A DNA stretch of 64,000 nt from positions 4,960,001 through 5,024,000 of the forward strand of contig NZ_CP129613.1 of NCBI RefSeq assembly GCF_030486405.1, read 5' to 3'. Positions 1 through 64,000 of the stretch are shown one piece after another. Within the stretch, counting starts at the first letter, position 1. Every line of letters begins with the position of its first letter. The notes under the pieces are model-generated. The model made no database searches and was not told the origin of the DNA. It saw nothing but the letters and a program-made list of their open reading frames with translations. This DNA comes from Mycolicibacterium sp. HK-90. Its GTDB lineage: Bacteria; Actinomycetota; Actinomycetes; Mycobacteriales; Mycobacteriaceae. Both the position numbers and the translations under genes were made by a program.

Positions 1-51
1 GCCAAGCACTGCCAACCGCAGGTCAGCGCTATTTCAGAAGGGGAAGGTCCG

Positions 52-1422
52 CTATCGACCGGCCGGGATCGCCGGTGTGAGATCACCGCGCAGATCGGCG
101 GCGATCACCCGCGCCGCAGCGTTCTGCCAGTTGTGCAGGGAACGCTGGGGCACCTCGGTGACGAACCACTGCCAGGCCTGCCGCGCAACCGGGTCGAGGC
201 CGGCGGCGGTGGCGTTCTGGGCGTAGGCACGGACCCCGACGACATATGGGAAGTACAGCGAGTTGTAGTGGCGCCACTGCTCGGTGGTGCCGAAGTCGCC
301 GCCGTCGCGGGGCTTGAGCGCCGCGATGCGGTCGGCCAGCAGTGCCTTGAGTTCGTTGGCCCGTTCCAGCGGCTGATCCGGCGCGCCACGCTCGGCCAGC
401 CGGGCGTCGATGGCCGGCAGCGCGGTCAGCGGACTGGCGACCAGCTTGGACAGATCGCCGTAATGGCCGAGTGCGCGCCGGGTGAGCCGGGCGAAGGCGT
501 CGTCGTCGATGCCACCCAGCGGGTGTCCCGATCGCAGCGGCAGCGCGGCCTCGGTCTGGCGCAGTGCCTCACGGTCGGCCCGCAGGTCCGGTGACCTGGA
601 GAAGGCCAGCCGGTCGAACAGCCCGGCCAGCGGATCGGCCAGCACCTCAACGGCCACGGCGACCGCCAGACTGGTGAACAACAGGATCGTCATCACGGTG
701 TGGCCGGTGCCGGAGTCCAGCACGACCATCCCGACCAGCGCCTGGGCCGCGAACGGAACCGCGATCACCAGGGTGCCGATGATCGAGCGGCGCATGTCCA
801 CCCGCAATGCCTGGCCTTCGTCGAAGGCGTCCCAGATCGCGACCGCCACCCCGAGCAGCGCGACGTCGAACCCGGTGGAGGCCAGTGCCAGCCAGCTCGG
901 CACCAACCCGAGCGGGATCACCAGGATCACGTTGCCGAGGGCGAAGAACAACGTCGCGACGATGATGAAACCCACGACCGATCGGGGTTTCGCACCGCCC
1001 AGGACGGCCTTGATCATGGCGCCGAGCGCGGACAGCGAGATCACCGCGAACATCACCCAGTGCCCGGTGCGCAGCGGCCCGTCGACGCTGCCGGCCAGGC
1101 CGGCTCCGGCCAGCGCCAGGACGGCCACGGCGAAAATGGCCGCGACCTCGCCGACGCGGGATCGGAACGTGTCGGACGGCCGCGCCAGCTCGACCATCAC
1201 CGCGAACCAGGCGATGCCCGGCACGGCCACCAGATAGATCTCGACGCGGCTGAGCAGCTCCGAGCCGGTGACCACTCGCACCGCGTCGAGGGCGACGACG
1301 AGCGCGAAACTGGTCAGCCCGATCGCGGCAAGGACCAGAACGGGCTTACGCGGGTCGCGGGCGAGCAGGTACAGACCCAGCCACCAGCTGAGGGTGAAGA
1401 CCACCGCCGACAGCGCAGCCAT
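52..1422 (-). CDS. Polytopic membrane protein of unknown function
   Basis: 456 aa. About the first 270 residues form a series of hydrophobic segments, roughly seven or eight membrane helices. The C-terminal 180 residues are soluble, with a Trp/Tyr-rich stretch (WRHYNSLYFPY) and a terminal LHNWQNAAARVIAADLR segment that looks like a conserved helical domain. It starts 15 bp after the uppS stop on the same strand, so it is probably co-transcribed with uppS and could have a membrane role near isoprenoid or envelope metabolism; that is inference from position only. I do not recognise a named family. The ATG is supported by the close fit to the upstream stop codon. Confidence 0.75.
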   Translation of the reverse strand: MAALSAVVFTLSWWLGLYLLARDPRKPVLVLAAIGLTSFALVVALDAVRVVTGSELLSRVEIYLVAVPGIAWFAVMVELARPSDTFRSRVGEVAAIFAVAVLALAGAGLAGSVDGPLRTGHWVMFAVISLSALGAMIKAVLGGAKPRSVVGFIIVATLFFALGNVILVIPLGLVPSWLALASTGFDVALLGVAVAIWDAFDEGQALRVDMRRSIIGTLVIAVPFAAQALVGMVVLDSGTGHTVMTILLFTSLAVAVAVEVLADPLAGLFDRLAFSRSPDLRADREALRQTEAALPLRSGHPLGGIDDDAFARLTRRALGHYGDLSKLVASPLTALPAIDARLAERGAPDQPLERANELKALLADRIAALKPRDGGDFGTTEQWRHYNSLYFPYVVGVRAYAQNATAAGLDPVARQAWQWFVTEVPQRSLHNWQNAAARVIAADLRGDLTPAIPAGR

Positions 1423-1437
1423 AGGTTCAGTTTGGCA

Positions 1438-2232
1438 CTACTTGCCGAAGCGACGGTGCCGGGCCGTGTAATCGCGCAGCGCGCGCAGGAAGTCGACACG
1501 GCGGAACGCCGGCCAGTACGCCTCGGTGAACCACATCTCCGAATAGGCGCTCTGCCACAACAGGAATCCGGACAGGCGTTGCTCCCCCGAGGTACGGATG
1601 ACGAGGTCGGGGTCGGGTTGGCCTGAGGTGTAGAGGTTCTCCGAGATCCCGTCGACGGTGACCGCTTCGACGAGTTGCTCGGCGGTGGCTCCGTTGGCCA
1701 GTTCCTTGGACAACAGCGAGCGCACGGCGTCGACGATCTCCTGACGTCCGCCGTAGGCGACCGCCACATTCACATGGAACGAACCGGGCGCGTTCGATGC
1801 TGTGCTTTCTACGGCCTCGCGCAGCCGCCGGGCCGGCTCCTCCCCCAACAACTCCAGGTCGCCGACGGTGCGCACAGTCCAGGTGTTCGACGGCGCGCAG
1901 ATCTCCTCGACCACATCGGTGATGATCTCGAGCAGGGCGGCCAGCTCTTCGGGATCGCGTTGCAGGTTCTCGGTGGAGAGCAGGTACACCGTCGTCATCT
2001 CGATGCCCGCGGCCTGACACCAGCGCAGCATCTCGGCGATCTTGGCCGCACCCATCCGGTAGCCGATGCTGACATCGTCGTATCCCGCATCCCGCGCCCA
2101 CCGACGGTTCCCGTCACACAGCACCGCGATGTGGCGAGGTAGTTCCGAACGGGACTGCGCCAGCTCCTGACGCAACCGCATCTCGTAGAGCCGATAGGCC
2201 GGTTCCTTGAGCCGCGGGGGAATGATGTCCAC
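1438..2232 (-). CDS. uppS: Short-chain (2Z,6E)-farnesyl diphosphate synthase, UppS family
   Basis: 264 aa cis-prenyltransferase. Known role of the mycobacterial orthologue (Rv1086 type): condenses geranyl diphosphate with isopentenyl diphosphate to give Z,E-farnesyl diphosphate, the precursor of decaprenyl phosphate for arabinogalactan and lipoarabinomannan. The sequence shows the family P-loop [14 protein letters not shown] with catalytic Asp40, the GYRMGA helix and the C-terminal [19 protein letters not shown] block with substrate-binding arginines. Length fits the C15 enzyme. The GTG start has a TAGTCT -10 element 8 nt upstream, so the mRNA is probably leaderless. The divergent neighbour is hemolysin III, as in M. 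tuberculosis. C15 rather than C50 specificity is inferred from synteny. Confidence 0.93.
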
Positions 2233-2246
2233 GAGAGTCCAGACTA
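2233..2246 (-). promoter_or_regulatory. Candidate leaderless promoter of uppS
   Basis: On the minus strand TAGTCT (2241-2246) fits the mycobacterial TAnnnT -10 consensus and ends 8 nt before the GTG start. No Shine-Dalgarno sequence is visible, so transcription probably begins at or next to the start codon. Confidence 0.5.
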
Positions 2247-2289
2247 CTGTGAGCGTCGGGGTACACCACGGGTTCTCAATGGAGGTGAC

Positions 2290-3033
2290 ATGACCGCGCC
2301 GACGGGTAGCACCAAGCCCTACCGCTCAGCGGCCGCGCTGATCCGGCCCGCCGAAGACCTACCCGAAGCCGTCGCCGAGGGTGTCGCCCAGTTCCTCGGC
2401 AAGCCCCGCGCCCGCGGCTGGATCCACGTGTACTCGGCGATCGTCGCGTTCATCGCCGGCGCCGCGCTGGTGTCGGTGTCATGGTCGGTGGAGTCGACGC
2501 GGGCGGGCCTGGCCACCCTGCTCTACACCTTCACGATCGTGGCGATGTTCACCGTGAGCGGCACCTACCACCGGGTGAACTGGAGGTCCGAACGCGCACG
2601 TAAATGGATGAAGCGCCTGGATCATTCGATGATCTTCATCTTCATCGCCGGCAGCTACACGCCGTTCGCGCTGCTCGCGCTGCCCGAGTCCAAGGGCATG
2701 GTGCTGTTCTGGATCGTGTGGGGCGGCGCGATCGCGGGCGTGCTGCTCAAGATGTTCTGGCCGTCGGCCCCACGCTGGCTCGGCGTGCCGCTGTACATCC
2801 TGTTGGGCTGGGTGGCGGCCTGGTTCATCGGGCCGATCATGCACGGGGCGGGTGTGGCCGCGGTGGTGCTGCTGATCGTCGGCGGTGCGCTCTACAGCGT
2901 CGGCGGCGTGCTCTACGCACTCAAATGGCCCAATCCCTGGCCGACCACCTTCGGCCATCACGAGTTCTTCCACGCCTGCACGGCGGTGGCGGCGATCTGC
3001 CACTACATCGCGATGTGGTTCGCCGTCTTCTGA
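2290..3033 (+). CDS. Hemolysin III family / PAQR-like membrane protein
   Basis: 247 aa with about seven membrane helices. Family hallmarks are visible: an early GxxHVYSA segment, a TYHRVNW motif after the third helix, the [20 protein letters not shown] block and a late [19 protein letters not shown] motif. The conserved Ser/His/Asp residues match the CREST/PAQR superfamily, whose members are metal-dependent membrane hydrolases or hemolysin-III-like proteins; the true substrate is unknown. Orthologous by position to Rv1085c. The start codon lies just after a strong GGAGGT Shine-Dalgarno (2281-2286). Transcribed divergently from uppS. Haemolytic activity should not be assumed from the family name. 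Confidence 0.9.
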
Positions 3034-3099
3034 TCCCTCGGCACGCCAGACACAGGAAACCCCGCACCGCCTACAACGATGCGGGGCTCTCGACAACGA

Positions 3100-3474
3100 C
3101 TACAGCGTGACGGCGTCGGCCTGCGACCAGTAGGCCTTCATCGCCGTGATCTTGCCTTCGCCGTCGAACACCATCACGTCGATGGGCTCGATCCGCATGC
3201 TGCTGGCACCGAAGTCGAGCGTGAGCCGGAAGTGGAACGCGGCCTCGTGGCCGGCCACCCGCAACGTCACCAGCTCGGCCTTGCCCTTGACGTTCTCGAT
3301 GTTGGCGTAGAAGCCGCGGATGGCGGCCCGCCCGATGTGCACCTCGCCACCGCCCACCGGATCCTCGACGGTCGCGTCGTCCGCGTACAGCGCAGCGATC
3401 TCGTCGGCACTTCCGCTGGAGACGAGCTCTAGGTAGCGGTTCACGGTCTGGGTGATCTGCTCGGCGTTGGGCAT
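3100..3474 (-). CDS. ksi: Delta-5-3-ketosteroid isomerase
   Basis: 124 aa, SnoaL/NTF2-like cone fold. It would move a steroid double bond from delta-5 to delta-4. Numbered from the chosen ATG, all three catalytic residues of the classical enzyme fall at the textbook positions: Tyr14 (NRYLEL), Asp38 (ATVEDPVG) and Asp99 (EPIDVMVF). This exact register supports both the start at 3474 and the function; a longer reading from 3618 runs back into the upstream gene. It begins 10 bp after the YyaL-like gene stop and is probably the last gene of the mca - membrane protein - YyaL run. A KstR-like operator elsewhere in the window also points to sterol metabolism in this organism. Confidence 0.9.
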   Translation of the reverse strand: MPNAEQITQTVNRYLELVSSGSADEIAALYADDATVEDPVGGGEVHIGRAAIRGFYANIENVKGKAELVTLRVAGHEAAFHFRLTLDFGASSMRIEPIDVMVFDGEGKITAMKAYWSQADAVTL

Positions 3475-3484
3475 GGCCGCGAGG

Positions 3485-5482
3485 CTACACGTCGCCACTT
3501 CCGCCGTCCGGCGGTTCACCACCCAGTGAGACGGCGAGGTCCCCGACGGTCGTGACGGGCAGATCGCACGTGGTGCCGCGGCACACGTAGGCGGCGTCGG
3601 CACCGTCGACGCGGTCACGTCCCTTCAACAGTTCGGCGGAGTCGACGGCACCGCCGACGACCACGGCCCCACCCGGTGCCATCCGCCGAGCTGCGGCCAA
3701 CAGATCAGAGGACGGATCACCGGCCACCGCGATCTGGATCGGCCCCCGCACCTGCGCCTCGGACACCGCCAGCCAATGCCCGCCGGAACGCGCCGCGCGG
3801 GCCAGGATCGGGGTGGCCGACGACAAAGTCGCCTGCGCCGCATCCACATAACGCTGCGAGGCGGTCAGATATCCCGCCGCCTGCAACGCCTCGGCCACCA
3901 ACGAGGCGCCCGACGGCGTCGCGCCGTCGATCGGGTCTGCGGGGCGCACCATCAGCTGTTCGGCGTCGTCCGCCGTGTCGAACCAGCGGCCCGGCTGATC
4001 GGGGTCCGCGAAGTGCTCGAGCGCGATGTCCAGCAGACCGGCCGCCTCGGCCAATCCGCTCCCCGTGAGCTGGTAGAGCGTCAGCAACGCGGTGGCCAGT
4101 GCCGCGTGGTCCTCCAGGATCGCCGCGCTGTCGCCGACGCGGCCACCCAGACTGGCCCGTCGCAACCGTCCGTCCACCACGTGTAGATCCAGCAGCCGCT
4201 TCGCGCATCCGATTGCGGCAGAAAGGAATTCAGGTTTACCGAGCGATACCGACGCTTCGGCGAGCGCGATGATGGCCAACCCGTTCCAGGCCGTCACCAC
4301 CTTGTCGTCGCGTGCCGGTTGAGGGCGCAGCGCGCGAGCCGCCGACAACGCCGCACGCACCGATGCGAAGCGCGCATCATCGTCCGGATCGCGGTGCAGC
4401 TGCAGCACCGACGCGCCATGCTCGAACGTGCCGCGCTCGGTCACCCCGAAAAGCGAAGCCGCCCAGGCTCCGTCGTCTTCGCCCAGAACCGATCGAAGTT
4501 CGGCGGGCGTCCACACGTAGGTCAGCCCCTCACGCCCTCCGGCGTCGGCGTCCAGCGATGACGTGAACATGCCGTCGGCACCCAGATCCGACACGATGAA
4601 CGCCGCCGTCTCGTCAGCAATCCTGCGCGCCAACGGATCTCCGGTGCGGCGGGCCAGGTGGGCATAGGCCCGTAGCAACAGCGCATTGTCGTAGAGCATC
4701 TTCTCGAAGTGCGGCACCACCCAGTGCGGGTCGACGCTGTAGCGGGCGAATCCGCCGGCCAGCTGGTCGTAGATGCCGCCGCGGGCCATCGCCGAACAGG
4801 TGCGCTGCGCCGCGGTCAGCGCCGCAACCGATCCGGTGCGTTCGTGGTGCCGCAGCAGCCCTTCCAGCAGCGCCGAGGGCGGAAACTTGGGTGCGCCGCC
4901 AAAACCTCCGTACGTCGCGTCCTCGTCGTTCAGCACCGCGGCCACCGCGTGGTCGCACAGTTCGGGCCCGACGGGCGACCCGCCGCCGGGCAGCCCGGCC
5001 GACATCTTGCGCAGTTCGGTGGCGATCTGGTCGGAGGCCCGCTCGACCTCGTCACGCCGGTCGCGCCAAGTTTCGGCGACGGCGTCCAGCAGTTGCAGGA
5101 ATCCGAGCTTCGGGTAGTACGTGCCGCAGAAGAACGGCCGGCCGTCGGGAGTCAGGAAGCAGGTCATCGGCCAGCCGCCCTGCCCGGTCAGGGCGACGGT
5201 GGCGTTCATGTACACCGCGTCCAGGTCCGGACGTTCCTCACGGTCGACCTTGATGCAGACGAATCCGGTATTGGCCACCGCCGCTACCTCTGCGGACTCG
5301 AACGATTCATGGGCCATGACATGGCACCAGTGACATGCCGCGTACCCGATGGACAGCAGGATGGGGACGTCCCGCGACGCGGCCTCGGCGAGCGCCTCGG
5401 GCGACCACTCCTGCCAGTGCACCGGATTGTCGGCGTGCTGGCGCAGGTACGGGCTGGTGGACTCGCTCAGTCGATTGGCCAC
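3485..5482 (-). CDS. YyaL/Spata20-type thioredoxin-domain protein
   Basis: 665 aa, DUF255 family, orthologous by position to Rv1084. The N-terminal 150 residues form a thioredoxin-like domain with the family motif around CHWC (Cys50, Cys53). Residues of about 180-600 are a helical (alpha/alpha)6 barrel related to N-acylglucosamine 2-epimerase and glycosidase folds, with KFPPSALLEGLL, HFEKMLYDNA and DDKVVTAWNGL typical of the family. Its biochemical role is not established; redox-linked sugar or cofactor handling is only a guess. It follows the small membrane gene by 73 bp and precedes ksi by 10 bp on the same strand. The ATG is the natural start, with the conserved NRLSESTSPYLRQHADNPV beginning. 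Confidence 0.9.
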   Translation of the reverse strand: MANRLSESTSPYLRQHADNPVHWQEWSPEALAEAASRDVPILLSIGYAACHWCHVMAHESFESAEVAAVANTGFVCIKVDREERPDLDAVYMNATVALTGQGGWPMTCFLTPDGRPFFCGTYYPKLGFLQLLDAVAETWRDRRDEVERASDQIATELRKMSAGLPGGGSPVGPELCDHAVAAVLNDEDATYGGFGGAPKFPPSALLEGLLRHHERTGSVAALTAAQRTCSAMARGGIYDQLAGGFARYSVDPHWVVPHFEKMLYDNALLLRAYAHLARRTGDPLARRIADETAAFIVSDLGADGMFTSSLDADAGGREGLTYVWTPAELRSVLGEDDGAWAASLFGVTERGTFEHGASVLQLHRDPDDDARFASVRAALSAARALRPQPARDDKVVTAWNGLAIIALAEASVSLGKPEFLSAAIGCAKRLLDLHVVDGRLRRASLGGRVGDSAAILEDHAALATALLTLYQLTGSGLAEAAGLLDIALEHFADPDQPGRWFDTADDAEQLMVRPADPIDGATPSGASLVAEALQAAGYLTASQRYVDAAQATLSSATPILARAARSGGHWLAVSEAQVRGPIQIAVAGDPSSDLLAAARRMAPGGAVVVGGAVDSAELLKGRDRVDGADAAYVCRGTTCDLPVTTVGDLAVSLGGEPPDGGSGDV

Positions 5483-5555
5483 GCCCTCACGTTAGGCCTC
5501 CGAACGACCCCAGATGCCGCACATCCGGCGAGTTCCTGGCTGAGCGCGGATCTGC

Positions 5556-5855
5556 TCAGTCGGCTCCGCCGCCGGCTGCCGGCTTGTCGGGCTTGCCGCC
5601 GTCGGCGTTTTCGGCGTCCACGTTCTCCACGGTGCCCTCGTCGGCGGCCTGGTCGGGCTCGGGATGGTCGCGGTCGAAGGACTCGGGCAGCTTGCGCAGG
5701 TGCCGGTTCATCGACCAGACCAGAGCGAAGGTCCCGACCAGCAGAGCCACCGTGATCAGCAGGCCGAGCGGGGTCGCCTTACCGAACTCCGGCCCGGTGT
5801 TCCGCGGCTCGTCGGCGGCGAGCAGTGTCATCACTGCGGTCAAAGTGTCGATCAT
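5556..5855 (-). CDS. Small single-pass membrane protein (Rv1083-like)
   Basis: 99 aa. A short N-terminal segment is followed by one membrane helix (about residues 28-47, [17 protein letters not shown]), then an acidic, Asp/Glu/Pro-rich cytosolic tail. The start ATG overlaps the mca stop by 4 bp, so it is translationally coupled to mca. By position it is the Rv1083 orthologue. No domain is recognised. Conserved linkage to mca suggests a membrane-tethering or accessory role in mycothiol-dependent detoxification, but nothing in the sequence shows this directly. Confidence 0.85.
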
Positions 5856-6718
5856 TTCTCAATCCCGGTGAACAGGTCGTCTTCCGGCAGATTCACCGGC
5901 ACACGCGACCGCGCCAACTCGAACTCCTCAGTCGGCCAGAGCCGCTGTTGCCACTCGATCGGCGCATGGAAGAAATCGCCTTTCGGGTCGATCTGGGTCG
6001 CGTGCGCGCGCAGCGCATCGTCACGCTGACTGAAGTACTCCGAGCATTCAACACGGGTCGTCACCCGATTGGCGAACACGTCGTGGTCGGGGTCCCAGTG
6101 CTCCAGCCATTTGCCGAAGGGCCCCTGCTGACCGTGCTTGGCGAACTCGTCCTGCAGCAGCTGCATGCGCTGACGCAGGAAGCCGTGGTTGTAGTACAGC
6201 TTCGACACGCTCCACGGTGTCCCGGCCTCGGGGAACAGCCGGTAGTCGGCGGCCGCCTCGTACGCCGCGACCGACACCTCGTGGCAGCGGATGTGGTCGG
6301 GGTGCGGGTAGCCGCCGTTTTCGTCATACGTGGTCAGCACGTGCGGCTGGAACTCCCGGATCACCCGGACCAGGCGGCTGACCGGCTCGGCGAGCGGCAC
6401 ACAGGCGAAACAGCCTTCGGGCAGCGGGGGCATCGGGTCCCCCTCGGGCAGCCCCGAGTCGACGAATCCCAGCCAGTGATGCTCGACGCCGAGGATCTCG
6501 GCGGCCTTGGCCATCTCGTCCCGGCGCACCTCGCTGATCCGGCCGTGCACCTCGGGAAGGTCCATCGCCGGATTGAGAATGTCGCCGCGCTCGCCGCCGG
6601 TGAGCGTCACAACCATGACGCGCACGCCCTCGGCCGCATAGCGCGCGGTGGTCGCCGCACCCTTGCTGGATTCGTCGTCCGGGTGGGCATGCACCGCCAT
6701 CAACCGCAGTTCACTCAT
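5852..6718 (-). CDS. mca: Mycothiol S-conjugate amidase
   Basis: 288 aa zinc-dependent amidase of the LmbE/PIG-L family. It cleaves mycothiol S-conjugates of electrophiles and antibiotics to a mercapturic acid, which is exported, and GlcN-Ins, which is recycled. The N-terminal zinc motif [11 protein letters not shown] (His12, Asp15 with neighbouring acids) and the later [13 protein letters not shown] histidines are intact. Length matches Mca (288 aa) rather than MshB (about 300 aa), and the C-terminal half ([19 protein letters not shown]) is Mca-like. A GAAGG Shine-Dalgarno precedes the ATG. The 4-bp overlap with the next gene indicates an operon. Divergent from the DUF4307 gene. Confidence 0.93.
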
Positions 6719-6793
6719 TTCGCCTTCATCTAACTACGGCGCCCTCTTACCTAATCCCGCTGCCTGGTGTCCAGTGGCCAACATGTCTCGCCC

Positions 6794-6799
6794 TATAGT
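6794..6799 (+). promoter_or_regulatory. Candidate -10 element of the DUF4307 gene
   Basis: TATAGT lies 10 nt before the ATG at 6810, with no Shine-Dalgarno between, which suggests a leaderless or nearly leaderless mRNA. It also supports choosing the ATG at 6810 over in-frame starts further upstream. Confidence 0.45.
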
Positions 6800-6809
6800 T
6801 CCAGTTCTG

Positions 6810-7232
6810 ATGATCGAACGCCCCGCCGCCCGCTACGGATCCCGCCAATTGTCCCGCCGGACCCGGCGCTGGATCGCGTTTGCACTGGTCGGCCTGGTCG
6901 TGGTGGCGGGTGTGATCCTCGCGGTCGTGGCTTTCCAGCGGTTGGGTTCCGGCGAGGTCAAGGGCGAGCTGTCGGCGTATGAACTGATCGACAACCAGAC
7001 GGTCTCGGTGACCGTCGGCGTGACGCGTCCGGATCCGTCGAAGCCCGTGGTCTGCATCGTGCGGGCCCGCTCGATCGACGGCAGCGAGACCGGACGGCGT
7101 GAAATCCTGGTCGGTCCGTCGGATCAGCGAGTGGTTCAGGTGACGGCGGAGGTGAAGTCGAGCCGGCCCCCGGTGGTCGGCGACGTCTACGGTTGCGGGA
7201 CCGATGTGCCGTCGTACCTGGTAGCGCCCTGA
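6810..7232 (+). CDS. DUF4307 single-pass membrane protein (Rv1081c-like)
   Basis: 140 aa. A basic N-terminus (ERPAARYGSRQLSRRTRR) is followed by one membrane helix (about residues 24-44) and an exported beta-rich domain of about 90 residues with a conserved VCIVRARSIDG core and a GCGTDVPSYLV ending. It belongs to the actinobacterial DUF4307 family and is the positional orthologue of Rv1081c. Function is unknown. The start was set at 6810 because a TATAGT -10 box lies directly upstream, which excludes the longer reading from 6648. It is divergent from mca and upstream of greA. Confidence 0.82.
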   Translation: MIERPAARYGSRQLSRRTRRWIAFALVGLVVVAGVILAVVAFQRLGSGEVKGELSAYELIDNQTVSVTVGVTRPDPSKPVVCIVRARSIDGSETGRREILVGPSDQRVVQVTAEVKSSRPPVVGDVYGCGTDVPSYLVAP

Positions 7233-7291
7233 TTCTGAGGCTCGCAACAAACGCCGAACAGCTATTACATGAAGATTCGTTGGCCGCTCGG

Positions 7292-7300
7292 TGGTATGAT
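7292..7300 (+). promoter_or_regulatory. Extended -10 promoter of greA
   Basis: TGGTATGAT (TGn extension plus TATGAT at 7295-7300) fits an extended -10 promoter. It predicts transcription from about 7306-7308 and a leader of about 160 nt before greA. Confidence 0.55.
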
Positions 7301-7303
7301 TGT

Positions 7304-7383
7304 GCGATACACGGTTCCTCGCTGGGGCCGTGTATTGCTGCATTAGCGCCCGATTAGGACGCTGACGCCCGCGGCAATACACG
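7304..7383 (+). promoter_or_regulatory. greA leader with two mutually exclusive hairpins
   Basis: Stem A pairs 7304-7314 with 7328-7338 (core ATACACGG/CCGTGTAT, 13-nt loop). Stem B pairs 7329-7341 with 7371-7383 (12 Watson-Crick pairs and one wobble pair around GTGTATTGC/GCAATACAC, 29-nt loop). They share the strand 7329-7338, so only one can form at a time, as in an attenuator or a metastable leader. Since transcription is predicted to start near 7307, stem A would sit at the very 5' end of the RNA. The ligand or signal, if any, is not visible. Confidence 0.45.
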
Positions 7384-7465
7384 CGCATGCCCTGACCCGG
7401 AATCGACGGACCTCTTTTGCGAAAAAACGCGAGAGCACCGCAAGACTAGACAGGAGCGCGAGAAC

Positions 7466-7960
7466 ATGACCGACACACAGGTCACCTGGCTCACTCAGGA
7501 GGCATTCGACCGGTTGAAGGCGGAGCTGGATCAGCTGATCGCCAACCGGCCGGTGATCGCCGCCGAGATCAACGACCGACGCGAAGAGGGCGATCTGCGC
7601 GAGAACGGTGGCTACCACGCCGCCCGCGAAGAGCAGGGCCAGCAAGAGGCCCGCATCCGCCAGCTGCAGGAGCTGCTCAACAACGCCAAGGTCGGCGAGG
7701 CACCCAAGCAGTCCGGTGTCGCGCTGCCCGGCTCGGTCGTCAAGGTGTACTACGACGACGACAAGAAGGACACCGAGACGTTCCTGATCGCCACCCGCCA
7801 GGAGGGCATCAGCGACGGCAAGCTCGAGGTGTACTCCCCCAACTCACCGCTGGGCAGTGCACTGATCGACGCCAAGGTCGGCGAGTCGCGTACCTACACC
7901 GTGCCGAACGGCAACACCGTCAAGGTCACCCTGGTCAGCGCTGAGCCCTACCACGCCTGA
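7466..7960 (+). CDS. greA: Transcription elongation factor GreA
   Basis: 164 aa. GreA enters the RNA polymerase secondary channel and stimulates cleavage of backtracked RNA. The N-terminal coiled coil (about residues 8-80) carries the tip acids in the [15 protein letters not shown] motif, and the C-terminal FKBP-like domain follows (about 85-164; [14 protein letters not shown]). Length is typical of GreA. AGGAG (7452-7456) lies 9 nt before the ATG. An extended -10 promoter and an unusually structured leader precede it, suggesting extra control of this factor. Positional orthologue of Rv1080c. Confidence 0.96.
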
Positions 7961-7981
7961 CGGCACCGCTGGGGGAAGCAC

Positions 7982-7987
7982 TACAGT
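7982..7987 (+). promoter_or_regulatory. Candidate leaderless promoter of the GPP34 gene
   Basis: TACAGT fits TAnnnT and ends 7 nt before the ATG at 7995, the spacing expected for a leaderless mycobacterial transcript. Confidence 0.5.
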
Positions 7988-7994
7988 CGGGGAA

Positions 7995-8666
7995 ATGGCG
8001 CAAATCGCCGAAGACCTGTTCCTGCTGTTGCTGGACAACGCAGCCGCGCAGCCCGGACTGGACCGCCGGCGCAGGGAGAAGGTGCTCAGCGCCGCGGTAT
8101 TGCTGGATCTGGCCTATGCCTGCCGGATCCGTCCCGCCATGGGTGGAGAACCGGTCGAGGCCGGCCGACTGATCGCGCTGGCCGGTGACTGGCCTGCCGA
8201 TCCGGTCGGCGACCCGGCGTTCGCACTACTGCAACGCCGTCCGTTGCCGGCCGAGACCGCGCTGGCCAAGCTGAGCAGGCACACCCAGTCCGCCCTGGAA
8301 CAGCATCTCGAACGCATCGGGCAGATCCGGCGAGTCCGGATGCCCGGCAAGAGCTTTCCGGGCCGGACGGTGTACTGCTGGCCGCTGACCAACCGAGAGC
8401 GGGTCAGCAGGGTCCGGACGGCTCTGCTGGCCGCGTTGTTCGACGGGCACACCCCGGTACCGGCCATCGCCGCGATCATCTGCCTGCTGCACGCGGTCGA
8501 CGGCCTGGGCGCGATCTTGAGCCTCAACGACCGGGGATGGCGCTGGGTGCATGCCCGGTCCACCGAGATCGCCACGGGCAGTTGGGTGGACGAGACCGCG
8601 TCGGCACTGCCGGAGATGAATCTGGCAGTGACGACGTCGGCGTTACGTCCGGCCCTGATGAACTAG
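7995..8666 (+). CDS. GPP34 (GOLPH3/Vps74-like) phosphoprotein family protein
   Basis: 223 aa, all-helical GPP34 fold. The start MAQIAEDLFLLLLD and the early VLSAAVLLDLAY segment are hallmarks of the family, as is the central basic stretch that in eukaryotic GOLPH3 binds phosphatidylinositol 4-phosphate. Actinobacterial members are common but their role is unclear; lipid-surface binding is a reasonable inference. It is transcribed from its own leaderless promoter, 35 bp after greA, and converges on metB. Confidence 0.82.
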   Translation: MAQIAEDLFLLLLDNAAAQPGLDRRRREKVLSAAVLLDLAYACRIRPAMGGEPVEAGRLIALAGDWPADPVGDPAFALLQRRPLPAETALAKLSRHTQSALEQHLERIGQIRRVRMPGKSFPGRTVYCWPLTNRERVSRVRTALLAALFDGHTPVPAIAAIICLLHAVDGLGAILSLNDRGWRWVHARSTEIATGSWVDETASALPEMNLAVTTSALRPALMN

Positions 8667-8685
8667 CGCTCCCCCTCGCGGGCGC

Positions 8686-9843
8686 CTACTTGCCCAGGGC
8701 CTGCTCGAGGTCGGCCAACAAGTCGGCGGCATGCTCGATGCCCACCGACAGGCGCACCAGATCGTCGGGCACCTCCAGCTGGGAGCCCGCGGTCGACGCG
8801 TGAGTCATCGCGCCGGGGTACTCGATCAACGACTCCACCCCGCCCAGCGACTCGGCGAGAATGAAAAGCTCGGTGCGCGAGCACAGTTCACGTGCCGCAC
8901 GTGCGCCGCCACGCAACCGCAGACTCACCATGCCGCCGAAACCGGACATCTGCTTGGCCGCCACCTCATGGTTGGGGTGGCTGGCCAGACCGGGATAGAG
9001 CACGGTCTCGACTGCGGGGTGCCCGTCGAGGAATTCGGCGATCAGCGCGGCGTTTTCGCTGTGCTGACGCATCCGCAGCACCAGCGTCTTGAGCCCGCGC
9101 ATGGTCAGATACGCGTCGAACGGTCCGGGCACGGCTCCGGCACCGTTCTGTAGGAACGCGAATGCCGCGTCCAGTTCGTCGTCGTTGGTCAGCAGCGCGC
9201 CGCCCACCACGTCGGAGTGCCCGCCGATGTACTTGGTGGTCGAGTGCAACACGATGTCGGCGCCCAGCAACAGCGGCTGTTGCAGCGCCGGCGAGGCAAA
9301 TGTGTTGTCCACCAACACCTTGACGCCCGAGGACGACGCGATCTGCACGATCGCGGCGATGTCGGCGATGCTCAGCAGCGGGTTGGTGGGCGTCTCCACC
9401 CAGATCATCCGGGTGCGCGGGGTGATCGCCGAGCGCACCGCGTCCAGATCACTGAGCGGGACCGGGGTGTGCGTGACGTTCCACTGCGAGAACACCTTGT
9501 CGATGAGCCGGAACGTGCCGCCGTAGGCGTCGTCGGGGATCACCACATGGTCACCCGGCCGCAGCACCGCGCGCAGCGCACAGTCGGTGGCGGCCATGCC
9601 CGAGGCGAAGGCCCGCCCGTAGGTGGCCTCCTCGACCGCGGCCAGCGATGACTCCAGGGCCTGCCGGGTCGGGTTGCCGGTGCGGGCGTACTCGAATCCG
9701 CCACGCAGGCCGCCGACGCCGTCCTGGGCGAAGGTCGAGCTGGCATAGATCGGGGTGTTGACGGCTCCGGTACCCGGGTCGGGTCGGTAACCGGCGTGGA
9801 TGGCTTTTGTGGCCAGACCGTGCCACCTGCGCTGTTCACTCAT
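8686..9843 (-). CDS. metB: Cystathionine gamma-synthase
   Basis: 385 aa PLP enzyme of the Cys/Met-metabolism family. It makes cystathionine from an O-acyl-homoserine and cysteine. The PLP-binding lysine is Lys204 in HSTTKYIGGHSD. The substrate-channel motif EYARTGNPTR (residues 51-60) and the LVDNTFASP block carrying the cofactor Asp are present. Positional orthologue of Rv1079. A TAGGCT -10 box ends 9 nt before the ATG. Together with cbs nearby it would allow flux between cysteine and homocysteine in both directions; a gamma-lyase activity cannot be excluded from sequence. Confidence 0.93.
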   Translation of the reverse strand: MSEQRRWHGLATKAIHAGYRPDPGTGAVNTPIYASSTFAQDGVGGLRGGFEYARTGNPTRQALESSLAAVEEATYGRAFASGMAATDCALRAVLRPGDHVVIPDDAYGGTFRLIDKVFSQWNVTHTPVPLSDLDAVRSAITPRTRMIWVETPTNPLLSIADIAAIVQIASSSGVKVLVDNTFASPALQQPLLLGADIVLHSTTKYIGGHSDVVGGALLTNDDELDAAFAFLQNGAGAVPGPFDAYLTMRGLKTLVLRMRQHSENAALIAEFLDGHPAVETVLYPGLASHPNHEVAAKQMSGFGGMVSLRLRGGARAARELCSRTELFILAESLGGVESLIEYPGAMTHASTAGSQLEVPDDLVRLSVGIEHAADLLADLEQALGK

Positions 9844-9852
9844 AACGTAGTG

Positions 9853-9858
9853 AGCCTA
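9853..9858 (-). promoter_or_regulatory. Candidate metB -10 element
   Basis: TAGGCT on the minus strand, 9 nt before the metB ATG, with no Shine-Dalgarno between; a leaderless or very short leader is likely. Confidence 0.45.
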
Positions 9859-9898
9859 TCGGGGCGGGCAACGGCGCGCCCGCCCCGGCGCGGGTAGA

Positions 9899-10444
9899 TC
9901 AGCTGCGCAGCTTTCGTCCGTACTTGTCGGGCACCGACCGGGTGAACATCATCACCGAATCCACCAGCGCCCAGATTCCGACGCCGGCCACCACGAACAG
10001 TCCGACAAACAAGATCGACGTGAGGATGCCGAGGATGGTCAGCCCGAGCTGGATCCCGCCGATGGTGGTCGACCCGATGTAGAAACGCCCGACGCCGAAC
10101 GCGCCCAAGAAGAACTGCAGCAGACCGGCGGTGATGGCCGACTTGTCCGACAACGGTTCCCCGGTCATCGGGTCACGACCGTACGGCGCCGACGGGTCGG
10201 CGGCATAGGCACCGAAGGGCTGCGGCTGCCCCGGGTATCCGGGCTGGGGCTGCCCGGGGTAGCACGGTGGGGGCGCCTGGGGCGGATATCCCGGCGGAGG
10301 CCCCTGGGGCGGGTACCCGCCGTACGACGGAACCCCCTGCGGCGGCATTCCCTGCGGCGGCATTCCTTGCGGAGGTACTCCCTGTGGCGGCACTCCTTGT
10401 GGAGGCATCCCGTACATGTCTCCGGGCTGATTTGGTATCGACAT
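9899..10444 (-). CDS. Proline/glutamine-rich TM2-domain membrane protein
   Basis: 181 aa. The N-terminal 95 residues are low-complexity PPQG and PGYPGQP repeats, including six tandem five-residue units of the PPQGV/PPQGM type. The C-terminal 80 residues are a TM2 domain: two membrane helices with the LLQFFLGAFGVGRFYIG motif and a conserved Asp in the turn before the basic end (DKYGRKLRS). The start at 10444 gives MSIPNQPGD, a usual opening for this family; the longer reading has no support. It sits between metB and the next proline-rich protein on the same strand. Function is unknown; a surface or septal role is often guessed. Confidence 0.8.
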   Translation of the reverse strand: MSIPNQPGDMYGMPPQGVPPQGVPPQGMPPQGMPPQGVPSYGGYPPQGPPPGYPPQAPPPCYPGQPQPGYPGQPQPFGAYAADPSAPYGRDPMTGEPLSDKSAITAGLLQFFLGAFGVGRFYIGSTTIGGIQLGLTILGILTSILFVGLFVVAGVGIWALVDSVMMFTRSVPDKYGRKLRS

Positions 10445-10583
10445 TGCGGCCCCGACTTTCTGGAAAAGACCGAGCCCCGGCGCAGGGACATCGGCAGGCT
10501 GGATCAAATGATGTCACGGACCACAACGCCCACGGCGCAAGCATTTTCTGCCGCACGCGCCGCGGGCGTTGAGTCCGGTTGTA

Positions 10584-11633
10584 CTACGGAGTCAGCGGTG
10601 CCACCTGACCGCCGCTGAGCCGACGCCAGGCGTACACCTGGATCAGCAGGATCATCGGGATCGCCACGATCAAGCCGAGCCCGCACGGGATCGAGCCGAT
10701 GATCGCGAGGGCGAGCATCGCGAGCACCGTGAGGATCACGACGCCGAAGTTGGGCTTCACGAGTTGGAAGCTCGCCTTGACGGCGTCGACCGCCTTGAGA
10801 TTGCGGTCCACCGCGGCAACCGTCGTGAACAGGAACAGCACCGCGATGATCACGTCGGCGATGAACGTCAACGGCGTGGTGAGCAGCCAGAGCCCCGGCA
10901 TCAGGATTGTCGGCAACGACAGCACCAGGTTGGCCACGAACGTGATCGCACCGACGATCACCGTCGCGAGGATCACGTTGGCGACATTGCGCGGCTTGAA
11001 GAACGACCCGAGCGTCACGGGCTGCCCGTTGGCGATGTCGAGCAGGCCCGCGGTGTAGGCCGCCGCGATCCACCCGCTCACGATCAACATCACGATGCCG
11101 CCGATCAGCATCACGATGCCGCCGGCGACCCCGAGATTGCTCGATGCCTCGAAACTGAAGCCATCCCCTGAGGTCTCGTAACTGCTGGCGGTGTCAGGCG
11201 CCACCGCGGCCGCGATGAGGGTGAAGATGAACCAGATGGCGCCGGCGGCCAACCCGTACACCAGCCCCGGCACGATCAGCTCGACCGGATGCTTGGTGAA
11301 CTTGTTCCAGGCCCACGAGAACGCGCCACCGATGTCGTACGGCGCAGCGCCGAACCCGGGGCCGCCGGCGGGCGGGTAGCCCGGAGCCGAGTAGCCGGGC
11401 GGCGGATAGCCACCGGGAGGCGGGAAGCCACCACCTTGTGGCGGGGGCGGGTAGCCACCACCCTGCGGCGGCGGAGGCGGCGGGTAACCGCCACCCTGCG
11501 GCGGAGGCGGATATCCACCCTGTTGCGGCGGCGGATAGCCACCGGGAGGCGGGAAGCCACCCTGCGGCGGAGGCGGATATCCACCCTCTGGTGGCGGCGG
11601 GTAGTTCCCCGGCGGGGGCGGTTGATCGGTCAC
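10584..11633 (-). CDS. Proline/glycine-rich polytopic membrane protein (Pra/Rv2560-like)
   Basis: 349 aa. The first 95 residues are a cytosolic Pro-Gly-Tyr repeat domain (PPPPQGG and PPGG units). The rest has about six membrane helices (GLVYGLAAGAIWFIF, GGIVMLIGGIVMLIVSGW, ANVILATVIVGAITF and others). It occupies the place of the proline-rich antigen gene pra (Rv1078), but its membrane part is not an RDD domain and looks closer to the Rv2560 type, so I give no symbol. The start is the GTG at 11633: AGGAGAG lies exactly 8 nt upstream and the protein then opens MTDQPPPPGNY; the ATG at 11651 would overlap that ribosome-binding site. Confidence 0.82.
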   Translation of the reverse strand: MTDQPPPPGNYPPPPEGGYPPPPQGGFPPPGGYPPPQQGGYPPPPQGGGYPPPPPPQGGGYPPPPQGGGFPPPGGYPPPGYSAPGYPPAGGPGFGAAPYDIGGAFSWAWNKFTKHPVELIVPGLVYGLAAGAIWFIFTLIAAAVAPDTASSYETSGDGFSFEASSNLGVAGGIVMLIGGIVMLIVSGWIAAAYTAGLLDIANGQPVTLGSFFKPRNVANVILATVIVGAITFVANLVLSLPTILMPGLWLLTTPLTFIADVIIAVLFLFTTVAAVDRNLKAVDAVKASFQLVKPNFGVVILTVLAMLALAIIGSIPCGLGLIVAIPMILLIQVYAWRRLSGGQVAPLTP

Positions 11634-11923
11634 GTCGAAAGCTCTCCTCATCTCGGATAGCGCTCCGCTAACGGACGCTACTTTCTGCCGGCACCTAGAG
11701 GTACAGCGAGCGGAACTGCTCCACAGGCAGATTACGCACCGTCAACCCCCTTTGACAGGACAACACGAGCCCTGTTCGTCATGCACTGACGGCCAGGCGC
11801 CGCCGCGAGCGGTGATGGTGTCTGAGTTTGCTAGCCCTAGGCGAACTCACCCTATCTGAGAAGTCGCTGGAGGCAAGGCTTTCCACGTGGTGTCGGCGAA
11901 CCCGCCAACCCGAGCTGACGTGC
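11634..11923. other. Intergenic region upstream of the proline-rich gene
   Basis: 290 bp between the proline-rich membrane gene and IS copy 1. It should hold the minus-strand promoter of that gene. An imperfect inverted repeat (GAGTTTGC at 11824-11831 against GCGAACTC at 11841-11848, flanking CTAG-containing sequence) is the only structure I see. No convincing coding sequence was found. Confidence 0.5.
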
Positions 11924-11929
11924 GCTAGT
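11924..11929 (+). repeat. Target-site duplication, left of IS copy 1
   Basis: GCTAGT, repeated directly at 13007-13012 on the other side of the element. It fits the NCTAGN target known for IS481 of Bordetella. Confidence 0.9.
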
Positions 11930-11976
11930 TGTACCCGGTCATGACGTTGGTAGCAGGCGTGTTGGCTTGATGTGAA

Positions 11977-12034
11977 GAGAACCTCCGGGTGAGGTGTGGC
12001 TTGTCGAAGGCCCATCACCAACCCGGAGGTTCTC
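11977..12034 (+). promoter_or_regulatory. Hairpin sequestering the transposase ribosome-binding site
   Basis: GAGAACCTCCGGGT (11977-11990) is a perfect inverted repeat of ACCCGGAGGTTCTC (12021-12034). The right arm contains the GGAGG Shine-Dalgarno and ends just before the GTG start. Transcripts entering from outside would fold and block translation, a known self-control device of several IS families. The same structure is in copy 2 (36424-36481). Confidence 0.65.
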
Positions 12035-12994
12035 GTGTCCCACCGTAATGCCCGCACAACGCTGCACGGCCGAATGCTGATCGTGCAGCGCCACCAGCAA
12101 GGCTGGAAACAGGCCCATATCGCCGCGGCGATGGGCATCTCCCGCAAATGCGTACACACCTGGATTAGCCGTTTTGCGGCTGAAGGCGAGCCCGGGTTGC
12201 GCGACCGGTCCTCCCGCCCGCACCGCTGCCCCACCCGGATGTCGGCACGTGTGGAGCGCCAAGTGATCGCCGCGCGTCGCCGCCATCGTCGGGGCCAGGA
12301 TTGGCTGGGCCCCGAGCTCGGTATCTCAGCGCGGACCGTCGGGCGGATTCTGCGCCGTCGCGGTGCGCCCTTGCTTCGTGACTGCGATCCGATGACCGGT
12401 GCGGTGATCAAGGCATCGAAAGCCACGGCATGCCGTTACGAACGAGACCAGCCTGGCGAACTGGTGCACGTCGATGTCAAGAAGCTGGGCCGGATTCCGG
12501 ATGGGGGTGGGTGGCGCGCTCACGGGCGCAGCGAAGAAGTCCGCGGCCGTGGTGTCGGGTATGACTACGTGCACTCGATGGTCGATGACCACAGCCGGCT
12601 GGCGTACTCGGAAATCCATGCCGATGAGAAGGGACCGACGTGTGCGGGATTCATCACTCGGGCAGCGCAATACTTTCAATCACAGGGCATTTCGCGCATC
12701 GAGAGAGTCATTACCGACAACCATCTGAGCTATCGGCGCTCAGCACACGTCGCCGCCGCCATCGACCAACTGCACGCCAAACACCTCTTCATCAAGCCGC
12801 ATTGCCCCTGGCAGAACGGAAAAGTGGAGCGCTATAACCGCACCCTGCAAAGCGAATGGTCCTACCGCAGAGTGTTCGCCTCCAACGCAGACCGCGCCCA
12901 CGCCCTTGCACCCTGGGTCAAGTTCTACAACACTCAACGCCGCCACAGCGCACTCGAAGGTCTACCGCCGATCAGCCGGCTGCGACCAACGTGA
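12035..12994 (+). CDS. IS481-family transposase, copy 1
   Basis: 319 aa DDE transposase. The N-terminal 110 residues contain a helix-turn-helix (KQAHIAAAMGISRKCVHTWI) and a second HTH (ELGISARTVGRILRR). The catalytic RNase H-like domain follows, with Asp in LVHVDVKKLG, Asp in RVITDNHLSY and Glu in KVERYNRTLQSEW. The GTG at 12035 is chosen because GGAGG (12025-12029) lies 5 nt upstream and just outside the hairpin; the reading can be extended in frame to 11996. It ends 12 bp before the right terminus. The sequence is intact and identical to the copy at 35464-36423. Confidence 0.92.
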   Translation: MSHRNARTTLHGRMLIVQRHQQGWKQAHIAAAMGISRKCVHTWISRFAAEGEPGLRDRSSRPHRCPTRMSARVERQVIAARRRHRRGQDWLGPELGISARTVGRILRRRGAPLLRDCDPMTGAVIKASKATACRYERDQPGELVHVDVKKLGRIPDGGGWRAHGRSEEVRGRGVGYDYVHSMVDDHSRLAYSEIHADEKGPTCAGFITRAAQYFQSQGISRIERVITDNHLSYRRSAHVAAAIDQLHAKHLFIKPHCPWQNGKVERYNRTLQSEWSYRRVFASNADRAHALAPWVKFYNTQRRHSALEGLPPISRLRPT

Positions 12995-13006
12995 TGGCTG
13001 AATACA

Positions 13007-13012
13007 GCTAGT
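13007..13012 (+). repeat. Target-site duplication, right of IS copy 1
   Basis: GCTAGT. Its bases 13008-13010 (CTA on the plus strand) are the TAG stop codon of cbs. Confidence 0.9.
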
Positions 13013-14414
13013 GCCGACCGCCACCCTCGGACAAGAACCCGAGGAGATCGTGCCGTGTGAGCACCCCGACGGGTTTGCCGTCCTCGACGACCATCACCGC
13101 ATCGGATTCACGCAGAGTCTTAGCTGCGGTGGACACCAGTTCGCCGGCGCCGATGAGCGGCAGCGGCGGGCTCATGTGCTCGGCAACCGCGTCGGCCAGT
13201 TTCGCCCGGCCCTCGAACACCGCAGACAGCAGTTCCCGCTCGGACACGCTGCCCGCCACTTCGCCCGCCATCACGGGTGGTTCGGCCCCGACCACGGGCA
13301 TCTGCGAGACGCCGTACTCCCGCAGGATGCCGATCGCGTCGCGAACCGTCTCGGACGGATGGGTGTGCACCAGGTCCGGCAGCGCACCCGACTTGCCGCG
13401 CAGCACGTCGCCGACCGTCGGCTGCTCGATCGAACCGTCGAGCCGGTTGCGCAGGAAGCCGTACGACGACATCCACGCGTCGTTGAAAATCTTTGACATG
13501 TAACCGCGTCCGCCGTCGGGCAGCAGCACCACGACGACGGAGTCAGGTCCGGCCTTGCGGGCCACCTCGATGGCGGCCACCACAGCCATGCCGCACGATC
13601 CACCGACCAGCAGGGCCTCTTCGCGCGCCAACCGCCGGGTCATGTCGAACGAATCGGCATCGGAGACGGCGATGATCTCGTCGGGGACTGTGGGGTCGTA
13701 GGCCGACGGCCAGAAATCCTCACCGACGCCTTCGACGAGGTAGGGACGACCGGTGCCGCCCGAGTACACCGAGCCCTCCGGATCGGCGCCGACCACCTGG
13801 ACCGGACCTCCATCACGGCCGGCCGACACCTCCTTGAGGTAGCGGCCGGCGCCGGTGATGGTGCCACCGGTGCCGACCCCGGCGACGAAATGCGTGACCG
13901 TGCCGTCGGTGTCGGCCCAGATCTCCGGACCCGTCGTCTCGTAGTGCGACTCCGGCCCCATCGGGTTGGAGTACTGGTCGGGCTTCCAGGCCCCGTCGAT
14001 CTCGGTGACCAGCCGATTGGAGACGCTGTAGTAGCTGTCCGGGTGATCCGGCGGCACCGCCGTCGGGCACACCACGACCTCGGCGCCGTACGCGCGCAAC
14101 ACATTCTGCTTGTCCTCGCTGACCTTGTCGGGGCAGACGAAGATGCACTTGTAACCGCGCAGTTGAGCCACCAGGGCCAGGCCTACCCCGGTGTTGCCCG
14201 ATGTCGGCTCGACGATGGTGCCGCCGGGCTTCAGCTCTCCACTGGCCTCGGCGGCGTCGATCATCTTGGCGGCGATGCGGTCCTTGGAGCTGCCGCCGGG
14301 GTTGAGGTACTCGATCTTGGCCAGGACCGTGCCCGAGCCTTCTGGGACAACGGAGTTCAGCCGTACCAGCGGGGTGTTGCCGATGAGCTCACTGATGTGC
14401 CTGGCTATGCGCAT
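13008..14414 (-). CDS. cbs: Cystathionine beta-synthase
   Basis: 468 aa. Catalytic PLP domain (residues 1-310): the PLP lysine is Lys44 in NPGGSSKDR, the cofactor phosphate loop is EPTSGNTGVGLA, and GVGTGGTITGAGRYLKE follows. Two tandem CBS domains are at the C-terminus (about 340-468), which in other family members sense adenosyl ligands. It condenses serine or a derivative with homocysteine to cystathionine, the first step of reverse transsulfuration. Orthologue of Rv1077, which is of similar length. Its TAG stop codon lies inside the target duplication of IS copy 1, so the insertion did not change the protein but removed its natural downstream sequence. Confidence 0.94.
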   Translation of the reverse strand: MRIARHISELIGNTPLVRLNSVVPEGSGTVLAKIEYLNPGGSSKDRIAAKMIDAAEASGELKPGGTIVEPTSGNTGVGLALVAQLRGYKCIFVCPDKVSEDKQNVLRAYGAEVVVCPTAVPPDHPDSYYSVSNRLVTEIDGAWKPDQYSNPMGPESHYETTGPEIWADTDGTVTHFVAGVGTGGTITGAGRYLKEVSAGRDGGPVQVVGADPEGSVYSGGTGRPYLVEGVGEDFWPSAYDPTVPDEIIAVSDADSFDMTRRLAREEALLVGGSCGMAVVAAIEVARKAGPDSVVVVLLPDGGRGYMSKIFNDAWMSSYGFLRNRLDGSIEQPTVGDVLRGKSGALPDLVHTHPSETVRDAIGILREYGVSQMPVVGAEPPVMAGEVAGSVSERELLSAVFEGRAKLADAVAEHMSPPLPLIGAGELVSTAAKTLRESDAVMVVEDGKPVGVLTRHDLLGFLSEGGGRH

Positions 14415-14443
14415 GCGTCAATGGTCTCAGGCCCGCTGAACGC

Positions 14444-15481
14444 TTACCAGGTGGCCTCTCGAATGTACTCACCGATCTGGCGCAACGAGCGCTGCGCTTC
14501 CGACACCAGAGGCGACGCGAGCTGGAAGACATGCATCTGACCGGGCCAGATCCGGAGCTCGACGGGAACCCCGGCGGCGGCCAGCATGTGCGCGCCCTTT
14601 CGCGCGTCGCTGAGCAGAACCTCCGAGCCCGACGCGTGGATCAGGGTGCGCGGCAGACCGGGCTCGACGTGGTCGAGCGGCTCGTACACCGTCTCGCCCG
14701 TGCGCTTGGCAGCCGCCTCGACGAGTTCGACGAGCGCGTCGAAGGCCTTGGCCGGGAACATCGCGTCGGAGTGCATGTTGGGGTGGTTGGCACGGGTGTC
14801 GTTGTCGATCTCGAACAGCGGCGACATCGTCACGATCGCGGCTGGAACCTCGCCCTCGTCGAGCAGGCGCTCGGCCAGCGCCAGCGACAGGTAGCCACCC
14901 GCCGAGTCGCCGGCCAGCACGATCTGCTCCGGCTCGTAGCCGGTCAGCCGCAGCCACTGGTAGGCGTCGTAACAGTCGTCGATCGCGGTGCCCACCGAGT
15001 GCTTCGGGACCATCCGGTAGTCGACGACGAGTACCGGGCTGTCGGCGTGGCCGGACAGGGCGGTCACGATGCCCGAGTGCGTGTTGGCCCCGCAGGCCAG
15101 GAACGCCCCGCCGTGCAGGTAGAGGATGACACTGCGTTTCCCGTCGGCGGGCAGCACGCCGTCGGCGCGCACCAGCTGCGCGGTGCAGTGCGGCAGCGCG
15201 ATGGTGGCCTTGATGGTTCCGGGGACCGGCCGGATCAGCCGAGCGGCGAAGTTGACGAGCCCGAACGGCCACGGAAGATGCGGCACGTGGCTACCAATTG
15301 CCAAGGTCGGCTTGATTGTCAGCATCGCCGCCAGCGAAGCCAATCGGCCCGCCAGGCTCGGGCCGTCCTCGACAACCTCGACGGGTGCGCCGTCACTGAC
15401 CGGAAACCTGCGCGCGCGGTGGGGCCTAGCTGGGCTTATGCCAGCGTGAAGGGACCTGGTTACCTTGCTCGGTGCAGTCAT
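14444..15481 (-). CDS. lipU: Esterase/lipase of the HSL family
   Basis: 345 aa alpha/beta-hydrolase fold-3 (hormone-sensitive lipase family), orthologous by position to Rv1076 (lipU). The oxyanion-hole motif HGGAF (in LYLHGGAFLACG) and the nucleophile elbow GDSAGG (in VLAGDSAGGYLSLAL) are intact; the acid and His lie in the C-terminal region, with His in the PGQMHVFQL segment. Likely a short-chain carboxylesterase. The ATG at 15481 is preferred because AGGAAG lies 8 nt upstream; the GTG at 15490 would overlap it. No signal peptide is seen. It follows cbs divergence by only 29 bp on the same strand. Confidence 0.9.
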   Translation of the reverse strand: MTAPSKVTRSLHAGISPARPHRARRFPVSDGAPVEVVEDGPSLAGRLASLAAMLTIKPTLAIGSHVPHLPWPFGLVNFAARLIRPVPGTIKATIALPHCTAQLVRADGVLPADGKRSVILYLHGGAFLACGANTHSGIVTALSGHADSPVLVVDYRMVPKHSVGTAIDDCYDAYQWLRLTGYEPEQIVLAGDSAGGYLSLALAERLLDEGEVPAAIVTMSPLFEIDNDTRANHPNMHSDAMFPAKAFDALVELVEAAAKRTGETVYEPLDHVEPGLPRTLIHASGSEVLLSDARKGAHMLAAAGVPVELRIWPGQMHVFQLASPLVSEAQRSLRQIGEYIREATW

Positions 15482-15662
15482 CGTCACCACTTCCTACGTC
15501 TTTGTAGTGCTAGGTGAGCTTCGTCACTCAGACAACCCGGGTAACTTAGCTTGACATCCGTAAACAGTTCAACAGTCAAATAAACTGAATTGATACCGGA
15601 CTTGATACAGCACTGTGATCGCCACGGCGGTTTCGCCACGCGGACAACCCGCCGGATCCACT

Positions 15663-15668
15663 TAGACT
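15663..15668 (+). promoter_or_regulatory. Candidate leaderless promoter of the GDSL esterase gene
   Basis: TAGACT fits TAnnnT and ends 6 nt before the GTG at 15675; no Shine-Dalgarno is present. Confidence 0.5.
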
Positions 15669-15674
15669 GATCTC

Positions 15675-16622
15675 GTGGGCACATCGCGTCGGGCGACCAT
15701 CGCCCTCGCCGCTGCGGCAACACTGGCCTCCACCGGATCGGCCTATATCGGAGCACGCAACCTGCTGACCGGGCAGGCCGACAAAGCTCGGCAGGTCATC
15801 CCCAAATCGTGGGACGTCCCGCCCCGCGCCGACGGCGTCTACACACCCGGAGGCGGCCCCGTCGAAAAGTGGGAACGTGGTGTCCCGTTCGACCTGCACC
15901 TGATGATCTTCGGCGATTCCACGGCGACCGGTTACGGCTGCCGGGTGGCCGACGAGGTGCCCGGGGTGTTGATCGCGCGCGGGGTGGCCGAGCAGTTCGG
16001 GAAGCGAATCCGCTTGAGCACCAAGGCGATTGTCGGCGCCACCTCGAAAGGTCTGTCCGGCCAGATCGACGCCATGTTCGTGGCGGGTCCGCCGCCGGAC
16101 GCCGCGGTGATCATGATCGGCGCCAACGACATCACCAAGCCCAACGGCATCGGGCCCTCGGCACGCCGGCTCGGTGAAGCGGTACGTCGGCTGCGCGCGG
16201 CAGGAGCCGTCGTCGTGGTCGGCACCTGCCCGGATTTCGGGGTGGTCACCGCGATCCCGCAGCCGTTGCGTGCGTGGGCGCGCACGCAGGGCCTGCGTCT
16301 GGCCCGCGCCCAGGCCGGCGCCGTACGCGCCGCAGGCGGCGTGCCGGTGCCCTTCTCAGATCTGTTGGCTCCGGACTTCTACAAGGCACCTGAGCTGCTG
16401 TTTTCCGACGATATGTTCCATCCGTCGGCGGCCGGCTATGCCCTCGCGGCCAAACAGCTGTTGCCGGCCCTGTGCAGCGTGCTCGGCGAGTGGGACGGTG
16501 ACGATGCCCTCGAAACCGCGTCCGCGGACGACAGCTCGTTGCTGAGCCGGCTGGGCGGTGTGACCAGGCTGTGGCACCGCTCCACCGGGGTCCCCGCTCC
16601 CGTCGTGGTACCCGCGGGATAG
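15675..16622 (+). CDS. Exported SGNH/GDSL-type esterase (Rv1075c-like)
   Basis: 315 aa. The N-terminus (RRATIALAAAATLASTGSAYIGA) is a signal peptide or membrane anchor. The GDSL block I motif is FGDSTATGYG, block III is MIGANDITKP, and block V with catalytic Asp and His is SDDMFHPSAAGYALAA. The M. tuberculosis orthologue Rv1075c is reported as a GDSL-like esterase. The C-terminal 60 residues are probably disordered. The start is a GTG with a TAGACT box 6 nt upstream. Divergent from lipU, so the 193-bp spacer holds both promoters. Confidence 0.9.
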   Translation: MGTSRRATIALAAAATLASTGSAYIGARNLLTGQADKARQVIPKSWDVPPRADGVYTPGGGPVEKWERGVPFDLHLMIFGDSTATGYGCRVADEVPGVLIARGVAEQFGKRIRLSTKAIVGATSKGLSGQIDAMFVAGPPPDAAVIMIGANDITKPNGIGPSARRLGEAVRRLRAAGAVVVVGTCPDFGVVTAIPQPLRAWARTQGLRLARAQAGAVRAAGGVPVPFSDLLAPDFYKAPELLFSDDMFHPSAAGYALAAKQLLPALCSVLGEWDGDDALETASADDSSLLSRLGGVTRLWHRSTGVPAPVVVPAG

Positions 16623-16667
16623 TTTCACAGCTGAGTTTTCAAGCCATTCGATCAGCAGGAGCCTGTC

Positions 16668-17885
16668 ATGCCCGAAGCCGTCATCGTCGCCACTGCCCGT
16701 TCGCCGATCGGCCGCGCCGGCAAGGGGTCCCTGGTCAGCATGCGACCCGACGATCTGGCCGCCCAGATGGTCAAGGCCGTCCTGGACAAGGTGCCCGCGC
16801 TGGACCCGCGCGACATCGACGATCTGATCATGGGTTGTGGCCAGCCCGGCGGCATGGCCGGCTTCAACATCGGCCGCACCGTGGCCGTGCAGCTGGGCTA
16901 CGACTTCCTGCCGGGCACCACCGTCAACCGCTACTGCTCGTCGTCGTTGCAGAGCACCCGGATGGCCTTCCACGCGATCAAGGCCGGCGAGGGCCACGCC
17001 TTCATCTCCGCGGGTGTGGAGACCGTGTCGAACTTCGCCAGCGGCAACGCCGACGGCTGGCCCGACACCAAGAACCCGCTGTACGCCGATGCCATGGCTC
17101 GGTCCGCCAAGGCCGCAGAGGGCGCCGACGAGTGGCACGACCCGCGCGAGGACGGCCTGCTGCCCGACGTCTACATCGCCATGGGCCAGACCGCCGAGAA
17201 CGTCGCGCTGCACACCGGCATCAGCCGTGAGGACCAGGACCACTGGGGTGTGCGGTCGCAGAACAAGGCCGAGGAAGCGATCAAGAGCGGTTTCTTCGAG
17301 CGCGAGATCACGCCGGTGACGCTGCCCGACGGCACCGTGGTGTCCACCGATGACGGCCCGCGCCCCGGCACCACCTACGAGAAGATCAGCCAGCTCAAGC
17401 CGGTCTTCCGGCCCAACGGCACCATCACCGCCGGCAACGCCTGCCCGCTGAACGACGGCGCCGCCGCCCTCGTGGTGATGAGCGATGTGCGGGCCAAGGA
17501 GCTGGGCCTGACCCCGCTGGCCCGCGTCGTGTCGACCGGTGTGTCCGGTCTGTCGCCGGAGATCATGGGTCTCGGCCCGATCGAGGCCGTCAAGAAGGCT
17601 CTGGCCAACGCCAAGATGACCATCGATGACATCGACCTCTACGAGATCAACGAGGCGTTCGCCGTGCAGGTGCTCGGCTCGGCCCGCGCTCTCGGCATGG
17701 ACGAGGACCGCCTGAACGTCTCCGGCGGCGCCATCGCCCTGGGCCACCCGTTCGGCATGACCGGTGCCCGCATCACCGCCACACTGCTGAACAACCTGCA
17801 GACCCACGACAAGACCTTCGGCATCGAGACCATGTGTGTCGGTGGCGGCCAGGGCATGGCGATGGTTGTGGAGCGGCTCTCCTAG
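16668..17885 (+). CDS. fadA3: Acetyl-CoA acetyltransferase (thiolase)
   Basis: 405 aa thiolase of the degradative type. It has the acyl-accepting Cys in NRYCSSSLQSTRMA, the ALGHPFGMTGAR loop carrying the catalytic His, and the second Cys in CVGGGQGMAMV near the end. It cleaves 3-ketoacyl-CoA in beta-oxidation. Positional orthologue of Rv1074c (fadA3). AGGAG lies 7 nt before the ATG. It starts 45 bp after the esterase gene. Its 3' end runs directly into the 82-bp repeat array, whose first unit makes a near-perfect terminator-like hairpin. Confidence 0.93.
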   Translation: MPEAVIVATARSPIGRAGKGSLVSMRPDDLAAQMVKAVLDKVPALDPRDIDDLIMGCGQPGGMAGFNIGRTVAVQLGYDFLPGTTVNRYCSSSLQSTRMAFHAIKAGEGHAFISAGVETVSNFASGNADGWPDTKNPLYADAMARSAKAAEGADEWHDPREDGLLPDVYIAMGQTAENVALHTGISREDQDHWGVRSQNKAEEAIKSGFFEREITPVTLPDGTVVSTDDGPRPGTTYEKISQLKPVFRPNGTITAGNACPLNDGAAALVVMSDVRAKELGLTPLARVVSTGVSGLSPEIMGLGPIEAVKKALANAKMTIDDIDLYEINEAFAVQVLGSARALGMDEDRLNVSGGAIALGHPFGMTGARITATLLNNLQTHDKTFGIETMCVGGGQGMAMVVERLS

Positions 17886-17892
17886 TTCTGCT

Positions 17893-18220
17893 TTGACTCT
17901 GCGCTGAGGGCGCAAAAGCGCGAGTAGCCCGCGCCCTCAGCGCAGAATCAATGGCGGGGCAACCTCATCCCCCCTTGACTCTGCGTCCACGGCACAAGAG
18001 CCCGAGTAACCCGCACCCTCACCGCAGAATCAATGGCGGCGCAACCTCATCCCCCCTTGACTCTGCGTCCACGGCACAAAAGCGCGAGTAACCCGCACCC
18101 TCACCGCAGAATCAATGGCGGCGCAACCTCATCCCCCCTTGACTCTGCGTCCACGGCACAAAAGCGCGAGTAACCCGCACCCTCACCGCAGAATCAATGG
18201 CGGCGCAACCTCATCCCACG
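17893..18220 (+). repeat. Four tandem 82-bp direct repeats
   Basis: Units begin with TTGACTCTGCG at 17893, 17975, 18057 and 18139, an exact period of 82 bp. Units 2-4 are almost identical; unit 1 differs and forms a near-perfect hairpin (TCTGCGCTGAGGGCGC against GCGCCCTCAGCGCAGA). Each unit also contains the segment that encodes the end of the downstream minus-strand gene (DEVAPPLILR and stop), so the array looks like tandem duplication of that gene's 3' end plus its terminator. There are no spacers, so this is not a CRISPR array. Confidence 0.95.
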
Positions 18221-19040
18221 CTCGGCGCAGACGCGCCATGATGTCGGGTCGACGATGGCCTGCCGCCACTCGAATCGTGGTCCAGCCGGCCTGGGCGATG
18301 TATTCGTTGCGGACGATGTCATAGCCCAGAGCGTCGGCATGCTGAACACCGTCGTATTCGACCGCGAGGTTGTGCTCCTCCCAACCCATGTCGAGGTAGT
18401 ACCGCGGCTGACCGTTCGGGCCCGGCACGGGGATCTGTGTCTGCGGCCGCGGGTAACCCTCGTTGACGATCATCAACCGCAGACGCGTTTCCTGCGGCGA
18501 CTGTGCCCCTGGGTCGCAAAGGTCGAGCGCGGACTCAAGCTGGCGTAGCCCGCGCGCGTGCCGATGATGATCCGCAAGCGCCAAGACGTCGACTGCCTTG
18601 AATCCGGTTGCATTACCCAGCGCGTCGAGCCGAGCCACCGCGTCCCCGAGCGGACCACGCCGGCCGAGGTCGAACGCCGTCCGCTCAGGCGTCGTCACAC
18701 TGAGCCCGTCAATCAGTTCGGACTCCCCCGTCAGCAACAGATCGGCACGAGTGATCACCTGTTTGGGTGTCCTCGCATTCGCCCAGATCAACTCCACGGG
18801 AACGTTGTCATCAACCCACTTCGCGCGATGCAGGGCGGAGGCGGCGAGCCCCGCGACCACGGCTTCGCGATGTGACCACAACCATGCGGCCTTGGTTCTG
18901 TGCAGCAGAGTCGGGGCAATCCGTTTGTCCAGGTATACGTTTGGCATCAGCGGCCGGTAGTGGCGGCGCAACTCATAGCGGCTCAGCGCGCCGCAGCCGA
19001 GAGCCTCACTTCCGATGAATGGTTCGGCATCGATGTCCAC
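18183..19040 (-). CDS. AbiEi-like domain fused to a DUF559/VSR-type nuclease-like domain
   Basis: 285 aa. The N-terminal half (SRYELRRHYRPLMPNVYLDKR, then SALHRAKWVDDNVPVELIW) resembles the AbiEi antitoxin-like proteins common in mycobacteria. The C-terminal 90 residues resemble a DUF559 restriction-like fold with LDMGWEEHNLAVEYDGVQH, giving the Asp and Glu-x-Asp positions of a PD-(D/E)xK site. Mycobacteria carry many paralogues of unknown role; Rv1073 lies in this place in M. tuberculosis and is of similar size. The GTG at 19040 is the most plausible start; the longer reading from 19181 lacks support. The last dozen codons lie in repeat unit 4, and a diverged unit lies upstream of the gene. 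Confidence 0.72.
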   Translation of the reverse strand: MDIDAEPFIGSEALGCGALSRYELRRHYRPLMPNVYLDKRIAPTLLHRTKAAWLWSHREAVVAGLAASALHRAKWVDDNVPVELIWANARTPKQVITRADLLLTGESELIDGLSVTTPERTAFDLGRRGPLGDAVARLDALGNATGFKAVDVLALADHHRHARGLRQLESALDLCDPGAQSPQETRLRLMIVNEGYPRPQTQIPVPGPNGQPRYYLDMGWEEHNLAVEYDGVQHADALGYDIVRNEYIAQAGWTTIRVAAGHRRPDIMARLRRAWDEVAPPLILR

Positions 19041-19158
19041 GCGGACAGGCTGCTTGCGGCTGCCGACGGTTCCTCTCGGCCCGGGACAGTCCTGGCGTCG
19101 GACTGTGGATGAATCTTCCCTTTGGGATAACCCGCCCTGATTGCCCCACGCACACCGA

Positions 19159-19217
19159 TCGACTCTGCACCCACGGCACAAAAGTCCGAGAAACCAAGAC
19201 CCTCACCGCAGACTCAA
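19159..19217 (+). repeat. Diverged copy of the 82-bp repeat hairpin
   Basis: GACTCTGCACCCACGGCACA and a matching CCCTCACCGCAGACTCAA end reproduce the hairpin-forming part of the tandem repeat on the other side of the AbiEi-like gene, so that gene is bracketed by related elements. Confidence 0.8.
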
Positions 19218-19220
19218 CCC

Positions 19221-19258
19221 ATAAGAAAAAGGCGCCCGCAATCGCGGACGCCTTTCTC
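19221..19258 (-). terminator. Intrinsic terminator of the Bax-inhibitor-1 gene
   Basis: On the minus strand a 12-bp stem (AAAGGCGTCCGC with GCGGGCGCCTTT, one wobble pair, 4-nt loop; 19228-19255) runs into a T-rich tract (plus-strand A-run 19224-19230). This is a classical factor-independent terminator just after the gene's stop. Confidence 0.85.
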
Positions 19259-19270
19259 GGGGCAGGGTTG

Positions 19271-20119
19271 CTAGTCGTTGTTGAAGTACGACAGCAACCG
19301 GAGGATCTCGATGTACAGCCAGACCAGGGTGACGGTCAGGCCCAGGGCGATGCCCCACGCGGCCTTCTCCGGCGCGCCGGCACGGACCATCTGGTCGGCG
19401 GCATCGAAGTCGATCAGGAAGCTGAATGCGGCCAGGCCGATGCACAGCAGCGAGAAGCCGATCGCCAGCATGCCGCCGTCACGCAGGCCCAGGCCGGCAC
19501 CGCCGCCCACGCCGAACATCGCCAATACGAAGTTGAGCAGCATCAGCGCGACGACACCGAACAGGGCGGCGACGATCATCCGGGTGAACTTCGGCGTCAC
19601 ACGGATGGCGCCGGTCTTGTAGACCACCAGCATGCCGAAGAATACGCCCATGGTGCCGACGATCGCCTGGGCGATCATGCCGGCGCCGCCGACCGAGGCG
19701 ATGTTGGCGATGATGAACGACACCGCACCGAGGAACAGGCCCTCAAGCGCCGCGTAGCTCAGCACGATCGCCGGGTTGTCCTGCTTACGGCCGAAGGTGG
19801 CGATCAGGACGAGCACCAGGCCGCCGAGTCCACCGACCAGGGTGAACGGCAGCGCCAGGTTCACGTTGCCCGACACCAGGAAGTAGGACACCACCGCGAC
19901 GGCCGAGAGCACGGCCAGGGTGATGCCGGTCTTGGTGACGACGTCATCGATGGTCAGCGGACGGGAGACGCCGGTCTGCGGCTGCTCCAGGTACTCCTGC
20001 GCGTATGGCTGCGCATGCACCTGCTGAGCACCGAAGCCGGCGGCTCCGGTACCAAATTGTGCGTATCCGCCCTGCTGTTTGGGCAGGCTGCGGAATACCG
20101 GGTTGCTGGATTCGCGCAC
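19271..20119 (-). CDS. Bax inhibitor-1 / YccA family membrane protein
   Basis: 282 aa. After a Gln-rich cytosolic N-terminus of about 60 residues (NPVFRSLPKQQGGYAQFG, a conserved actinobacterial opening) come seven membrane helices. The C-terminal FSFLIDFDAADQMVRAG segment carries the conserved acidic residues that form the pH-sensing pair in BI-1 proteins. Likely a membrane channel or leak protein for Ca2+ or H+; substrate not shown. Positional orthologue of Rv1072. GTG start with AGGAGAGG upstream. Followed by a strong intrinsic terminator. Confidence 0.9.
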   Translation of the reverse strand: MRESSNPVFRSLPKQQGGYAQFGTGAAGFGAQQVHAQPYAQEYLEQPQTGVSRPLTIDDVVTKTGITLAVLSAVAVVSYFLVSGNVNLALPFTLVGGLGGLVLVLIATFGRKQDNPAIVLSYAALEGLFLGAVSFIIANIASVGGAGMIAQAIVGTMGVFFGMLVVYKTGAIRVTPKFTRMIVAALFGVVALMLLNFVLAMFGVGGGAGLGLRDGGMLAIGFSLLCIGLAAFSFLIDFDAADQMVRAGAPEKAAWGIALGLTVTLVWLYIEILRLLSYFNND

Positions 20120-20279
20120 CGTCGGTCCTCTCCTATGAGATGTGTTCGAGTACGAACTAGTAGCTCAACGATCGATGTTCCTGGCGGGTTCCCGTCGAAG
20201 CGAAAAGACTCTCAGGAAACTTCCAGGTTGATCTTGAGGCAAACCCTACCCGTAGCGCACCCCTACTGGGGGCTCGAAC

Positions 20280-20285
20280 TAGATT
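20280..20285 (+). promoter_or_regulatory. Candidate leaderless promoter of echA9
   Basis: TAGATT fits TAnnnT and ends 7 nt before the GTG at 20293; it excludes the TTG at 20284 as the start, since that codon lies inside the box. Confidence 0.55.
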
Positions 20286-20292
20286 GCAACTC

Positions 20293-21342
20293 GTGACACA
20301 AAACGAGGACGTCCTAGTAAGTGTCCGGAACGGCGTCGGCATCCTCACGCTGAACCGGCCCAAAGCGATCAACTCGCTCAACGATGCCATGGTCGCCGGC
20401 ATGTCCGAGGCGCTGCACGCCTGGGCGGACGACGACTCCGTCCACACCGTGCTGCTCACCGGCGCCGGCGAACGTGGCCTGTGCGCGGGCGGCGACGTCG
20501 TCGCGCTCTATCACAGCGCCAAGGCGGGCGGCGCCGACGCGCGGCGGTTCTGGTTCGACGAGTACCTCCTCAACGCCTACATCGGCCGCTACCCCAAAAC
20601 GTATGTGGCGCTGATGGACGGCATCGTGATGGGCGGCGGCGTGGGGGTGGCCGCGCACGGCAGCGTCCGGGTGGCCACCGACACCACCAAGATGGCGATG
20701 CCCGAGGTGGGCATCGGCTTCATTCCCGACGTCGGCGGTACCTATCTGTTGTCCCGGGCCCCGGGCGCACTCGGGTTGCACGCTGCGCTCACCGGGGCAC
20801 CGTTCTCCGGGGCCGACGCGATCGCGATGGGCTTCGCCGATCATTATGTGCCGCACGATCAGCTGGCCGACTTCGCCGAGGCCGTCGTCACCGACGGGGT
20901 GAACAAGGCCTTGGCCGCCTACGCCATTGACCCGCCCGCCAGCCCGCTCCTGGCGCAGCGCGACTGGATCGACGAGTGCTACGCCGGAGACACGGTGGCC
21001 GACATCGTCGCCGCGCTGCGGGCTCACGGCGCCGGCCCTGCGGCCGAGGCAGCCGATCTCATCGCCACCCGCTCCCCCATCGCCCTGGCCGTGACGCTGG
21101 AAGCGGTGCGCCGCGCCGCCAAGCTGGAGACACTGGAAGATGTGCTGTGTGAGGAGTACCGCACCTCGTGCGCTTCGGTGAAGTCCCACGATTTCGTCGA
21201 GGGCATCCGGGCACAGTTGGTCGACAAGGACCGCAACCCGCAGTGGGACCCGGCTTCGATCGCGGCGGTCACCCCCGCCGATGTCGAGGCGTACTTCGTT
21301 CCGGCAGAACCTGATCTGACGTTCCAGGAGGAGAACAAATGA
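20293..21342 (+). CDS. echA9: 3-hydroxyisobutyryl-CoA hydrolase-like crotonase
   Basis: 349 aa. Crotonase fold with oxyanion-hole segments [10 protein letters not shown] and [17 protein letters not shown]. The block [20 protein letters not shown] is diagnostic of the 3-hydroxyisobutyryl-CoA hydrolase branch (valine catabolism), and the 350-residue length fits that branch better than a 260-residue enoyl-CoA hydratase. Orthologue of Rv1071c, named echA9 there. The GTG start is set by a TAGATT box 7 nt upstream. Its end overlaps echA8 by 4 bp, so the two are coupled. Confidence 0.9.
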
Positions 21343-22115
21343 GCGAGTTCGAGACGATCCTGGTGACCCGCACCGACCGGGTCGCCACCATCAAGCTGAA
21401 CCGGCCCAAGGCGCTCAACGCGCTCAACAGCCAGGTGATGACCGAAGTGACCACGGCCGCAGCCGAACTCGACGCCGATCCCGGCGTCGGTGCGATCATC
21501 GTCACGGGCAACGAGAAGGCGTTCGCCGCCGGTGCCGACATCAAGGAGATGGCCGAACTGTCGTTCGCCGACGTGTACTCGGCCGACTTCTTCGAGCTGT
21601 GGTCCAAGTTCGCCGCCACCCGCACCCCGACGATCGCCGCGGTCGCCGGTTACGCGCTGGGCGGCGGCTGCGAGCTGGCGATGATGTGCGACATCCTGAT
21701 CGCCGCGGACTCGGCGAAGTTCGGGCAACCCGAGATCAAGTTGGGTGTTCTGCCCGGCATGGGCGGATCGCAGCGGCTCACCCGCGCCATCGGCAAGGCC
21801 AAGGCCATGGACCTGATCCTCACCGGCCGCACCATCGACGCCGTGGAAGCCGAACGCGCCGGGCTGGTGTCCCGCCTGGTCCCCGCGGACACGCTGATCG
21901 ACGAGGCCCTGGCGGTGGCCGAGACCATTGCCGGGATGTCCCTGTCGGCCTCGCGGATGGCCAAGGAAGCGGTCAACCGGGCGTTCGAATCGTCGCTGAC
22001 CGAGGGGCTGCTGTACGAGCGCAGGCTGTTCCACTCGGCGTTCGCGACTGCCGACCAGAAGGAAGGCATGGCGGCGTTCACCGAGAAGCGCGCCGCGAAC
22101 TTCACGCATCGTTAA
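21339..22115 (+). CDS. echA8: Enoyl-CoA hydratase
   Basis: 258 aa crotonase-family hydratase: adds water to trans-2-enoyl-CoA in beta-oxidation. The oxyanion hole segments are [13 protein letters not shown] and [14 protein letters not shown], and the two catalytic glutamates lie in the GGGCELAMM and [13 protein letters not shown] segments, matching classical hydratase (Glu144/Glu164 type). Orthologue of Rv1070c. GGAGGAG lies just upstream and the start overlaps the echA9 stop (ATGA). Confidence 0.94.
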
Positions 22116-22124
22116 AGTCGACGG

Positions 22125-23843
22125 GTGACCGCCGCCCCTGGGGAAAACACCGTAGACACTGCCGACGTCGCCACCGAAGCCGAGGCCCCGGCCGAGCTGG
22201 AGAAGCCGGACTGGTGGGTGCGCCACTACACGTTCTTCGGCACCGCGGTGGGACTGGTGTTCATCTGGTTCTCGTTGACCCCGTCGCTGCTGCCGCGCGG
22301 CCCGCTGTTCCAGGCCCTGGTCAGCGGCGGGGCCGGGGCAATCGGCTACGGCCTCGGCGTTTTCGGTGTCTGGCTGGTGCGCTACATGCGGTCGGCCGAG
22401 ACCAGCCCGAAGGCGCCGAAGTGGGCCTGGGTGCCGCTGGTGGCGGTCGGGATCATCGGTCAGATCCTGATGATCATCTACTTCCACGTGTGGCAGGACG
22501 AGGTCCGCGACTTCATGGGCGTACCGCGGCTGACGTTCTGGGACCATCCGCTGACGGCGGTGCTCTCGATCATCGTGCTGTTCGCCTTTGTCGAGATCGG
22601 CCAGCTGATCGGCCGGCTCGTGCGGTTCCTGGTACGTCAGCTCAATCGCTTTGCCCCACCGCGGGTTTCGGCCGTCGTCGTGGTGGTGCTGCTGTTGGTG
22701 TTCAGCATCGCCCTGCTCAACGGCGTCGTGGTGCGGTTCGCGATGGACAAGATCAACAGCACGTTCTCCGCCGTCAACGACGAGGACAGTCCGGATTTCA
22801 AGGCGCCGACGTCCGTATTGCGCTCCGGCGGCCCGCAGTCCCTGGTCAGCTGGGAGTCCCTGGGCCATCAGGGCCGGGTGTTCGTATCCAATGCCTCTCC
22901 GGTGGAACAGCTTTCAGAGTTCAACGGCAAACCGGCGGTCGAGCCGATCCGGGCCTACGCGGGCCTGCACTCGGCCGACGGCATCAAGGCCACGGCAGCG
23001 TTGGCCGCCAGGGAGCTGGAGCGCACCGGCGGCCTGGACCGCGCGGTGGTCGCGGTCGCCACCACCACCGGCACCGGCTGGATCAACGAGGCGGAAGCCT
23101 CGGCGCTGGAGTACATGTACAACGGCAACACCGCGATCGTGTCGATGCAGTACTCGTTCCTGCCGAGCTGGTTGTCGTTCCTGGTGGACAAGGAGAATGC
23201 GCGCCAGGCCGGCCAGGCATTGTTCGAAGCCGTGGACGCACTGGTGCGCGAACGCCCGGAAGGCGAACGCCCGAAGATCCTGGTGTTCGGCGAAAGCCTC
23301 GGATCCTTCGGTGGTGAGGCCCCGTTCCTGGCGCTGAACAACCTCGTCGCCCGCACCGACGGCGCGCTGTTCTCCGGACCGACATTCCAGAACACGATCT
23401 GGACCACGCTCACCCGGGAGCGTGATGCCGGCTCACCGATGTGGCTGCCCATCTACGACAACGGCGAGAACGTCCGGTTCAGCGCGAAGGCCGAGAACCT
23501 GGCCCGGCCTGACGCGCCGTGGAGTCATCCGCGCGCGGTGTACCTGCAGCACGCGTCGGACCCCATCGCGTGGTGGAACACGGATCTGCTGTTCGCCGAA
23601 CCGGATTGGCTCAAGGAGCCGCGCGGCTACGACGTCTCCGGACGGATGCAGTGGATACCCATCGTGACGTTCCTACAGGTGTCGGCGGACATGGCGGTGG
23701 CCGTCGATGTCCCCGACGGCCACGGCCACGTCTACGTCAAGGACGTCGCGAATGCGTGGGCCGCGGTACTGCAGCCCCCAGGCTGGACGCCGGAGAAGAC
23801 CGAGAAGCTGCGGCCCCGGCTGAACAACAACGAGAACGCCTGA
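22125..23843 (+). CDS. Membrane-anchored alpha/beta-hydrolase (Rv1069c-like)
   Basis: 572 aa. Four or five membrane helices occupy about residues 35-210 (SLTPSLLPRGPLFQALVSGGAG and later segments). The C-terminal half is an alpha/beta-hydrolase with the nucleophile elbow GESLGSFGG and a His in the DGHGHVYVK segment near the end. This two-part family is widespread in actinobacteria; its substrate is unknown, a lipid or cell-wall ester is likely. It starts at a GTG 9 bp after echA8 on the same strand, so it may be part of the acyl-CoA operon. Orthologue of Rv1069c by position. Confidence 0.87.
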   Translation: MTAAPGENTVDTADVATEAEAPAELEKPDWWVRHYTFFGTAVGLVFIWFSLTPSLLPRGPLFQALVSGGAGAIGYGLGVFGVWLVRYMRSAETSPKAPKWAWVPLVAVGIIGQILMIIYFHVWQDEVRDFMGVPRLTFWDHPLTAVLSIIVLFAFVEIGQLIGRLVRFLVRQLNRFAPPRVSAVVVVVLLLVFSIALLNGVVVRFAMDKINSTFSAVNDEDSPDFKAPTSVLRSGGPQSLVSWESLGHQGRVFVSNASPVEQLSEFNGKPAVEPIRAYAGLHSADGIKATAALAARELERTGGLDRAVVAVATTTGTGWINEAEASALEYMYNGNTAIVSMQYSFLPSWLSFLVDKENARQAGQALFEAVDALVRERPEGERPKILVFGESLGSFGGEAPFLALNNLVARTDGALFSGPTFQNTIWTTLTRERDAGSPMWLPIYDNGENVRFSAKAENLARPDAPWSHPRAVYLQHASDPIAWWNTDLLFAEPDWLKEPRGYDVSGRMQWIPIVTFLQVSADMAVAVDVPDGHGHVYVKDVANAWAAVLQPPGWTPEKTEKLRPRLNNNENA

Positions 23844-23854
23844 GCGCAGGCCGT

Positions 23855-24223
23855 TCACACGTGGCCGGCGGCCACCAGCGCGTGATAGCCGCCGACGACA
23901 TCGGTGGACCGGTGCAGGCCCAGATCCAGCAGCGCGGCGGCGGCCAGGCTCGAGGTGTAACCCTCCGAGCACAGGATCACCCAGTAGACGTCGTCGTCGA
24001 CGGCCTCCGGGATCCGTGCGTCGCTGGTCGGATCGCAGCGCCACTCCAGCACGTTGCGCTCGATGACCAGCGCGCCGGGCACCGACCCCTCGGCGGCGCG
24101 CTGAGCAGCCGGGCGGATGTCGACGAGGACCGCGCCGGAATCCAACGCGGCGGGCAGATCTGAGGCAGGCAGCCGGTCCAGGCGGGTGCGGGCCTGCGCC
24201 AGCACGGTGTCGATGCGGCTCAT
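23855..24223 (-). CDS. Rhodanese-like sulfurtransferase
   Basis: 122 aa single rhodanese domain. The active-site loop is CSEGYTS with catalytic Cys85, preceded by LVDIRPAAQRAAEGSVPGA, the usual substrate-side motif. It would carry a persulfide sulfur. GGAGGG lies upstream of the ATG, 2 bp after the cysteine dioxygenase stop, so it is the second gene of a two-gene cysteine-sulfur operon. A longer in-frame reading to 24394 overlaps the dioxygenase and lacks a ribosome-binding site. Confidence 0.9.
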   Translation of the reverse strand: MSRIDTVLAQARTRLDRLPASDLPAALDSGAVLVDIRPAAQRAAEGSVPGALVIERNVLEWRCDPTSDARIPEAVDDDVYWVILCSEGYTSSLAAAALLDLGLHRSTDVVGGYHALVAAGHV

Positions 24224-24225
24224 CG

Positions 24226-24750
24226 CTATCCCTCCGGTGCGTCGGTGAGTTCGGTGCGGTTGCGGCGCAACGTGTTCTGCGGCGTCACCTCGTAGTAGGA
24301 CATGGCGGTCAGCGGCGGCGAGTAGGCGTGCACACTCAGCGTCGGCCCGGTCGCCGTGACGGGCCCGGGTGCCTTGACCACATCGTGCACCCACCCCAGC
24401 GGGAAGGCGGCCTGGTCACCGGCGGTGAGCCGTCGGTGACGCAACAGCTCACCATCCCAACGTGTTTCGGCCAGTTCGCCGGAGACCACCGTCAGCGCGC
24501 CAAGCGACCCGCCGTGATCGTGTAGTTCGGTCGACTTGTCGGGCACCCAGCTGATCAGCCAGACCTCGACCTCGTCGTCACCGGACAGCCGGGTGTACCA
24601 CCGGTCGTGGGTCGGCAGCCCCCGCAACAGCCGGTCATAGCGGCCGGACAACACGTCGTCGGCGGCGCGGTCGGTGGTGTGCAGCAGATCGGGCAGCCGC
24701 AGCCGGGTGGGCGCGGAGACGGCAGGAACGGACGCGAGCGTGGACAGCAT
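24226..24750 (-). CDS. Cysteine dioxygenase
   Basis: 174 aa cupin. It oxidises cysteine to cysteine sulfinate with O2 and Fe(II). The metal site is visible: His77 and His79 in ELHDHGGS and His122 in LGWVHDV; the late SVHAYSPPL motif contains the conserved His141 and Tyr143 of the family. TGGAG lies 9 nt before the ATG. It is followed 2 bp later by the rhodanese gene. It is preceded by a 14-codon leader ORF with two adjacent Cys codons (24796-24840), which suggests cysteine-responsive control. Confidence 0.9.
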   Translation of the reverse strand: MLSTLASVPAVSAPTRLRLPDLLHTTDRAADDVLSGRYDRLLRGLPTHDRWYTRLSGDDEVEVWLISWVPDKSTELHDHGGSLGALTVVSGELAETRWDGELLRHRRLTAGDQAAFPLGWVHDVVKAPGPVTATGPTLSVHAYSPPLTAMSYYEVTPQNTLRRNRTELTDAPEG

Positions 24751-24795
24751 CAGAGAAGCTCCAGAAATGACGGCGGAACAGGGAAGAGGGGCGCG

Positions 24796-24840
24796 CTAGC
24801 GAGCCCGACAACACCTCTGCGATCCGGTCCGTTCCGTCAT
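24796..24840 (-). CDS. Cys-Cys leader peptide ORF upstream of cysteine dioxygenase
   Basis: 14 aa: MTERTGSQRCCRAR, then TAG. It begins 90 nt upstream of the cysteine dioxygenase ATG on the same strand. The two neighbouring TGT codons near its end are the feature expected of a cysteine-sensing attenuator; polycysteine leader ORFs controlling sulfur genes are established in mycobacteria. No Shine-Dalgarno is seen, consistent with a leaderless start. Its RNA can pair with downstream sequence: the start region (24831-24840) with bases just before the dioxygenase ribosome-binding site, and GGGCTC just after the Cys codons (24801-24806) with GAGCTT covering that site. It is too short for normal gene callers. 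Confidence 0.6.
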   Translation of the reverse strand: MTERTGSQRCCRAR

Positions 24841-24856
24841 GGCGGCCAGTGTTGCA

Positions 24857-24862
24857 TAGATT
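24857..24862 (+). promoter_or_regulatory. Candidate leaderless promoter of lpqV
   Basis: TAGATT ends 6 nt before the lpqV ATG. On the opposite strand TATGCA (24852-24857) could serve the leader ORF, so the two promoters would overlap in the 28-bp divergent spacer. Confidence 0.5.
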
Positions 24863-24868
24863 GGCTGC

Positions 24869-25327
24869 ATGCGCAGTTACACGTGGACCGCTCGCCTGAC
24901 CGCCGGAACCGTCGCGGCCGCCGGCCTGAGCCTGCTGATCGGGTGCTCGACCGAGGCCGACAAGGATCAGGCCGGGGAGCCGGCGGCACCGTCCGCACCG
25001 GCCACCACGACGGCCGAGGCGGCGCCCCCGACGGTCAAACCCGGTGAGGTCGCGGTGTCCCCCGGCGGGGTCACCACGGCGGTCGGCGCCGACGCGCAGT
25101 CCACCGAAGAGGAGTACTTCCAGGCCTGTCACGCCGCGAAGACCTGGATGCAGGCGAAGGGCGGGGATCTCAAGGCGCAGGTCGAGCCGTACCTGGCGAG
25201 CCTGCAGGCCCCTGACGCGACACCCGGTCCGGGCACCTACAACGTGGCGTGGGCGCAGCTCGAGCCGCCCCGCCAGGCCGCCGTCATCGTGGCGGCGCAG
25301 GCCGCGGCCGACGAGCTCTGCAGCTAG
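24869..25327 (+). CDS. lpqV: Lipoprotein LpqV
   Basis: 152 aa. A signal peptide ends in the lipobox LLIGC (Cys at residue 28), so the mature protein is lipid-anchored outside the cytoplasmic membrane. A Thr/Ala/Pro-rich linker follows, then a conserved domain (VAVSPGGVTT, STEEEYFQACHAAKTWMQ, ARQAAVIVAAQAAADELCS-like ending) that I recognise from Rv1064c. Function unknown. Divergent from the cysteine leader ORF; its stop overlaps the SulP gene stop by 4 bp on the opposite strand. Confidence 0.88.
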   Translation: MRSYTWTARLTAGTVAAAGLSLLIGCSTEADKDQAGEPAAPSAPATTTAEAAPPTVKPGEVAVSPGGVTTAVGADAQSTEEEYFQACHAAKTWMQAKGGDLKAQVEPYLASLQAPDATPGPGTYNVAWAQLEPPRQAAVIVAAQAAADELCS

Positions 25328-27030
25328 TTCGAATCACGCTGCGGTAAATCCCCCTGACCACCCTGGGCGGCCACCCAGGCGCGGCCCCGCTCGACGGCGA
25401 TATCGAGCGCGCCGAAGATCCGGTCGGCGGCCGGCACGATGCCGTCGTCGCCGAGCACGTCGTCGAGTCCACCCCGGTCCAACACGTGCGCGGTGCCGGG
25501 GTTGACCCCGGCGATGATCAGCCTGCCGTCGTTGGCCGCCAACTGGCCGGCCCACCGGTGCAGCGCCTTGATCGTCACCGAGGACGGCACGTCGGGCAGT
25601 GACCGCAGGCTGAGCACGACGACGGCGTTGGTGGTGCCTTCGGCCCGCGGCCAGGTCTCGTCGATCCGGGCCACCTCGGCGAACAGCCCGACCCCCGCGT
25701 AGTGCAGGACAGTCACGTCGTTGCTGGCGCACTGCTCAGGCACCGGGGCCTCCTGCCAGCCGCCGTCCGCGGTCGGCTTCAGTGCCACCAGCTGCGCGGC
25801 CTCGGCGGCCTTGGCGCAGTAGAGCACCAGCGACGTGATGACGCCGACGACGATCGCGGTGTGCAGCGGCAGCTGGGTGGTGGCCGCGAACGTCACCAAC
25901 ATGGCCACCGCCGACAGCGGCGCCACCCGCAGCACCAGCTTGATGTCGGGCAGCCGGCCGACCACGAGCTCGGCACCGATCACCAGGATCAACCCGCCGA
26001 TCACCGGCATCGGGATGATCTCCGCGGCCGAGCCGGCGACCAGCACGAGCACCGCGAGCCAGAGCCCGGCGAAGATTCCGGCCCAGCGAGTCTGGGCGCC
26101 CGCCGAGGTCGCCACCCCGGTGCGTGACAGCGACCCGCCGGCCGGAAGCGCACCGAACAGGCCACCGGTCACATTCGCCGCGCCCTGCGCCAGGAAATCG
26201 CCGTTCATGTTGGTACGGCTGCCATCCGGGTTGGGTACCGCCGCAGAGATCCCGGCGGCCTGGGCCAGCGCGACGAGCGCCACCGCCACACCGCCGACGA
26301 TCAGTTCGGGCATCGCGGCAAAATTCGGAACCGTCACCGGCGGTAGCGCATTCGCGATCGAGGCGATGTCGCCGACGGTCTCGACGTCGATATCGAGGGC
26401 CGCCGTCGCCACAGTGACGAAGACAAGGGCCAGCAACGTCGCGAACGACTCGAGTGGCTTGATGAAGTGGAACACCGCCCACACCACGACGGTGCCCAGC
26501 GCCACCGCGACGGACGCGGGATGCCACAGCCCGATGTGAGCCAGCGAGTCGATGAACTTCCCAATGGTGTTGCCGCTGTCGGGTTTATAGCCGGTGGCAT
26601 CGCCGAGCACGCCGGCCACGATCTGTAGCGCGATACCGGTGGAAAAGCCGGTCATCACGGCGTTGGAGACGAAGTTCATGATCGAGCCGAACCGCAACAG
26701 GCCGAACACCAGCATCACGGCACCGACGACGAGCACCAAGGCTGCCACGTTGGCCGGATCCTGCGGATCCAACCCGGCCTCTTTCAGCACACTGCGCGAC
26801 GTCAGCGCGATGGCACTGGTCAGTGTCGTCACCATCAGCACCGTTCGGGCGAACAGCGATCCGATGATGCCGGGGACGATGCCGGCGTAGATACCGGTGA
26901 CCGGGTTGAAGCCGCCGATGCTGGCGTACGCCATGCCCTCGGGGATGGAGAACAGCCCCGTCACCAGACCGGCAATGGCATCGCGAGGCTTGGGACGGCC
27001 CAGTTTCCGCAAGAACGTCGGCGAAGCCAC
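25324..27030 (-). CDS. SulP-family anion transporter with STAS domain
   Basis: 568 aa. Residues of about 15-420 hold the SLC26/SulP membrane domain (GLVTGLFSIPEGMAYASIGG, then TGLFGALPAGGSLSRTG-like segment before the core) with about 12-14 helices. Residues of about 430-560 are a STAS domain (VTVLHYAGVGLFAEV, VVLSLRSLPDVPSSV). Likely a sulfate, bicarbonate or dicarboxylate transporter; specificity cannot be read from the sequence. The start is a GTG shared in a 49-bp divergent spacer with a patatin gene. Closeness to the cysteine dioxygenase operon hints at sulfur but is not proof. Confidence 0.9.
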   Translation of the reverse strand: MASPTFLRKLGRPKPRDAIAGLVTGLFSIPEGMAYASIGGFNPVTGIYAGIVPGIIGSLFARTVLMVTTLTSAIALTSRSVLKEAGLDPQDPANVAALVLVVGAVMLVFGLLRFGSIMNFVSNAVMTGFSTGIALQIVAGVLGDATGYKPDSGNTIGKFIDSLAHIGLWHPASVAVALGTVVVWAVFHFIKPLESFATLLALVFVTVATAALDIDVETVGDIASIANALPPVTVPNFAAMPELIVGGVAVALVALAQAAGISAAVPNPDGSRTNMNGDFLAQGAANVTGGLFGALPAGGSLSRTGVATSAGAQTRWAGIFAGLWLAVLVLVAGSAAEIIPMPVIGGLILVIGAELVVGRLPDIKLVLRVAPLSAVAMLVTFAATTQLPLHTAIVVGVITSLVLYCAKAAEAAQLVALKPTADGGWQEAPVPEQCASNDVTVLHYAGVGLFAEVARIDETWPRAEGTTNAVVVLSLRSLPDVPSSVTIKALHRWAGQLAANDGRLIIAGVNPGTAHVLDRGGLDDVLGDDGIVPAADRIFGALDIAVERGRAWVAAQGGQGDLPQRDSN

Positions 27031-27079
27031 CGGTCAACCCTGTCACGGATGAGTCGGTTGTGAGCGGCAGAATGGACAT

Positions 27080-28045
27080 ATGCGTGTTGCGCTCGCCCTC
27101 GGTAGTGGTGGGGCTCGCGGCTACGCGCACATCGGCGTGATCAACGAACTGCATGACCGCGGTTACGAGGTCGTCGGGGTGTCCGGGTCGTCGATGGGTG
27201 CGCTGGTCGGCGGGTTGCACGCGGCGGGCAAGCTCGACGAGTTCGCGGAGTGGGCACGGACATTGACCCAGCGGGCGGTGCTGCGGTTGCTGGACCCGTC
27301 GATCACCGCGGCGGGCATCCTGCGCGCCGAGAAGATTCTCGACGCCGTGCGCGACATCATCGGCGAGGCCACCATCGAGCAACTGCCGATCCCCTACACG
27401 GCCGTCGCGACGGATCTGATCGCCGGCAAATCGGTGTGGCTGCAACGCGGTCCGGTGGATTCGGCGATCCGCGCATCGATCGCGATTCCCGGGGTCATCG
27501 CGCCGCACGTCCTCAACGGCCGGTTGCTCGGCGACGGCGGCATCCTCGACCCGCTACCCATGGCGCCGATCGCGGCCGTCAACGCCGATCTGACCATCGC
27601 GGTCAGCCTGTCCGGAGGTGATCCCGGAACCGCGGCCACCCCCGGCGACCCGGAGCGGCGGCCCACCACCGAATGGCTCAACCGCATGATGCGCAGTACT
27701 TCGGGCGTGCTCGACACCGCGTCGGTACGCAGCATGCTGGATCGGCCCACCGCGCGGGCGGTGTTGAGCCGGTTCGGGGCATCGATTCCCGAGGCCGATG
27801 ATCCGGACGCCGAGTTGCCTGTCATTCCGGACACCGCCGGAGTGCCCCGGCTCGGCAGCTTCGAGGTCATGTACCGCACCATCGATATCGCCCAGGCCGC
27901 GCTGGCCCGGCACACGCTCGCGGCGTACCCGCCCGACCTGCTGATCGAGGTACCCCGCACGGTGTGCCGCAGCCTGGAATTCAACCGTGCCGCAGAGGTG
28001 ATCGACGCCGGGCAGGAGCTTGCCGCCCGGGCGCTCGACGGCTAA
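27080..28045 (+). CDS. Patatin-like phospholipase (Rv1063c-like)
   Basis: 321 aa. The oxyanion-hole loop GSGGARGYAHIG (residues 8-19) and the nucleophile elbow GSSMG (Ser38) are followed by the catalytic Asp in LLGDGGILDPLP, a complete Ser-Asp dyad. Probably a cytosolic or peripheral lipase acting on phospholipid or acylglycerol. Its stop overlaps by 4 bp the stop of a second, convergent patatin gene, an arrangement also found at Rv1062/Rv1063c. Confidence 0.92.
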   Translation: MRVALALGSGGARGYAHIGVINELHDRGYEVVGVSGSSMGALVGGLHAAGKLDEFAEWARTLTQRAVLRLLDPSITAAGILRAEKILDAVRDIIGEATIEQLPIPYTAVATDLIAGKSVWLQRGPVDSAIRASIAIPGVIAPHVLNGRLLGDGGILDPLPMAPIAAVNADLTIAVSLSGGDPGTAATPGDPERRPTTEWLNRMMRSTSGVLDTASVRSMLDRPTARAVLSRFGASIPEADDPDAELPVIPDTAGVPRLGSFEVMYRTIDIAQAALARHTLAAYPPDLLIEVPRTVCRSLEFNRAAEVIDAGQELAARALDG

Positions 28046-28905
28046 CCGGCGAGGAACTCCGCGACCTCGGCCGCCAACCGTCGGCCCTGCGCCCGTCCGG
28101 CCTGGGCCGAGGGTATCCGGCAGGCCGGGTCGAGCGGGTTCTTGCCGAACGCGACCAGGGCGTCGTCGTCGGCGAAGATCCCGAGCGACCGGCCGTCGAA
28201 CCCGTCGACCTCCTCGGCCGCCCCGGTGCCGAACGGGGACGGGGTCGAGCGGCCCTGCGGGACCAGCGCCACCGCGATGTCACAGTCGGCGGCCATTGCC
28301 ATGTTGACCGCGCTGCCGATGCCGCCGTCCATGAACCGGCGGCCGCCGATGGTGACGACGGGCCACACCGCCGGTACCGCGCAACTGGCTTCGACCGCGT
28401 CGACCAGCGACACCCCCGAATTCCGGTCCAGCGTCACCAGCTCGCCGCTGTCGATGTCGATGGCCGAGATCCGCAGGATCCGGTCGGGCCAGTCGCGCGA
28501 CGGCAGGCGCGCCTCGATCACCCTGCGCCGCACCTCCGGGTCGACGGTGGCGGTGTTCAGCGCCACCGCCCCGATGTCCTGCAGCTTCTGGGCTTTGGTG
28601 GTGTTGGGCGTCAACATCGCCTTGACGAACAGGTCGGTGACGTTGTCGATGCTCACGCCCGGGTCGAGCTCGGCGGACTCGGGGCCGACCTGCCGCTCGA
28701 ACAGTTCGTCCAGGCTCAGCCCGCTGCCGAGTTGCGCCGACACCGTCGACCCCGCCGACGTGCCGACCAGGACGTCGGAGGCGAGCAGCGTCTCGGCGGT
28801 TTCGGGAGATTCGTCGGCGATGCCCCGCAGGATGCCGGTTTCCCACGCAATTCCGGCGATGCCGCCGCCGGCGAGCACCAGTGCACGTTTGGAAGTCACG
28901 AACAT
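28042..28905 (-). CDS. Patatin-like phospholipase (Rv1062-like)
   Basis: 287 aa. The glycine-rich oxyanion loop LAGGGIAGIAWETG, the GTSAG elbow with nucleophile Ser50, and the Asp-Gly-Gly motif FMDGGIGSAVN are all present. It is divergent in sequence from the facing patatin, so it is not a recent duplicate. Substrate unknown. The start ATG follows the usual short opening FVTSKRALVLAGGG. Tail-to-tail 4-bp overlap with its neighbour means the two transcripts cannot terminate between the genes. Confidence 0.92.
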   Translation of the reverse strand: MFVTSKRALVLAGGGIAGIAWETGILRGIADESPETAETLLASDVLVGTSAGSTVSAQLGSGLSLDELFERQVGPESAELDPGVSIDNVTDLFVKAMLTPNTTKAQKLQDIGAVALNTATVDPEVRRRVIEARLPSRDWPDRILRISAIDIDSGELVTLDRNSGVSLVDAVEASCAVPAVWPVVTIGGRRFMDGGIGSAVNMAMAADCDIAVALVPQGRSTPSPFGTGAAEEVDGFDGRSLGIFADDDALVAFGKNPLDPACRIPSAQAGRAQGRRLAAEVAEFLAG

Positions 28906-28945
28906 CGAGTGTGCCAGGGCCCGAATCGCGGTTCGTAAGTCGACG

Positions 28946-29800
28946 CTAGGCGTGCTGCGACGCGGATGCCTGCGCGCTCAGATCCTCGCGGTGCAGCAGG
29001 TGTCGCGGCGGTTCCGGGAAAATCATCTGACGATCGATCCGCAGGTCCGCGTCGACGTGCACCAACTCGCCGGGCGCGATGAGCTGCCAGTTCTCGCCGT
29101 CCATCGGCTCGCTGGCGAACACCACCGACGGCTGTGAGGTCAGGTGCTCGGACTCGGCACGGATCCGCGGGCTACGCAGCCGCAGCCGGCGCTGCACCGG
29201 AACCGTGCGGTCGAGTACATACAGCTCGTGGGTGTCCGGGTACCGCAGCGCCCACATGTCGGTTGCCGTGCTGAGCAGAACGTTCACGGCGTAGATCGGG
29301 ACGTTGTCGGCCAGCCAGCCGATCGCGTCGGCGACACCCGCGCCGATGTCGCCGTCCCGTTCCCGGACGGCCGCGGTGATGAGCGCGAACACCCGTTCGG
29401 AATCGGTCTGCCCCTGCACCAGGTCGGCCACTCCCAGCTCCCCGATCCGATCGTCGAGCGTTTCCAGGCCCTCGACCACACCGTTGTGGGCGAAGATCCG
29501 GCCGTCCTGAAGAAAGGGATGGGTGTTCGCCGCGTCCAGCGCCCCCGTCGAGGCGTAGCGGACGTGCGCGATGAACGTCGTCGCGGTGACATCGTGTGCC
29601 TCGGTGGCGAATTCGCTGTCCTGCCACGCCGCGACGGGCTCCTTGTGCAGCACTGCCACACCGTCCGCGCCGAACACGCCCAGGCCGGTACCGTCCGGAT
29701 TCCGCCTGCTCTGCTCGGCGAGGTTGTCCGGGGCGTCGAGCAGCCAGAAGGTCGCCGTCACCAGTTCGTGGCCGGCGTGCAGGCCGAACAATCGGCACAT
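28946..29800 (-). CDS. Class II glutamine amidotransferase-like protein
   Basis: 284 aa Ntn-hydrolase. After removal of Met the N-terminal Cys2 (MCRLFGLHAG) is the nucleophile. The motifs RNPDGTGLG, FIAHVRYASTG and HPFLQDGRIFAHNGVVEG are typical of the GAT-II family (YafJ/EgtC-like). EgtC-type members hydrolyse a gamma-glutamyl bond in ergothioneine synthesis, but no other egt genes are near, so the substrate is open. Orthologue of Rv1061 by position. The start at 29800 places Cys at position 2; the longer reading to 29878 would bury the nucleophile. Confidence 0.9.
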   Translation of the reverse strand: MCRLFGLHAGHELVTATFWLLDAPDNLAEQSRRNPDGTGLGVFGADGVAVLHKEPVAAWQDSEFATEAHDVTATTFIAHVRYASTGALDAANTHPFLQDGRIFAHNGVVEGLETLDDRIGELGVADLVQGQTDSERVFALITAAVRERDGDIGAGVADAIGWLADNVPIYAVNVLLSTATDMWALRYPDTHELYVLDRTVPVQRRLRLRSPRIRAESEHLTSQPSVVFASEPMDGENWQLIAPGELVHVDADLRIDRQMIFPEPPRHLLHREDLSAQASASQHA

Positions 29801-29864
29801 GACCTCAGCGCACCCGATGAAGTGCCATGATGCGGATAGTAACCGGTGAGACGAGGAGAACGCG

Positions 29865-30908
29865 ATGACGGGCACCATGCGGGCAGAACGCTTCTACGCC
29901 GACACCAAAAGAGTTGTGGTGGAGGATGTTCCGATCCCCGAGCCGGGACCGGGCGAGGTGCTGGTCAAGGTGGCGTTCTGCGGGATCTGCCATTCCGATC
30001 TGAGCCTGATCAACGGGACGTTCCCGGCGCAGGCCCCGGTGGTGACGCAGGGCCACGAAGCGTCGGGCACCATCGCCGCGCTCGGCCCGGGTGTCACCGG
30101 GTGGGCCGAGGGCGACCGGGTGATCGTCGCGGCGGGCCGCCCCTGCCTGGAATGCCCCAACTGCGGCCGCGGCGACATCGCCAATTGCATGCGAATCCGG
30201 TTGATGGCCTTCGCCTATGACGGGGCCTGGGCCGAATACACGCTGGCTCAGGCGGTCGGGCTGACCCGGGTTCCGGACAACGTTCCGCTGGAGCAGGCCG
30301 CGATCCTCGCCGATGCGGTGTCCACGCCGTATGGCGCGGTGGTGCGCACCGGCAAGGTCGCCATCGGTGAGTCGGTCGGAGTGTGGGGTCTCGGCGGCGT
30401 CGGCACCCACATCGCGCAACTGGCCCGGCTGGTGGGCGCGGTGCCGGTGGTCGCCGTCGACATCAAACCCGAGGTGCTGGAGCGGGCTTTGGAACTCGGC
30501 GCCGACTATGCGTTCGACGCAGGCGACGAGCAGCTCGGCGAAAAGATCGCCGAGGTCACCGGGGGCCGTGGGCTGGATGTGGCGTTCGACGCGGTGGGGC
30601 TCAAGTCGACGTTCGAGCAGGCGCTGGGCCAGCTGACCGTCGGTGGCCGCCTGGTGGCCGTCGGGATGAGCGCGCAGGAACCCACCATCGGGCCGACGTC
30701 GATGTTCGGACTGACCCAGAAGCAGGTCCTCGGCCACCTCGGCTATCAGAACGTCGACATCTCGACGCTGGCGACGCTGGTATCGCTGGGCCGGCTCGAT
30801 CTGTCCCGGTCGATCAGCGAGATCGTGTCGCTGGAGGACGTGGCGTCCGGCATCGAGAAGCTGGAACGCCAGGAGGGCAATCCGATCCGGATCCTGGTGC
30901 GGCCCTGA
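29865..30908 (+). CDS. Zinc-dependent alcohol dehydrogenase
   Basis: 347 aa medium-chain dehydrogenase. Catalytic zinc ligands are Cys42 (FCGICHSD) and the GHEASG His; the structural zinc has four cysteines in CLECPNCGRGDIANC. The Rossmann motif GLGGVGTH (about residue 170) binds NAD(P). The substrate is unknown. AGGAG lies before the ATG. It is separated from the next, convergent gene by a terminator-like hairpin. I do not recall this gene in the matching M. tuberculosis block, so it may be an accessory gene. Confidence 0.92.
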   Translation: MTGTMRAERFYADTKRVVVEDVPIPEPGPGEVLVKVAFCGICHSDLSLINGTFPAQAPVVTQGHEASGTIAALGPGVTGWAEGDRVIVAAGRPCLECPNCGRGDIANCMRIRLMAFAYDGAWAEYTLAQAVGLTRVPDNVPLEQAAILADAVSTPYGAVVRTGKVAIGESVGVWGLGGVGTHIAQLARLVGAVPVVAVDIKPEVLERALELGADYAFDAGDEQLGEKIAEVTGGRGLDVAFDAVGLKSTFEQALGQLTVGGRLVAVGMSAQEPTIGPTSMFGLTQKQVLGHLGYQNVDISTLATLVSLGRLDLSRSISEIVSLEDVASGIEKLERQEGNPIRILVRP

Positions 30909-30919
30909 GCTTCTACGTC

Positions 30920-30974
30920 GAGTGTTGGCTTGCGTCCCAGATTGTCGAGACATCTCGACCACAAGCCGACATTC
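30920..30974. terminator. Bidirectional hairpin between convergent genes
   Basis: Two nested stems: outer GAGTGTTGGCTTG (30920-30932) with CAAGCCGACATTC (30962-30974), two wobble pairs; inner perfect GTCGAGA (30944-30950) with TCTCGAC (30953-30959). It lies between the convergent dehydrogenase and reductase-like genes. Confidence 0.6.
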
Positions 30975-32022
30975 ACCGCAGGTTCGGCGCGGCCTTCCCA
31001 CTGATGAGTGGCAGGTCCGGATAAGTGACCACGCCGGGTCCGGCGGCGCACACCGCGGGCACGGAGTTGACGCAGTGTGCGGCCGTGGCGACGACGCCGG
31101 ACTCCGGGCCCTCCTCGCCGGCCTCGGACTGGAAGCCCTTGATGATGACGGTGAAGTCCGGGTTGCCGCGGACCTCCATCTCATAGCGCTGTCCGGCCGG
31201 GCCGAAAGTCCATGCGGGGTCGAGGTTTTCCTCACCCATCAGCCAGTTGACCGTCACCCGGACAACGGGTTCACCCTCGACGAGGGCCTCCCAGTGAAAC
31301 TTGCGGCCGGCAACCTGACCCGGTTCGATCACGCCGATCGGTGAGTCGATGGGCGCGGTGGCCACCGCGATCTCCTGCGACGAGCGGATCCGCGGGTCGG
31401 TCTTGAAGCCGACGTGGTCGACCACCATCTTGACGGCCTGGATGAAGCCGCCGTCGAGCATCTTCTGCATCGGGCCGCTCAACGCGGTGTCCGGGGCGCC
31501 GCCGAACCCCATGACATGACGCACCACATCCGGCGCCTCGTACGTGCGCAGATCGGAAAACTCTTCGGCCCGAATGAAGTTCACCCCGGTGGCCATCGCC
31601 GAGAGCACCAGCGGGAACTTCTCGCTGATCCCGCCGGGCGCGATACCGGTGCCGTGCAGGGTGGCGTTGCCCTCGAGCGCGGCTTCCTGCATCGGCGCGG
31701 CCTGCTTCTCGCTGGGATAGAGCCAGCCGACCGGGGTGATCACGTTCTTGCCCGAGCGAAGCAGCGCCGCCACCTCGTCCGGGTTGGGGATCAGTGGTGC
31801 GTAGATCACCGCGTCGGCGTCCAGCGCCAGAATGTCTTCGACACTGCTGGTGGCGATGACGCCGAGCGGCTCTGTGCCGATGATCTCGCCGACGTCCTTG
31901 CCGTTCTTGGCGTCCGAATGCACCCAGCAACCTGCCAGTTCGAGGTCGGGATGTTCGAGCACGCCCTTGATGGCGGCGACGCCGACTCCGCCGGTTGCCC
32001 ACTGCACCACTTTGAGCGTCAA
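30973..32022 (-). CDS. Dihydrodipicolinate reductase-like NAD(P) oxidoreductase (Rv1059-like)
   Basis: 349 aa. The N-terminal Rossmann fold (VVQWATGGVGVAAIKGVLEH, residues about 4-25) is followed by a DapB-like second domain (APGGISEKFPLVLSAM and later). This mycobacterial family is related to 2,4-diaminopentanoate dehydrogenase; its substrates are unknown and members often lie in lipid or sterol gene clusters. The TTG start follows a strong GAGGAGGGG. A perfect KstR-type palindrome lies 20 bp upstream, so it may be sterol-regulated. Orthologue of Rv1059. Confidence 0.87.
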   Translation of the reverse strand: MTLKVVQWATGGVGVAAIKGVLEHPDLELAGCWVHSDAKNGKDVGEIIGTEPLGVIATSSVEDILALDADAVIYAPLIPNPDEVAALLRSGKNVITPVGWLYPSEKQAAPMQEAALEGNATLHGTGIAPGGISEKFPLVLSAMATGVNFIRAEEFSDLRTYEAPDVVRHVMGFGGAPDTALSGPMQKMLDGGFIQAVKMVVDHVGFKTDPRIRSSQEIAVATAPIDSPIGVIEPGQVAGRKFHWEALVEGEPVVRVTVNWLMGEENLDPAWTFGPAGQRYEMEVRGNPDFTVIIKGFQSEAGEEGPESGVVATAAHCVNSVPAVCAAGPGVVTYPDLPLISGKAAPNLR

Positions 32023-32041
32023 GACCCCTCCTCGGCGAAAC

Positions 32042-32055
32042 TAGAACACGTTCTA
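32042..32055 (-). promoter_or_regulatory. KstR-type operator
   Basis: TAGAACACGTTCTA matches the KstR consensus TnnAACnnGTTnnA at every fixed position and is palindromic except for its two central bases. It lies 20 bp before the TTG start of the reductase-like gene and overlaps the stop codon of the 45-aa membrane protein. A TAGTTT element partly overlapping it could be the -10 box. Confidence 0.6.
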
Positions 32056-32190
32056 CTGGTCTACACCACCGTCGTCGTCAGCGGAAGCACGATCTCGCCG
32101 GGCGAGGTACGAGATCACGAGCACCACCAAGACCGCAGGCAGAAATGCGGGCACCGTGAGCAGCAACGAATGGTCGGCAAGGTAGGTCAT
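32053..32190 (-). CDS. Small single-pass membrane protein (45 aa)
   Basis: 45 aa, opening MTYLADHS. Residues of about 8-30 form one hydrophobic helix (LLLTVPAFLPAVLVVLVISY), followed by a basic LARRDRA and an acidic DDD tail: a classic N-out or N-in single-span small protein. It ends 30 bp before the reductase-like gene on the same strand, and its stop codon lies in the KstR-like palindrome. No homologue is recognised. The Shine-Dalgarno is weak, so the reading is plausible rather than certain. Confidence 0.45.
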   Translation of the reverse strand: MTYLADHSLLLTVPAFLPAVLVVLVISYLARRDRASADDDGGVDQ

Positions 32191-32253
32191 ACCGGGTTGA
32201 CGAGACAACCGGGCCGAACGTGACTGTCACATCCCGGCCGGCTGCGCCGTCTG

Positions 32254-32649
32254 ATGGGTATGCAGATGAGATTCGTCCAGATCGTCGTGGTGGTGGCGTC
32301 GCTGAGCATGTTGGTGACCGGAGTGTGGATGCGTATCGACCCCGCATCGTTCGCGCAGTGGGCCAACTGGCCCAATCACGTGCACTTTCTGCACGACGCA
32401 GGGGTGCTCCAGATCGGCATCGCCGTGACGATGCTGTTCGCGCTGTGGTGGCGCGACGTGATCGCCGTGGTGTTGACGGGGTTCCTGGTGGCCAACACAC
32501 TGCACGCGGTCAATCACTTCCTCGACCGCGACGGCGGCAATCCGTCCGACTGGTGGCAGCTCGGGGTGTTCTCGCTGCTGGCCGCGGCGGCGTTGGCGGT
32601 GCGGCTGCGTCAACTCCAGTTGAAGACGATTGACCCGGTTTCTCGATGA
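32254..32649 (+). CDS. Small polytopic membrane protein
   Basis: 131 aa with four hydrophobic segments (about residues 6-25, 47-65, 68-88, 103-120). Conserved-looking polar residues lie in NHVHFLHDAGV and NTLHAVNHFLDRDGG. No family is recognised. Start codons at 32254, 32260 and 32266 are all possible and no clear Shine-Dalgarno separates them. It precedes the lipid-transfer thiolase on the same strand by 15 bp, but that gene has its own leaderless promoter. Confidence 0.65.
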   Translation: MGMQMRFVQIVVVVASLSMLVTGVWMRIDPASFAQWANWPNHVHFLHDAGVLQIGIAVTMLFALWWRDVIAVVLTGFLVANTLHAVNHFLDRDGGNPSDWWQLGVFSLLAAAALAVRLRQLQLKTIDPVSR

Positions 32650-32651
32650 AG

Positions 32652-32657
32652 TATGTT
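32652..32657 (+). promoter_or_regulatory. Candidate leaderless promoter of the lipid-transfer thiolase
   Basis: TATGTT ends exactly 7 nt before the ATG at 32665. It overlaps the alternative ATG at 32653, which supports the downstream start. Confidence 0.55.
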
Positions 32658-32664
32658 CCGTTGC

Positions 32665-33855
32665 ATGGCTAACAAAGTGTTCGTCGTCGGTGTCGGGATG
32701 ACGAAATTCGAGAAACCCGGACGTCGTGAAGGCTGGGACTACCCGGACATGGCACGGGAGTCGGGCACCAAGGCGCTCGAGGATGCCGGCATCTCCTACG
32801 ACCAGGTGCAGCAGGGCTACGTCGGGTACTGCTCGGGTGATTCCACGTCGGGGCAACGGGCCCTGTACGAGCTCGGCATGACCGGCATCCCGATCGTCAA
32901 CGTCAACAACAACTGTTCCACGGGTTCGACCGCGCTTTACCTTGCCGCACAGGCGATTCGCGGAGGTCTGGCCGATTGCACGATCGCGCTGGGCTTCGAG
33001 AAGATGCAGCCCGGCTCGCTTCAGGCCGGTGCCCAGGACCGCGAATCTCCGCTGGGTAAGCACGTCAAGGCGCTGGCCGAGATCGACGAGTTCGCCTTCC
33101 CCGTCGCGCCGTGGATGTTCGGCGCGGCCGGTCGCGAGCACATGAAGAAGTACGGCACCACCGCCGAACACTTCGCGAAGATCGGCTTCAAGAACCACAA
33201 GCATTCGGTCAACAACCCGTACGCGCAGTTCCAGGACGAGTACACCCTCGACGACATCCTGGCCTCCAAGATGATCTCCGACCCGCTGACCAAGCTGCAG
33301 TGCTCCCCCACCTCTGACGGGTCGGGTGCGGCGATCGTGGCCAGCGAGGCGTTCGTCGACAAGCACGGGCTGGCCGCCCAGGCCGTCGAGATCGTCGGAC
33401 AGGCGATGACCACCGACTTCGCCTCGACCTTCGATGGCAGCGCGGCCAACATCATCGGCTATGACATGAACGTGCAAGCGGCGCAGCAGGTTTATGCGCA
33501 GTCCGGCCTGGGGCCCGAGGACTTCCAGGTCATCGAGTTGCACGACTGCTTCTCCGCCAACGAACTACTGCTGTACGAAGCCCTCGGCCTGTGCGGCGAG
33601 GGTGAGGCACCGCGACTGATCGAGAACGGCGACACCACCTACGGCGGCCGCTGGGTGGTCAACCCGTCGGGCGGGCTCATCTCCAAGGGCCACCCGCTGG
33701 GCGCGACTGGCCTGGCCCAGTGCTCCGAACTGACGTGGCAGCTGCGTGGCACAGCCGACAAGCGTCAGGTCGACGGCGTCACCGCGGCCCTGCAGCACAA
33801 CATCGGCCTCGGCGGCGCGGCCGTCGTGACGGCCTACCAGCGCGCCGAGCGCTGA
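32665..33855 (+). CDS. Lipid-transfer protein (SCP-x-type thiolase)
   Basis: 396 aa, thiolase superfamily, SCP2-thiolase branch, very like Ltp1 (Rv2790c). Conserved blocks include [20 protein letters not shown], the nucleophile Cys in [22 protein letters not shown], and [17 protein letters not shown] with the catalytic His. It is probably a side-chain thiolase or retro-aldolase partner in sterol or lipid degradation, with or without a DUF35 partner, which is absent here. The ATG at 32665 is chosen because a TATGTT box lies 7 nt upstream. It converges on a TetR gene across a long hairpin. Confidence 0.9.
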
Positions 33856-33864
33856 CCATCCTGC

Positions 33865-33913
33865 GATTTGTGCACACGCACCGGCGGTGACCGCGGGTGC
33901 GTGTGCACAAATC
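33865..33913. terminator. Bidirectional 18-bp hairpin between thiolase and TetR genes
   Basis: GATTTGTGCACACGCACC (33865-33882) is a perfect inverted repeat of 33896-33913 with a 13-nt loop. It begins 10 bp after the thiolase stop and covers the last bases of the convergent TetR gene. There is no U-tract beyond the ATTTG arm, so it may be a terminator or a processing site. Confidence 0.7.
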
Positions 33914-34514
33914 ACTCGAGCATCGCGTCGATCAGGCGGCGTAACACCTGCCTGATCTCGCGGCGGGCCTTCTTCGGATCCTCGGCGGTGGCGATGGCCA
34001 TGGCCGCCTCGTCGAGGGCGCCGATCAGCACGTGCGCCAGAGCCCGCACCGGCTGCTTGGCGAGCTGGCCCGCCTTGATCGCCTCGGCGAGCAGTTGCTC
34101 GGTCATCCCCAGGCTGTAGCGCTGGGCGACATCGCGGAAACCGGCCCAGCCGAGCACACTCGGCGCGTCGAGCAGGATCAACTGCCGCACTTCGGGATCA
34201 CCGGACACTTCCAGCCAGGCGTCGACCGCGGCCCGGAGCGCATCGGCCGGGGAGGTCGCCCCCGACGTGGCCACCGCCTCCGCCAACCTGCCCATCACAT
34301 CCTGCTCCACGGCCTCCGCAACCGCCAGGAAAAGCGCTGCCTTGTCGGCGAATTGGTGATACATCGCGCCGCGGGTCACCCCGGCAGCAGTCGCGATCTC
34401 GGGGGTACCGACGTCGGCATAGCCCCGTTCACCCCACAGTCGCCGGGCGGCCGAGATCAACGCCTCGCGGGTGGCCGCGGAACGCTCCTCTTGAGTACGT
34501 CTCTTGTTTTCCAT
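33912..34514 (-). CDS. TetR-family regulator (module 1)
   Basis: 200 aa. N-terminal TetR helix-turn-helix (TPEIATAAGVTRGAMYHQFADKAALF, about residues 33-58). The C-terminal ligand domain contains LIGALDEAAMAIATAEDPKKARR, which closely matches the regulator at 50647 (LIGALDEAALLIATADDPAEARR), so the two are paralogues. The start at 34514 is chosen because residues upstream overlap the operator. Divergent from an alpha/beta-hydrolase gene with a 62-bp spacer that holds a clear palindrome; autoregulation plus control of the hydrolase is likely. Confidence 0.9.
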   Translation of the reverse strand: MENKRRTQEERSAATREALISAARRLWGERGYADVGTPEIATAAGVTRGAMYHQFADKAALFLAVAEAVEQDVMGRLAEAVATSGATSPADALRAAVDAWLEVSGDPEVRQLILLDAPSVLGWAGFRDVAQRYSLGMTEQLLAEAIKAGQLAKQPVRALAHVLIGALDEAAMAIATAEDPKKARREIRQVLRRLIDAMLE

Positions 34515-34519
34515 ACACC

Positions 34520-34540
34520 CTGTTGGTAAGTTACCGGCAG
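34520..34540. promoter_or_regulatory. Candidate TetR operator, module 1
   Basis: An imperfect palindrome of 10-bp arms, CTGTTGGTAA and TTACCGGCAG, around a single G (8 of 10 positions symmetric), midway between the divergent TetR and hydrolase genes. Confidence 0.6.
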
Positions 34541-34576
34541 ACTGTTCGTAAATGTGCATCGAGCCGGGAGTCATCC

Positions 34577-35407
34577 ATGTCGATCATTGAGATTAGCGCC
34601 GGAACCATCCATTACGAGGAATTCGGACCAACCGACGGCAGGCCGGTCGTCTTCGTCCACGGCTACATGATGGGTGGTCAGTTGTGGCGGCAGGTCAGCT
34701 CCCGGCTGGCCGCACGCGGCCTGCGGTGCATCGTTCCGACCTGGCCGCTGGGTGCGCATCCCGAACCGCTGCGCCCCGGCGCCGACCGCAGTATCCGCGG
34801 CGTGGCCGGGATCGTGGCCGAGACGCTGGCCGCACTGGACCTGCAGGATGTCGTGCTCGTCGGCAACGACACGGGCGGCGTCGTCACGCAGCTCGTCGCA
34901 GTGCACCACCCGGACCGGATCGGCGCGCTGGTGCTGACGAGTTGCGATGCGTTCGAACACTTTCCGCCGCCCATCCTGAAACCGGTGATCGCGGCCGCGC
35001 GGTACCGGGGACTGTTCCGCGTGGGTGCCCAGGCGATGCGGATTCCCGTGGTGCGCCGGCGGGCGTTCGCCGGGCTGGCGCACTCGAACATCGACGCCTT
35101 CACCCGCGAATGGGCGCGGACCACGCTGTCCAACCCGGCGATCGTCGAGGATCTCCGACAGTTCTCCCTGTCCCTGCGCCCGGAGGTCACCACCGCGGTG
35201 GCGGCGCAGCTGCCGGAATTCGACAAGCCGACGCTCATCGCGTGGTCGGCCGACGACCTGTTCTTCGAACTCGGAGACGGCAAGCGGCTCGCCGACATCA
35301 TCCCGAACGCGCGGCTCGAGGTCATCGACGGTGCGCGCACGTACTCGATGGTCGACCGGCCGGACCGCCTGGCCGATCTGCTCTCGGCCATCGCCGTGCG
35401 CGCGTAG
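34577..35407 (+). CDS. Alpha/beta-hydrolase with Asp elbow, lacking the canonical His (module 1)
   Basis: 276 aa alpha/beta-hydrolase fold. The oxyanion segment is VHGYMMGGQLW. At the nucleophile elbow the sequence is VGNDTGG, with Asp where serine is usual, as in haloalkane dehalogenases and epoxide hydrolases. The acid is likely Asp in WSADDLFF. Where the catalytic His is expected, the sequence reads GARTYSMVDRP, with Thr. So the classical Ser-His-Asp triad is absent. It shares HG-WR-RCI-P, LGAH and VLVGN-GG blocks with the hydrolase at 49654. GGGAG lies before the ATG; readings from 34523 overlap the operator. Confidence 0.88.
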   Translation: MSIIEISAGTIHYEEFGPTDGRPVVFVHGYMMGGQLWRQVSSRLAARGLRCIVPTWPLGAHPEPLRPGADRSIRGVAGIVAETLAALDLQDVVLVGNDTGGVVTQLVAVHHPDRIGALVLTSCDAFEHFPPPILKPVIAAARYRGLFRVGAQAMRIPVVRRRAFAGLAHSNIDAFTREWARTTLSNPAIVEDLRQFSLSLRPEVTTAVAAQLPEFDKPTLIAWSADDLFFELGDGKRLADIIPNARLEVIDGARTYSMVDRPDRLADLLSAIAVRA

Positions 35408-35445
35408 CGAGAGAGCCGGGAACCCGCGAAGAACGTCCCGCGAGC

Positions 35446-35451
35446 GCTAGA
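35446..35451 (+). repeat. Target-site duplication, left of IS copy 2
   Basis: GCTAGA, repeated directly at 36529-36534. Confidence 0.9.
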
Positions 35452-36528
35452 TGTATTCAGCCATCACGTTGGTCGCAGCCGGCTGATCGGCGGTAGACCT
35501 TCGAGTGCGCTGTGGCGGCGTTGAGTGTTGTAGAACTTGACCCAGGGTGCAAGGGCGTGGGCGCGGTCTGCGTTGGAGGCGAACACTCTGCGGTAGGACC
35601 ATTCGCTTTGCAGGGTGCGGTTATAGCGCTCCACTTTTCCGTTCTGCCAGGGGCAATGCGGCTTGATGAAGAGGTGTTTGGCGTGCAGTTGGTCGATGGC
35701 GGCGGCGACGTGTGCTGAGCGCCGATAGCTCAGATGGTTGTCGGTAATGACTCTCTCGATGCGCGAAATGCCCTGTGATTGAAAGTATTGCGCTGCCCGA
35801 GTGATGAATCCCGCACACGTCGGTCCCTTCTCATCGGCATGGATTTCCGAGTACGCCAGCCGGCTGTGGTCATCGACCATCGAGTGCACGTAGTCATACC
35901 CGACACCACGGCCGCGGACTTCTTCGCTGCGCCCGTGAGCGCGCCACCCACCCCCATCCGGAATCCGGCCCAGCTTCTTGACATCGACGTGCACCAGTTC
36001 GCCAGGCTGGTCTCGTTCGTAACGGCATGCCGTGGCTTTCGATGCCTTGATCACCGCACCGGTCATCGGATCGCAGTCACGAAGCAAGGGCGCACCGCGA
36101 CGGCGCAGAATCCGCCCGACGGTCCGCGCTGAGATACCGAGCTCGGGGCCCAGCCAATCCTGGCCCCGACGATGGCGGCGACGCGCGGCGATCACTTGGC
36201 GCTCCACACGTGCCGACATCCGGGTGGGGCAGCGGTGCGGGCGGGAGGACCGGTCGCGCAACCCGGGCTCGCCTTCAGCCGCAAAACGGCTAATCCAGGT
36301 GTGTACGCATTTGCGGGAGATGCCCATCGCCGCGGCGATATGGGCCTGTTTCCAGCCTTGCTGGTGGCGCTGCACGATCAGCATTCGGCCGTGCAGCGTT
36401 GTGCGGGCATTACGGTGGGACACGAGAACCTCCGGGTTGGTGATGGGCCTTCGACAAGCCACACCTCACCCGGAGGTTCTCTTCACATCAAGCCAACACG
36501 CCTGCTACCAACGTCATGACCGGGTACA
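35452..36528 (-). mobile_element. IS481-family insertion sequence, copy 2 (1,077 bp)
   Basis: The same 1,077-bp element as at 11930-13006, in opposite orientation, with the same termini (TGTATTCAG at the left, GGGTACA at the right). It has its own 6-bp duplication GCTAGA, different from that of copy 1, so it arose by a separate transposition. It lies at the stop codon of fadD14 and 44 bp beyond the module 1 hydrolase. Confidence 0.95.
35464..36423 (-). CDS. IS481-family transposase, copy 2
   Basis: 319 aa, identical over its full length to the product of copy 1, with both helix-turn-helix segments and the Asp, Asp, Glu catalytic triad (HVDVKK, VITDNH, KVERYN). The GTG at 36423 has GGAGG 5 nt upstream. 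The RBS-masking hairpin is at 36424-36437 with 36468-36481. Absence of any change between copies indicates recent spread. Confidence 0.92.
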   Translation of the reverse strand: MSHRNARTTLHGRMLIVQRHQQGWKQAHIAAAMGISRKCVHTWISRFAAEGEPGLRDRSSRPHRCPTRMSARVERQVIAARRRHRRGQDWLGPELGISARTVGRILRRRGAPLLRDCDPMTGAVIKASKATACRYERDQPGELVHVDVKKLGRIPDGGGWRAHGRSEEVRGRGVGYDYVHSMVDDHSRLAYSEIHADEKGPTCAGFITRAAQYFQSQGISRIERVITDNHLSYRRSAHVAAAIDQLHAKHLFIKPHCPWQNGKVERYNRTLQSEWSYRRVFASNADRAHALAPWVKFYNTQRRHSALEGLPPISRLRPT

Positions 36529-36529
36529 G

Positions 36530-38152
<1,623 letters not shown>

Positions 38153-38159
38153 GGCCGCG

Positions 38160-38165
38160 ATGCTA
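38160..38165 (-). promoter_or_regulatory. Candidate leaderless promoter of fadD14
   Basis: TAGCAT on the minus strand, 7 nt before the GTG start. Confidence 0.5.
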
Positions 38166-38259
38166 TGCGCTCGCCGGGCGGCGTCGACGGGAACGATTCG
38201 AATTCCCCGAACGATGTATGTAGGGGAAGATGAACCGGTAACGACGGAAGGTGCGGCCG

Positions 38260-38571
38260 ATGCGCATGAAGTGGTCCCTGGCAGCAGTCGCAATGGCTGT
38301 ATTCGGGATGATCGGCGCGTCGTCCGCGGTGGCCTCGGCCGAGGAGACCGCCCAGCAGGTGATCAGCCGCCTGCAGTCCGAGGGCTACACCGTCACCATC
38401 GACAAGATCGGCACCGCCCCGCTGGACCAGTGCACGGTCACCAGCGTGCGCAACCCCCAGCAGGTCAGCCAACTGGTGCCCTACGTCGGACCGGGCCTGG
38501 GTGGCGATCGGATCCTGGTCCCGTCGGTCACCAGCCGGACCGTGTCGGTCTCGCTCAACTGCCAGCGCTGA
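38260..38571 (+). CDS. Small secreted protein, paralogue A
   Basis: 103 aa. Signal peptide of about 27 residues ending ASSAVASAEE. The mature 75-residue domain contains GYTVTIDKIGTAPLDQCTVT, SVRNPQ and a C-terminal Cys, so two cysteines could form a disulfide. It is a clear paralogue of the facing gene at 38575. GGAAGG lies upstream of the ATG at 38260. The family is common in mycobacterial secretomes; its function is unknown. The two genes converge with only 3 bp between stops. Confidence 0.85.
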   Translation: MRMKWSLAAVAMAVFGMIGASSAVASAEETAQQVISRLQSEGYTVTIDKIGTAPLDQCTVTSVRNPQQVSQLVPYVGPGLGGDRILVPSVTSRTVSVSLNCQR

Positions 38572-38574
38572 GCC

Positions 38575-38889
38575 CTACCGCGTACAGTCCAACGACACCG
38601 TGATGGTGCGTCGCACCACGACCGGTACCAGGTCGAAATCCCTCTTGCCGTTCTTGCCGAACCGCTCGACCCGGATGAGTTTGGTCTGGGTCTGAGGGTT
38701 GCGGACGCTGGTGACGATGCACTGGTCCAGCGGCGCATTGCCCACCCGGTCGATGTTGACCTGGAATCCTTCAGCTTCCAGCTGGCCGATGGTCACGATC
38801 GGTGACTCCGCGGCTGCCGGTGCTGCCGGCGCCAGAATGGTGCCTACTGCCGCCCCCGACGCGGCCAGCATGACGATGGTTGCTCGCAT
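38575..38889 (-). CDS. Small secreted protein, paralogue B
   Basis: 104 aa. Signal peptide (RATIVMLAASGAAVGTILA, cleavage near PAAPAAAES). The mature domain has GFQVNIDRVGNAPLDQCIVT and SVRNPQ, aligned with paralogue A, and a last-turn Cys (SLDCTR). The start at 38889 gives a normal signal peptide and the same length as paralogue A; the GTG at 38922 would add 11 polar residues. An AAAGGAGAAG stretch further upstream is too distant to decide. Confidence 0.82.
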   Translation of the reverse strand: MRATIVMLAASGAAVGTILAPAAPAAAESPIVTIGQLEAEGFQVNIDRVGNAPLDQCIVTSVRNPQTQTKLIRVERFGKNGKRDFDLVPVVVRRTITVSLDCTR

Positions 38890-39025
38890 GACCGTGTCTT
38901 CTTTCTTGCTTGTCGCACTCACCTTTTCGGTGATTTCTTCTCCTTTGTTACGGGCGAGGGCGGCCGCTGGTTCAATTGCGCAGAAAGGCCCGGCCGGACA
39001 GACCGGCCGGGCCTTTGTCGAACGG

Positions 39026-40384
39026 CTACACGCGAGCGGGTTCGGCGACCGACGGATGATCGTCGACCATTGTCAGCTCGTCGAACGGATCCTGGCCGCG
39101 CAGCACCGCATCGACTTTGGTCTTGTCGACGGTGTGGGTCCACGAGCCGACGAGCAAGGTGGCCACCGCATTACCCGAGAAGTTGGTGACGGCCCGCGCC
39201 TCCGACATGAAGCGGTCGATACCCACGATCAGGCCGACGCCGTCGAGCAGGTCCGGGCGGTGGCTCTGCAGGCCGCCGGCCAGCGTGGCCAGCCCGGCGC
39301 CGGTCACCCCGGCCGCGCCCTTGGAGGCGACGATCATGAACACCAGCAGGCCGATCTGCTGTCCGACGGACATCGGGGCGCCGAGCGCGTCGGCGATGAA
39401 CAGCGACGCCATGGTCAGGTAGATCGCGGTGCCGTCGAGATTGAACGAATATCCGGTCGGCACAACGACTCCGACGGTGCTGCGGTCGACGCCGAGGTGC
39501 TCCATCTTGGCGATGAGCCGTGGCAGCGCGGATTCCGATGACGAGGTCGAGAAGATCAGCAGGTACTCGCGGGCCAGGTAGCGCACCAGCTTGAAGATCG
39601 AGACGCCGGCCACCACCCGCAACAGCACCCCGAGCACGCCGAACACGAACAGCACGCAGGTGACGTAGAAGCCGAACATCAGCGTCAGCAGCTGGGTCAC
39701 GGCGGTCCAACCGGTCTGGCCGACGACGTTGGCGATCGCACCGAACGCGCCGATCGGGGCCAGCCACAGGATCATGATCAGCACCTTGAAGACCAGCTTC
39801 TGCAGGTGTTCGATGCCGCGCAGGATCGGCTCGCCGGCGCTGCCCATCGCCTGCAGTGCGAAACCCACCAGGAGCGCGACGAACAGGGCCTGCAGCACGC
39901 TGCCCGCCGTCAGCGACGAGAACAGCGTCTCCGGGATGATGCCCTGGACGAAGTCCATCAGCCCGCCGGCTTCGTGGGCCTTCTCCGCGAGCTCGGCGCC
40001 CTTGCCCGCGGTGGACTCGGACAGGTGCATGCCGCTGCCGGGGTGGATCAGGTTGCCGACCACCAGACCGATCGCCAACGCGAACGTCGACATCACCAGG
40101 AAGTAGACGAAGGCCAGGCCGCCGACCTTGCCGACGGTGGCGGCCTTGCGGACCGATCCGATGCCCAGCACGATCGTGCAGAAGATCACCGGCGCGATCA
40201 TCATCTTGATCAGGCTGACGAACATCGTGCCGAGCACGCCGACGCTCTTGCCCACCTCGGGCGCCACCAGCCCGACCGCCACCCCGGCGAACACCGCGAC
40301 GATGACGGCGATGTAGAGCCAGTGGGTACGGTCGCGGCGCTGTGGCGGCGCGGGTTCGGGTTGCCGGTCCATGGTGGTGGTCAT
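39026..40384 (-). CDS. dctA: C4-dicarboxylate/H+ (Na+) symporter DctA
   Basis: 452 aa, dicarboxylate/amino-acid:cation symporter (DAACS) family. About eight membrane helices plus two re-entrant loops; hallmark segments are the serine-rich hairpin FSTSSSESALPRL, the GYSFNLDGTAIYLT helix and the later GVTGAGLATLAGGL. It imports succinate, fumarate or malate. GGAGGA lies before the ATG at 40384; longer readings run back into the kinase promoter region. It is divergent from a CitA/DcuS-type sensor kinase, which fits dicarboxylate-induced expression. Confidence 0.93.
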   Translation of the reverse strand: MTTTMDRQPEPAPPQRRDRTHWLYIAVIVAVFAGVAVGLVAPEVGKSVGVLGTMFVSLIKMMIAPVIFCTIVLGIGSVRKAATVGKVGGLAFVYFLVMSTFALAIGLVVGNLIHPGSGMHLSESTAGKGAELAEKAHEAGGLMDFVQGIIPETLFSSLTAGSVLQALFVALLVGFALQAMGSAGEPILRGIEHLQKLVFKVLIMILWLAPIGAFGAIANVVGQTGWTAVTQLLTLMFGFYVTCVLFVFGVLGVLLRVVAGVSIFKLVRYLAREYLLIFSTSSSESALPRLIAKMEHLGVDRSTVGVVVPTGYSFNLDGTAIYLTMASLFIADALGAPMSVGQQIGLLVFMIVASKGAAGVTGAGLATLAGGLQSHRPDLLDGVGLIVGIDRFMSEARAVTNFSGNAVATLLVGSWTHTVDKTKVDAVLRGQDPFDELTMVDDHPSVAEPARV

Positions 40385-40489
40385 GGCGTGTCCTCCGTTG
40401 ACGAATTCGGGTCTGCAACGATGTTCGGGGTCGAGGGTGAGCCAGGTCACGTTTAAGTTCATTACGTTCAAGAGGCAACGAGACGACCG

Positions 40490-42040
40490 GTGGTGGATGC
40501 GATGAACGGGTGGCGGCCGGCCAGGTGGTCCCTGGCCGGGCAGGCGATCGCGCTGCAGGTCCTCGTGGTGGCGCTGGTGGTGCTGGCCGCTTCGGCGTTG
40601 GCCCTGTTCGACGCCCGCCGCGACGGGGACGACGCCGCTCGTCAGCAGGTGGTCGGCATCGCCACCGCGCTGGCGGATTCCCCCTCGACCGCGGCCGCCA
40701 TCCGGTCCGGACGCGCGACGGAGACGCTGCAGCCGGTCACCGAGGCGGTGCGCAAAGACACCGACATCGCGTTCATCACGATCATGGCGCCCGACCGGAC
40801 CCGCTTCACCCACACCGATCCGGGTCAGATCGGCGGGCAGTACCTCGGGACGGTCGAGCCGGCGCTGCGCGGCGAGACGTTCAGCGAGGTCTACACCGGG
40901 ACGCTGGGGCCGTCGGTGCGCGCGATCGCGCCGGTGCGGGATCGCGACGGGACCATCGTGGGGCTGGTGTCGGCGGGGATCACCCAGCAGACCCTGGCTC
41001 AGCGCTGGTGGGCGCAGATTCCGACGATCGCCGCGGTAACCGCTGCCGCCCTTGGTGTTTCGCTCATCGGGGTGTGGGCCATCCGGCGCAGGCTACTCCG
41101 CCAGACCCATGGCCTGCGGCCCGACGAACTGCGCGTGATGTACGACCATCACGATGCGATCCTGCATTCGGTGTCGGAGGGCCTCATCGTGCTCGACCGC
41201 AACGGCGTGGCGCTGGCCAACGACGAAGCTCGACGCCTGTTGTCACTGCCGTCGGGACCGGTGCGTCAGAGTGAGCTCCCGGAGTTCCTGCGCAGCCACG
41301 ATCCGGGTGTCCGCGACGAGGTCCATGTCACCGACAACCGGGTCCTCGTGGTGAACCGGGCTCGGGTTGCCGGCTCGGGGGCGGAGGTGGTCACGATCCG
41401 CGACCGCACCGAATTGCAGGGAGCTCTGGGCGAACTCAGCTCGCTGCAGGTGCTCGCCGACTCGCTGCGGGCTCAGGCGCACGAGTCGGCGAACAAACTC
41501 CACACGGTGATCACCATGGTGGAGATGGGCCGGCCCGAGGACGCGGTCCGGTTCGCCACCAGCGATCTGGAGTTGTCGCAGCGGCTGGTGGACCGGTTGT
41601 CGCAGGCCGTCGGCGAACCGGCCCTCGTGGCCCTGCTGCTCGGCAAGACGGCTCAGGCCGACGAACGCGGAATCACCCTGACCGTCACCGAAGACACCCA
41701 GTTGTCCACGGACGCCGTGCTGTCCGGGGCGGAGATGGTGACGGTACTGGGCAATCTCATCGACAATGCGATGGATGCCTGTGACCGGGAAGATCCGTGG
41801 ATCGAGGTCACGGTGAGCCAGGATGATCACGAATTGCTGATCCGGGTGGCCGACAGCGGTCCCGGTATGGATCCCGCCACGTTTGAAAAGGCCATGCAGC
41901 GGGGTTATTCGACCAAGTCGGATTCCTCGGGCCACGGCCTGGGTCTGGCCCTGGTCGCCCAGACGGTCAGACGGCACGGCGGAACGCTGCGCGCCGACGT
42001 CACGTACGGTTCGGTGGTGACCGCGACGGTGCCCACATGA
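40490..42040 (+). CDS. CitA/DcuS-type sensor histidine kinase
   Basis: 516 aa. Membrane helix 1 (about 15-35), extracytoplasmic sCACHE-like sensor (about 40-175; AFITIMAPDRTRFTH), membrane helix 2 (about 176-196), PAS domain (about 215-310), dimerisation helix with the phosphoacceptor His in LRAQAHESANKLHT, and a HATPase domain (NLIDNAMDA, GPGM, GHGLGLALV). Organisation is that of citrate/C4-dicarboxylate sensors. The stop overlaps the response regulator start (ATGA). The start codon is uncertain (GTG 40490 or ATG 40502). Its likely target is the divergent dctA. Confidence 0.9.
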   Translation: MVDAMNGWRPARWSLAGQAIALQVLVVALVVLAASALALFDARRDGDDAARQQVVGIATALADSPSTAAAIRSGRATETLQPVTEAVRKDTDIAFITIMAPDRTRFTHTDPGQIGGQYLGTVEPALRGETFSEVYTGTLGPSVRAIAPVRDRDGTIVGLVSAGITQQTLAQRWWAQIPTIAAVTAAALGVSLIGVWAIRRRLLRQTHGLRPDELRVMYDHHDAILHSVSEGLIVLDRNGVALANDEARRLLSLPSGPVRQSELPEFLRSHDPGVRDEVHVTDNRVLVVNRARVAGSGAEVVTIRDRTELQGALGELSSLQVLADSLRAQAHESANKLHTVITMVEMGRPEDAVRFATSDLELSQRLVDRLSQAVGEPALVALLLGKTAQADERGITLTVTEDTQLSTDAVLSGAEMVTVLGNLIDNAMDACDREDPWIEVTVSQDDHELLIRVADSGPGMDPATFEKAMQRGYSTKSDSSGHGLGLALVAQTVRRHGGTLRADVTYGSVVTATVPT

Positions 42041-42738
42041 CCGGACCCACCATCCAGGTGCTGATCGTGGAGGACGATCCGCTGATCGCCGAGGCCCATC
42101 AGGCCTATCTTGGTCGCCTGGAGGGGTTTTCGTTGGCAGCGGTGGCGCACACCGCGCGTGATGCGATGCGGGCGGCGGCTGTGGCCGCGACATCGGAGCA
42201 TCCCATCGATCTGGTGCTCCTGGATATCGGATTGCCGGACGCCAGCGGAATCTCGTTGGCATCCGGCCTTTCCGGGCTCACGCCGGCACCCGACATCATC
42301 GCCATCACCTCCGAGCGGGATCTGGAGATGGTGCGCGCCGCCGTTGCCCACGGCGCCCTGGCATATCTGCTGAAGCCCTTTGCGTTCGCGGCTTTTCGCG
42401 ATCGGCTGGAGCGTTATCGCCGCTATCGTTCGGCGCTGCCGTCTGGAACCGACGCCGCCAGTCAGGCCGAGGTCGACCGGGCCCTGGCCGAACTGCGGGT
42501 GACGACCGACAAATCCACCGCGCCCAAGGGTGCGGCACCGCAGACCACCGAAGGGATCGCCGCCGCGGTGCGGGACGAGCCCGGCGGATTGACCGCCGAA
42601 GAGGCAGCGAAACGGGTGGGTGTCTCGCGGGTGACGGCGTGGCGCTATCTCGAGCGTCTGGCCGATGACGGGACGGTCAACCGCACCACGGAGTACGGCA
42701 AGGCCGGACGGCCGCGCACCCGCTATCGATGGCGCTGA
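42037..42738 (+). CDS. CitB/DcuR-type response regulator
   Basis: 233 aa. Receiver domain (residues 1-125) with the acidic pair EDDPL, phosphoacceptor Asp in LVLLDIGLPD, Thr in ITSERD and Lys in LLKPFAF. The C-terminal domain is a helix-turn-helix (TAEEAAKRVGVSRVTAWRYLERL), typical of regulators partnered with CitA/DcuS kinases. Overlaps the kinase gene by 4 bp. It probably activates dctA when external dicarboxylate is sensed. Confidence 0.92.
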   Translation: MTGPTIQVLIVEDDPLIAEAHQAYLGRLEGFSLAAVAHTARDAMRAAAVAATSEHPIDLVLLDIGLPDASGISLASGLSGLTPAPDIIAITSERDLEMVRAAVAHGALAYLLKPFAFAAFRDRLERYRRYRSALPSGTDAASQAEVDRALAELRVTTDKSTAPKGAAPQTTEGIAAAVRDEPGGLTAEEAAKRVGVSRVTAWRYLERLADDGTVNRTTEYGKAGRPRTRYRWR

Positions 42739-42739
42739 A

Positions 42740-43831
42740 TCAGGCGCCGGCCGGCTCCAGGGCGGGCATCACATGCATCTCGACCGCGTCGACCGCGGCC
42801 AGCTGCGAGTACAGCGACTCGGCGACATCGAACACGTTGACCTGGCCCGCGTAGTCGGCGACGTACAGCCGGGTGCCGTCGTGACGCACGGCGACCGCCG
42901 AGGGTTGTGCGTGCACGTCCATGCTCCCCTGGACCTGGCTGGTCAGCGCACACCAGACGGTGACGCGGTCGTAGTCGACCAGGTACGCGCGAGTGGCGTC
43001 AGGGCTCAGCACCAGCTGGGTGGGAGCCCCGCCGACCTCGACGGCGTCCACGACGGTGGCCGCGGAAAGGTCGACGGTGTGAATCGCACCGCGATGGTCC
43101 AGATCGGAGGTCAGCACGTAGGCAGCACCCTCGCCGACCGCGATGTCGCGGATCGGGGCGCCGATCCACACCGTGGCCTGCACCTGCGCGGTTTCGGTGT
43201 TGACGATCACCAGCCGGCTGCCGCGGACATCGGAGGTGGCGACGTACAGCCGCTTGCCCGCCGCATCGATCTGCAGGGCATCGAGGTTGATCCCGGGACC
43301 GGTGGCGATGTCGATGGTGCCGACCCGCTCGGCGGTGGTGTCGATGACGGCGATGTCGATCCGCTCGTGGCCGGCGCGACCGGCGAAAACCCGCTTGCCG
43401 TCCGGGCTGATGGCCAGGGCGGTGACGGCGAAGGCCAGCGGGTACTCGGTGAGCGCCGCACCGGTGATGGTGTCGACGGTGACGATCGAGTCATGCCCGG
43501 CAGTCGAGACGCTGACGTAGGCGCGGTCGTCGGCGAGGACGACGGCGAACGGATCTCCGGGCAGTCGCACCGAACCCACCACACCCATGGCGTGCGGGTT
43601 GATGACCGTCAGGCTCTGAGTGGCGGCATTGGTGACCACCACGGTGTCGCGGTCGGGATCCACGGCGATGTCACCGATGGGCCCGAGGCCGATCTCGGCC
43701 AGACCGGCCACATCGATGTCGTCGAGCGCACCGTCGAACGCGACGCTGCGGACTGACATGTCTTCGATGGCTCGGTCATTGCGGCCAGAGCGCACGGCAT
43801 CGGTCAGCGCGCGCAGGAAGTTCTTTGCCAT
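42740..43831 (-). CDS. YncE-like beta-propeller protein
   Basis: 363 aa. Residues of about 40-340 form repeated blades of about 42 residues with motifs such as DIAVDPDRDTVVVTN, VVLADDRAYVSVS, AISPDGKRVFAG and LVLSPDATRAYLVD, the pattern of a seven-bladed lactonase/YncE propeller. No signal peptide is visible, so it may be cytosolic. Ligand unknown. The ATG at 43831 has GGAGG 11 nt upstream; the GTG at 43843 would overlap it. It is preceded by a 435-bp AT-richer spacer. Confidence 0.85.
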   Translation of the reverse strand: MAKNFLRALTDAVRSGRNDRAIEDMSVRSVAFDGALDDIDVAGLAEIGLGPIGDIAVDPDRDTVVVTNAATQSLTVINPHAMGVVGSVRLPGDPFAVVLADDRAYVSVSTAGHDSIVTVDTITGAALTEYPLAFAVTALAISPDGKRVFAGRAGHERIDIAVIDTTAERVGTIDIATGPGINLDALQIDAAGKRLYVATSDVRGSRLVIVNTETAQVQATVWIGAPIRDIAVGEGAAYVLTSDLDHRGAIHTVDLSAATVVDAVEVGGAPTQLVLSPDATRAYLVDYDRVTVWCALTSQVQGSMDVHAQPSAVAVRHDGTRLYVADYAGQVNVFDVAESLYSQLAAVDAVEMHVMPALEPAGA

Positions 43832-44266
43832 CGTTATCGGCACCTCCGCCGGCAGGGCTTTAACCGGCTCTAGATTCCAGGTCTATCTGCGCCGGGAGTG
43901 GCGCGGTTGCATTGAGTCTAGCGACGAAACCGACAGCTTCCGGACCACTTCGCAGCGAATATGCGACAGCCGTCAACACTCTCTCAGAATGCGCTTAAGA
44001 AATTCTTCGCTATCGACCTGTTACCTTTTGGTCGCATCCGATTAAATGCGTGTTACCAGGACCTTCGCCGCGATCGATAAGCGCCGGAGTTTCCGTGGCG
44101 GACCTGTCCGTCAATAACAATTCTTACCATCGCCGGCAAAAGTGAGCGGTAAATCACACCACGACACACCAGCAAACTTTCTTGGGCGTCAACCCGCCCC
44201 GACCGGTGCGGACGGCGGATATGTGTTACGGCAGTGAAAGTTGAGTCATGACGAATCGGTAGTTCG
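43832..44266. other. AT-richer intergenic region upstream of the propeller gene
   Basis: 435 bp without a convincing gene, clearly lower in GC than its surroundings. On the minus strand TAGACT (43915-43920) could be a -10 box for the propeller gene. Repeated GTTACC/GGTAAC-type words occur around 44020-44060. I see no strong hairpin. The length and base composition suggest a regulated promoter or a remnant of transferred DNA. Confidence 0.4.
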
Positions 44267-45031
44267 CTACCCGGACTCGCCGACCGTGGCCGGCCTCAGG
44301 ACGAGACTCACCTCACACGATCCGTGGCGCGCGTCGGGCCGGACCGAAACCGCGAACCGGCCGCCGAGCGCCTCGGCGTTCACATCGATGACTTCCTGGA
44401 TCATCCCCTGCTGGATGCCGCGCACCACTTCGGGGGAATCGACGGCCACCTCGGCCAGCGGGCAGGTGCAGATTTCCACGGACACCTCGCCGAACGAGGT
44501 GAGTACCGAGCGGACCTGGAATCCGAGTTCGCCGAGGGTGGCCACCACCAGATCCGCGATCGACGTCTCACCGCGCCGACGTGCCACCCGCACGCGGTGG
44601 GCCAGATCGGCGCCGATCCGCAGCGCACGAGTCTCCCGTTCCTCGGGGGTGCCGCCCAGGTGTGCCGCGAACAGCGCGACGATGTCTGCGTAATCCAAGC
44701 GGGGCGCGATCTCATAGGTCAGCCGCGGTCGACCGACCCGCCCGGCGCCGCCCGCCGCACCGCCACGGCGGATCACTCCCTGACCTTCCAGGGTGCTCAG
44801 GTGAAACCGCGCGGTGGTGACGTGAATCTGCAGCGCGTCGGCGATCTGCCGCGCGTCCACCGGGTTGTCCGCGGCGCGCAACAGGTCGAGGACCCGCTGG
44901 CGCTGTTGGCCGGCCGCCCGATCCGATTCGACGCGATCACCGTGGCGGGGCATGGTCACATCATGCACGGCGGCGGGCCGCCTATCGGATACGGCGGCGG
45001 GCCGCCCATCATTTACTGGCGCAGGCGTCAT
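44267..45031 (-). CDS. SufR-like HTH regulator
   Basis: 254 aa. After a disordered Pro/Asp/Arg N-terminus, an ArsR/SufR-type winged helix (NPVDARQIADALQIHVTTARFHLSTLEGQ, about 55-85; wing GRVGRPRLTY) is followed by a ligand domain. Three Cys remain in the region that binds [Fe-S] in SufR: two in EICTCPLAEVA and one in HGSCEVSLV. The PELC position of SufR is PEVV here, so the cluster ligands are altered. Likely an iron-sulfur or thiol/metal sensor. Its start overlaps the methyltransferase stop by 4 bp, so it is the last gene of the exporter operon. Confidence 0.82.
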   Translation of the reverse strand: MTPAPVNDGRPAAVSDRRPAAVHDVTMPRHGDRVESDRAAGQQRQRVLDLLRAADNPVDARQIADALQIHVTTARFHLSTLEGQGVIRRGGAAGGAGRVGRPRLTYEIAPRLDYADIVALFAAHLGGTPEERETRALRIGADLAHRVRVARRRGETSIADLVVATLGELGFQVRSVLTSFGEVSVEICTCPLAEVAVDSPEVVRGIQQGMIQEVIDVNAEALGGRFAVSVRPDARHGSCEVSLVLRPATVGESG

Positions 45032-45840
45032 TTCGATTCTGCGGCGGGCACCACCGCGACGATCGCGACCGCGGTCAACTGCTCGCGATAGCGGTTGAAG
45101 GTCTTGCGCATGTGCAGGACCCGTTTGCGTGCGGCGGGGTGGGTCAGCACGTTGCCCACGATCCGCAGCGCGCCGAGCATCCCCTCGTCGGCGATCACCC
45201 GGCGTGGTTGCAGCAGCGCCATCGGGGCGCGGTCGACGCCGGCCACCTCGAATCCCGCGGACGTCAACAGCTCGGTCCATTCGGCCACGGTCAGGGGCCG
45301 GGCGTTGACCTTGATGGCCCGGGCCATCTCGCGGCGGATGTCGTCCTTCACCTCGCCGGCCAGGTCGTCGGGCACGAGCCCCAACTCGTGGATCGCGTAA
45401 CGCCCGCCGGGACGCAACACCCGGAACGCCTCGTCGACGATGGCCTTCTTGGTCTTCTCGCCCTGCATGGTCAGCATGGCCTCACCGATGACGACGTCGG
45501 CCGTACCCGCTTCCAGACCGGTGTCGGCGGCGTCGGCATCGACCAGCCGCCCGCCGGTGGCGGCCACCACTTTCTGCAGCGGGGCCGAGGTGACGGAGCT
45601 GTCGTCGACGCCGACGTACGAGCGGGGACGCTGCGCGGCGATGTCGGTGGCGGTCCGGCCCAGGCCGGGCCCGAGCTCGACCACGTCGGCGTCGCTGATC
45701 TGGGCCGCGGTCAACAGCCGTGTGGTCAGCTCCAGCCCACCCGGCCGGAGCACGCGCTTGCCGAGCCGGGCCAGCAGCCAGTGGCCCGGCAGGTCGGCAT
45801 CGGACCGCTGCGCCAGGGGCAGATCGTTCTTGCTCGTCAT
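45028..45840 (-). CDS. Class I SAM-dependent methyltransferase
   Basis: 270 aa. Motif I VVELGPGLGRTA (about residue 54), motif II SYVGVDDS, motif IV ADVVIGEAMLTM and the post-motif FRVLRPGGRYAIHELG define a Rossmann-type methyltransferase. A C-terminal 60-residue extension (RKRVLHMRKTFNRYREQL) is basic. Substrate unknown; coupling to an exporter and an Fe-S/thiol-type regulator suggests a small toxic molecule. Overlaps both neighbours by 4 bp. Confidence 0.85.
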   Translation of the reverse strand: MTSKNDLPLAQRSDADLPGHWLLARLGKRVLRPGGLELTTRLLTAAQISDADVVELGPGLGRTATDIAAQRPRSYVGVDDSSVTSAPLQKVVAATGGRLVDADAADTGLEAGTADVVIGEAMLTMQGEKTKKAIVDEAFRVLRPGGRYAIHELGLVPDDLAGEVKDDIRREMARAIKVNARPLTVAEWTELLTSAGFEVAGVDRAPMALLQPRRVIADEGMLGALRIVGNVLTHPAARKRVLHMRKTFNRYREQLTAVAIVAVVPAAESK

Positions 45841-46625
45841 CTCGTGATTCCTCCTCTACGGGCTGTGCACCACGTACTGCACAGCAGGACAACAGAAAAC
45901 AGGGCGCACGTGTAGGCCAGGGCGAGGTCCGGGCCCCACGGCGGGCTCAGGACGATGTCTTGTCCGGTGGCGTAGACGCCGTTGAGAAACGGCATGAACC
46001 GTTGCAGCGAGTAGCCGCCCGGCAGGTAGCCGACTGCGGTTTCGATCACGTAGACCCACACCAGGATGGCGCCGACGGCCGCGGCCGGCGTCCTAATCGC
46101 TGTGCCGACACCGAGTCCGAGCCCGGCCGCGAAGAACGCGTAGACCGGCACGGTCCACAGCAGACGCAGACCGTGCGGATCGGTCAGTGAGACCTGCCCG
46201 TACACCAGCCCGGATACCCGCGGGAGCGCGACGAGCACCAGCACCACCATGGCCGCTGACACGACCGAGCCCAGGGCGCCGTAGAACAGCCACTTGCCGG
46301 CCACGGCCGCTGAAGCTCGTGGCACTGCGAATCGCACGTATTGGTTTGCGCCGGATCTGAATTCGTGTGCCTGACCGTAGGCCGGCGCCACGGCTGACAG
46401 CACCACGGTCACCGTGATCACCCAGTAGGCCGCGTTGGTGGTCGACACCTGCTGGACATAGCTCTGGCCCGGGATCCGGGCGAATCGCTCCGCCACGTAG
46501 GCGATCAGGAATGTGATCGCAGCGGGCAGGGTCATCGCCGCCGGGACCAGAACACTCCACAGTGGACCGCGTCCGGCGGTGCGCGTCATCTCGGCGCGCA
46601 GGCTGCGGAGCACCTGAGCGCTCAT
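45837..46625 (-). CDS. ABC exporter permease
   Basis: 262 aa with six hydrophobic segments (WSVLVPAAMTLPAAITFLIA, AYWVITVTVVLSAVAPAYG, ALGSVVSAAMVVLVLVALP, VPVYAFFAAGLGLGVG, AVGAILVWVYVIETAVG, and the last 20 residues). This is the size and pattern of ABC-2 type permeases that pair with BcrA/DrrA-like ATPases. Overlaps the ATPase gene and the methyltransferase gene by 4 bp each. Confidence 0.88.
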   Translation of the reverse strand: MSAQVLRSLRAEMTRTAGRGPLWSVLVPAAMTLPAAITFLIAYVAERFARIPGQSYVQQVSTTNAAYWVITVTVVLSAVAPAYGQAHEFRSGANQYVRFAVPRASAAVAGKWLFYGALGSVVSAAMVVLVLVALPRVSGLVYGQVSLTDPHGLRLLWTVPVYAFFAAGLGLGVGTAIRTPAAAVGAILVWVYVIETAVGYLPGGYSLQRFMPFLNGVYATGQDIVLSPPWGPDLALAYTCALFSVVLLCSTWCTARRGGITR

Positions 46626-47329
46626 GTCCGCACCATCCCGAGCAAGAGGGTTTCGAGGTACCGGCGTGGATCTGCCCCAGGTGGGACGATTTCGTCAAGG
46701 TTCCCCTCGGCGGCGACGCGCCCGCGTTCCAGTACCAGCAGCCGGTCGGCGGTCAACGCCACCTCGCCCAGAAGATGGCTGGCCACCACCACCGTGCACC
46801 CTTCGGAGGCCAACTGCCGCAACAACTCCCGTAGCCACACGATGCCGGGCACATCCAGTCCGTTCACCGGTTCGTCGAAGATCAGCACCCGCGGTTCGGC
46901 CAACAGGGCGCTGGCGATGGCCAACCGTTGCCGGGCGCCCGTCGACAGGTGCGCGATGCGGCGACCCCGGTGTTCGGCCAACCCGACCCGGCCGAGCACC
47001 TCGTCGATACACCTGGGGGCGATGTCTCCCAATGCGGCGAGCCAGGACAGATGCCGCAAGGCACTGTGCCGCGGATCCATGGCCGACTGATCGAAGTGCA
47101 CGCCGAGCACCCGCATGGGTTCGGCGTGATCGCCAATCGCCTTGCCCCACACCGCGACCGTGCCGCGATCAGGTTTCTCAAGACCCGCGATCAGCCGGAG
47201 CAGGGTGGTCTTTCCTGCGCCGTTGAGGCCGAGCAGACCGGTAACCGTCGCCGGCGGGAACGACGCGGTGACGTCGGCCAGCGCGGCAGTGTCGCCGAAG
47301 GCCTTGTCCAGACCGCAGACCTCGATCAT
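46622..47329 (-). CDS. ABC exporter ATPase (BcrA/DrrA-like)
   Basis: 235 aa. Walker A GLNGAGKTT, Q-loop in GVHFDQSAMDP, a variant ABC signature HLSTGARQRLAIA, Walker B VLIFDEPVNGLD and the H-loop His in VVASHLL are all in order. Typical of drug or peptide exporters. It begins 7 bp after the MTB12-like gene stop, so that secreted protein, the exporter, the methyltransferase and the HTH regulator form one run on the minus strand. Confidence 0.93.
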   Translation of the reverse strand: MIEVCGLDKAFGDTAALADVTASFPPATVTGLLGLNGAGKTTLLRLIAGLEKPDRGTVAVWGKAIGDHAEPMRVLGVHFDQSAMDPRHSALRHLSWLAALGDIAPRCIDEVLGRVGLAEHRGRRIAHLSTGARQRLAIASALLAEPRVLIFDEPVNGLDVPGIVWLRELLRQLASEGCTVVVASHLLGEVALTADRLLVLERGRVAAEGNLDEIVPPGADPRRYLETLLLGMVRT

Positions 47330-47336
47330 CGCCAGG

Positions 47337-47792
47337 TCACTGGAAGTTGCACGGAATGGGTAGGCCCAGAGTCGAGATGCCGTTGCACATCGACTTGCTC
47401 GCGAGCTTCCACTGCCCGTCGAGGTAACGCCATTCGGCGGGGATTTGCAGTGTCGGCTGCCCCTGACGACTGCCGTTGATCACCGCGGTATGGCTGGCGC
47501 CGTCGTGGGTCTCCGGTCCGGTCACCACGGCTGAGCCTTTCGGGGCGCGGAAGATTCCGAGCCGGTAGACCATCTTCGGCACGATCACCGCCCGCGGTCC
47601 ACCTTCCAACTGCGCGGCCTTGACGTAGTCGGGTGCCTGGCTCGCCACGAGTAGCTGGATCTGGGCGTTGAGCTCCTCCAGCGTGGGGACCGGAGCCGTG
47701 ATCGCGAAGTCTTCGGCAGCGGCGGACGGCGCCGCAGCGAGTGGGAGGACCACGATTACAGCGCTGACGACGAGGGAGAACAGGCGCTTCAT
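47337..47792 (-). CDS. Secreted MTB12/CFP2-family antigen-like protein
   Basis: 151 aa. Signal peptide (RLFSLVVSAVIVVLPLAAAPSAAAED). The mature domain (APVPTLEELNAQIQLLV, AEWRYLDGQWKLASKSMCNGI, ending LPIPCNF) matches the low-molecular-weight antigen MTB12 (Rv2376c) family, with two Cys that could form a disulfide. AAGGAA lies 6 nt before the ATG. It heads an operon with an ABC exporter, an unusual setting for this antigen family, and has an IdeR-like box about 48 nt upstream. Confidence 0.85.
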   Translation of the reverse strand: MKRLFSLVVSAVIVVLPLAAAPSAAAEDFAITAPVPTLEELNAQIQLLVASQAPDYVKAAQLEGGPRAVIVPKMVYRLGIFRAPKGSAVVTGPETHDGASHTAVINGSRQGQPTLQIPAEWRYLDGQWKLASKSMCNGISTLGLPIPCNFQ

Positions 47793-47839
47793 CAGCGGTT
47801 CCTTAATTTAGAGGAAAAGTATGCTGTTAACCCTAGAAG

Positions 47840-47858
47840 TTTGGTTAGCCTAAGGCAA
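47840..47858 (-). promoter_or_regulatory. IdeR-like iron box
   Basis: On the minus strand, 15 of 19 positions match the IdeR consensus TTAGGTTAGGCTAACCTAA, including an unbroken 11-bp core TTAGGCTAACC. It lies about 48 nt upstream of the MTB12-like start, with a TACTTT -10-like box between. Confidence 0.45.
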
Positions 47859-47902
47859 CACTTCCGTCGGGATGACGAAGGTGCGGGTTAGCTCGCGGTG
47901 AC

Positions 47903-48742
47903 CTAGAGCCGAAGAGCGGCGGCAGTGGCCGGACCGACGATGCCGTCGACCCTGAGGCCGGGAGTGCGGCGCTGGAATTCCGTGACCGCAGCCTCGGTTT
48001 CCGAGCCGAATATGCCGTCGACCTCCAAGTGCCCCGCATAGGCGGCGTAGGCGGATTTCAGCCGGCGCTGCAACACGGCGACCTGCGGGGCCTCCATCGG
48101 CCGGAACAGCAGGATGTCGGCGTACTCCCCCACCGGAACCGGTGGCCGCGGCGTCGGTGCCGGTTTCCCGATATCACCGATGCGCTCCTGAATGTCGGCG
48201 CGCAGAACCTCCATGTCGATGGCGCCCGGATCCCACTTCCCTTGCGCGCGGCCCGCATACTCTTTGTGCCCGATGGTCCGCGCAGAGCTCTGCGCCAACC
48301 GGCGATTGATCGCGGCGCAGCACCGCACCATCGCGAAATACTGTGCGTCCGGCCAATTCTTGCGATGCGACGCACTCGGGCTGGTGCCGCTGTTGGCACA
48401 TTCGATACCGATGAGGTGCCAGTTGCCCATGTTCGCCGGGAGCCAGGGATACATGCCGACACCGGCATGCCAGGCAACGCCGAGTGCCACCACCGTCACC
48501 GTGCCGTCGCGCGCGATGTGCAGCTGCGACAAGGGGCCGGGCAGGTCCGGGCGACCGTTGGCGATCGACGCCGCACTGGCACGGTCAGAGCCGGTGTGGT
48601 GCACCATCACCCCGCGGATGTCCTTGAAATCGCCGTGTCCCCGCGTGCGCCAGCCGGGATACTCGACGACGTCGACACCTTCGCCCCGGAGGATGTCGGC
48701 CAGCCAGACCGGGTCACCGGTCCATCGTCCTGCCTGTGGCAC
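47903..48742 (-). CDS. N-acetylmuramoyl-L-alanine amidase with peptidoglycan-binding domain
   Basis: 279 aa. Residues of about 38-190 are an amidase-2 domain: zinc His in GVMVHHTGSD, the WHAGVG and IGIECANSG motifs, and the second His region GHKEYAGRAQGKWDPG. The last 70 residues are a PG-binding-1 domain (VAVLQRRLKSAYAAYAG, GSETEAAVTEFQRR). This layout resembles mycobacteriophage endolysins and Rv3594. No signal peptide is present, so release would need lysis or another route. GTG start with AAAGGAA 5-6 nt upstream. No other phage genes are near. Confidence 0.9.
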   Translation of the reverse strand: MPQAGRWTGDPVWLADILRGEGVDVVEYPGWRTRGHGDFKDIRGVMVHHTGSDRASAASIANGRPDLPGPLSQLHIARDGTVTVVALGVAWHAGVGMYPWLPANMGNWHLIGIECANSGTSPSASHRKNWPDAQYFAMVRCCAAINRRLAQSSARTIGHKEYAGRAQGKWDPGAIDMEVLRADIQERIGDIGKPAPTPRPPVPVGEYADILLFRPMEAPQVAVLQRRLKSAYAAYAGHLEVDGIFGSETEAAVTEFQRRTPGLRVDGIVGPATAAALRL

Positions 48743-48982
48743 TGAGATTCCTTTCCGTGTAGCAAACCATCTGGTACCACCAGGCTACGCGCGGCCACCG
48801 ACATCACCCTGCCTGGTGGGATTCCATCAGACTGGTTATGACCCAATATGTTTGCCCAGTGGCCGCGCACGTGCCCACCCGCGTCGGGGCCCGTTCGCGA
48901 TGGACCCGATCAGCTAACACACTCGGCATACGGATGCCGCACTTCCCGTACGCGGTGCGGGCCGATGTGCGAGCATCTGCGC

Positions 48983-49681
48983 ATGGATCCGAAGGACGAC
49001 CCCGAGGCCCGCATCCGCGAGTTGGAACGCCCGCTCGCCGAGGCCGCTCGCGCCTCCGAGCTCGGAGCCGAGCCCACGGCTTCGGCGGATCCGCCGCCGA
49101 CGCAGCCGTGGACTCATGGCAACACCTTCCCGCCGCCGCCTCCCGGACCTCCGGCACCCTGGCCGGGATATGAGCCCTATCCCGTTGCGTCACCGCCACC
49201 GCGCAGCTCGGGCGGCACGCCCTTCCTGATCTTGTTCGGCGCGGTGAGCATGATGCTGGTGGCCGGCGGCGTCGCCGCCTATCTGATGTTCAGCGATTCC
49301 GGCACAACCGGCAGCCAGTCCGACACCCAGTCCGACAGCCAGTCGACGACCATCAGAGAAACAGCCGTCAGCCGTTTCCCGATGCCCGAACCGGTTGCGC
49401 CGACACAAGTCTCACCGGGAGAGACGGTGATCGTCTCGGGCATCGGCGAGAACCGGACCATCGATTGCCGGGACAACACCGTGATCGTCAGCGGCATCGA
49501 GAACAACCTGGAGATCACCGGCCACTGCGTCGCCGTCACCGTCTCCGGCGTCGACAACGTCATCACCGTCGATTCCGCGGACACCATCGGGGTATCGGGC
49601 TTCGACAACCGGGTCACCTTCCACACCGGACAACCCGACGTGTCGAAATCTGGTCAGTCCAACGTGGTCGAACAGGGCTGA
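48983..49681 (+). CDS. DUF3060 membrane-anchored protein
   Basis: 232 aa. The N-terminus opens MDPKDDPEARIRELERPLAE, a segment shared by many mycobacterial proteins of this type, followed by a Pro-rich linker, one membrane helix (about residues 78-100) and a C-terminal beta-helical DUF3060 repeat region (TVIVSGIGENRTIDC, TVIVSGIENNLEITGHC, AVTVSGVDNVITVD). The ATG at 48983 is chosen for the conserved opening. It converges with the module 2 hydrolase, overlapping it by 28 bp. Confidence 0.85.
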   Translation: MDPKDDPEARIRELERPLAEAARASELGAEPTASADPPPTQPWTHGNTFPPPPPGPPAPWPGYEPYPVASPPPRSSGGTPFLILFGAVSMMLVAGGVAAYLMFSDSGTTGSQSDTQSDSQSTTIRETAVSRFPMPEPVAPTQVSPGETVIVSGIGENRTIDCRDNTVIVSGIENNLEITGHCVAVTVSGVDNVITVDSADTIGVSGFDNRVTFHTGQPDVSKSGQSNVVEQG

Positions 49682-50544
49682 CCGGCGCCCTCCACGCGTC
49701 CGAGAAACTCGCTCAGCAGACCCACCAGCGGCACCGGGTTGTCCTCCGGCACCCAGGCATAGGAGTCGTCGACGAATTCCAGTGTGCCCTGCGGCAGGGT
49801 CCGGGCCAGCCGGGGCGCGCCCTCGGCGGGAAAGTAACGTTCCTCGCGCGGCCAGACCACGAGCGCGGGCCGGTCGTAGCCCGCGAGCCGCGGCGAGCAC
49901 TGCGCCAGGAACGCCGGGGACAAGCCGTCGAGGAATCGACGGAAATCCTTGCGCACCATGGGATCACTGCGCAGCGGCCGCAGGTATTCGGCCATGATGC
50001 CGGCCGGGATCGGGCGTTTGGTCGCGCCGCCGTACGTGATCGGGAGCCGCTGCACCGGCTTGAGTCCGATGGCCAGCGACTGCAACATCCCGGCGCCGGG
50101 TAGCGACACCAACCGGGACAGCACCTTGACCGGCCACGGGTCGGAGTCGAACGCGTTGGTGGCCACGAGTACCAGACCCTCGACCCGCTCCGGATGGTCG
50201 GCGGCGACCACCTGCGCGATGTCGCCACCGTAGCCGTTGCCGACGAGCACAGCCTGTTCGATACCGAGCGCATCGAGCAGGTCGACGACCGTGCGGGCCA
50301 GCCCCGGCAGCGTGAGATCCGCGTCCGGCACCGCAGGAGTATGCGAGCCCAGCGCCAGATCGGGAGCGATGCAACGGATTCCACCGCCGGCACCGTCCAC
50401 CAGCGCCTCGACCACATGGCGCCAGACCAGTCCATTGGCCACCAGACCGTGCAGCAGCACGACCGGCCGGCCGGTGCCGTATTCGCGCACCCCGACCGGG
50501 CCGCAGGGCAGCGGGACCAGCTGCCGGGAGGTGAGTGTGTTCAT
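49654..50544 (-). CDS. Alpha/beta-hydrolase-fold protein lacking a nucleophile (module 2)
   Basis: 296 aa. The fold is preserved (VVLLHGLVANGLVWRHV, RCIAPDLALGSH, LVGNGYGG, HPERVEGLVLVATNAF), but the elbow is G-N-G-Y-G, with Gly where the nucleophile should be. Near the C-terminus DSYAWVPEDNP has Ala where the catalytic His is expected. It is therefore probably not a classical esterase. Clear paralogue of the hydrolase at 34577, which shares the LGAH, VLVGN-GG and AF blocks. GAGAGGA lies before the ATG at 50544. Divergent from a paralogous TetR gene. Confidence 0.85.
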   Translation of the reverse strand: MNTLTSRQLVPLPCGPVGVREYGTGRPVVLLHGLVANGLVWRHVVEALVDGAGGGIRCIAPDLALGSHTPAVPDADLTLPGLARTVVDLLDALGIEQAVLVGNGYGGDIAQVVAADHPERVEGLVLVATNAFDSDPWPVKVLSRLVSLPGAGMLQSLAIGLKPVQRLPITYGGATKRPIPAGIMAEYLRPLRSDPMVRKDFRRFLDGLSPAFLAQCSPRLAGYDRPALVVWPREERYFPAEGAPRLARTLPQGTLEFVDDSYAWVPEDNPVPLVGLLSEFLGRVEGAGQPCSTTLD

Positions 50545-50580
50545 TTTCGTGTCCTCTCGCCAGAGCATCGGGACAAATCA

Positions 50581-50593
50581 ATACAGACTGTAT
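50581..50593. promoter_or_regulatory. Candidate TetR operator, module 2
   Basis: ATACAGACTGTAT is a perfect 13-bp palindrome in the 102-bp divergent spacer; a second ATACAG half-site follows at 50623-50628 just before the TetR -10 box. Confidence 0.6.
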
Positions 50594-50634
50594 GCAAACA
50601 CATGAACGGCCGAACATCAATACATACAGGTTGT

Positions 50635-50640
50635 TAAAAT
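50635..50640 (+). promoter_or_regulatory. Candidate leaderless promoter of TetR module 2
   Basis: TAAAAT ends 6 nt before the ATG at 50647. Confidence 0.5.
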
Positions 50641-50646
50641 TTCCCG

Positions 50647-51249
50647 ATGAGCGAAGACCCACGTGACGGTCGCGAACAGCGCAGCGAAACCACCCGCGCC
50701 GCGCTGGTCGCCGCGGCCCGCTCGCTGTTCGTCGAACGCGGCTACACGGCGGTCTCCACCGGAGATATCGCCCGCGTCGCCGCGGTCACCCGCAACGCGC
50801 TGTACTACCACTTCCCCACCAAGGAGGCGGTGTTCCGCGCCGTCTACGAGGATGTCGAAGGCCAACTGGCCCAACGGGTTCTCCCCGCGGCGGCAGCCCA
50901 CAACACCATCCGCGGCCAACTCGAAGCCGGCATCGAGGAATTCCTCGACGGTTGCCTGGATCCCACCGTGGCCCGGATCAGCGTGCTGCAGGCCCCGGCC
51001 GCACTGGGGTTCGCCCAGATGCGCGAGATCGACAACCGCAACTACCTGGGCACCCTGCGGGACGGGATCCGCACGGCCGTCGACGCCGGCGAGCTGGCCG
51101 ACCTTCCGGTCGACGCGCTCGCGTCGATGCTCATCGGCGCATTGGACGAGGCTGCCCTGCTCATCGCGACCGCCGATGACCCGGCCGAGGCGCGACGCGA
51201 TGCAGGCGCGGTCGCCGCGGCCCTGGTCGCCGGACTCTTCGCGGGCTGA
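50647..51249 (+). CDS. TetR-family regulator (module 2)
   Basis: 200 aa. TetR helix-turn-helix STGDIARVAAVTRNALYYHF (about residues 39-58). The C-terminal domain closely matches the regulator at 33912, including the LIGALDEAALLIATADDPAEARR segment, and both have the same length. Divergent from the module 2 hydrolase with a perfect palindrome between them. A leaderless start is likely. It converges on glnQ with 1 bp between stops. Confidence 0.9.
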   Translation: MSEDPRDGREQRSETTRAALVAAARSLFVERGYTAVSTGDIARVAAVTRNALYYHFPTKEAVFRAVYEDVEGQLAQRVLPAAAAHNTIRGQLEAGIEEFLDGCLDPTVARISVLQAPAALGFAQMREIDNRNYLGTLRDGIRTAVDAGELADLPVDALASMLIGALDEAALLIATADDPAEARRDAGAVAAALVAGLFAG

Positions 51250-51250
51250 G

Positions 51251-52024
51251 CTACAGTACCTTCGACAAGAACTCCTGCAGCCGAGGGTGTTTGGGGCTGT
51301 CGAACACCGCGGCCGGAGTGTCGTCCTCGACGATGTTGCCGTCGGCCATGAAGATCACCCGGGAGGCCACCTCGCGGGCGAAACCCATCTCGTGGGTGAC
51401 CACCACCATCGTCATGCCGCCCTCGGCCAGATCGCGCAACACCTGCAGGACGTCGCCGACCATCTCCGGATCCAGTGCGCTCGTGGCCTCGTCGAACAAC
51501 ATGATCGACGGGTTCATCGCCAGGGCCCGCGCGATCGCGACGCGCTGCTTCTGACCACCCGACAACGTGGCCGGCTTGACATGGGCCTTCTCCGCCAGAC
51601 CCACCTGGGTCAGCAACTCCATGGCCCGCTTCTCGGCGGCGGCCTTGTCCATTTTCTTGGTCAACAGGGGCGCGAGCGTCACATTGTCGATCACGGTCAT
51701 GTGCGGGAACAGGTTGAAGTGCTGGAACACCATCCCGATGTGCTGACGGACCTTGTCCAGGTTCACCTTTCGGTCGGTGAGGTCGAAATCGTCGACGGTG
51801 ACCTTGCCCGCGGTGATGTCCTCGAGTTTGTTGAGGCAGCGCAGGAAGGTCGATTTGCCCGACCCCGACGGTCCGATGACGCAGACCACCTCGCCCTTGC
51901 TGATCGTGGTGTCGATGCCGTCGAGCACCACCAGATCGCCGAACGACTTCTTCAGGCCTTCGATGCGGATCTTGACGGTGCCCTCGGGTTCGGCGGCCGC
52001 GGCTTCCGGTACCAGCTGGGTCAT
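51251..52024 (-). CDS. glnQ: Polar amino-acid ABC transporter ATPase
   Basis: 257 aa. Walker [12 protein letters not shown]-loop [15 protein letters not shown] signature [17 protein letters not shown], Walker [15 protein letters not shown] and the H-loop His in VVTHEMGFA; these are the usual motifs of the GlnQ/PAAT family. It imports glutamine or another polar amino acid with the fused binding-protein/permease gene, whose stop it overlaps by 4 bp. A 17-residue Glu-rich extension precedes the core domain. Confidence 0.93.
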
Positions 52025-53499
52025 TTCGAGATCCTCTTCTCTAGCCGGTCAGAGAGTTTGGTCAGCGCCATGATGACGATGAAGTAGATGATGCCGATGA
52101 TCAGCCACATGGTGAACGACTGGTAGTTGCGGGCGATGATCAATCGCCCGGTCTGGGTCAGCTCGGCGATGCCGATCACCGACAAGATCGACGTGTCCTT
52201 GAGGGTGATGACGAACTGGTTGACATACGACGGGATCATCGTGCGGACGGCCTGCGGCAGGATCACCTTCCGCATGGTCGGCAGATACCCGATGCCCAGG
52301 CTGCGGGATGCCTCCATCTGGCCCTTGTCCACCGATTGGATTCCGCCGCGGACGATTTCGGTCATGTACGCCCCCGCGTTGAGCGAGAGCGTGATGATGC
52401 CCGCGGTCAGCGCGGTCATCTGGAAGCCCAGCGCCGTCGGAATACCGAAGTAGATGAAGAATGCCTGCACCAGAAGCGGTGTGCCGCGGAAGATGTCGAC
52501 GTAGGTGGTGCCGATGCCCCGCAGCACGATCGACCGAGATACCCGGAAGAGTCCGAAGATGACGCCGAGCACCAGCGCGATGGCGATGGACACCACCGTG
52601 AGGATCAGTGTCATCTTCAGGCCGGCCATCAGGAACGGGAACGTGCTCTTGAGCAGACCGAAGAAGGAATTGTCGGCCTCTGAGGCTCCCTCACCGAGGT
52701 AGGTCTCGACGATCTCGTCGTACCGACCGGACTCCTTCAGGTCCTTCAGACCGGCGTTGAACTTGTTCAACAACTCGGCGTTGCGGCCCTTGTTGACCGC
52801 GAACCCGTAGCTGGAGCCCTTCTCCTTCGGCGTGACGGTCTTGAACCCGTTGCCCTGCTGGATGCCGTAGTTCAGCACCGGGTAGTCCTCGAAGATCGCC
52901 TGCGAGTTTCCCGTCTTGACTTCCTCGAACATCGACGCCGAGTCCGCGAACGAGACGATCTGGAAGCCGTACTTGTCCTTGATCGACTCGGCGAACTCGG
53001 CACCTTCGGTGCCGTTCTTGACCGCGACGCGCTTCCCCTTCAGGTCGGCGTAGGACTTGATGTCCTCGTTGGTGGCCAGGACCGCCATCTGCACACCCGA
53101 CTCGAAGTACGGGTCGGAGAAGTCGAAGACCTTCTTGCGCTCGTCGGTGATCGACATGCCGGCGATCACGCCGTCGGCCTGATTGGCCTGGACCGCCTGC
53201 AGCGCGGCATCGAAGCCCAGGGGTTTGATGGTGACGTTGAACTTCTGGTTCGCCGCGATCTCGTTGATGAGATCGATGTCGATGCCGACGAATTTCCCGG
53301 CAGCATCCTGGAATTCGAACGGCGCGAAGGTGATGTCGGTGGCGACGACGTAGGTCTCCCCCTCGGCCGCGGCGCGGGCCGGGGCCAGCATGGCCGCGCC
53401 GAACAACCCGACCAGCAGTGCCAGCAGCGCGGCCGGCAGCCGGTGCGGCGATCGGAGCACTCCGGCGATGCCCGCCCCCGGCGCGGATTCGGCTCTCAT
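52021..53499 (-). CDS. Fused amino-acid binding protein and permease (GlnH-GlnP type)
   Basis: 492 aa. A signal sequence ([23 protein letters not shown], about 22-45) precedes a periplasmic binding domain (about 48-265; [28 protein letters not shown]), then an ABC permease with about five membrane helices (about 285-485) carrying the EAA-like loop [22 protein letters not shown]. Fusion tethers the receptor to the channel, as in some Gram-positive glutamine transporters. AGGAG lies before the ATG. It is coupled to glnQ. Confidence 0.93.
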
Positions 53500-53638
53500 C
53501 GGTTCGTCTCCTATCCAGGTATGGAACGACGAGTCCTCACGCTATCGTCGCCACCACGATTAGGGCGGGATTTCCGAGGTGCGCTACGGACGACCGCGGC
53601 GGGTACGCGGTGGACCGGATGGGCTCTCCCGACGTTCC

Positions 53639-55303
53639 TCAGTAGAGGCAGATCCTGGAACCGACCGGCTCCTGATGTACGCGGGCCCGTCCACCAGGGG
53701 TGAGGTCCATGCCGTAGCTGGCCTGCAGCTTGGTCCGGACACTCACCAGCCGGCAGTAGCCGCTGTAGGCGAACTCGGCCGGTGCCGATGCCGACGGCAC
53801 GATGGTGAACTCCTCGGCGTGGTCGGTGTTGGCCGGGGCGCAGGTGTAGAGATACTTGTGTCCCTGGTCGGTGGTGAGGCCGGCGCTGGCGTGCAATACC
53901 CGGCCCGAGCCTTGGTTGGTGAGCGATTTCCGCCCGTCTCCGGTGTCGTTGATCTGCCACAGGTCGGCCGGGTCGTCGTCGTCCTTGAGCGGCCAGTGGT
54001 AGACCTCGAAATTCTGCGGGCTGGGTGCGCCTGGCGGGATGGATTCGCTGCTGCTGGCGTGCAAGGCGGCGTCGGGGCCTTCGTTGAGCAGGTAGACGGC
54101 GGTGCCGTCCGGGATCCCGGTCAGCAGATAGGCGGCCGATTCGGCCAGCCGCAACTGTTGCCGCACGGTGGCGACCTGGGCGGCGGCGTCGGGAACTCCG
54201 AGTTCGGTCGCCAGGGTCTGCAGCTGGTCCAACAGTGGCCTCAGCACCGTCTGTTGGGATTTCCGGCTGAAGATCGTGTCGCGATAGGTGCGGATCTGAT
54301 CGAAGAGCTGGTCCCGACGGGCCGCGTCCTCGCGCACCAACTCTGCGAGGACGGCGGTGTCCCCCAACTTGAATCGGCGGTCGGTGCGCAACGTCTGGTC
54401 GATGCCCCATGGGATCAGCTTGAACTGGACGTCGCCGAGGCCGGGCGTCTCGACGGCGGTCACGTCGTTGTAGACATAAGTGTTGTTGGTGTTGTTGGAG
54501 TAGCCGTCCCAGTGCTTGAGGAAGAACTCCATCGCGTACCCGCGGATGAACTGTTCGAGGTCGAATACCTGGGCAGCCCCGGCGATCCCGTGGGCGGCGA
54601 GGCGTTCGATGGCGAACCGGAGGTCGGCCTTGTTCTCGAACTCCGACAGCGATTCGACCGCGATGTGGCGCACCCGGTCCTCTACGAAATCGTCCCGGTG
54701 CTCGATCTCGTAGAGGTTCCCGTTCATGTTGCCGAAATTGCGCTCGATGTAGCGCTTCATGATCGGCTCGACATTGACGTAAACCCCGGGCGCGTTGACG
54801 CCCGCGAAGCCCTGCCCGATCGGCGCGCCGTTGACGAACACTCGGGCGAAGTTGCACCGCGAGTGTGGCAGCCCGGCCATGCCCAGCAGGCGGTACCCGA
54901 GTGGCTGACGGACGTAGGACGCGTCCTGGATCGAGTTGTTCAGGGTCAGGTACCGCGAACCGAGGAGATCCTCGGAACGGCTCTCGGTGGTGTCGCTGAA
55001 CTTGCCGAAATCCAGGTGGATACAGGGCTTCTCGCTGTTGATCGAACCGCAGAAGGATTTCTTCTTGACGCCCACATCACTGAATTCGACGCGGGACGGG
55101 AATGCCGTCCCCGTGATCTCGACCAAGGCCGCCTTGCGCCAGGTGTATCGCGCGCCGCCGTCCCAGTCGAAGTTGCAGATACCGCCGGCCGGTTGTTCGG
55201 TGCGCGTGGCGTCCCAGTCCGCCTGCGCCATAGTGATTCTGATGGTCAGGACATTGTCCAGAGCATAGAGCGCGTCCAGCTTCTCCTGCTGTTGAGCGCT
55301 CAT
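53639..55303 (-). CDS. CotH-kinase family protein with C-terminal lectin-like domain
   Basis: 554 aa. Residues of about 1-380 match the CotH atypical kinase fold: LTLNNSIQDASYVRQPLGY, the HWDGYSNNTNNTY active-site segment, and LIPWGIDQT with the metal-binding Asp. The last 160 residues (LWQINDTGDGRKSLTNQGSG, GHKYLYTC, EFTIVPS) look like a ricin-type or fascin-like beta-trefoil. No clear signal peptide is present. In spores CotH phosphorylates coat proteins; the mycobacterial substrate is unknown. GGGGGAG lies before the ATG, which overlaps the stop of a six-codon ORF (MGENRR). Confidence 0.8.
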   Translation of the reverse strand: MSAQQQEKLDALYALDNVLTIRITMAQADWDATRTEQPAGGICNFDWDGGARYTWRKAALVEITGTAFPSRVEFSDVGVKKKSFCGSINSEKPCIHLDFGKFSDTTESRSEDLLGSRYLTLNNSIQDASYVRQPLGYRLLGMAGLPHSRCNFARVFVNGAPIGQGFAGVNAPGVYVNVEPIMKRYIERNFGNMNGNLYEIEHRDDFVEDRVRHIAVESLSEFENKADLRFAIERLAAHGIAGAAQVFDLEQFIRGYAMEFFLKHWDGYSNNTNNTYVYNDVTAVETPGLGDVQFKLIPWGIDQTLRTDRRFKLGDTAVLAELVREDAARRDQLFDQIRTYRDTIFSRKSQQTVLRPLLDQLQTLATELGVPDAAAQVATVRQQLRLAESAAYLLTGIPDGTAVYLLNEGPDAALHASSSESIPPGAPSPQNFEVYHWPLKDDDDPADLWQINDTGDGRKSLTNQGSGRVLHASAGLTTDQGHKYLYTCAPANTDHAEEFTIVPSASAPAEFAYSGYCRLVSVRTKLQASYGMDLTPGGRARVHQEPVGSRICLY

Positions 55304-55645
55304 CGCCGGTTCTCCCCCATGACCGCCTCCTCCACATCCTGACGATCAGTGTGCGCGTCACGAGGATGCAGATCCATCCAATTGTGCTGCGCGAGAGGGA
55401 GTTAGTTGCGCACGCAAGATCCGAGCATCGGTGCCACCCACCGATGGCAAACTGCGCGCGAGCTTTACATATCGTTTGACCTGTCCATTTCACCGCCGTG
55501 AGAACCCCCACTGTCAAAGGGCGTTCGGCTTGAGACCTCGGACAAAGAGGTAGTGCACTACGCGTGAGGATGGACCGCCCCTGGCCCTACGTTTTCTACA
55601 TCAGAGCGTTGGAGAGTACAGCGCTTGGGTCAGAGGAAGTGCGAC
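55304..55645. other. Intergenic region between CotH and a small conserved gene
   Basis: 342 bp. It contains the tiny minus-strand ORF MGENRR (55303-55320 and stop overlapping the CotH start) and a perfect 12-bp palindrome GTAGTGCACTAC (55550-55561) about 85 bp upstream of the plus-strand gene. Both promoters must lie here. No other coding sequence is convincing. Confidence 0.45.
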
Positions 55646-55939
55646 ATGAGCGTTTACCACCCGGTTTCCGTCGTCAAGCCCGACGCCACGCAAGCAACCG
55701 CATCGCGCCCGCGTTCACCCGAGCCGGTGCTGATCACCGAACAGCAGGTGCTGTTCGGCACCGCTGCGGCAGTGCGGTCACCCGCCCGCCGCAATGTGGT
55801 CGCGATGATGTCTCGTGCGGTGTCCACGGTGGCCGAACACTGGCATGCCCTCGCCGAACGGCGGCACGCGCATTACTACCCGCCGCCGTGCAGCTATCTC
55901 GAGCACAGCCTGATGGCTCGGGAGATGGACCGGCTCTGA
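55646..55939 (+). CDS. Small conserved mycobacterial protein
   Basis: 97 aa. It opens SVYHPVSVVKPDATQ and has EQQVLFGTAAAV and SYLEHSLMAREMDRL segments that I recall as conserved in mycobacteria, but with no named function. No signal peptide or membrane segment. GAGGAAG lies 6 nt before the ATG at 55646, which excludes the upstream start at 55625. Confidence 0.75.
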   Translation: MSVYHPVSVVKPDATQATASRPRSPEPVLITEQQVLFGTAAAVRSPARRNVVAMMSRAVSTVAEHWHALAERRHAHYYPPPCSYLEHSLMAREMDRL

Positions 55940-55953
55940 TCGGCCGGCCGCGA

Positions 55954-56898
55954 TCACCCGGCCAGCGCGACTGGGGCCACGACGTCGGAGTAGCGCGACG
56001 CGTCACCTGCGATGACCCGGCTGCGCCGCCCGTGGACGTCGACCGGGACATCGCCGGCCAGGGTGATCCGGCTGAGCCGGCGGTATTGGTCGTCATAGTC
56101 GGACACCGCGTAGTGCTGGGTGGCCCGGTTGTCCCAGACGGCGAGGTCGCCCGGCTCCCAGTTCCATCGAATCGTGTTCTCCAGCTTGATGACCCGATTC
56201 TGCAGCAGCTGGAACAAGGTGGCCGATTCGGCGGTGCTCAGCCCTACGAACTGTTTGATGAAGTGCCCCAGCAACAACACGCGCTTGCCGGTCTCCGGAT
56301 GGACCCGCACCACGGGATGCTCGGTTTCGTAATACTCGGACTCGAACTCGGCACGGTACTGCCGTTCGGTTTCGGGGAGCTGGTCATGGCGCCCGTCGTA
56401 ATCGGCCGCGTAGTCGTACTGGTTGGTGTGCACCGCCCACAGGTTCTCGACCAGCGCGCGCAGCGGCTCGGGCAACCGGTCGTAGGCCACCTCGGTGGAC
56501 GCCCATGTCGTGGTCCCGCCGTAACTGGGCAGTGTGACCGCCCGCAGCAGGGAAGCCTTGGGGATGCGGTCGACGAACGTCACATCGGTGTGCCAGCTGT
56601 TGGCCCGGTCATACCGCGAGTCGATCGGCAGGATCCGGTCGCCGCGAGAGGTGACGGTCGGGTGCGCTCCGGTCGGGGTGCCGAGCAGGCGGGCGAATCC
56701 CAACTGACCCTCGTCGTCGAGGTCGTGCTGCCCGCGGAAGAAAATGACCTTGTGCTCGAGCAGCGCGGCATTGATCGCGGACACGGTGCCGACGTCGAGG
56801 TTGCCGCTGACGTCGATTCCATCGATGCGGGCCCCGATGTGGGCGCCGAGCTTCACTACACGAAGAGAGGACACCCGGTCACCATCGGTGACCGGCAT
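55954..56898 (-). CDS. Fe(II)/2-oxoglutarate-dependent dioxygenase (TauD/Rv3406-like alkyl sulfatase)
   Basis: 314 aa. Metal ligands are visible: His and Asp in WHTDVTF and the distal His in NRATQHYAV; the 2-oxoglutarate Arg lies in [13 protein letters not shown]. Blocks such as [12 protein letters not shown] and [13 protein letters not shown] match Rv3406, which oxidatively cleaves alkyl sulfates. It probably scavenges sulfate from organosulfates. The ATG at 56898 is used; a GTG at 56874 is possible. A palindrome (56912-56934) lies just upstream. Confidence 0.9.
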
Positions 56899-56911
56899 CC
56901 TGAACACCAGG

Positions 56912-56934
56912 TTTGCGCTCAGCGCGAGCGCAAA
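56912..56934. promoter_or_regulatory. 23-bp palindrome upstream of the dioxygenase gene
   Basis: TTTGCGCTC and GAGCGCAAA form a perfect 9-bp inverted repeat around a 5-nt centre. It lies between the stop of the acidic protein gene and the dioxygenase start, both on the minus strand, so it could be a terminator for the first or an operator for the second. Confidence 0.5.
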
Positions 56935-56936
56935 GG

Positions 56937-57272
56937 TCAGTCGATACGGATGACGTACGTGCCGTCGTCGTCGCGCTCGATCTGGCCGTCGAGGGTGTTG
57001 ATCCACACCGGGGTGTCGCGCCGCGACCCGAGGAAAGCGCTCTGCACGGCACCGCCGGGCTGCAGATCGACGTTCCATTCGTCGTCCTGCGCCACGATGG
57101 TGAGGATCTCCTCGCCATTCGCGCGACGGATCGAGATCACCTGACCGTTGGAGTCCAGGTCCTCCAGCTCGGCGTCGGGATCGTCGAGGTACTCATCGAG
57201 CTCGGCGTCATCGAAGATCTCACCGTCCGGGCCCCTGACATCGTCATGCACGCCGAAGACTGTACCCAGCAT
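56937..57272 (-). CDS. Small acidic conserved protein
   Basis: 111 aa, rich in Asp and Glu in its first half ([20 protein letters not shown]), with a C-terminal beta-rich part ([38 protein letters not shown]). Conserved in mycobacteria as far as I recall; function unknown. GGGAGGACGTG before the ATG at 57272 is a strong ribosome-binding site and decides the start against the longer reading to 57353. Confidence 0.8.
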
Positions 57273-57408
57273 CACGTCCTCCCATGAAGACCCCGGGGGC
57301 CTCCGGGCGCTAACGTGCATCCGACGTTTACAGGCCGTTCGCCCGGGGAACAACCAGTCCCGCTGCGGCGTTGGCCAAACATTGGTCTGGTAATTAGGAG
57401 GATCATCT

Positions 57409-57705
57409 ATGGCAACCGATTACGACGCACCTCGCGTCAAGGAGACGGACGAGGCAAGCGACGAGTCGCTCGAGGAGCTGGCTGCCCAGCGGCGGAGCTC
57501 GGCCAACACCGCGGTCATCGACGAGGATGAGGTGGTCGATTCGTTCGACCTTCCCGACGCCGACATCTCCGGCGAGGAGCTGAGCGTGCGCGTCATCCCC
57601 AAGCAGGCTGACGAGTTCACCTGTTCGAGTTGCTTCCTGGTGCAGCACCGCAATCGGCTGGCACTGCAGAAGGGCGACCAGCAGCTCTGCGTCGAGTGCG
57701 TCTGA
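57409..57705 (+). CDS. DUF4193 family zinc-finger-like protein
   Basis: 98 aa. Typical actinobacterial DUF4193 protein: a conserved TDYDAPRVKETDEASDESLEE opening, an acidic central part and a C-terminal pair of Cys motifs (FTCSSCFLVQH and LCVECV) that can hold zinc. Highly conserved among mycobacteria. AGGAGG lies 7-8 nt before the ATG. Role unknown; a link to RNA polymerase or ribosomes is only guessed. Confidence 0.9.
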   Translation: MATDYDAPRVKETDEASDESLEELAAQRRSSANTAVIDEDEVVDSFDLPDADISGEELSVRVIPKQADEFTCSSCFLVQHRNRLALQKGDQQLCVECV

Positions 57706-57781
57706 CGCAATCCGAAGGCGCCGAAGAACTGGGAACTGGCCGATCCAGCCGGATGGCCTGCGGGGCCCCAGCGCGGCGTCC

Positions 57782-57787
57782 TACCGT
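57782..57787 (+). promoter_or_regulatory. Candidate leaderless promoter of the SnoaL-like gene
   Basis: TACCGT ends 7 nt before the GTG at 57795. Confidence 0.5.
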
Positions 57788-57794
57788 GTCGTTC

Positions 57795-58217
57795 GTGACC
57801 GAAGACGCCATTCGACAGCGCATCGCCGAGGGTGTGAATGCGATCCGCGCGCGTGACCTGGACACTCTGACGGCCCTGTATGCCCCCGATGTCGTCTCGT
57901 TCGACCTCGGGGCGCCGCTGCGGTACGCCGGTGACGACAACAAGCGAAGGGCCTGGCAGGAGGTCTTCACCGCCTACACCGGACCGATCGGATATGACGT
58001 GCACGAGTTGACCGTCAACTGCGAGGGCGACATCGCGTTCGTGCACAGCCTCAATCACGTCCGCGGCACGCTGGCCAGTGGCCGCGACATCGACATGTGG
58101 TTGCGATGGACGGCATGTTTTCGGCGTGTCGACGATGTCTGGCTCGTGTTCCATGACCAAGTATCGGTGCCCGCAGATCTCGAATACGGCAAGGCGATCC
58201 TGAATCTCACGCCGTGA
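57795..58217 (+). CDS. SnoaL/NTF2-like protein
   Basis: 140 aa. NTF2-like cone fold: helical opening (DAIRQRIAEGVNAIRARDLDTLTALYAPDVVSFD), then GDIAFVHSLNHVRGT and a final ADLEYGKAILNL. It differs from the ketosteroid isomerase at 3100 and lacks its Tyr14/Asp38/Asp99 register, so it is probably a different activity or a ligand-binding protein. GTG start by the TACCGT box. Confidence 0.83.
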   Translation: MTEDAIRQRIAEGVNAIRARDLDTLTALYAPDVVSFDLGAPLRYAGDDNKRRAWQEVFTAYTGPIGYDVHELTVNCEGDIAFVHSLNHVRGTLASGRDIDMWLRWTACFRRVDDVWLVFHDQVSVPADLEYGKAILNLTP

Positions 58218-58295
58218 TCCACCAGAACGACCCACACCACAGCGCTTAATTCATATCCTCGGATCTGCAGACCGACAACAACGTTGGGGGTGCAG

Positions 58296-59657
58296 ATGTC
58301 TGAGGGTGCCACGGCCGAAGCCCGCCATGCCGAGTACAGCTACCACTTCGATCGGCATACCCCGCAGTACCGGGATCAATTCGAGCCGATCACCGCGGAG
58401 ATGCTGGGATCGTGCCCGCTGGCCTGGTCCGACACCTACGGCGGGCACTGGGTGGCCGCCGGCAGCAGTGAGGTCTTCGAGCTCGCCCGCTGCCCGCACA
58501 TCTCGAACGACAACGACATCGTCGGCGCACGAAAAGGCTACCGCGGCATCAATATTCCGCGCGGCGAGGTGAGCGCGGAGTTTCGCGGCGGCATGTTGGA
58601 GATGGACGATCCCGAACACCGCGCCTACCGGACACCGCTCAATGGTTATCTGTCACCTGCCGCGGTGGCGCGGTGGAGACCGGTGGTCGACGAGCTCGTC
58701 AGGGCCTGCCTGGACGAGAAGATCGAAGCCGGCAGTATCGATTTCGTCGATGATCTGGCAAACATCGTCCCGGCGGTGTTGACGCTCGGACTGCTCGGCG
58801 TCCCACTGAACGAGTGGGAGATCTACTGCGAGCCCGCGCACGCGTCGGTCTATACGCGTGCCGACTCCCCAGACGCCAAACGCGTCTTCGATCTGTCCGT
58901 GGCATCGGCGGTGCACATGATGGGCCACGTCGCGGTGATCCGGGAGAAGCCGCGGCCAGGGCTGATCGATGCCATGGTGGGCATGCGTATCGACGGTGAG
59001 CCGGCACCCGATTCCGAGATCCTCGGCATGCTCATGCTCCTGATCGGCGGCGGCTTCGACACCACCACGGCCTTGACGGCGCATTCGCTGGAATGGCTCT
59101 CCGAGCACCCCGATCAGCGTGAACGGCTGAGCCGGGACCGCGTGTCGCTCCTCGACTCGGCCACCGAGGAGTTCCTGCGCTTCTTCACCCCGGCACCCGG
59201 CGACGGCCGGACCATCGCCGAGGACATCGAGGTCGACGGAGTTCTACTCATGGAGGGTGAGCGGCTGTGGTTGTCCTGGGCCATGGCCAAACGCGACCCG
59301 CGTGTCTTCGAGAATCCGAACGAGCTGATCATGGACCGAACCGGCAACCGCCACTTCAGCTTTGGCCTCGGCGTGCACCGCTGCATCGGCTCGAACGTGG
59401 CGCGTACGGTGTTCAAGTCGATGCTCACCGGGGTGCTCGACCGGATGCCGGACTACCGATGCGATCCGGCCGGTGCCGTCCACTACGAGACCATCGGCGT
59501 CATCCAGGGCATGCAGCATCTGCCCGCGACGTTCACCCCCGGCCGACGGACCGGCCCCGGCCTGGCCGAAACCCTTGAGAAACTGCAACGCGTATGCGAC
59601 GAACAGCAGCTGGCGGCACCGATCACTGTCCACAAGGCCGCCGCCGTCATCGATTGA
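58296..59657 (+). CDS. Cytochrome P450
   Basis: 453 aa. The I-helix oxygen-activating motif is LIGGGFDTTTAL, the ExxR helix is EEFLRFF, and the heme-thiolate signature is FSFGLGVHRCIG with the axial Cys. Soluble bacterial class I P450. The substrate cannot be read; no ferredoxin gene is adjacent. The ATG at 58296 follows a GGGGGTG stretch; a TTG 12 bp earlier is possible. It precedes a secreted protein gene by 12 bp and is probably co-transcribed with it. Confidence 0.93.
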   Translation: MSEGATAEARHAEYSYHFDRHTPQYRDQFEPITAEMLGSCPLAWSDTYGGHWVAAGSSEVFELARCPHISNDNDIVGARKGYRGINIPRGEVSAEFRGGMLEMDDPEHRAYRTPLNGYLSPAAVARWRPVVDELVRACLDEKIEAGSIDFVDDLANIVPAVLTLGLLGVPLNEWEIYCEPAHASVYTRADSPDAKRVFDLSVASAVHMMGHVAVIREKPRPGLIDAMVGMRIDGEPAPDSEILGMLMLLIGGGFDTTTALTAHSLEWLSEHPDQRERLSRDRVSLLDSATEEFLRFFTPAPGDGRTIAEDIEVDGVLLMEGERLWLSWAMAKRDPRVFENPNELIMDRTGNRHFSFGLGVHRCIGSNVARTVFKSMLTGVLDRMPDYRCDPAGAVHYETIGVIQGMQHLPATFTPGRRTGPGLAETLEKLQRVCDEQQLAAPITVHKAAAVID

Positions 59658-59669
59658 GAGGGTGACGAT

Positions 59670-59978
59670 ATGAAATCCCTGGTTCGCCGATGTGTCGTGC
59701 TCACCGGATTGGCGGTGGCGGCGGTAGCGCCCGTCACCGACGTTGCGGCCCCACCCACCGCCATGGCGGCCTGCCCGAACGGCGAGGACAACGACACCTA
59801 CACCGGCACCTGTGTCCCCTATCTGGTTCCGAACTCGCCGAGCGCCGGAGGGCTGTGCCCGCCCGGGGTCGGCGGCACCGAATGCGGTTCGGCGGAGGTC
59901 CAGGCGACTCCGACTGCGCCCGTCGCGCCGACGGGCCCCGAGCAGGAACTCGAAGACGTGAGCACGCCGGACTTCTGA
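59670..59978 (+). CDS. Small secreted Cys/Pro-rich protein
   Basis: 102 aa. Signal peptide (SLVRRCVVLTGLAVAAVAPV, cleavage near PTAMAA). The mature 65 residues contain four Cys (CPNG, TGTCVPY, GLCPPG, ECGS), likely two disulfides, then a Pro/Thr tail. Function unknown. GAGGGTG lies before the ATG. It is followed by a long hairpin shared with the convergent membrane gene. Confidence 0.78.
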   Translation: MKSLVRRCVVLTGLAVAAVAPVTDVAAPPTAMAACPNGEDNDTYTGTCVPYLVPNSPSAGGLCPPGVGGTECGSAEVQATPTAPVAPTGPEQELEDVSTPDF

Positions 59979-60006
59979 CGGTCTTCACGTCACGAAATCC
60001 AAAGTC

Positions 60007-60047
60007 GGCTTGTGTGCCAACTTTCGGCTGGAATTGGCACACAAGCC
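60007..60047. terminator. Bidirectional 14-bp hairpin
   Basis: GGCTTGTGTGCCAA (60007-60020) is a perfect inverted repeat of TTGGCACACAAGCC (60034-60047), 13-nt loop, between the convergent genes. A direct repeat CAACTTTCGG (60018-60027 and 60048-60057) overlaps it. Confidence 0.7.
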
Positions 60048-60062
60048 AACTTTCGGAGCCGG

Positions 60063-60740
60063 TCAGAAATGCCAGCGAGTGGTCTTGATGCGCTGCTGAA
60101 ACGCCTCGAGTGCCGCCAGGTCTTTCTTCATCAGCGGCTTGTTGACCTTCTCGGTGAAGAAGTCGATCAACGGGCCGGCGAAGAAAGCCGTCATGACGGT
60201 GCCGATGCCCACCTGCCCGTGGAACGCCAGCGCCAATCCGACGAACGCGAGGTCCTGCGCCACGCGCACCACTCGGTACGGTAGTCGGGTGCGGTCGACG
60301 ATGATCGGCGCGATGGCGTCGTAGGGGGCGTTGCCCAGCGCAGCCGTCATGTACATCGATGCACCGGCGGCGAACAACGTGATGCCGATCAGGAACATGA
60401 CGGTCTGCACCAACCGGGTCGGCTCGCTGGGGACGAGGGGGCTCAGCAGGTCCGAGAACCATTGGATGAAGTACCCCGTCATGACCATGTTGATGACCGA
60501 GCCGATCCCGATGTACATGCGGCCGAGGAAGAGGACCGGAATCAGCAGGACGGCATTGCTGATCAGCTGGTACGTACCCAGATCCAAGCCGATCGTGTTG
60601 CTGATGCCGATGTTGGCCGCGGTGTAGGGATCCACCCCCACCTGCGCGACGCGCAGCACCGCCGACCCGAGGCCGAGGATGGCCACACCGACCAGAGCCC
60701 AGAAGGACCGCCGCCAGTAGTGCATGTTCGGACTTCCCAC
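60063..60740 (-). CDS. YczE/YyaS/YitT family membrane protein
   Basis: 225 aa. Five membrane helices; the motif RVAQVGVDPYTAANIGISNTIG after helix 1 and GNAPYDAIAPIIVDRTRL later are typical of the YczE family, whose role is unclear (transport or envelope protein processing in Bacillus). The start is a GTG with GGGAGG 6 nt upstream. It converges with the secreted Cys-rich gene across a hairpin. Confidence 0.85.
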   Translation of the reverse strand: MGSPNMHYWRRSFWALVGVAILGLGSAVLRVAQVGVDPYTAANIGISNTIGLDLGTYQLISNAVLLIPVLFLGRMYIGIGSVINMVMTGYFIQWFSDLLSPLVPSEPTRLVQTVMFLIGITLFAAGASMYMTAALGNAPYDAIAPIIVDRTRLPYRVVRVAQDLAFVGLALAFHGQVGIGTVMTAFFAGPLIDFFTEKVNKPLMKKDLAALEAFQQRIKTTRWHF

Positions 60741-60836
60741 GATCCACCTCCCGGTGCCTGCTGCCGACTATGACACGGGGGCCGCCCGCCACACGGGATT
60801 CTCAGGGCAGATTGATTAGTGGATCGCGGAACATCC

Positions 60837-61487
60837 TTACCGAGGTGCCCGAGCGCCCTTCCCACGCCCGCCGCGCCCCTGCGTGCCAGCAGCCAGTCCG
60901 GCTCTCACCGCATCCGCCGCTGCCCGCCCCGCGGTGTGCAATGGCGCGGATGATCGCGTGGTGCGTGACAGCAGAACCGATCCTTCGATCAGGCAGAAGA
61001 TCTCAACGGCAACTTCGCGGGCCCGCTCGTCGGTCATGCCTGCAGCCGTGAACCGCTGCTGGACTACCGCCAGCCACGATTCGAATGCGTCAGCCGCCGC
61101 AGTCCGCATCAACTCGTCATTGTTGGCCACTTCCAGCGCGATCGTGGCGATCGGACAGGCGCACCCGTAATCCGTCTTTTCCAGCAGATCGGCGGCTTGG
61201 CGGAACGAATCTGCAGTCGCCTCAACAACGTCGACATCCGGCGGGAACAGCGACTCGAGCAGCGCTCGGCAACGTTCACTGCCGTAGGTGAGCGCAACGG
61301 CGCCGAGTTCCTGCTTGCCGCCAGGGAAGAAGTGGTACAGCGACCCATAAGGCGCCTCGGCCGCCGCAAGAACGGCTTTGATACCGGTTGCCCCAAAGCC
61401 ATTCCGGCTGAACAGATCCGTAGCAGACTCCAGCAGGCGGACCCGCGTGTCAACCGGCTTGCCCGCGGCAGAAGATTTGGCAGTCAC
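60837..61487 (-). CDS. TetR-family regulator of the LmrA/YxaF type
   Basis: 216 aa. Helix-turn-helix GIKAVLAAAEAPYGSLYHFFPGGKQELG (about residues 33-60) and a C-terminal domain with YGCACPIATIALEVA, characteristic of the LmrA/YxaF/QacR-like branch, which often responds to hydrophobic or aromatic compounds. GTG start with TACTCT (61494-61499) 6 nt upstream, so leaderless. Divergent from the peroxidase operon, 195 bp apart; likely its repressor. Confidence 0.87.
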   Translation of the reverse strand: MTAKSSAAGKPVDTRVRLLESATDLFSRNGFGATGIKAVLAAAEAPYGSLYHFFPGGKQELGAVALTYGSERCRALLESLFPPDVDVVEATADSFRQAADLLEKTDYGCACPIATIALEVANNDELMRTAAADAFESWLAVVQQRFTAAGMTDERAREVAVEIFCLIEGSVLLSRTTRSSAPLHTAGRAAADAVRAGLAAGTQGRGGRGKGARAPR

Positions 61488-61669
61488 ACGCCCAGAGTAC
61501 TCCAGTAGATCAATCTGTTTGTGTGACGAATTCACCGTTTCGGTGTTACCCAATCCAACGGCGCTGCCGGGATGACCGAATCAAGTCTTTCTCCCCCTGC
61601 GGATCCCGCCCGAACCCGGCCAGGACGTTTTCCCCCGAACCGGGGGACGACGTGGGGCCGTCGCGTTCA

Positions 61670-61675
61670 TAATCT
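61670..61675 (+). promoter_or_regulatory. Candidate leaderless promoter of the peroxidase operon
   Basis: TAATCT ends 7 nt before the ATG at 61683. The upstream spacer also has AGATCAATCT (61508-61517), a possible regulator site, and a CCCCC/GGGGG hairpin near 61632-61646. Confidence 0.5.
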
Positions 61676-61682
61676 CGTTTCC

Positions 61683-62252
61683 ATGGCGCACAACGAAAAC
61701 AACGACTGGACCCAACCGGCGGCTTTGGCCATCCCGAAGGAGGGCTACTTCGAACTGACCCGCGGGCGGTACGGCCCGGTCTTTCCCCGGACCCCCGCGT
61801 GCTACGGGTTCAACATCATCGCCAAGGTGAAGGAAGGTCCCGAACACGAAGAGGCCATCCGCGCCCACGGCAGGAGCATCGAGGCAGCAGTCGCCGCCCA
61901 GCCCGACGTGCTCGCCCCATTGAAGCTGCACTATCTGCGGTGGAATCTGTTCGACGTCGGCTCCGGCCTGCACTTCCAGTACCAGGGCATCTTCGACACA
62001 GACTTCGACAAGTACACCGAGGACGCCGTCAAGCTGTTCAGCTCGACCGGCATCACCACGGCGTTCACCCACCTGGAGGGCTTTCCCGAGGACTGGAAGA
62101 CCAACCCGGAGGCCTTCATCATGTTCGTTCGAGACCACCAGGTGCCCAGCTTCCTGGAGTATGGCGAGTACCCGTACGTGACGTCCGAGGAGGTCAAGAA
62201 AGCCCTGCGGCTGAAGGCCGCCTTCTCCGACATGCTGGACCAGATGCAGTGA
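61683..62252 (+). CDS. Ferredoxin-like-fold protein of the peroxidase operon
   Basis: 189 aa, no signal peptide. The pattern of alternating strands and helices (YGFNIIAKVKEGPEHEEAI, LKLHYLRWNLFD, LHFQYQGIFDTDFDKYTED, TAFTHLEGFPEDW) suggests an alpha+beta ferredoxin-like fold as in the DyP/chlorite-dismutase superfamily; this is inference and no conserved heme ligand is obvious. Its stop overlaps the start of the peroxidase gene (GTGA), so the two products are probably made together, perhaps as a complex. Confidence 0.75.
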   Translation: MAHNENNDWTQPAALAIPKEGYFELTRGRYGPVFPRTPACYGFNIIAKVKEGPEHEEAIRAHGRSIEAAVAAQPDVLAPLKLHYLRWNLFDVGSGLHFQYQGIFDTDFDKYTEDAVKLFSSTGITTAFTHLEGFPEDWKTNPEAFIMFVRDHQVPSFLEYGEYPYVTSEEVKKALRLKAAFSDMLDQMQ

Positions 62253-63574
62253 CAGCACTCGAATTCGACGACATCCAGCACATCATGCTGACCGGGACGC
62301 CCCACCTGACCGGTCGGTACGAGTTCCTGTCGTTCGACACTCCCGCAGCGGGGCAAGCTTGGCTGGCCGAGATGGTTCCCCTCGTACAGTCCGCAACCGA
62401 CGTCCGCGAGACGGTCAACGTCTTCAAGCGGTGGGTCAACCTGGCGTTCACCTGGAACGGGTTGCGCGCCTTGGGCCTCGACGAGGAATCGCTGGCGAGC
62501 TTCCCTGACGAGTTCCGCGAAGGCATGGCATCGCGGGCCGACATCCTCGGGGACATCGGCGCGGCCGCACCCGAACACTGGGTGGGCGGGCTCGCCGGCG
62601 ACGATCTGCACGCGATCGTCATCCTGTTCGCCCGGGACGAGGAGGAGCGCATTCGGTGCGTCGGCGAGCACGACGCACTGCTGGCCCGCTGCCCCGGGGT
62701 GCGGTCACTGTCGCACCTGGATTTGGCCGCCACCGCACCGTTCGAGTACGACCACGATCACTTCGGCTATCGCGATCCGGTGTCACAGCCGCAGATCGAA
62801 GGTTCCGGGGAAGTGCCGATACCTGGATCGGGCGGCCCGCTGGCACCGGGAGAGTTCCTCCTCGGCTATCCGGACGAGGAGGGACTGGTCTCGAACCAGC
62901 CCAAGCCCGAGGTGCTTTCGCGCAACGGCAGCTACGTGGCGTACCGCAGGCTGGAGGAACACGTCGGGGTCTTCCGCGACTATCTGAAGCAGAACGCCGA
63001 GGGTGAGGAAAGCCAGGAGCTGCTCGCCGCCAAGTTCATGGGCCGCTGGCGCAGTGGCGCACCGTTGGTGCTGGCACCAGAACGCGACGATCCGGAACTG
63101 GGTGCGGATCCGATGCGTAACAACGATTTCGACTACGGCACGATGGATCCGTACGGCTATGCCTGCCCGCTCGGCTCCCACGCACGTCGGCTCAACCCCC
63201 GTGATACCGAACCGAATCCGAATCGGCGCAGGCTGATCCGGCGCAGCGGCACCTACGGTCCGGCGCTGCCCGAAGGGGTACCGGACGACGGGGTGGAACG
63301 CGGCGTCGGGATGTTCCTGATCTGCGCCAGCCTGGTGCGTCAGTTCGAGTTCGCGCAGAACGTCTGGATCAACGACACGGCGTTCCAAGAGCTCGGCAAC
63401 GAACACGATCCCATCTGCGGCACTCAAGACGGCACGCTGGATTTCACGATCCCGAAGCGACCGATCCGGAAGGTACACAAGGGTTTACCGGCATTCACCA
63501 CCCTGAGGGGCGGGGCGTACTTCTTCCTGCCCGGCCTCAGCGCACTGCGCTACCTAGCCACTCTCCCCAACTAA
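62249..63574 (+). CDS. DyP-type heme peroxidase family protein
   Basis: 441 aa. The distal motif reads GYRDPVSQP, where DyP enzymes have GxxDG before SQP: the catalytic Asp is kept and Gly is replaced by Pro. The proximal heme His is in CPLGSHARRLNPRD, which matches the family. A second GTQDGTLDF segment lies near the C-terminus. No Tat signal, so cytosolic or encapsulated. Overlaps the first gene by 4 bp and is followed 9 bp later by a third gene with a strong AAGGAGG. A dye-decolourising or oxygenase-like role is unproven. Confidence 0.85.
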   Translation: MTALEFDDIQHIMLTGTPHLTGRYEFLSFDTPAAGQAWLAEMVPLVQSATDVRETVNVFKRWVNLAFTWNGLRALGLDEESLASFPDEFREGMASRADILGDIGAAAPEHWVGGLAGDDLHAIVILFARDEEERIRCVGEHDALLARCPGVRSLSHLDLAATAPFEYDHDHFGYRDPVSQPQIEGSGEVPIPGSGGPLAPGEFLLGYPDEEGLVSNQPKPEVLSRNGSYVAYRRLEEHVGVFRDYLKQNAEGEESQELLAAKFMGRWRSGAPLVLAPERDDPELGADPMRNNDFDYGTMDPYGYACPLGSHARRLNPRDTEPNPNRRRLIRRSGTYGPALPEGVPDDGVERGVGMFLICASLVRQFEFAQNVWINDTAFQELGNEHDPICGTQDGTLDFTIPKRPIRKVHKGLPAFTTLRGGAYFFLPGLSALRYLATLPN

Positions 63575-63583
63575 GGAGGCATC

Positions 63584-64000
63584 ATGACCACCTCTCTTTC
63601 ATACGCCCGCACCTACAACCAGGCCCACATCGACCGTCCGCGCAACGGCAAACGTCGCGTGTCCATCTACTGGTCGTGGAGCTACCCGTGGGAGGTCCAG
63701 CGCGACCCCGCGCTGCTGTACAACCGGTACTCGACGATGACAGAGGTACGGCTGGCGACGTGGCCGGCCTACGAAACACCCGAGTACAGCCCCAAGGAGT
63801 TCCTGCAGGGCATCGACGGAACGCTGGAGCTGTTCCACCGCTCCTCGTTGCTGTTCCAGGATGTGGCCGGCGAGGCCACCGGGCACCCGGTGGCGGTGTT
63901 CCAGCGGGTCGATCAGGCCGGGTACCGGCTGCCGATCGATGAACGCATCCTGAATGACACCGACACCCTGATGATCTTCGGCCTGGACCATCTGCTCGGC
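63584..64000 (+). CDS. Third gene of the peroxidase operon (partial, runs off the end)
   Basis: At least 139 aa, open to the end of the window. It has a near-perfect ribosome-binding site AAGGAGG 4-5 nt before the ATG, right after the peroxidase stop. The start TTSLSYARTYNQAHIDRP is followed by a Trp/Tyr-rich stretch (VSIYWSWSYPWEVQRDP) and YNRYSTMTEVRLATWP. No family is recognised and no signal peptide is seen. By position it belongs to the same transcript as the peroxidase. Confidence 0.75.
   Translation, partial: MTTSLSYARTYNQAHIDRPRNGKRRVSIYWSWSYPWEVQRDPALLYNRYSTMTEVRLATWPAYETPEYSPKEFLQGIDGTLELFHRSSLLFQDVAGEATGHPVAVFQRVDQAGYRLPIDERILNDTDTLMIFGLDHLLG

Follow-up and report, generated by a model that had tools for sequence, protein, structure and literature searches.

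A conserved Cys-Cys leader ORF as a candidate cysteine-sensing switch upstream of a predicted cysteine dioxygenase operon in mycobacteria and related genera

Can a short ORF that ends in two cysteine codons sense cysteine on behalf of an operon that breaks cysteine down, and in which direction would it switch that operon? The question arises from a 64,000-nt stretch of genomic DNA (the window; all coordinates refer to it), in which the initial annotation had placed a 14-codon Cys-Cys ORF in front of genes for cysteine dioxygenase (CDO) and rhodanese. Reading of the minus strand bears this out. The small ORF (sORF) encodes MTERTGSQRCCRAR, its start lies 90 nt upstream of the CDO ATG at 24750, and 45 nt separate its stop codon from the CDO start.

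A Cys-Cys leader ORF and its conservation

The leader, its operon and the neighbouring gene comprise the following features.

24796..24840, minus strand: leader sORF, MTERTGSQRCCRAR followed by a stop; 14 codons, ATG start at 24840, TAG ending at 24796, apparently leaderless
24808..24813, minus strand: tandem Cys codons TGT TGT (codons 10-11), the proposed sensor; Cys in 97 and 96 of 106 motif-anchored leaders
24848..24853, minus strand: -10-like element AACACT, presumed leaderless promoter, with the start codon 7 nt downstream
24226..24750, minus strand: predicted cysteine dioxygenase (CDO_I cupin; PF05995, 44.2 bits)
23855..24223, minus strand: rhodanese-like sulfurtransferase (PF00581, 35.9 bits), 2 nt after the CDO stop
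24869..25327, plus strand: lpqV, divergent lipoprotein gene (PF17301, 146.5 bits)

The gene downstream of the leader scores above the cut-off for the CDO_I family, has its motifs intact and is predicted to encode a cysteine dioxygenase. It aligns with PDB chains named cysteine dioxygenase at a best E value of 7.2e-12, and the protein has no NCBIfam match. The motifs HDH, VHDV and S[VL]HAY are present in 20/20 aligned sequences, and an arginine in YTRL or its equivalent in 18/20, being absent in Nocardioides. We take these motifs to be the metal-ligand histidines and the Ser-His-Tyr set, and the arginine to be a mark of cysteine-specific enzymes; Rv1065 is presumably the M. tuberculosis orthologue. 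By CDO, the closest named relative is Mycolicibacterium houstonense (99% identity; L031), in a search that may omit near-identical records. Rhodanese lies downstream of CDO in 35 of 37 loci, and lpqV is matched in 30 of the 37. A SulP-family transporter gene (PF00916; 25327-27030) is convergent with lpqV and adjoins the operon; the transporter gives a strong match in the flank of 18/37 loci (L031-L044, L046-L048, L053) and a weak one in L045.

The sequence around the start codon suggests that the sORF is leaderless and sits at the 5′ end of the operon mRNA. The distance from the end of the upstream motif ATGC[AC]A..CT to the start codon is 7 nt in 103 of 108 sequences and 6 nt in the other 5. 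In the program-made ORF list this frame opens further upstream, with an ATG at 24870. A generic sigma-70 scan of 24650-24950 called no promoter, the -10-like element included, and Rfam returned no family match up to E 1 within 24200-25000. On the plus strand, TAGATT (24857-24862) lies 6 nt before the lpqV ATG, so both divergent genes look leaderless and appear to share a promoter region of ~28 bp.

CDO is present in 275 of the 297 genomes of the genus. We pooled 167 loci, made up of 30 genus matches, 37 loci from a named collection and 100 fetched regions; six of the 37 (L061, L063-L067) come from Nocardia, Gordonia or Nocardioides. The idea of a conserved, apparently leaderless Cys-Cys ORF before a CDO-family gene holds across this set, as an sORF ending in CC stands upstream of CDO relatives in 146 of 152 distinct sequences. 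The six exceptions are two Nocardioides loci that lack a leader (L066, L067) and four loci with single or non-adjacent Cys codons (L065, L110, L112, L158). In a cysteine-blind test, leaders were anchored on the motif ATGC[AC]A..CT alone, so that ORFs were not picked by their cysteines. The motif occurs in 111/152 sequences, and 106 of these have ATG (30) or GTG (76) 7 nt downstream; in the remaining 5 the start seems, by reading, to lie one base earlier. Counted from this anchor, Cys falls at codon 10 in 97 of the 106 leaders and at codon 11 in 96, which shows that both the start and the Cys codons are kept in relatives.

These cysteines are nearly always encoded by TGT (96/97 at codon 10, 95/96 at codon 11), while codon use in the 34 window ORFs of at least 200 codons with high GC3 is TGC 80 versus TGT 17. 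The residues on either side of the pair vary in Mycobacterium, with E, D, W, G, R, Q and others before it and R, A, P, Q, W, G and others after it. The bases directly before the Cys codons (24814-24817) read GGAG, a Shine-Dalgarno-like sequence, in 38 of 68 leaders of the thinned set described below, and GAGG in the window; GGAG at this place might add to ribosome pausing.

At the level of the family, 146 of 201 genomes and 26 of 31 genera have a CDO match, some of the matches being weak. A CC sORF is present in 45 of 60 upstream regions from other genera (16/22 genera), mostly with the ending QECCRG, and the first Cys is codon 10 in 31 of 41 other-genus leaders, a count that leans upward as the start was chosen nearest codon 10. 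The 15 family regions without a CC sORF are L238, L241, L254, L260-L265 and L285-L290. In one genus (g30), CDO appears by reading to lie downstream of another gene. Three leaders (L063, L064 and L244; g9 or Gordonia) have an extra Cys and the ending MCMCCR, and their Cys codons are kept despite differing surrounding bases.

The leader is also tied to CDO by its distribution. A profile built from 40 leaders (A1/R1) and run against 60 genus genomes gave a match at E <= 1.4e-4 in 57, with the next match at 4.6e-4, and the leader apparently occurs in one copy per genome. Comparison of coordinates by eye in 33 genomes placed it at the 5′ end of CDO every time; among the remaining 24 profile-matched genomes, G002 has no CDO match. 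We also searched 20 of the 22 genus genomes that lack CDO, several of which are incomplete assemblies, and found no strong leader match in 17 and a leader or remnant in 3. In L321 an intact CC leader ORF runs straight into a rhodanese remnant and no CDO was detected; L323, whose leader was taken from the ORF list, has a disrupted Cys frame and likewise no detected CDO; and in L322 the leader match is partial, the pattern finds no CC sORF, the rhodanese is split in two, and all that resembles CDO is a 21-residue stretch (E 1.6). These three cases, which are anecdotal, fit a leader that decays after CDO is lost.

Base pairing within the leader

The elements considered for pairing, and the spacer between them, are listed here.

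24803..24806, minus strand: GGGC, 5′ arm of a hairpin around the sORF stop; co-varying arms, z -8.0
24789..24792, minus strand: GCCC, 3′ arm of the same hairpin; co-varying arms
24834..24840, minus strand: sORF start AUGACGG, complementary to CCGUCAU at 24773-24767
24767..24773, minus strand: CCGUCAU, putative partner of the sORF start, just before the CDO Shine-Dalgarno (SD); cognate-versus-swapped duplex test
24759..24762, minus strand: GGAG, SD of CDO, without a clear co-evolving partner in Mycobacterium
24763..24795, minus strand: C-rich, G-poor spacer from the sORF stop to the SD, a possible rut or standby site; C/G ratio

On its own, the window leader folds unremarkably (-29.8 kcal/mol, z -0.15 versus shuffles), and the mean z of leader folding energy over 68 leaders is -0.91. 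As folding energies are unremarkable, we tested co-evolution instead, comparing the duplex energy of a leader segment with its own partner and with the partner from another genome, in non-overlapping windows. With an ordinary fold and a negative sigma-70 scan in the window, the case rests on comparison between genomes. Of the 152 loci, the structure tests omit the 6 that lack CC and, from the other 146, 7 with no assignable leaderless start, which leaves 139 leaders, 132 of them distinct. Swap permutations do not remove relatedness; the set was thinned to 68 leaders of less than 85% similarity, and shuffles of each leader's own composition were added. For other genera, 41 of the 60 regions were used, 15 being omitted for want of a CC sORF and 4 for want of an assignable start or SD.

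One co-evolving element is a hairpin that spans the sORF stop codon. Its arms form at least 4 Watson-Crick pairs in 91 of 113 leaders; with swapped partners (200 swaps) the mean was 52 and the highest count 64, and the duplex test gives z -8.0 with 0/2000 swaps both for the 68 leaders and for the 41 other-genus leaders. The arms change jointly, as in CGGGC/GCCCG, CGGC/GCCG and CGAGGC/GCCTCG. A second pairing, which had been proposed between the ORF start and the bases just before the ribosome-binding site (RBS), also finds support. The sORF start (0-20) and the segment SD-22..-2 co-evolve at z -6.2 (0/2000 swaps, 68 leaders), and this signal is weaker in other genera (z -2.5, 14/2000, 41 leaders). 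Both pairings beat own-letter shuffles, with a mean z of -1.54 for the start and pre-SD bases (-0.64 in other genera) and -1.20 for the hairpin (-2.96 in other genera), against -0.19 and -0.23 for the negative control; in the swap test the negative controls had z values of -1.6, +1.0 and +0.2. Segments from the middle of the presumed long pairing (sORF 12-27 with SD-30..-15) show no co-evolution in the 68 leaders (z 0.0), and we therefore claim the long-range pairing for its two ends only. RNAalifold returned no structure from a plain MAFFT alignment, a probable reason being that the position of the hairpin arms shifts as the sORF varies in length.

The initial annotation had further proposed that GGGCTC, right after the Cys codons, pairs with GAGCTT over the RBS. 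Both sequences exist in the window (24806-24801 and 24761-24756), and as a conserved element of Mycobacterium the pairing fails, with 1810 of 2000 swaps as good or better (z +1.3). Against own-letter shuffles its mean z is -0.21 in the 68 leaders and -0.27 in other genera, not above the negative control, and in other genera the swap test detects a weak cognate signal (z -2.4, 14/2000). Such a pairing would imply the usual sign, in which stalling turns the operon on, because GGGCTC would be hidden under a ribosome positioned at the Cys codons, leaving the RBS free. The converse arrangement, in which the freed 3′ arm masks the SD upon stalling, was also rejected, as cognate sequences are less complementary than swapped ones (z +3.8).

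Intrinsic termination of the trp type was likewise discarded. No terminator-like site was found at 24650-24950, and among 146 leaders a U-rich stretch follows the hairpin in just 1 of the 124 that have a hairpin of at least 4 pairs (L017). Folding with the ribosome absent, stalled at the first or second Cys codon, or at the stop gave no consistent change in SD accessibility over 132 leaders (mean unpaired probability 0.21 free versus 0.20 stalled). The same procedure found no SD change in 27 nirA and 7 cysA2 leaders used as positive controls; being silent on known cysteine attenuators too, it has no power here and weighs neither for nor against a switch.

Some genera contain further arms. In a Nocardia-like genus (g23; L061, L272-L276), a second CGAGGC-like arm follows the CGAGGC/GCCTCG hairpin, and several of these leaders then read CCTCGACC. 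By reading, these arms form an alternative-pairing set like that of a trp attenuator (tandem 1-2-3-4), with no obvious U-run. Genus g22 has, also by reading, a similar GCCTCG..GAGGC repeat.

Mechanism and sign of the proposed switch

Comparison between genomes strongly supports the sORF as a putative cysteine-sensing leader for CDO, and it supports the leader, its start, the Cys codons, the hairpin and the long-range pairing as its likely parts; the 5′ end of the mRNA, the stalling itself and the sign of its effect we infer. In the mechanism that we propose, the first base of the mRNA would be the A of the sORF start codon ATG, and a ribosome would initiate at this extreme 5′ end. Codons 10-11 (TGT TGT) would then gauge the availability of charged tRNA-Cys. 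When it is present, the ribosome would go three codons further to the stop and depart, and the leader would close: the sORF start would pair with bases just ahead of the CDO SD, and a small stem would form about the stop codon. When it is lacking, the ribosome would stall on the Cys codons and cover the 5′ arms, leaving a long unpaired C-rich spacer before CDO. The likeliest route to the off state would be Rho loading on the exposed spacer, or the loss of ribosomes delivered from the sORF.

As to the sign by itself, we put cysteine as on and starvation as off at slightly better than an even chance, and judge it the likelier direction because the operon destroys cysteine. The complete reading, in which the leader senses charged tRNA-Cys and acts with this sign through Rho loading or lost sORF ribosomes, we hold tentatively, at just under an even chance. 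The composition of the spacer bears on it. Over 146 leaders the spacer is 50% C, 19% G, 9% A and 22% T, and its median C/G ratio is 2.56 (132 leaders), compared with 1.0 for 18 intergenic upstream control regions from the window; the ratio is 1.39 in nirA and cysA2 leaders and 2.5 in 32 other-genus spacers. By its sequence the spacer looks like a Rho-loading site, and equally like an unstructured ribosome standby site. If exposed, it could admit Rho. The accessible portion of one study calls Rho-dependent termination the dominant mechanism in mycobacteria (PMC11260477), and the abstract of another reports Rho acting together with translational control at a uORF-bearing leader (PMC12810186). 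A reversed polarity is plausible, favoured by metabolic logic and by the C-rich, G-poor spacer, and the SD without a clear masking partner in Mycobacterium also speaks for cysteine as on. In its broadest form, the proposal would be an inverted-sign switch across many genera, with a starvation stall exposing a C-rich Rho-loading spacer and ending transcription, so that the operon is made only when cysteine is plentiful; we regard this form as possible and rather unlikely.

The main alternative keeps the same leader and gives it the usual sign. The closed leader would hinder ribosome access to CDO, a stalled ribosome would open it, and CDO and rhodanese would rise in starvation; the joint task of these enzymes would then be sulfur scavenging (thiol to sulfinate to sulfite) and not the disposal of excess cysteine. 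Precedent and standby-site reasoning favour this sign. If the leader closes over its own 5′ end, the CDO SD could be left without a standby site, which would predict starvation as on, and mycobacterial polycysteine leaders reportedly switch genes on when the ribosome stalls (Canestrari, 2020). The 5′ end and the pre-SD bases do co-evolve as a pair, and in other genera the 5′ arm has its weak cognate signal with the SD (z -2.4). The visible text of PMC13236596 is consistent with starvation-on working of polycysteine leaders and describes a translation-attenuation mode for cysteine genes that this alternative matches, and cys-rich uORFs are proposed as attenuators in the portion available of PMC4633059. 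Against it, the SD itself has no clear co-evolving leader partner in Mycobacterium, and the CDO motifs are as expected, with the presumed cysteine-specific Arg in 18/20, so that induction in starvation would be wasteful of cysteine. We consider the usual sign a substantial possibility, though short of probable.

A third explanation holds that the sORF is translated and conserved for general coupling or transcript protection, such as shielding from Rho, and that cysteine is not the relevant signal. There is a mycobacterial example, as PPE2 expression in M. tuberculosis needs translation of the ppe2 uORF, a case for which the accessible sections discuss Rho and coupling and favour reinitiation over Rho (PMC11260477). 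General coupling leaves unexplained why Cys persists at codons 10-11 (97 and 96 of 106) amid drifting flanks, and why the Cys codons are kept in the divergent Gordonia leaders ending MCMCCR, and we think it improbable. Less probable by far is an arrest peptide, in which nascent QECCR would sense free cysteine directly and stall in excess, as TnaC does with tryptophan. The QECCRG ending is nearly invariant in many genera other than Mycobacterium and CC is followed within a few codons by the stop; against this, the residues around CC vary in Mycobacterium, and the bases that follow CC also serve as a hairpin arm. That the sORF is a chance ORF without function would suit a window leader that folds no better than shuffles, and it is dismissed by the conservation of the start and Cys codons in relatives.

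Whichever sign holds, the leader extends cysteine-codon leaders beyond the sulfur genes reported in the literature we surveyed to a gene for cysteine breakdown, and beyond Mycobacterium to other genera of the family (16 of 22 sampled). If the sign is inverted, a lack of charged tRNA-Cys would raise cysteine synthesis and lower its breakdown through leaders of the same general design. This would amount to a push-pull circuit read by ribosomes alone, and to a codon-reading attenuator in which stalling means off. If CDO instead rises in starvation, the accepted role of the enzyme would be in doubt here.

Comparison with known leader systems

A 2015 paper (PMC4633059), of which the legend of Fig 7 and portions of the text were available, described Cys-rich leaderless uORFs at cysA2, Rv0485 and nirA; the three loci in that legend do not include CDO. 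Six such sORFs in M. tuberculosis are mentioned in the available text of PMC9094748, where names are not given. Among the records it listed, our literature search met no title or abstract pointing to a CDO leader; supplementary tables and the 2020 primary study lay beyond its scope, and an earlier listing there is possible.

The CDO leader resembles the mycobacterial polycysteine attenuators (cysA2/Msmeg_5788, nirA/Msmeg_4527, Rv0485/Msmeg_0932) in being an apparently leaderless short ORF with Cys codons at its C-terminal end, the first ORF of a sulfur-metabolism operon, and conserved across mycobacteria. TGT-rich Cys codons are common to the CDO and nirA leaders, the latter having TGT 81 versus TGC 24. 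The CDO leader is shorter than these attenuators, about 14 codons versus about 30, with 2 Cys codons versus about 4-7. Its gap to the next start is 45 nt, versus medians of 116 or 191 nt in nirA/cysA2 leaders, and its spacer is more C-rich than theirs. It has a conserved hairpin around the stop codon, a feature examined in CDO leaders only. In the genome of the window itself (G000), the end of a leader with seven Cys codons lies upstream of an sseC-like (PF07210) locus (L178, 1-42); by reading, the CTGTTGT in this leader end is the complement of an ACAACAG that adjoins the next ORF's GGAG, and the CDO leader is built differently.

Trp-type attenuators such as the M. tuberculosis ilvB1 leader, as described in part of PMC13236596, share with the CDO leader the tandem cognate codons and, beyond them, pairings that would be set by ribosome position. 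They differ in their terminator, since no U-run follows the CDO-leader hairpin in 123 of 124 leaders.

The E. coli tnaC leader precedes the tryptophanase operon and encodes an arrest peptide that stalls at high free tryptophan. The CDO leader has in common with it a leader ORF before an operon degrading the same amino acid and a candidate Rho site after the stop codon. TnaC-like leaders are marked by conserved residues beyond the sensed amino acid; in the CDO leader the flanking residues vary in Mycobacterium and are near-constant in part of the other genera. Unlike in TnaC, only the Cys codons of the CDO leader are strictly constrained in Mycobacterium, so that a lack of charged tRNA-Cys would be the expected signal. 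Unlike the polycysteine attenuators, the CDO leader precedes an operon that consumes cysteine.
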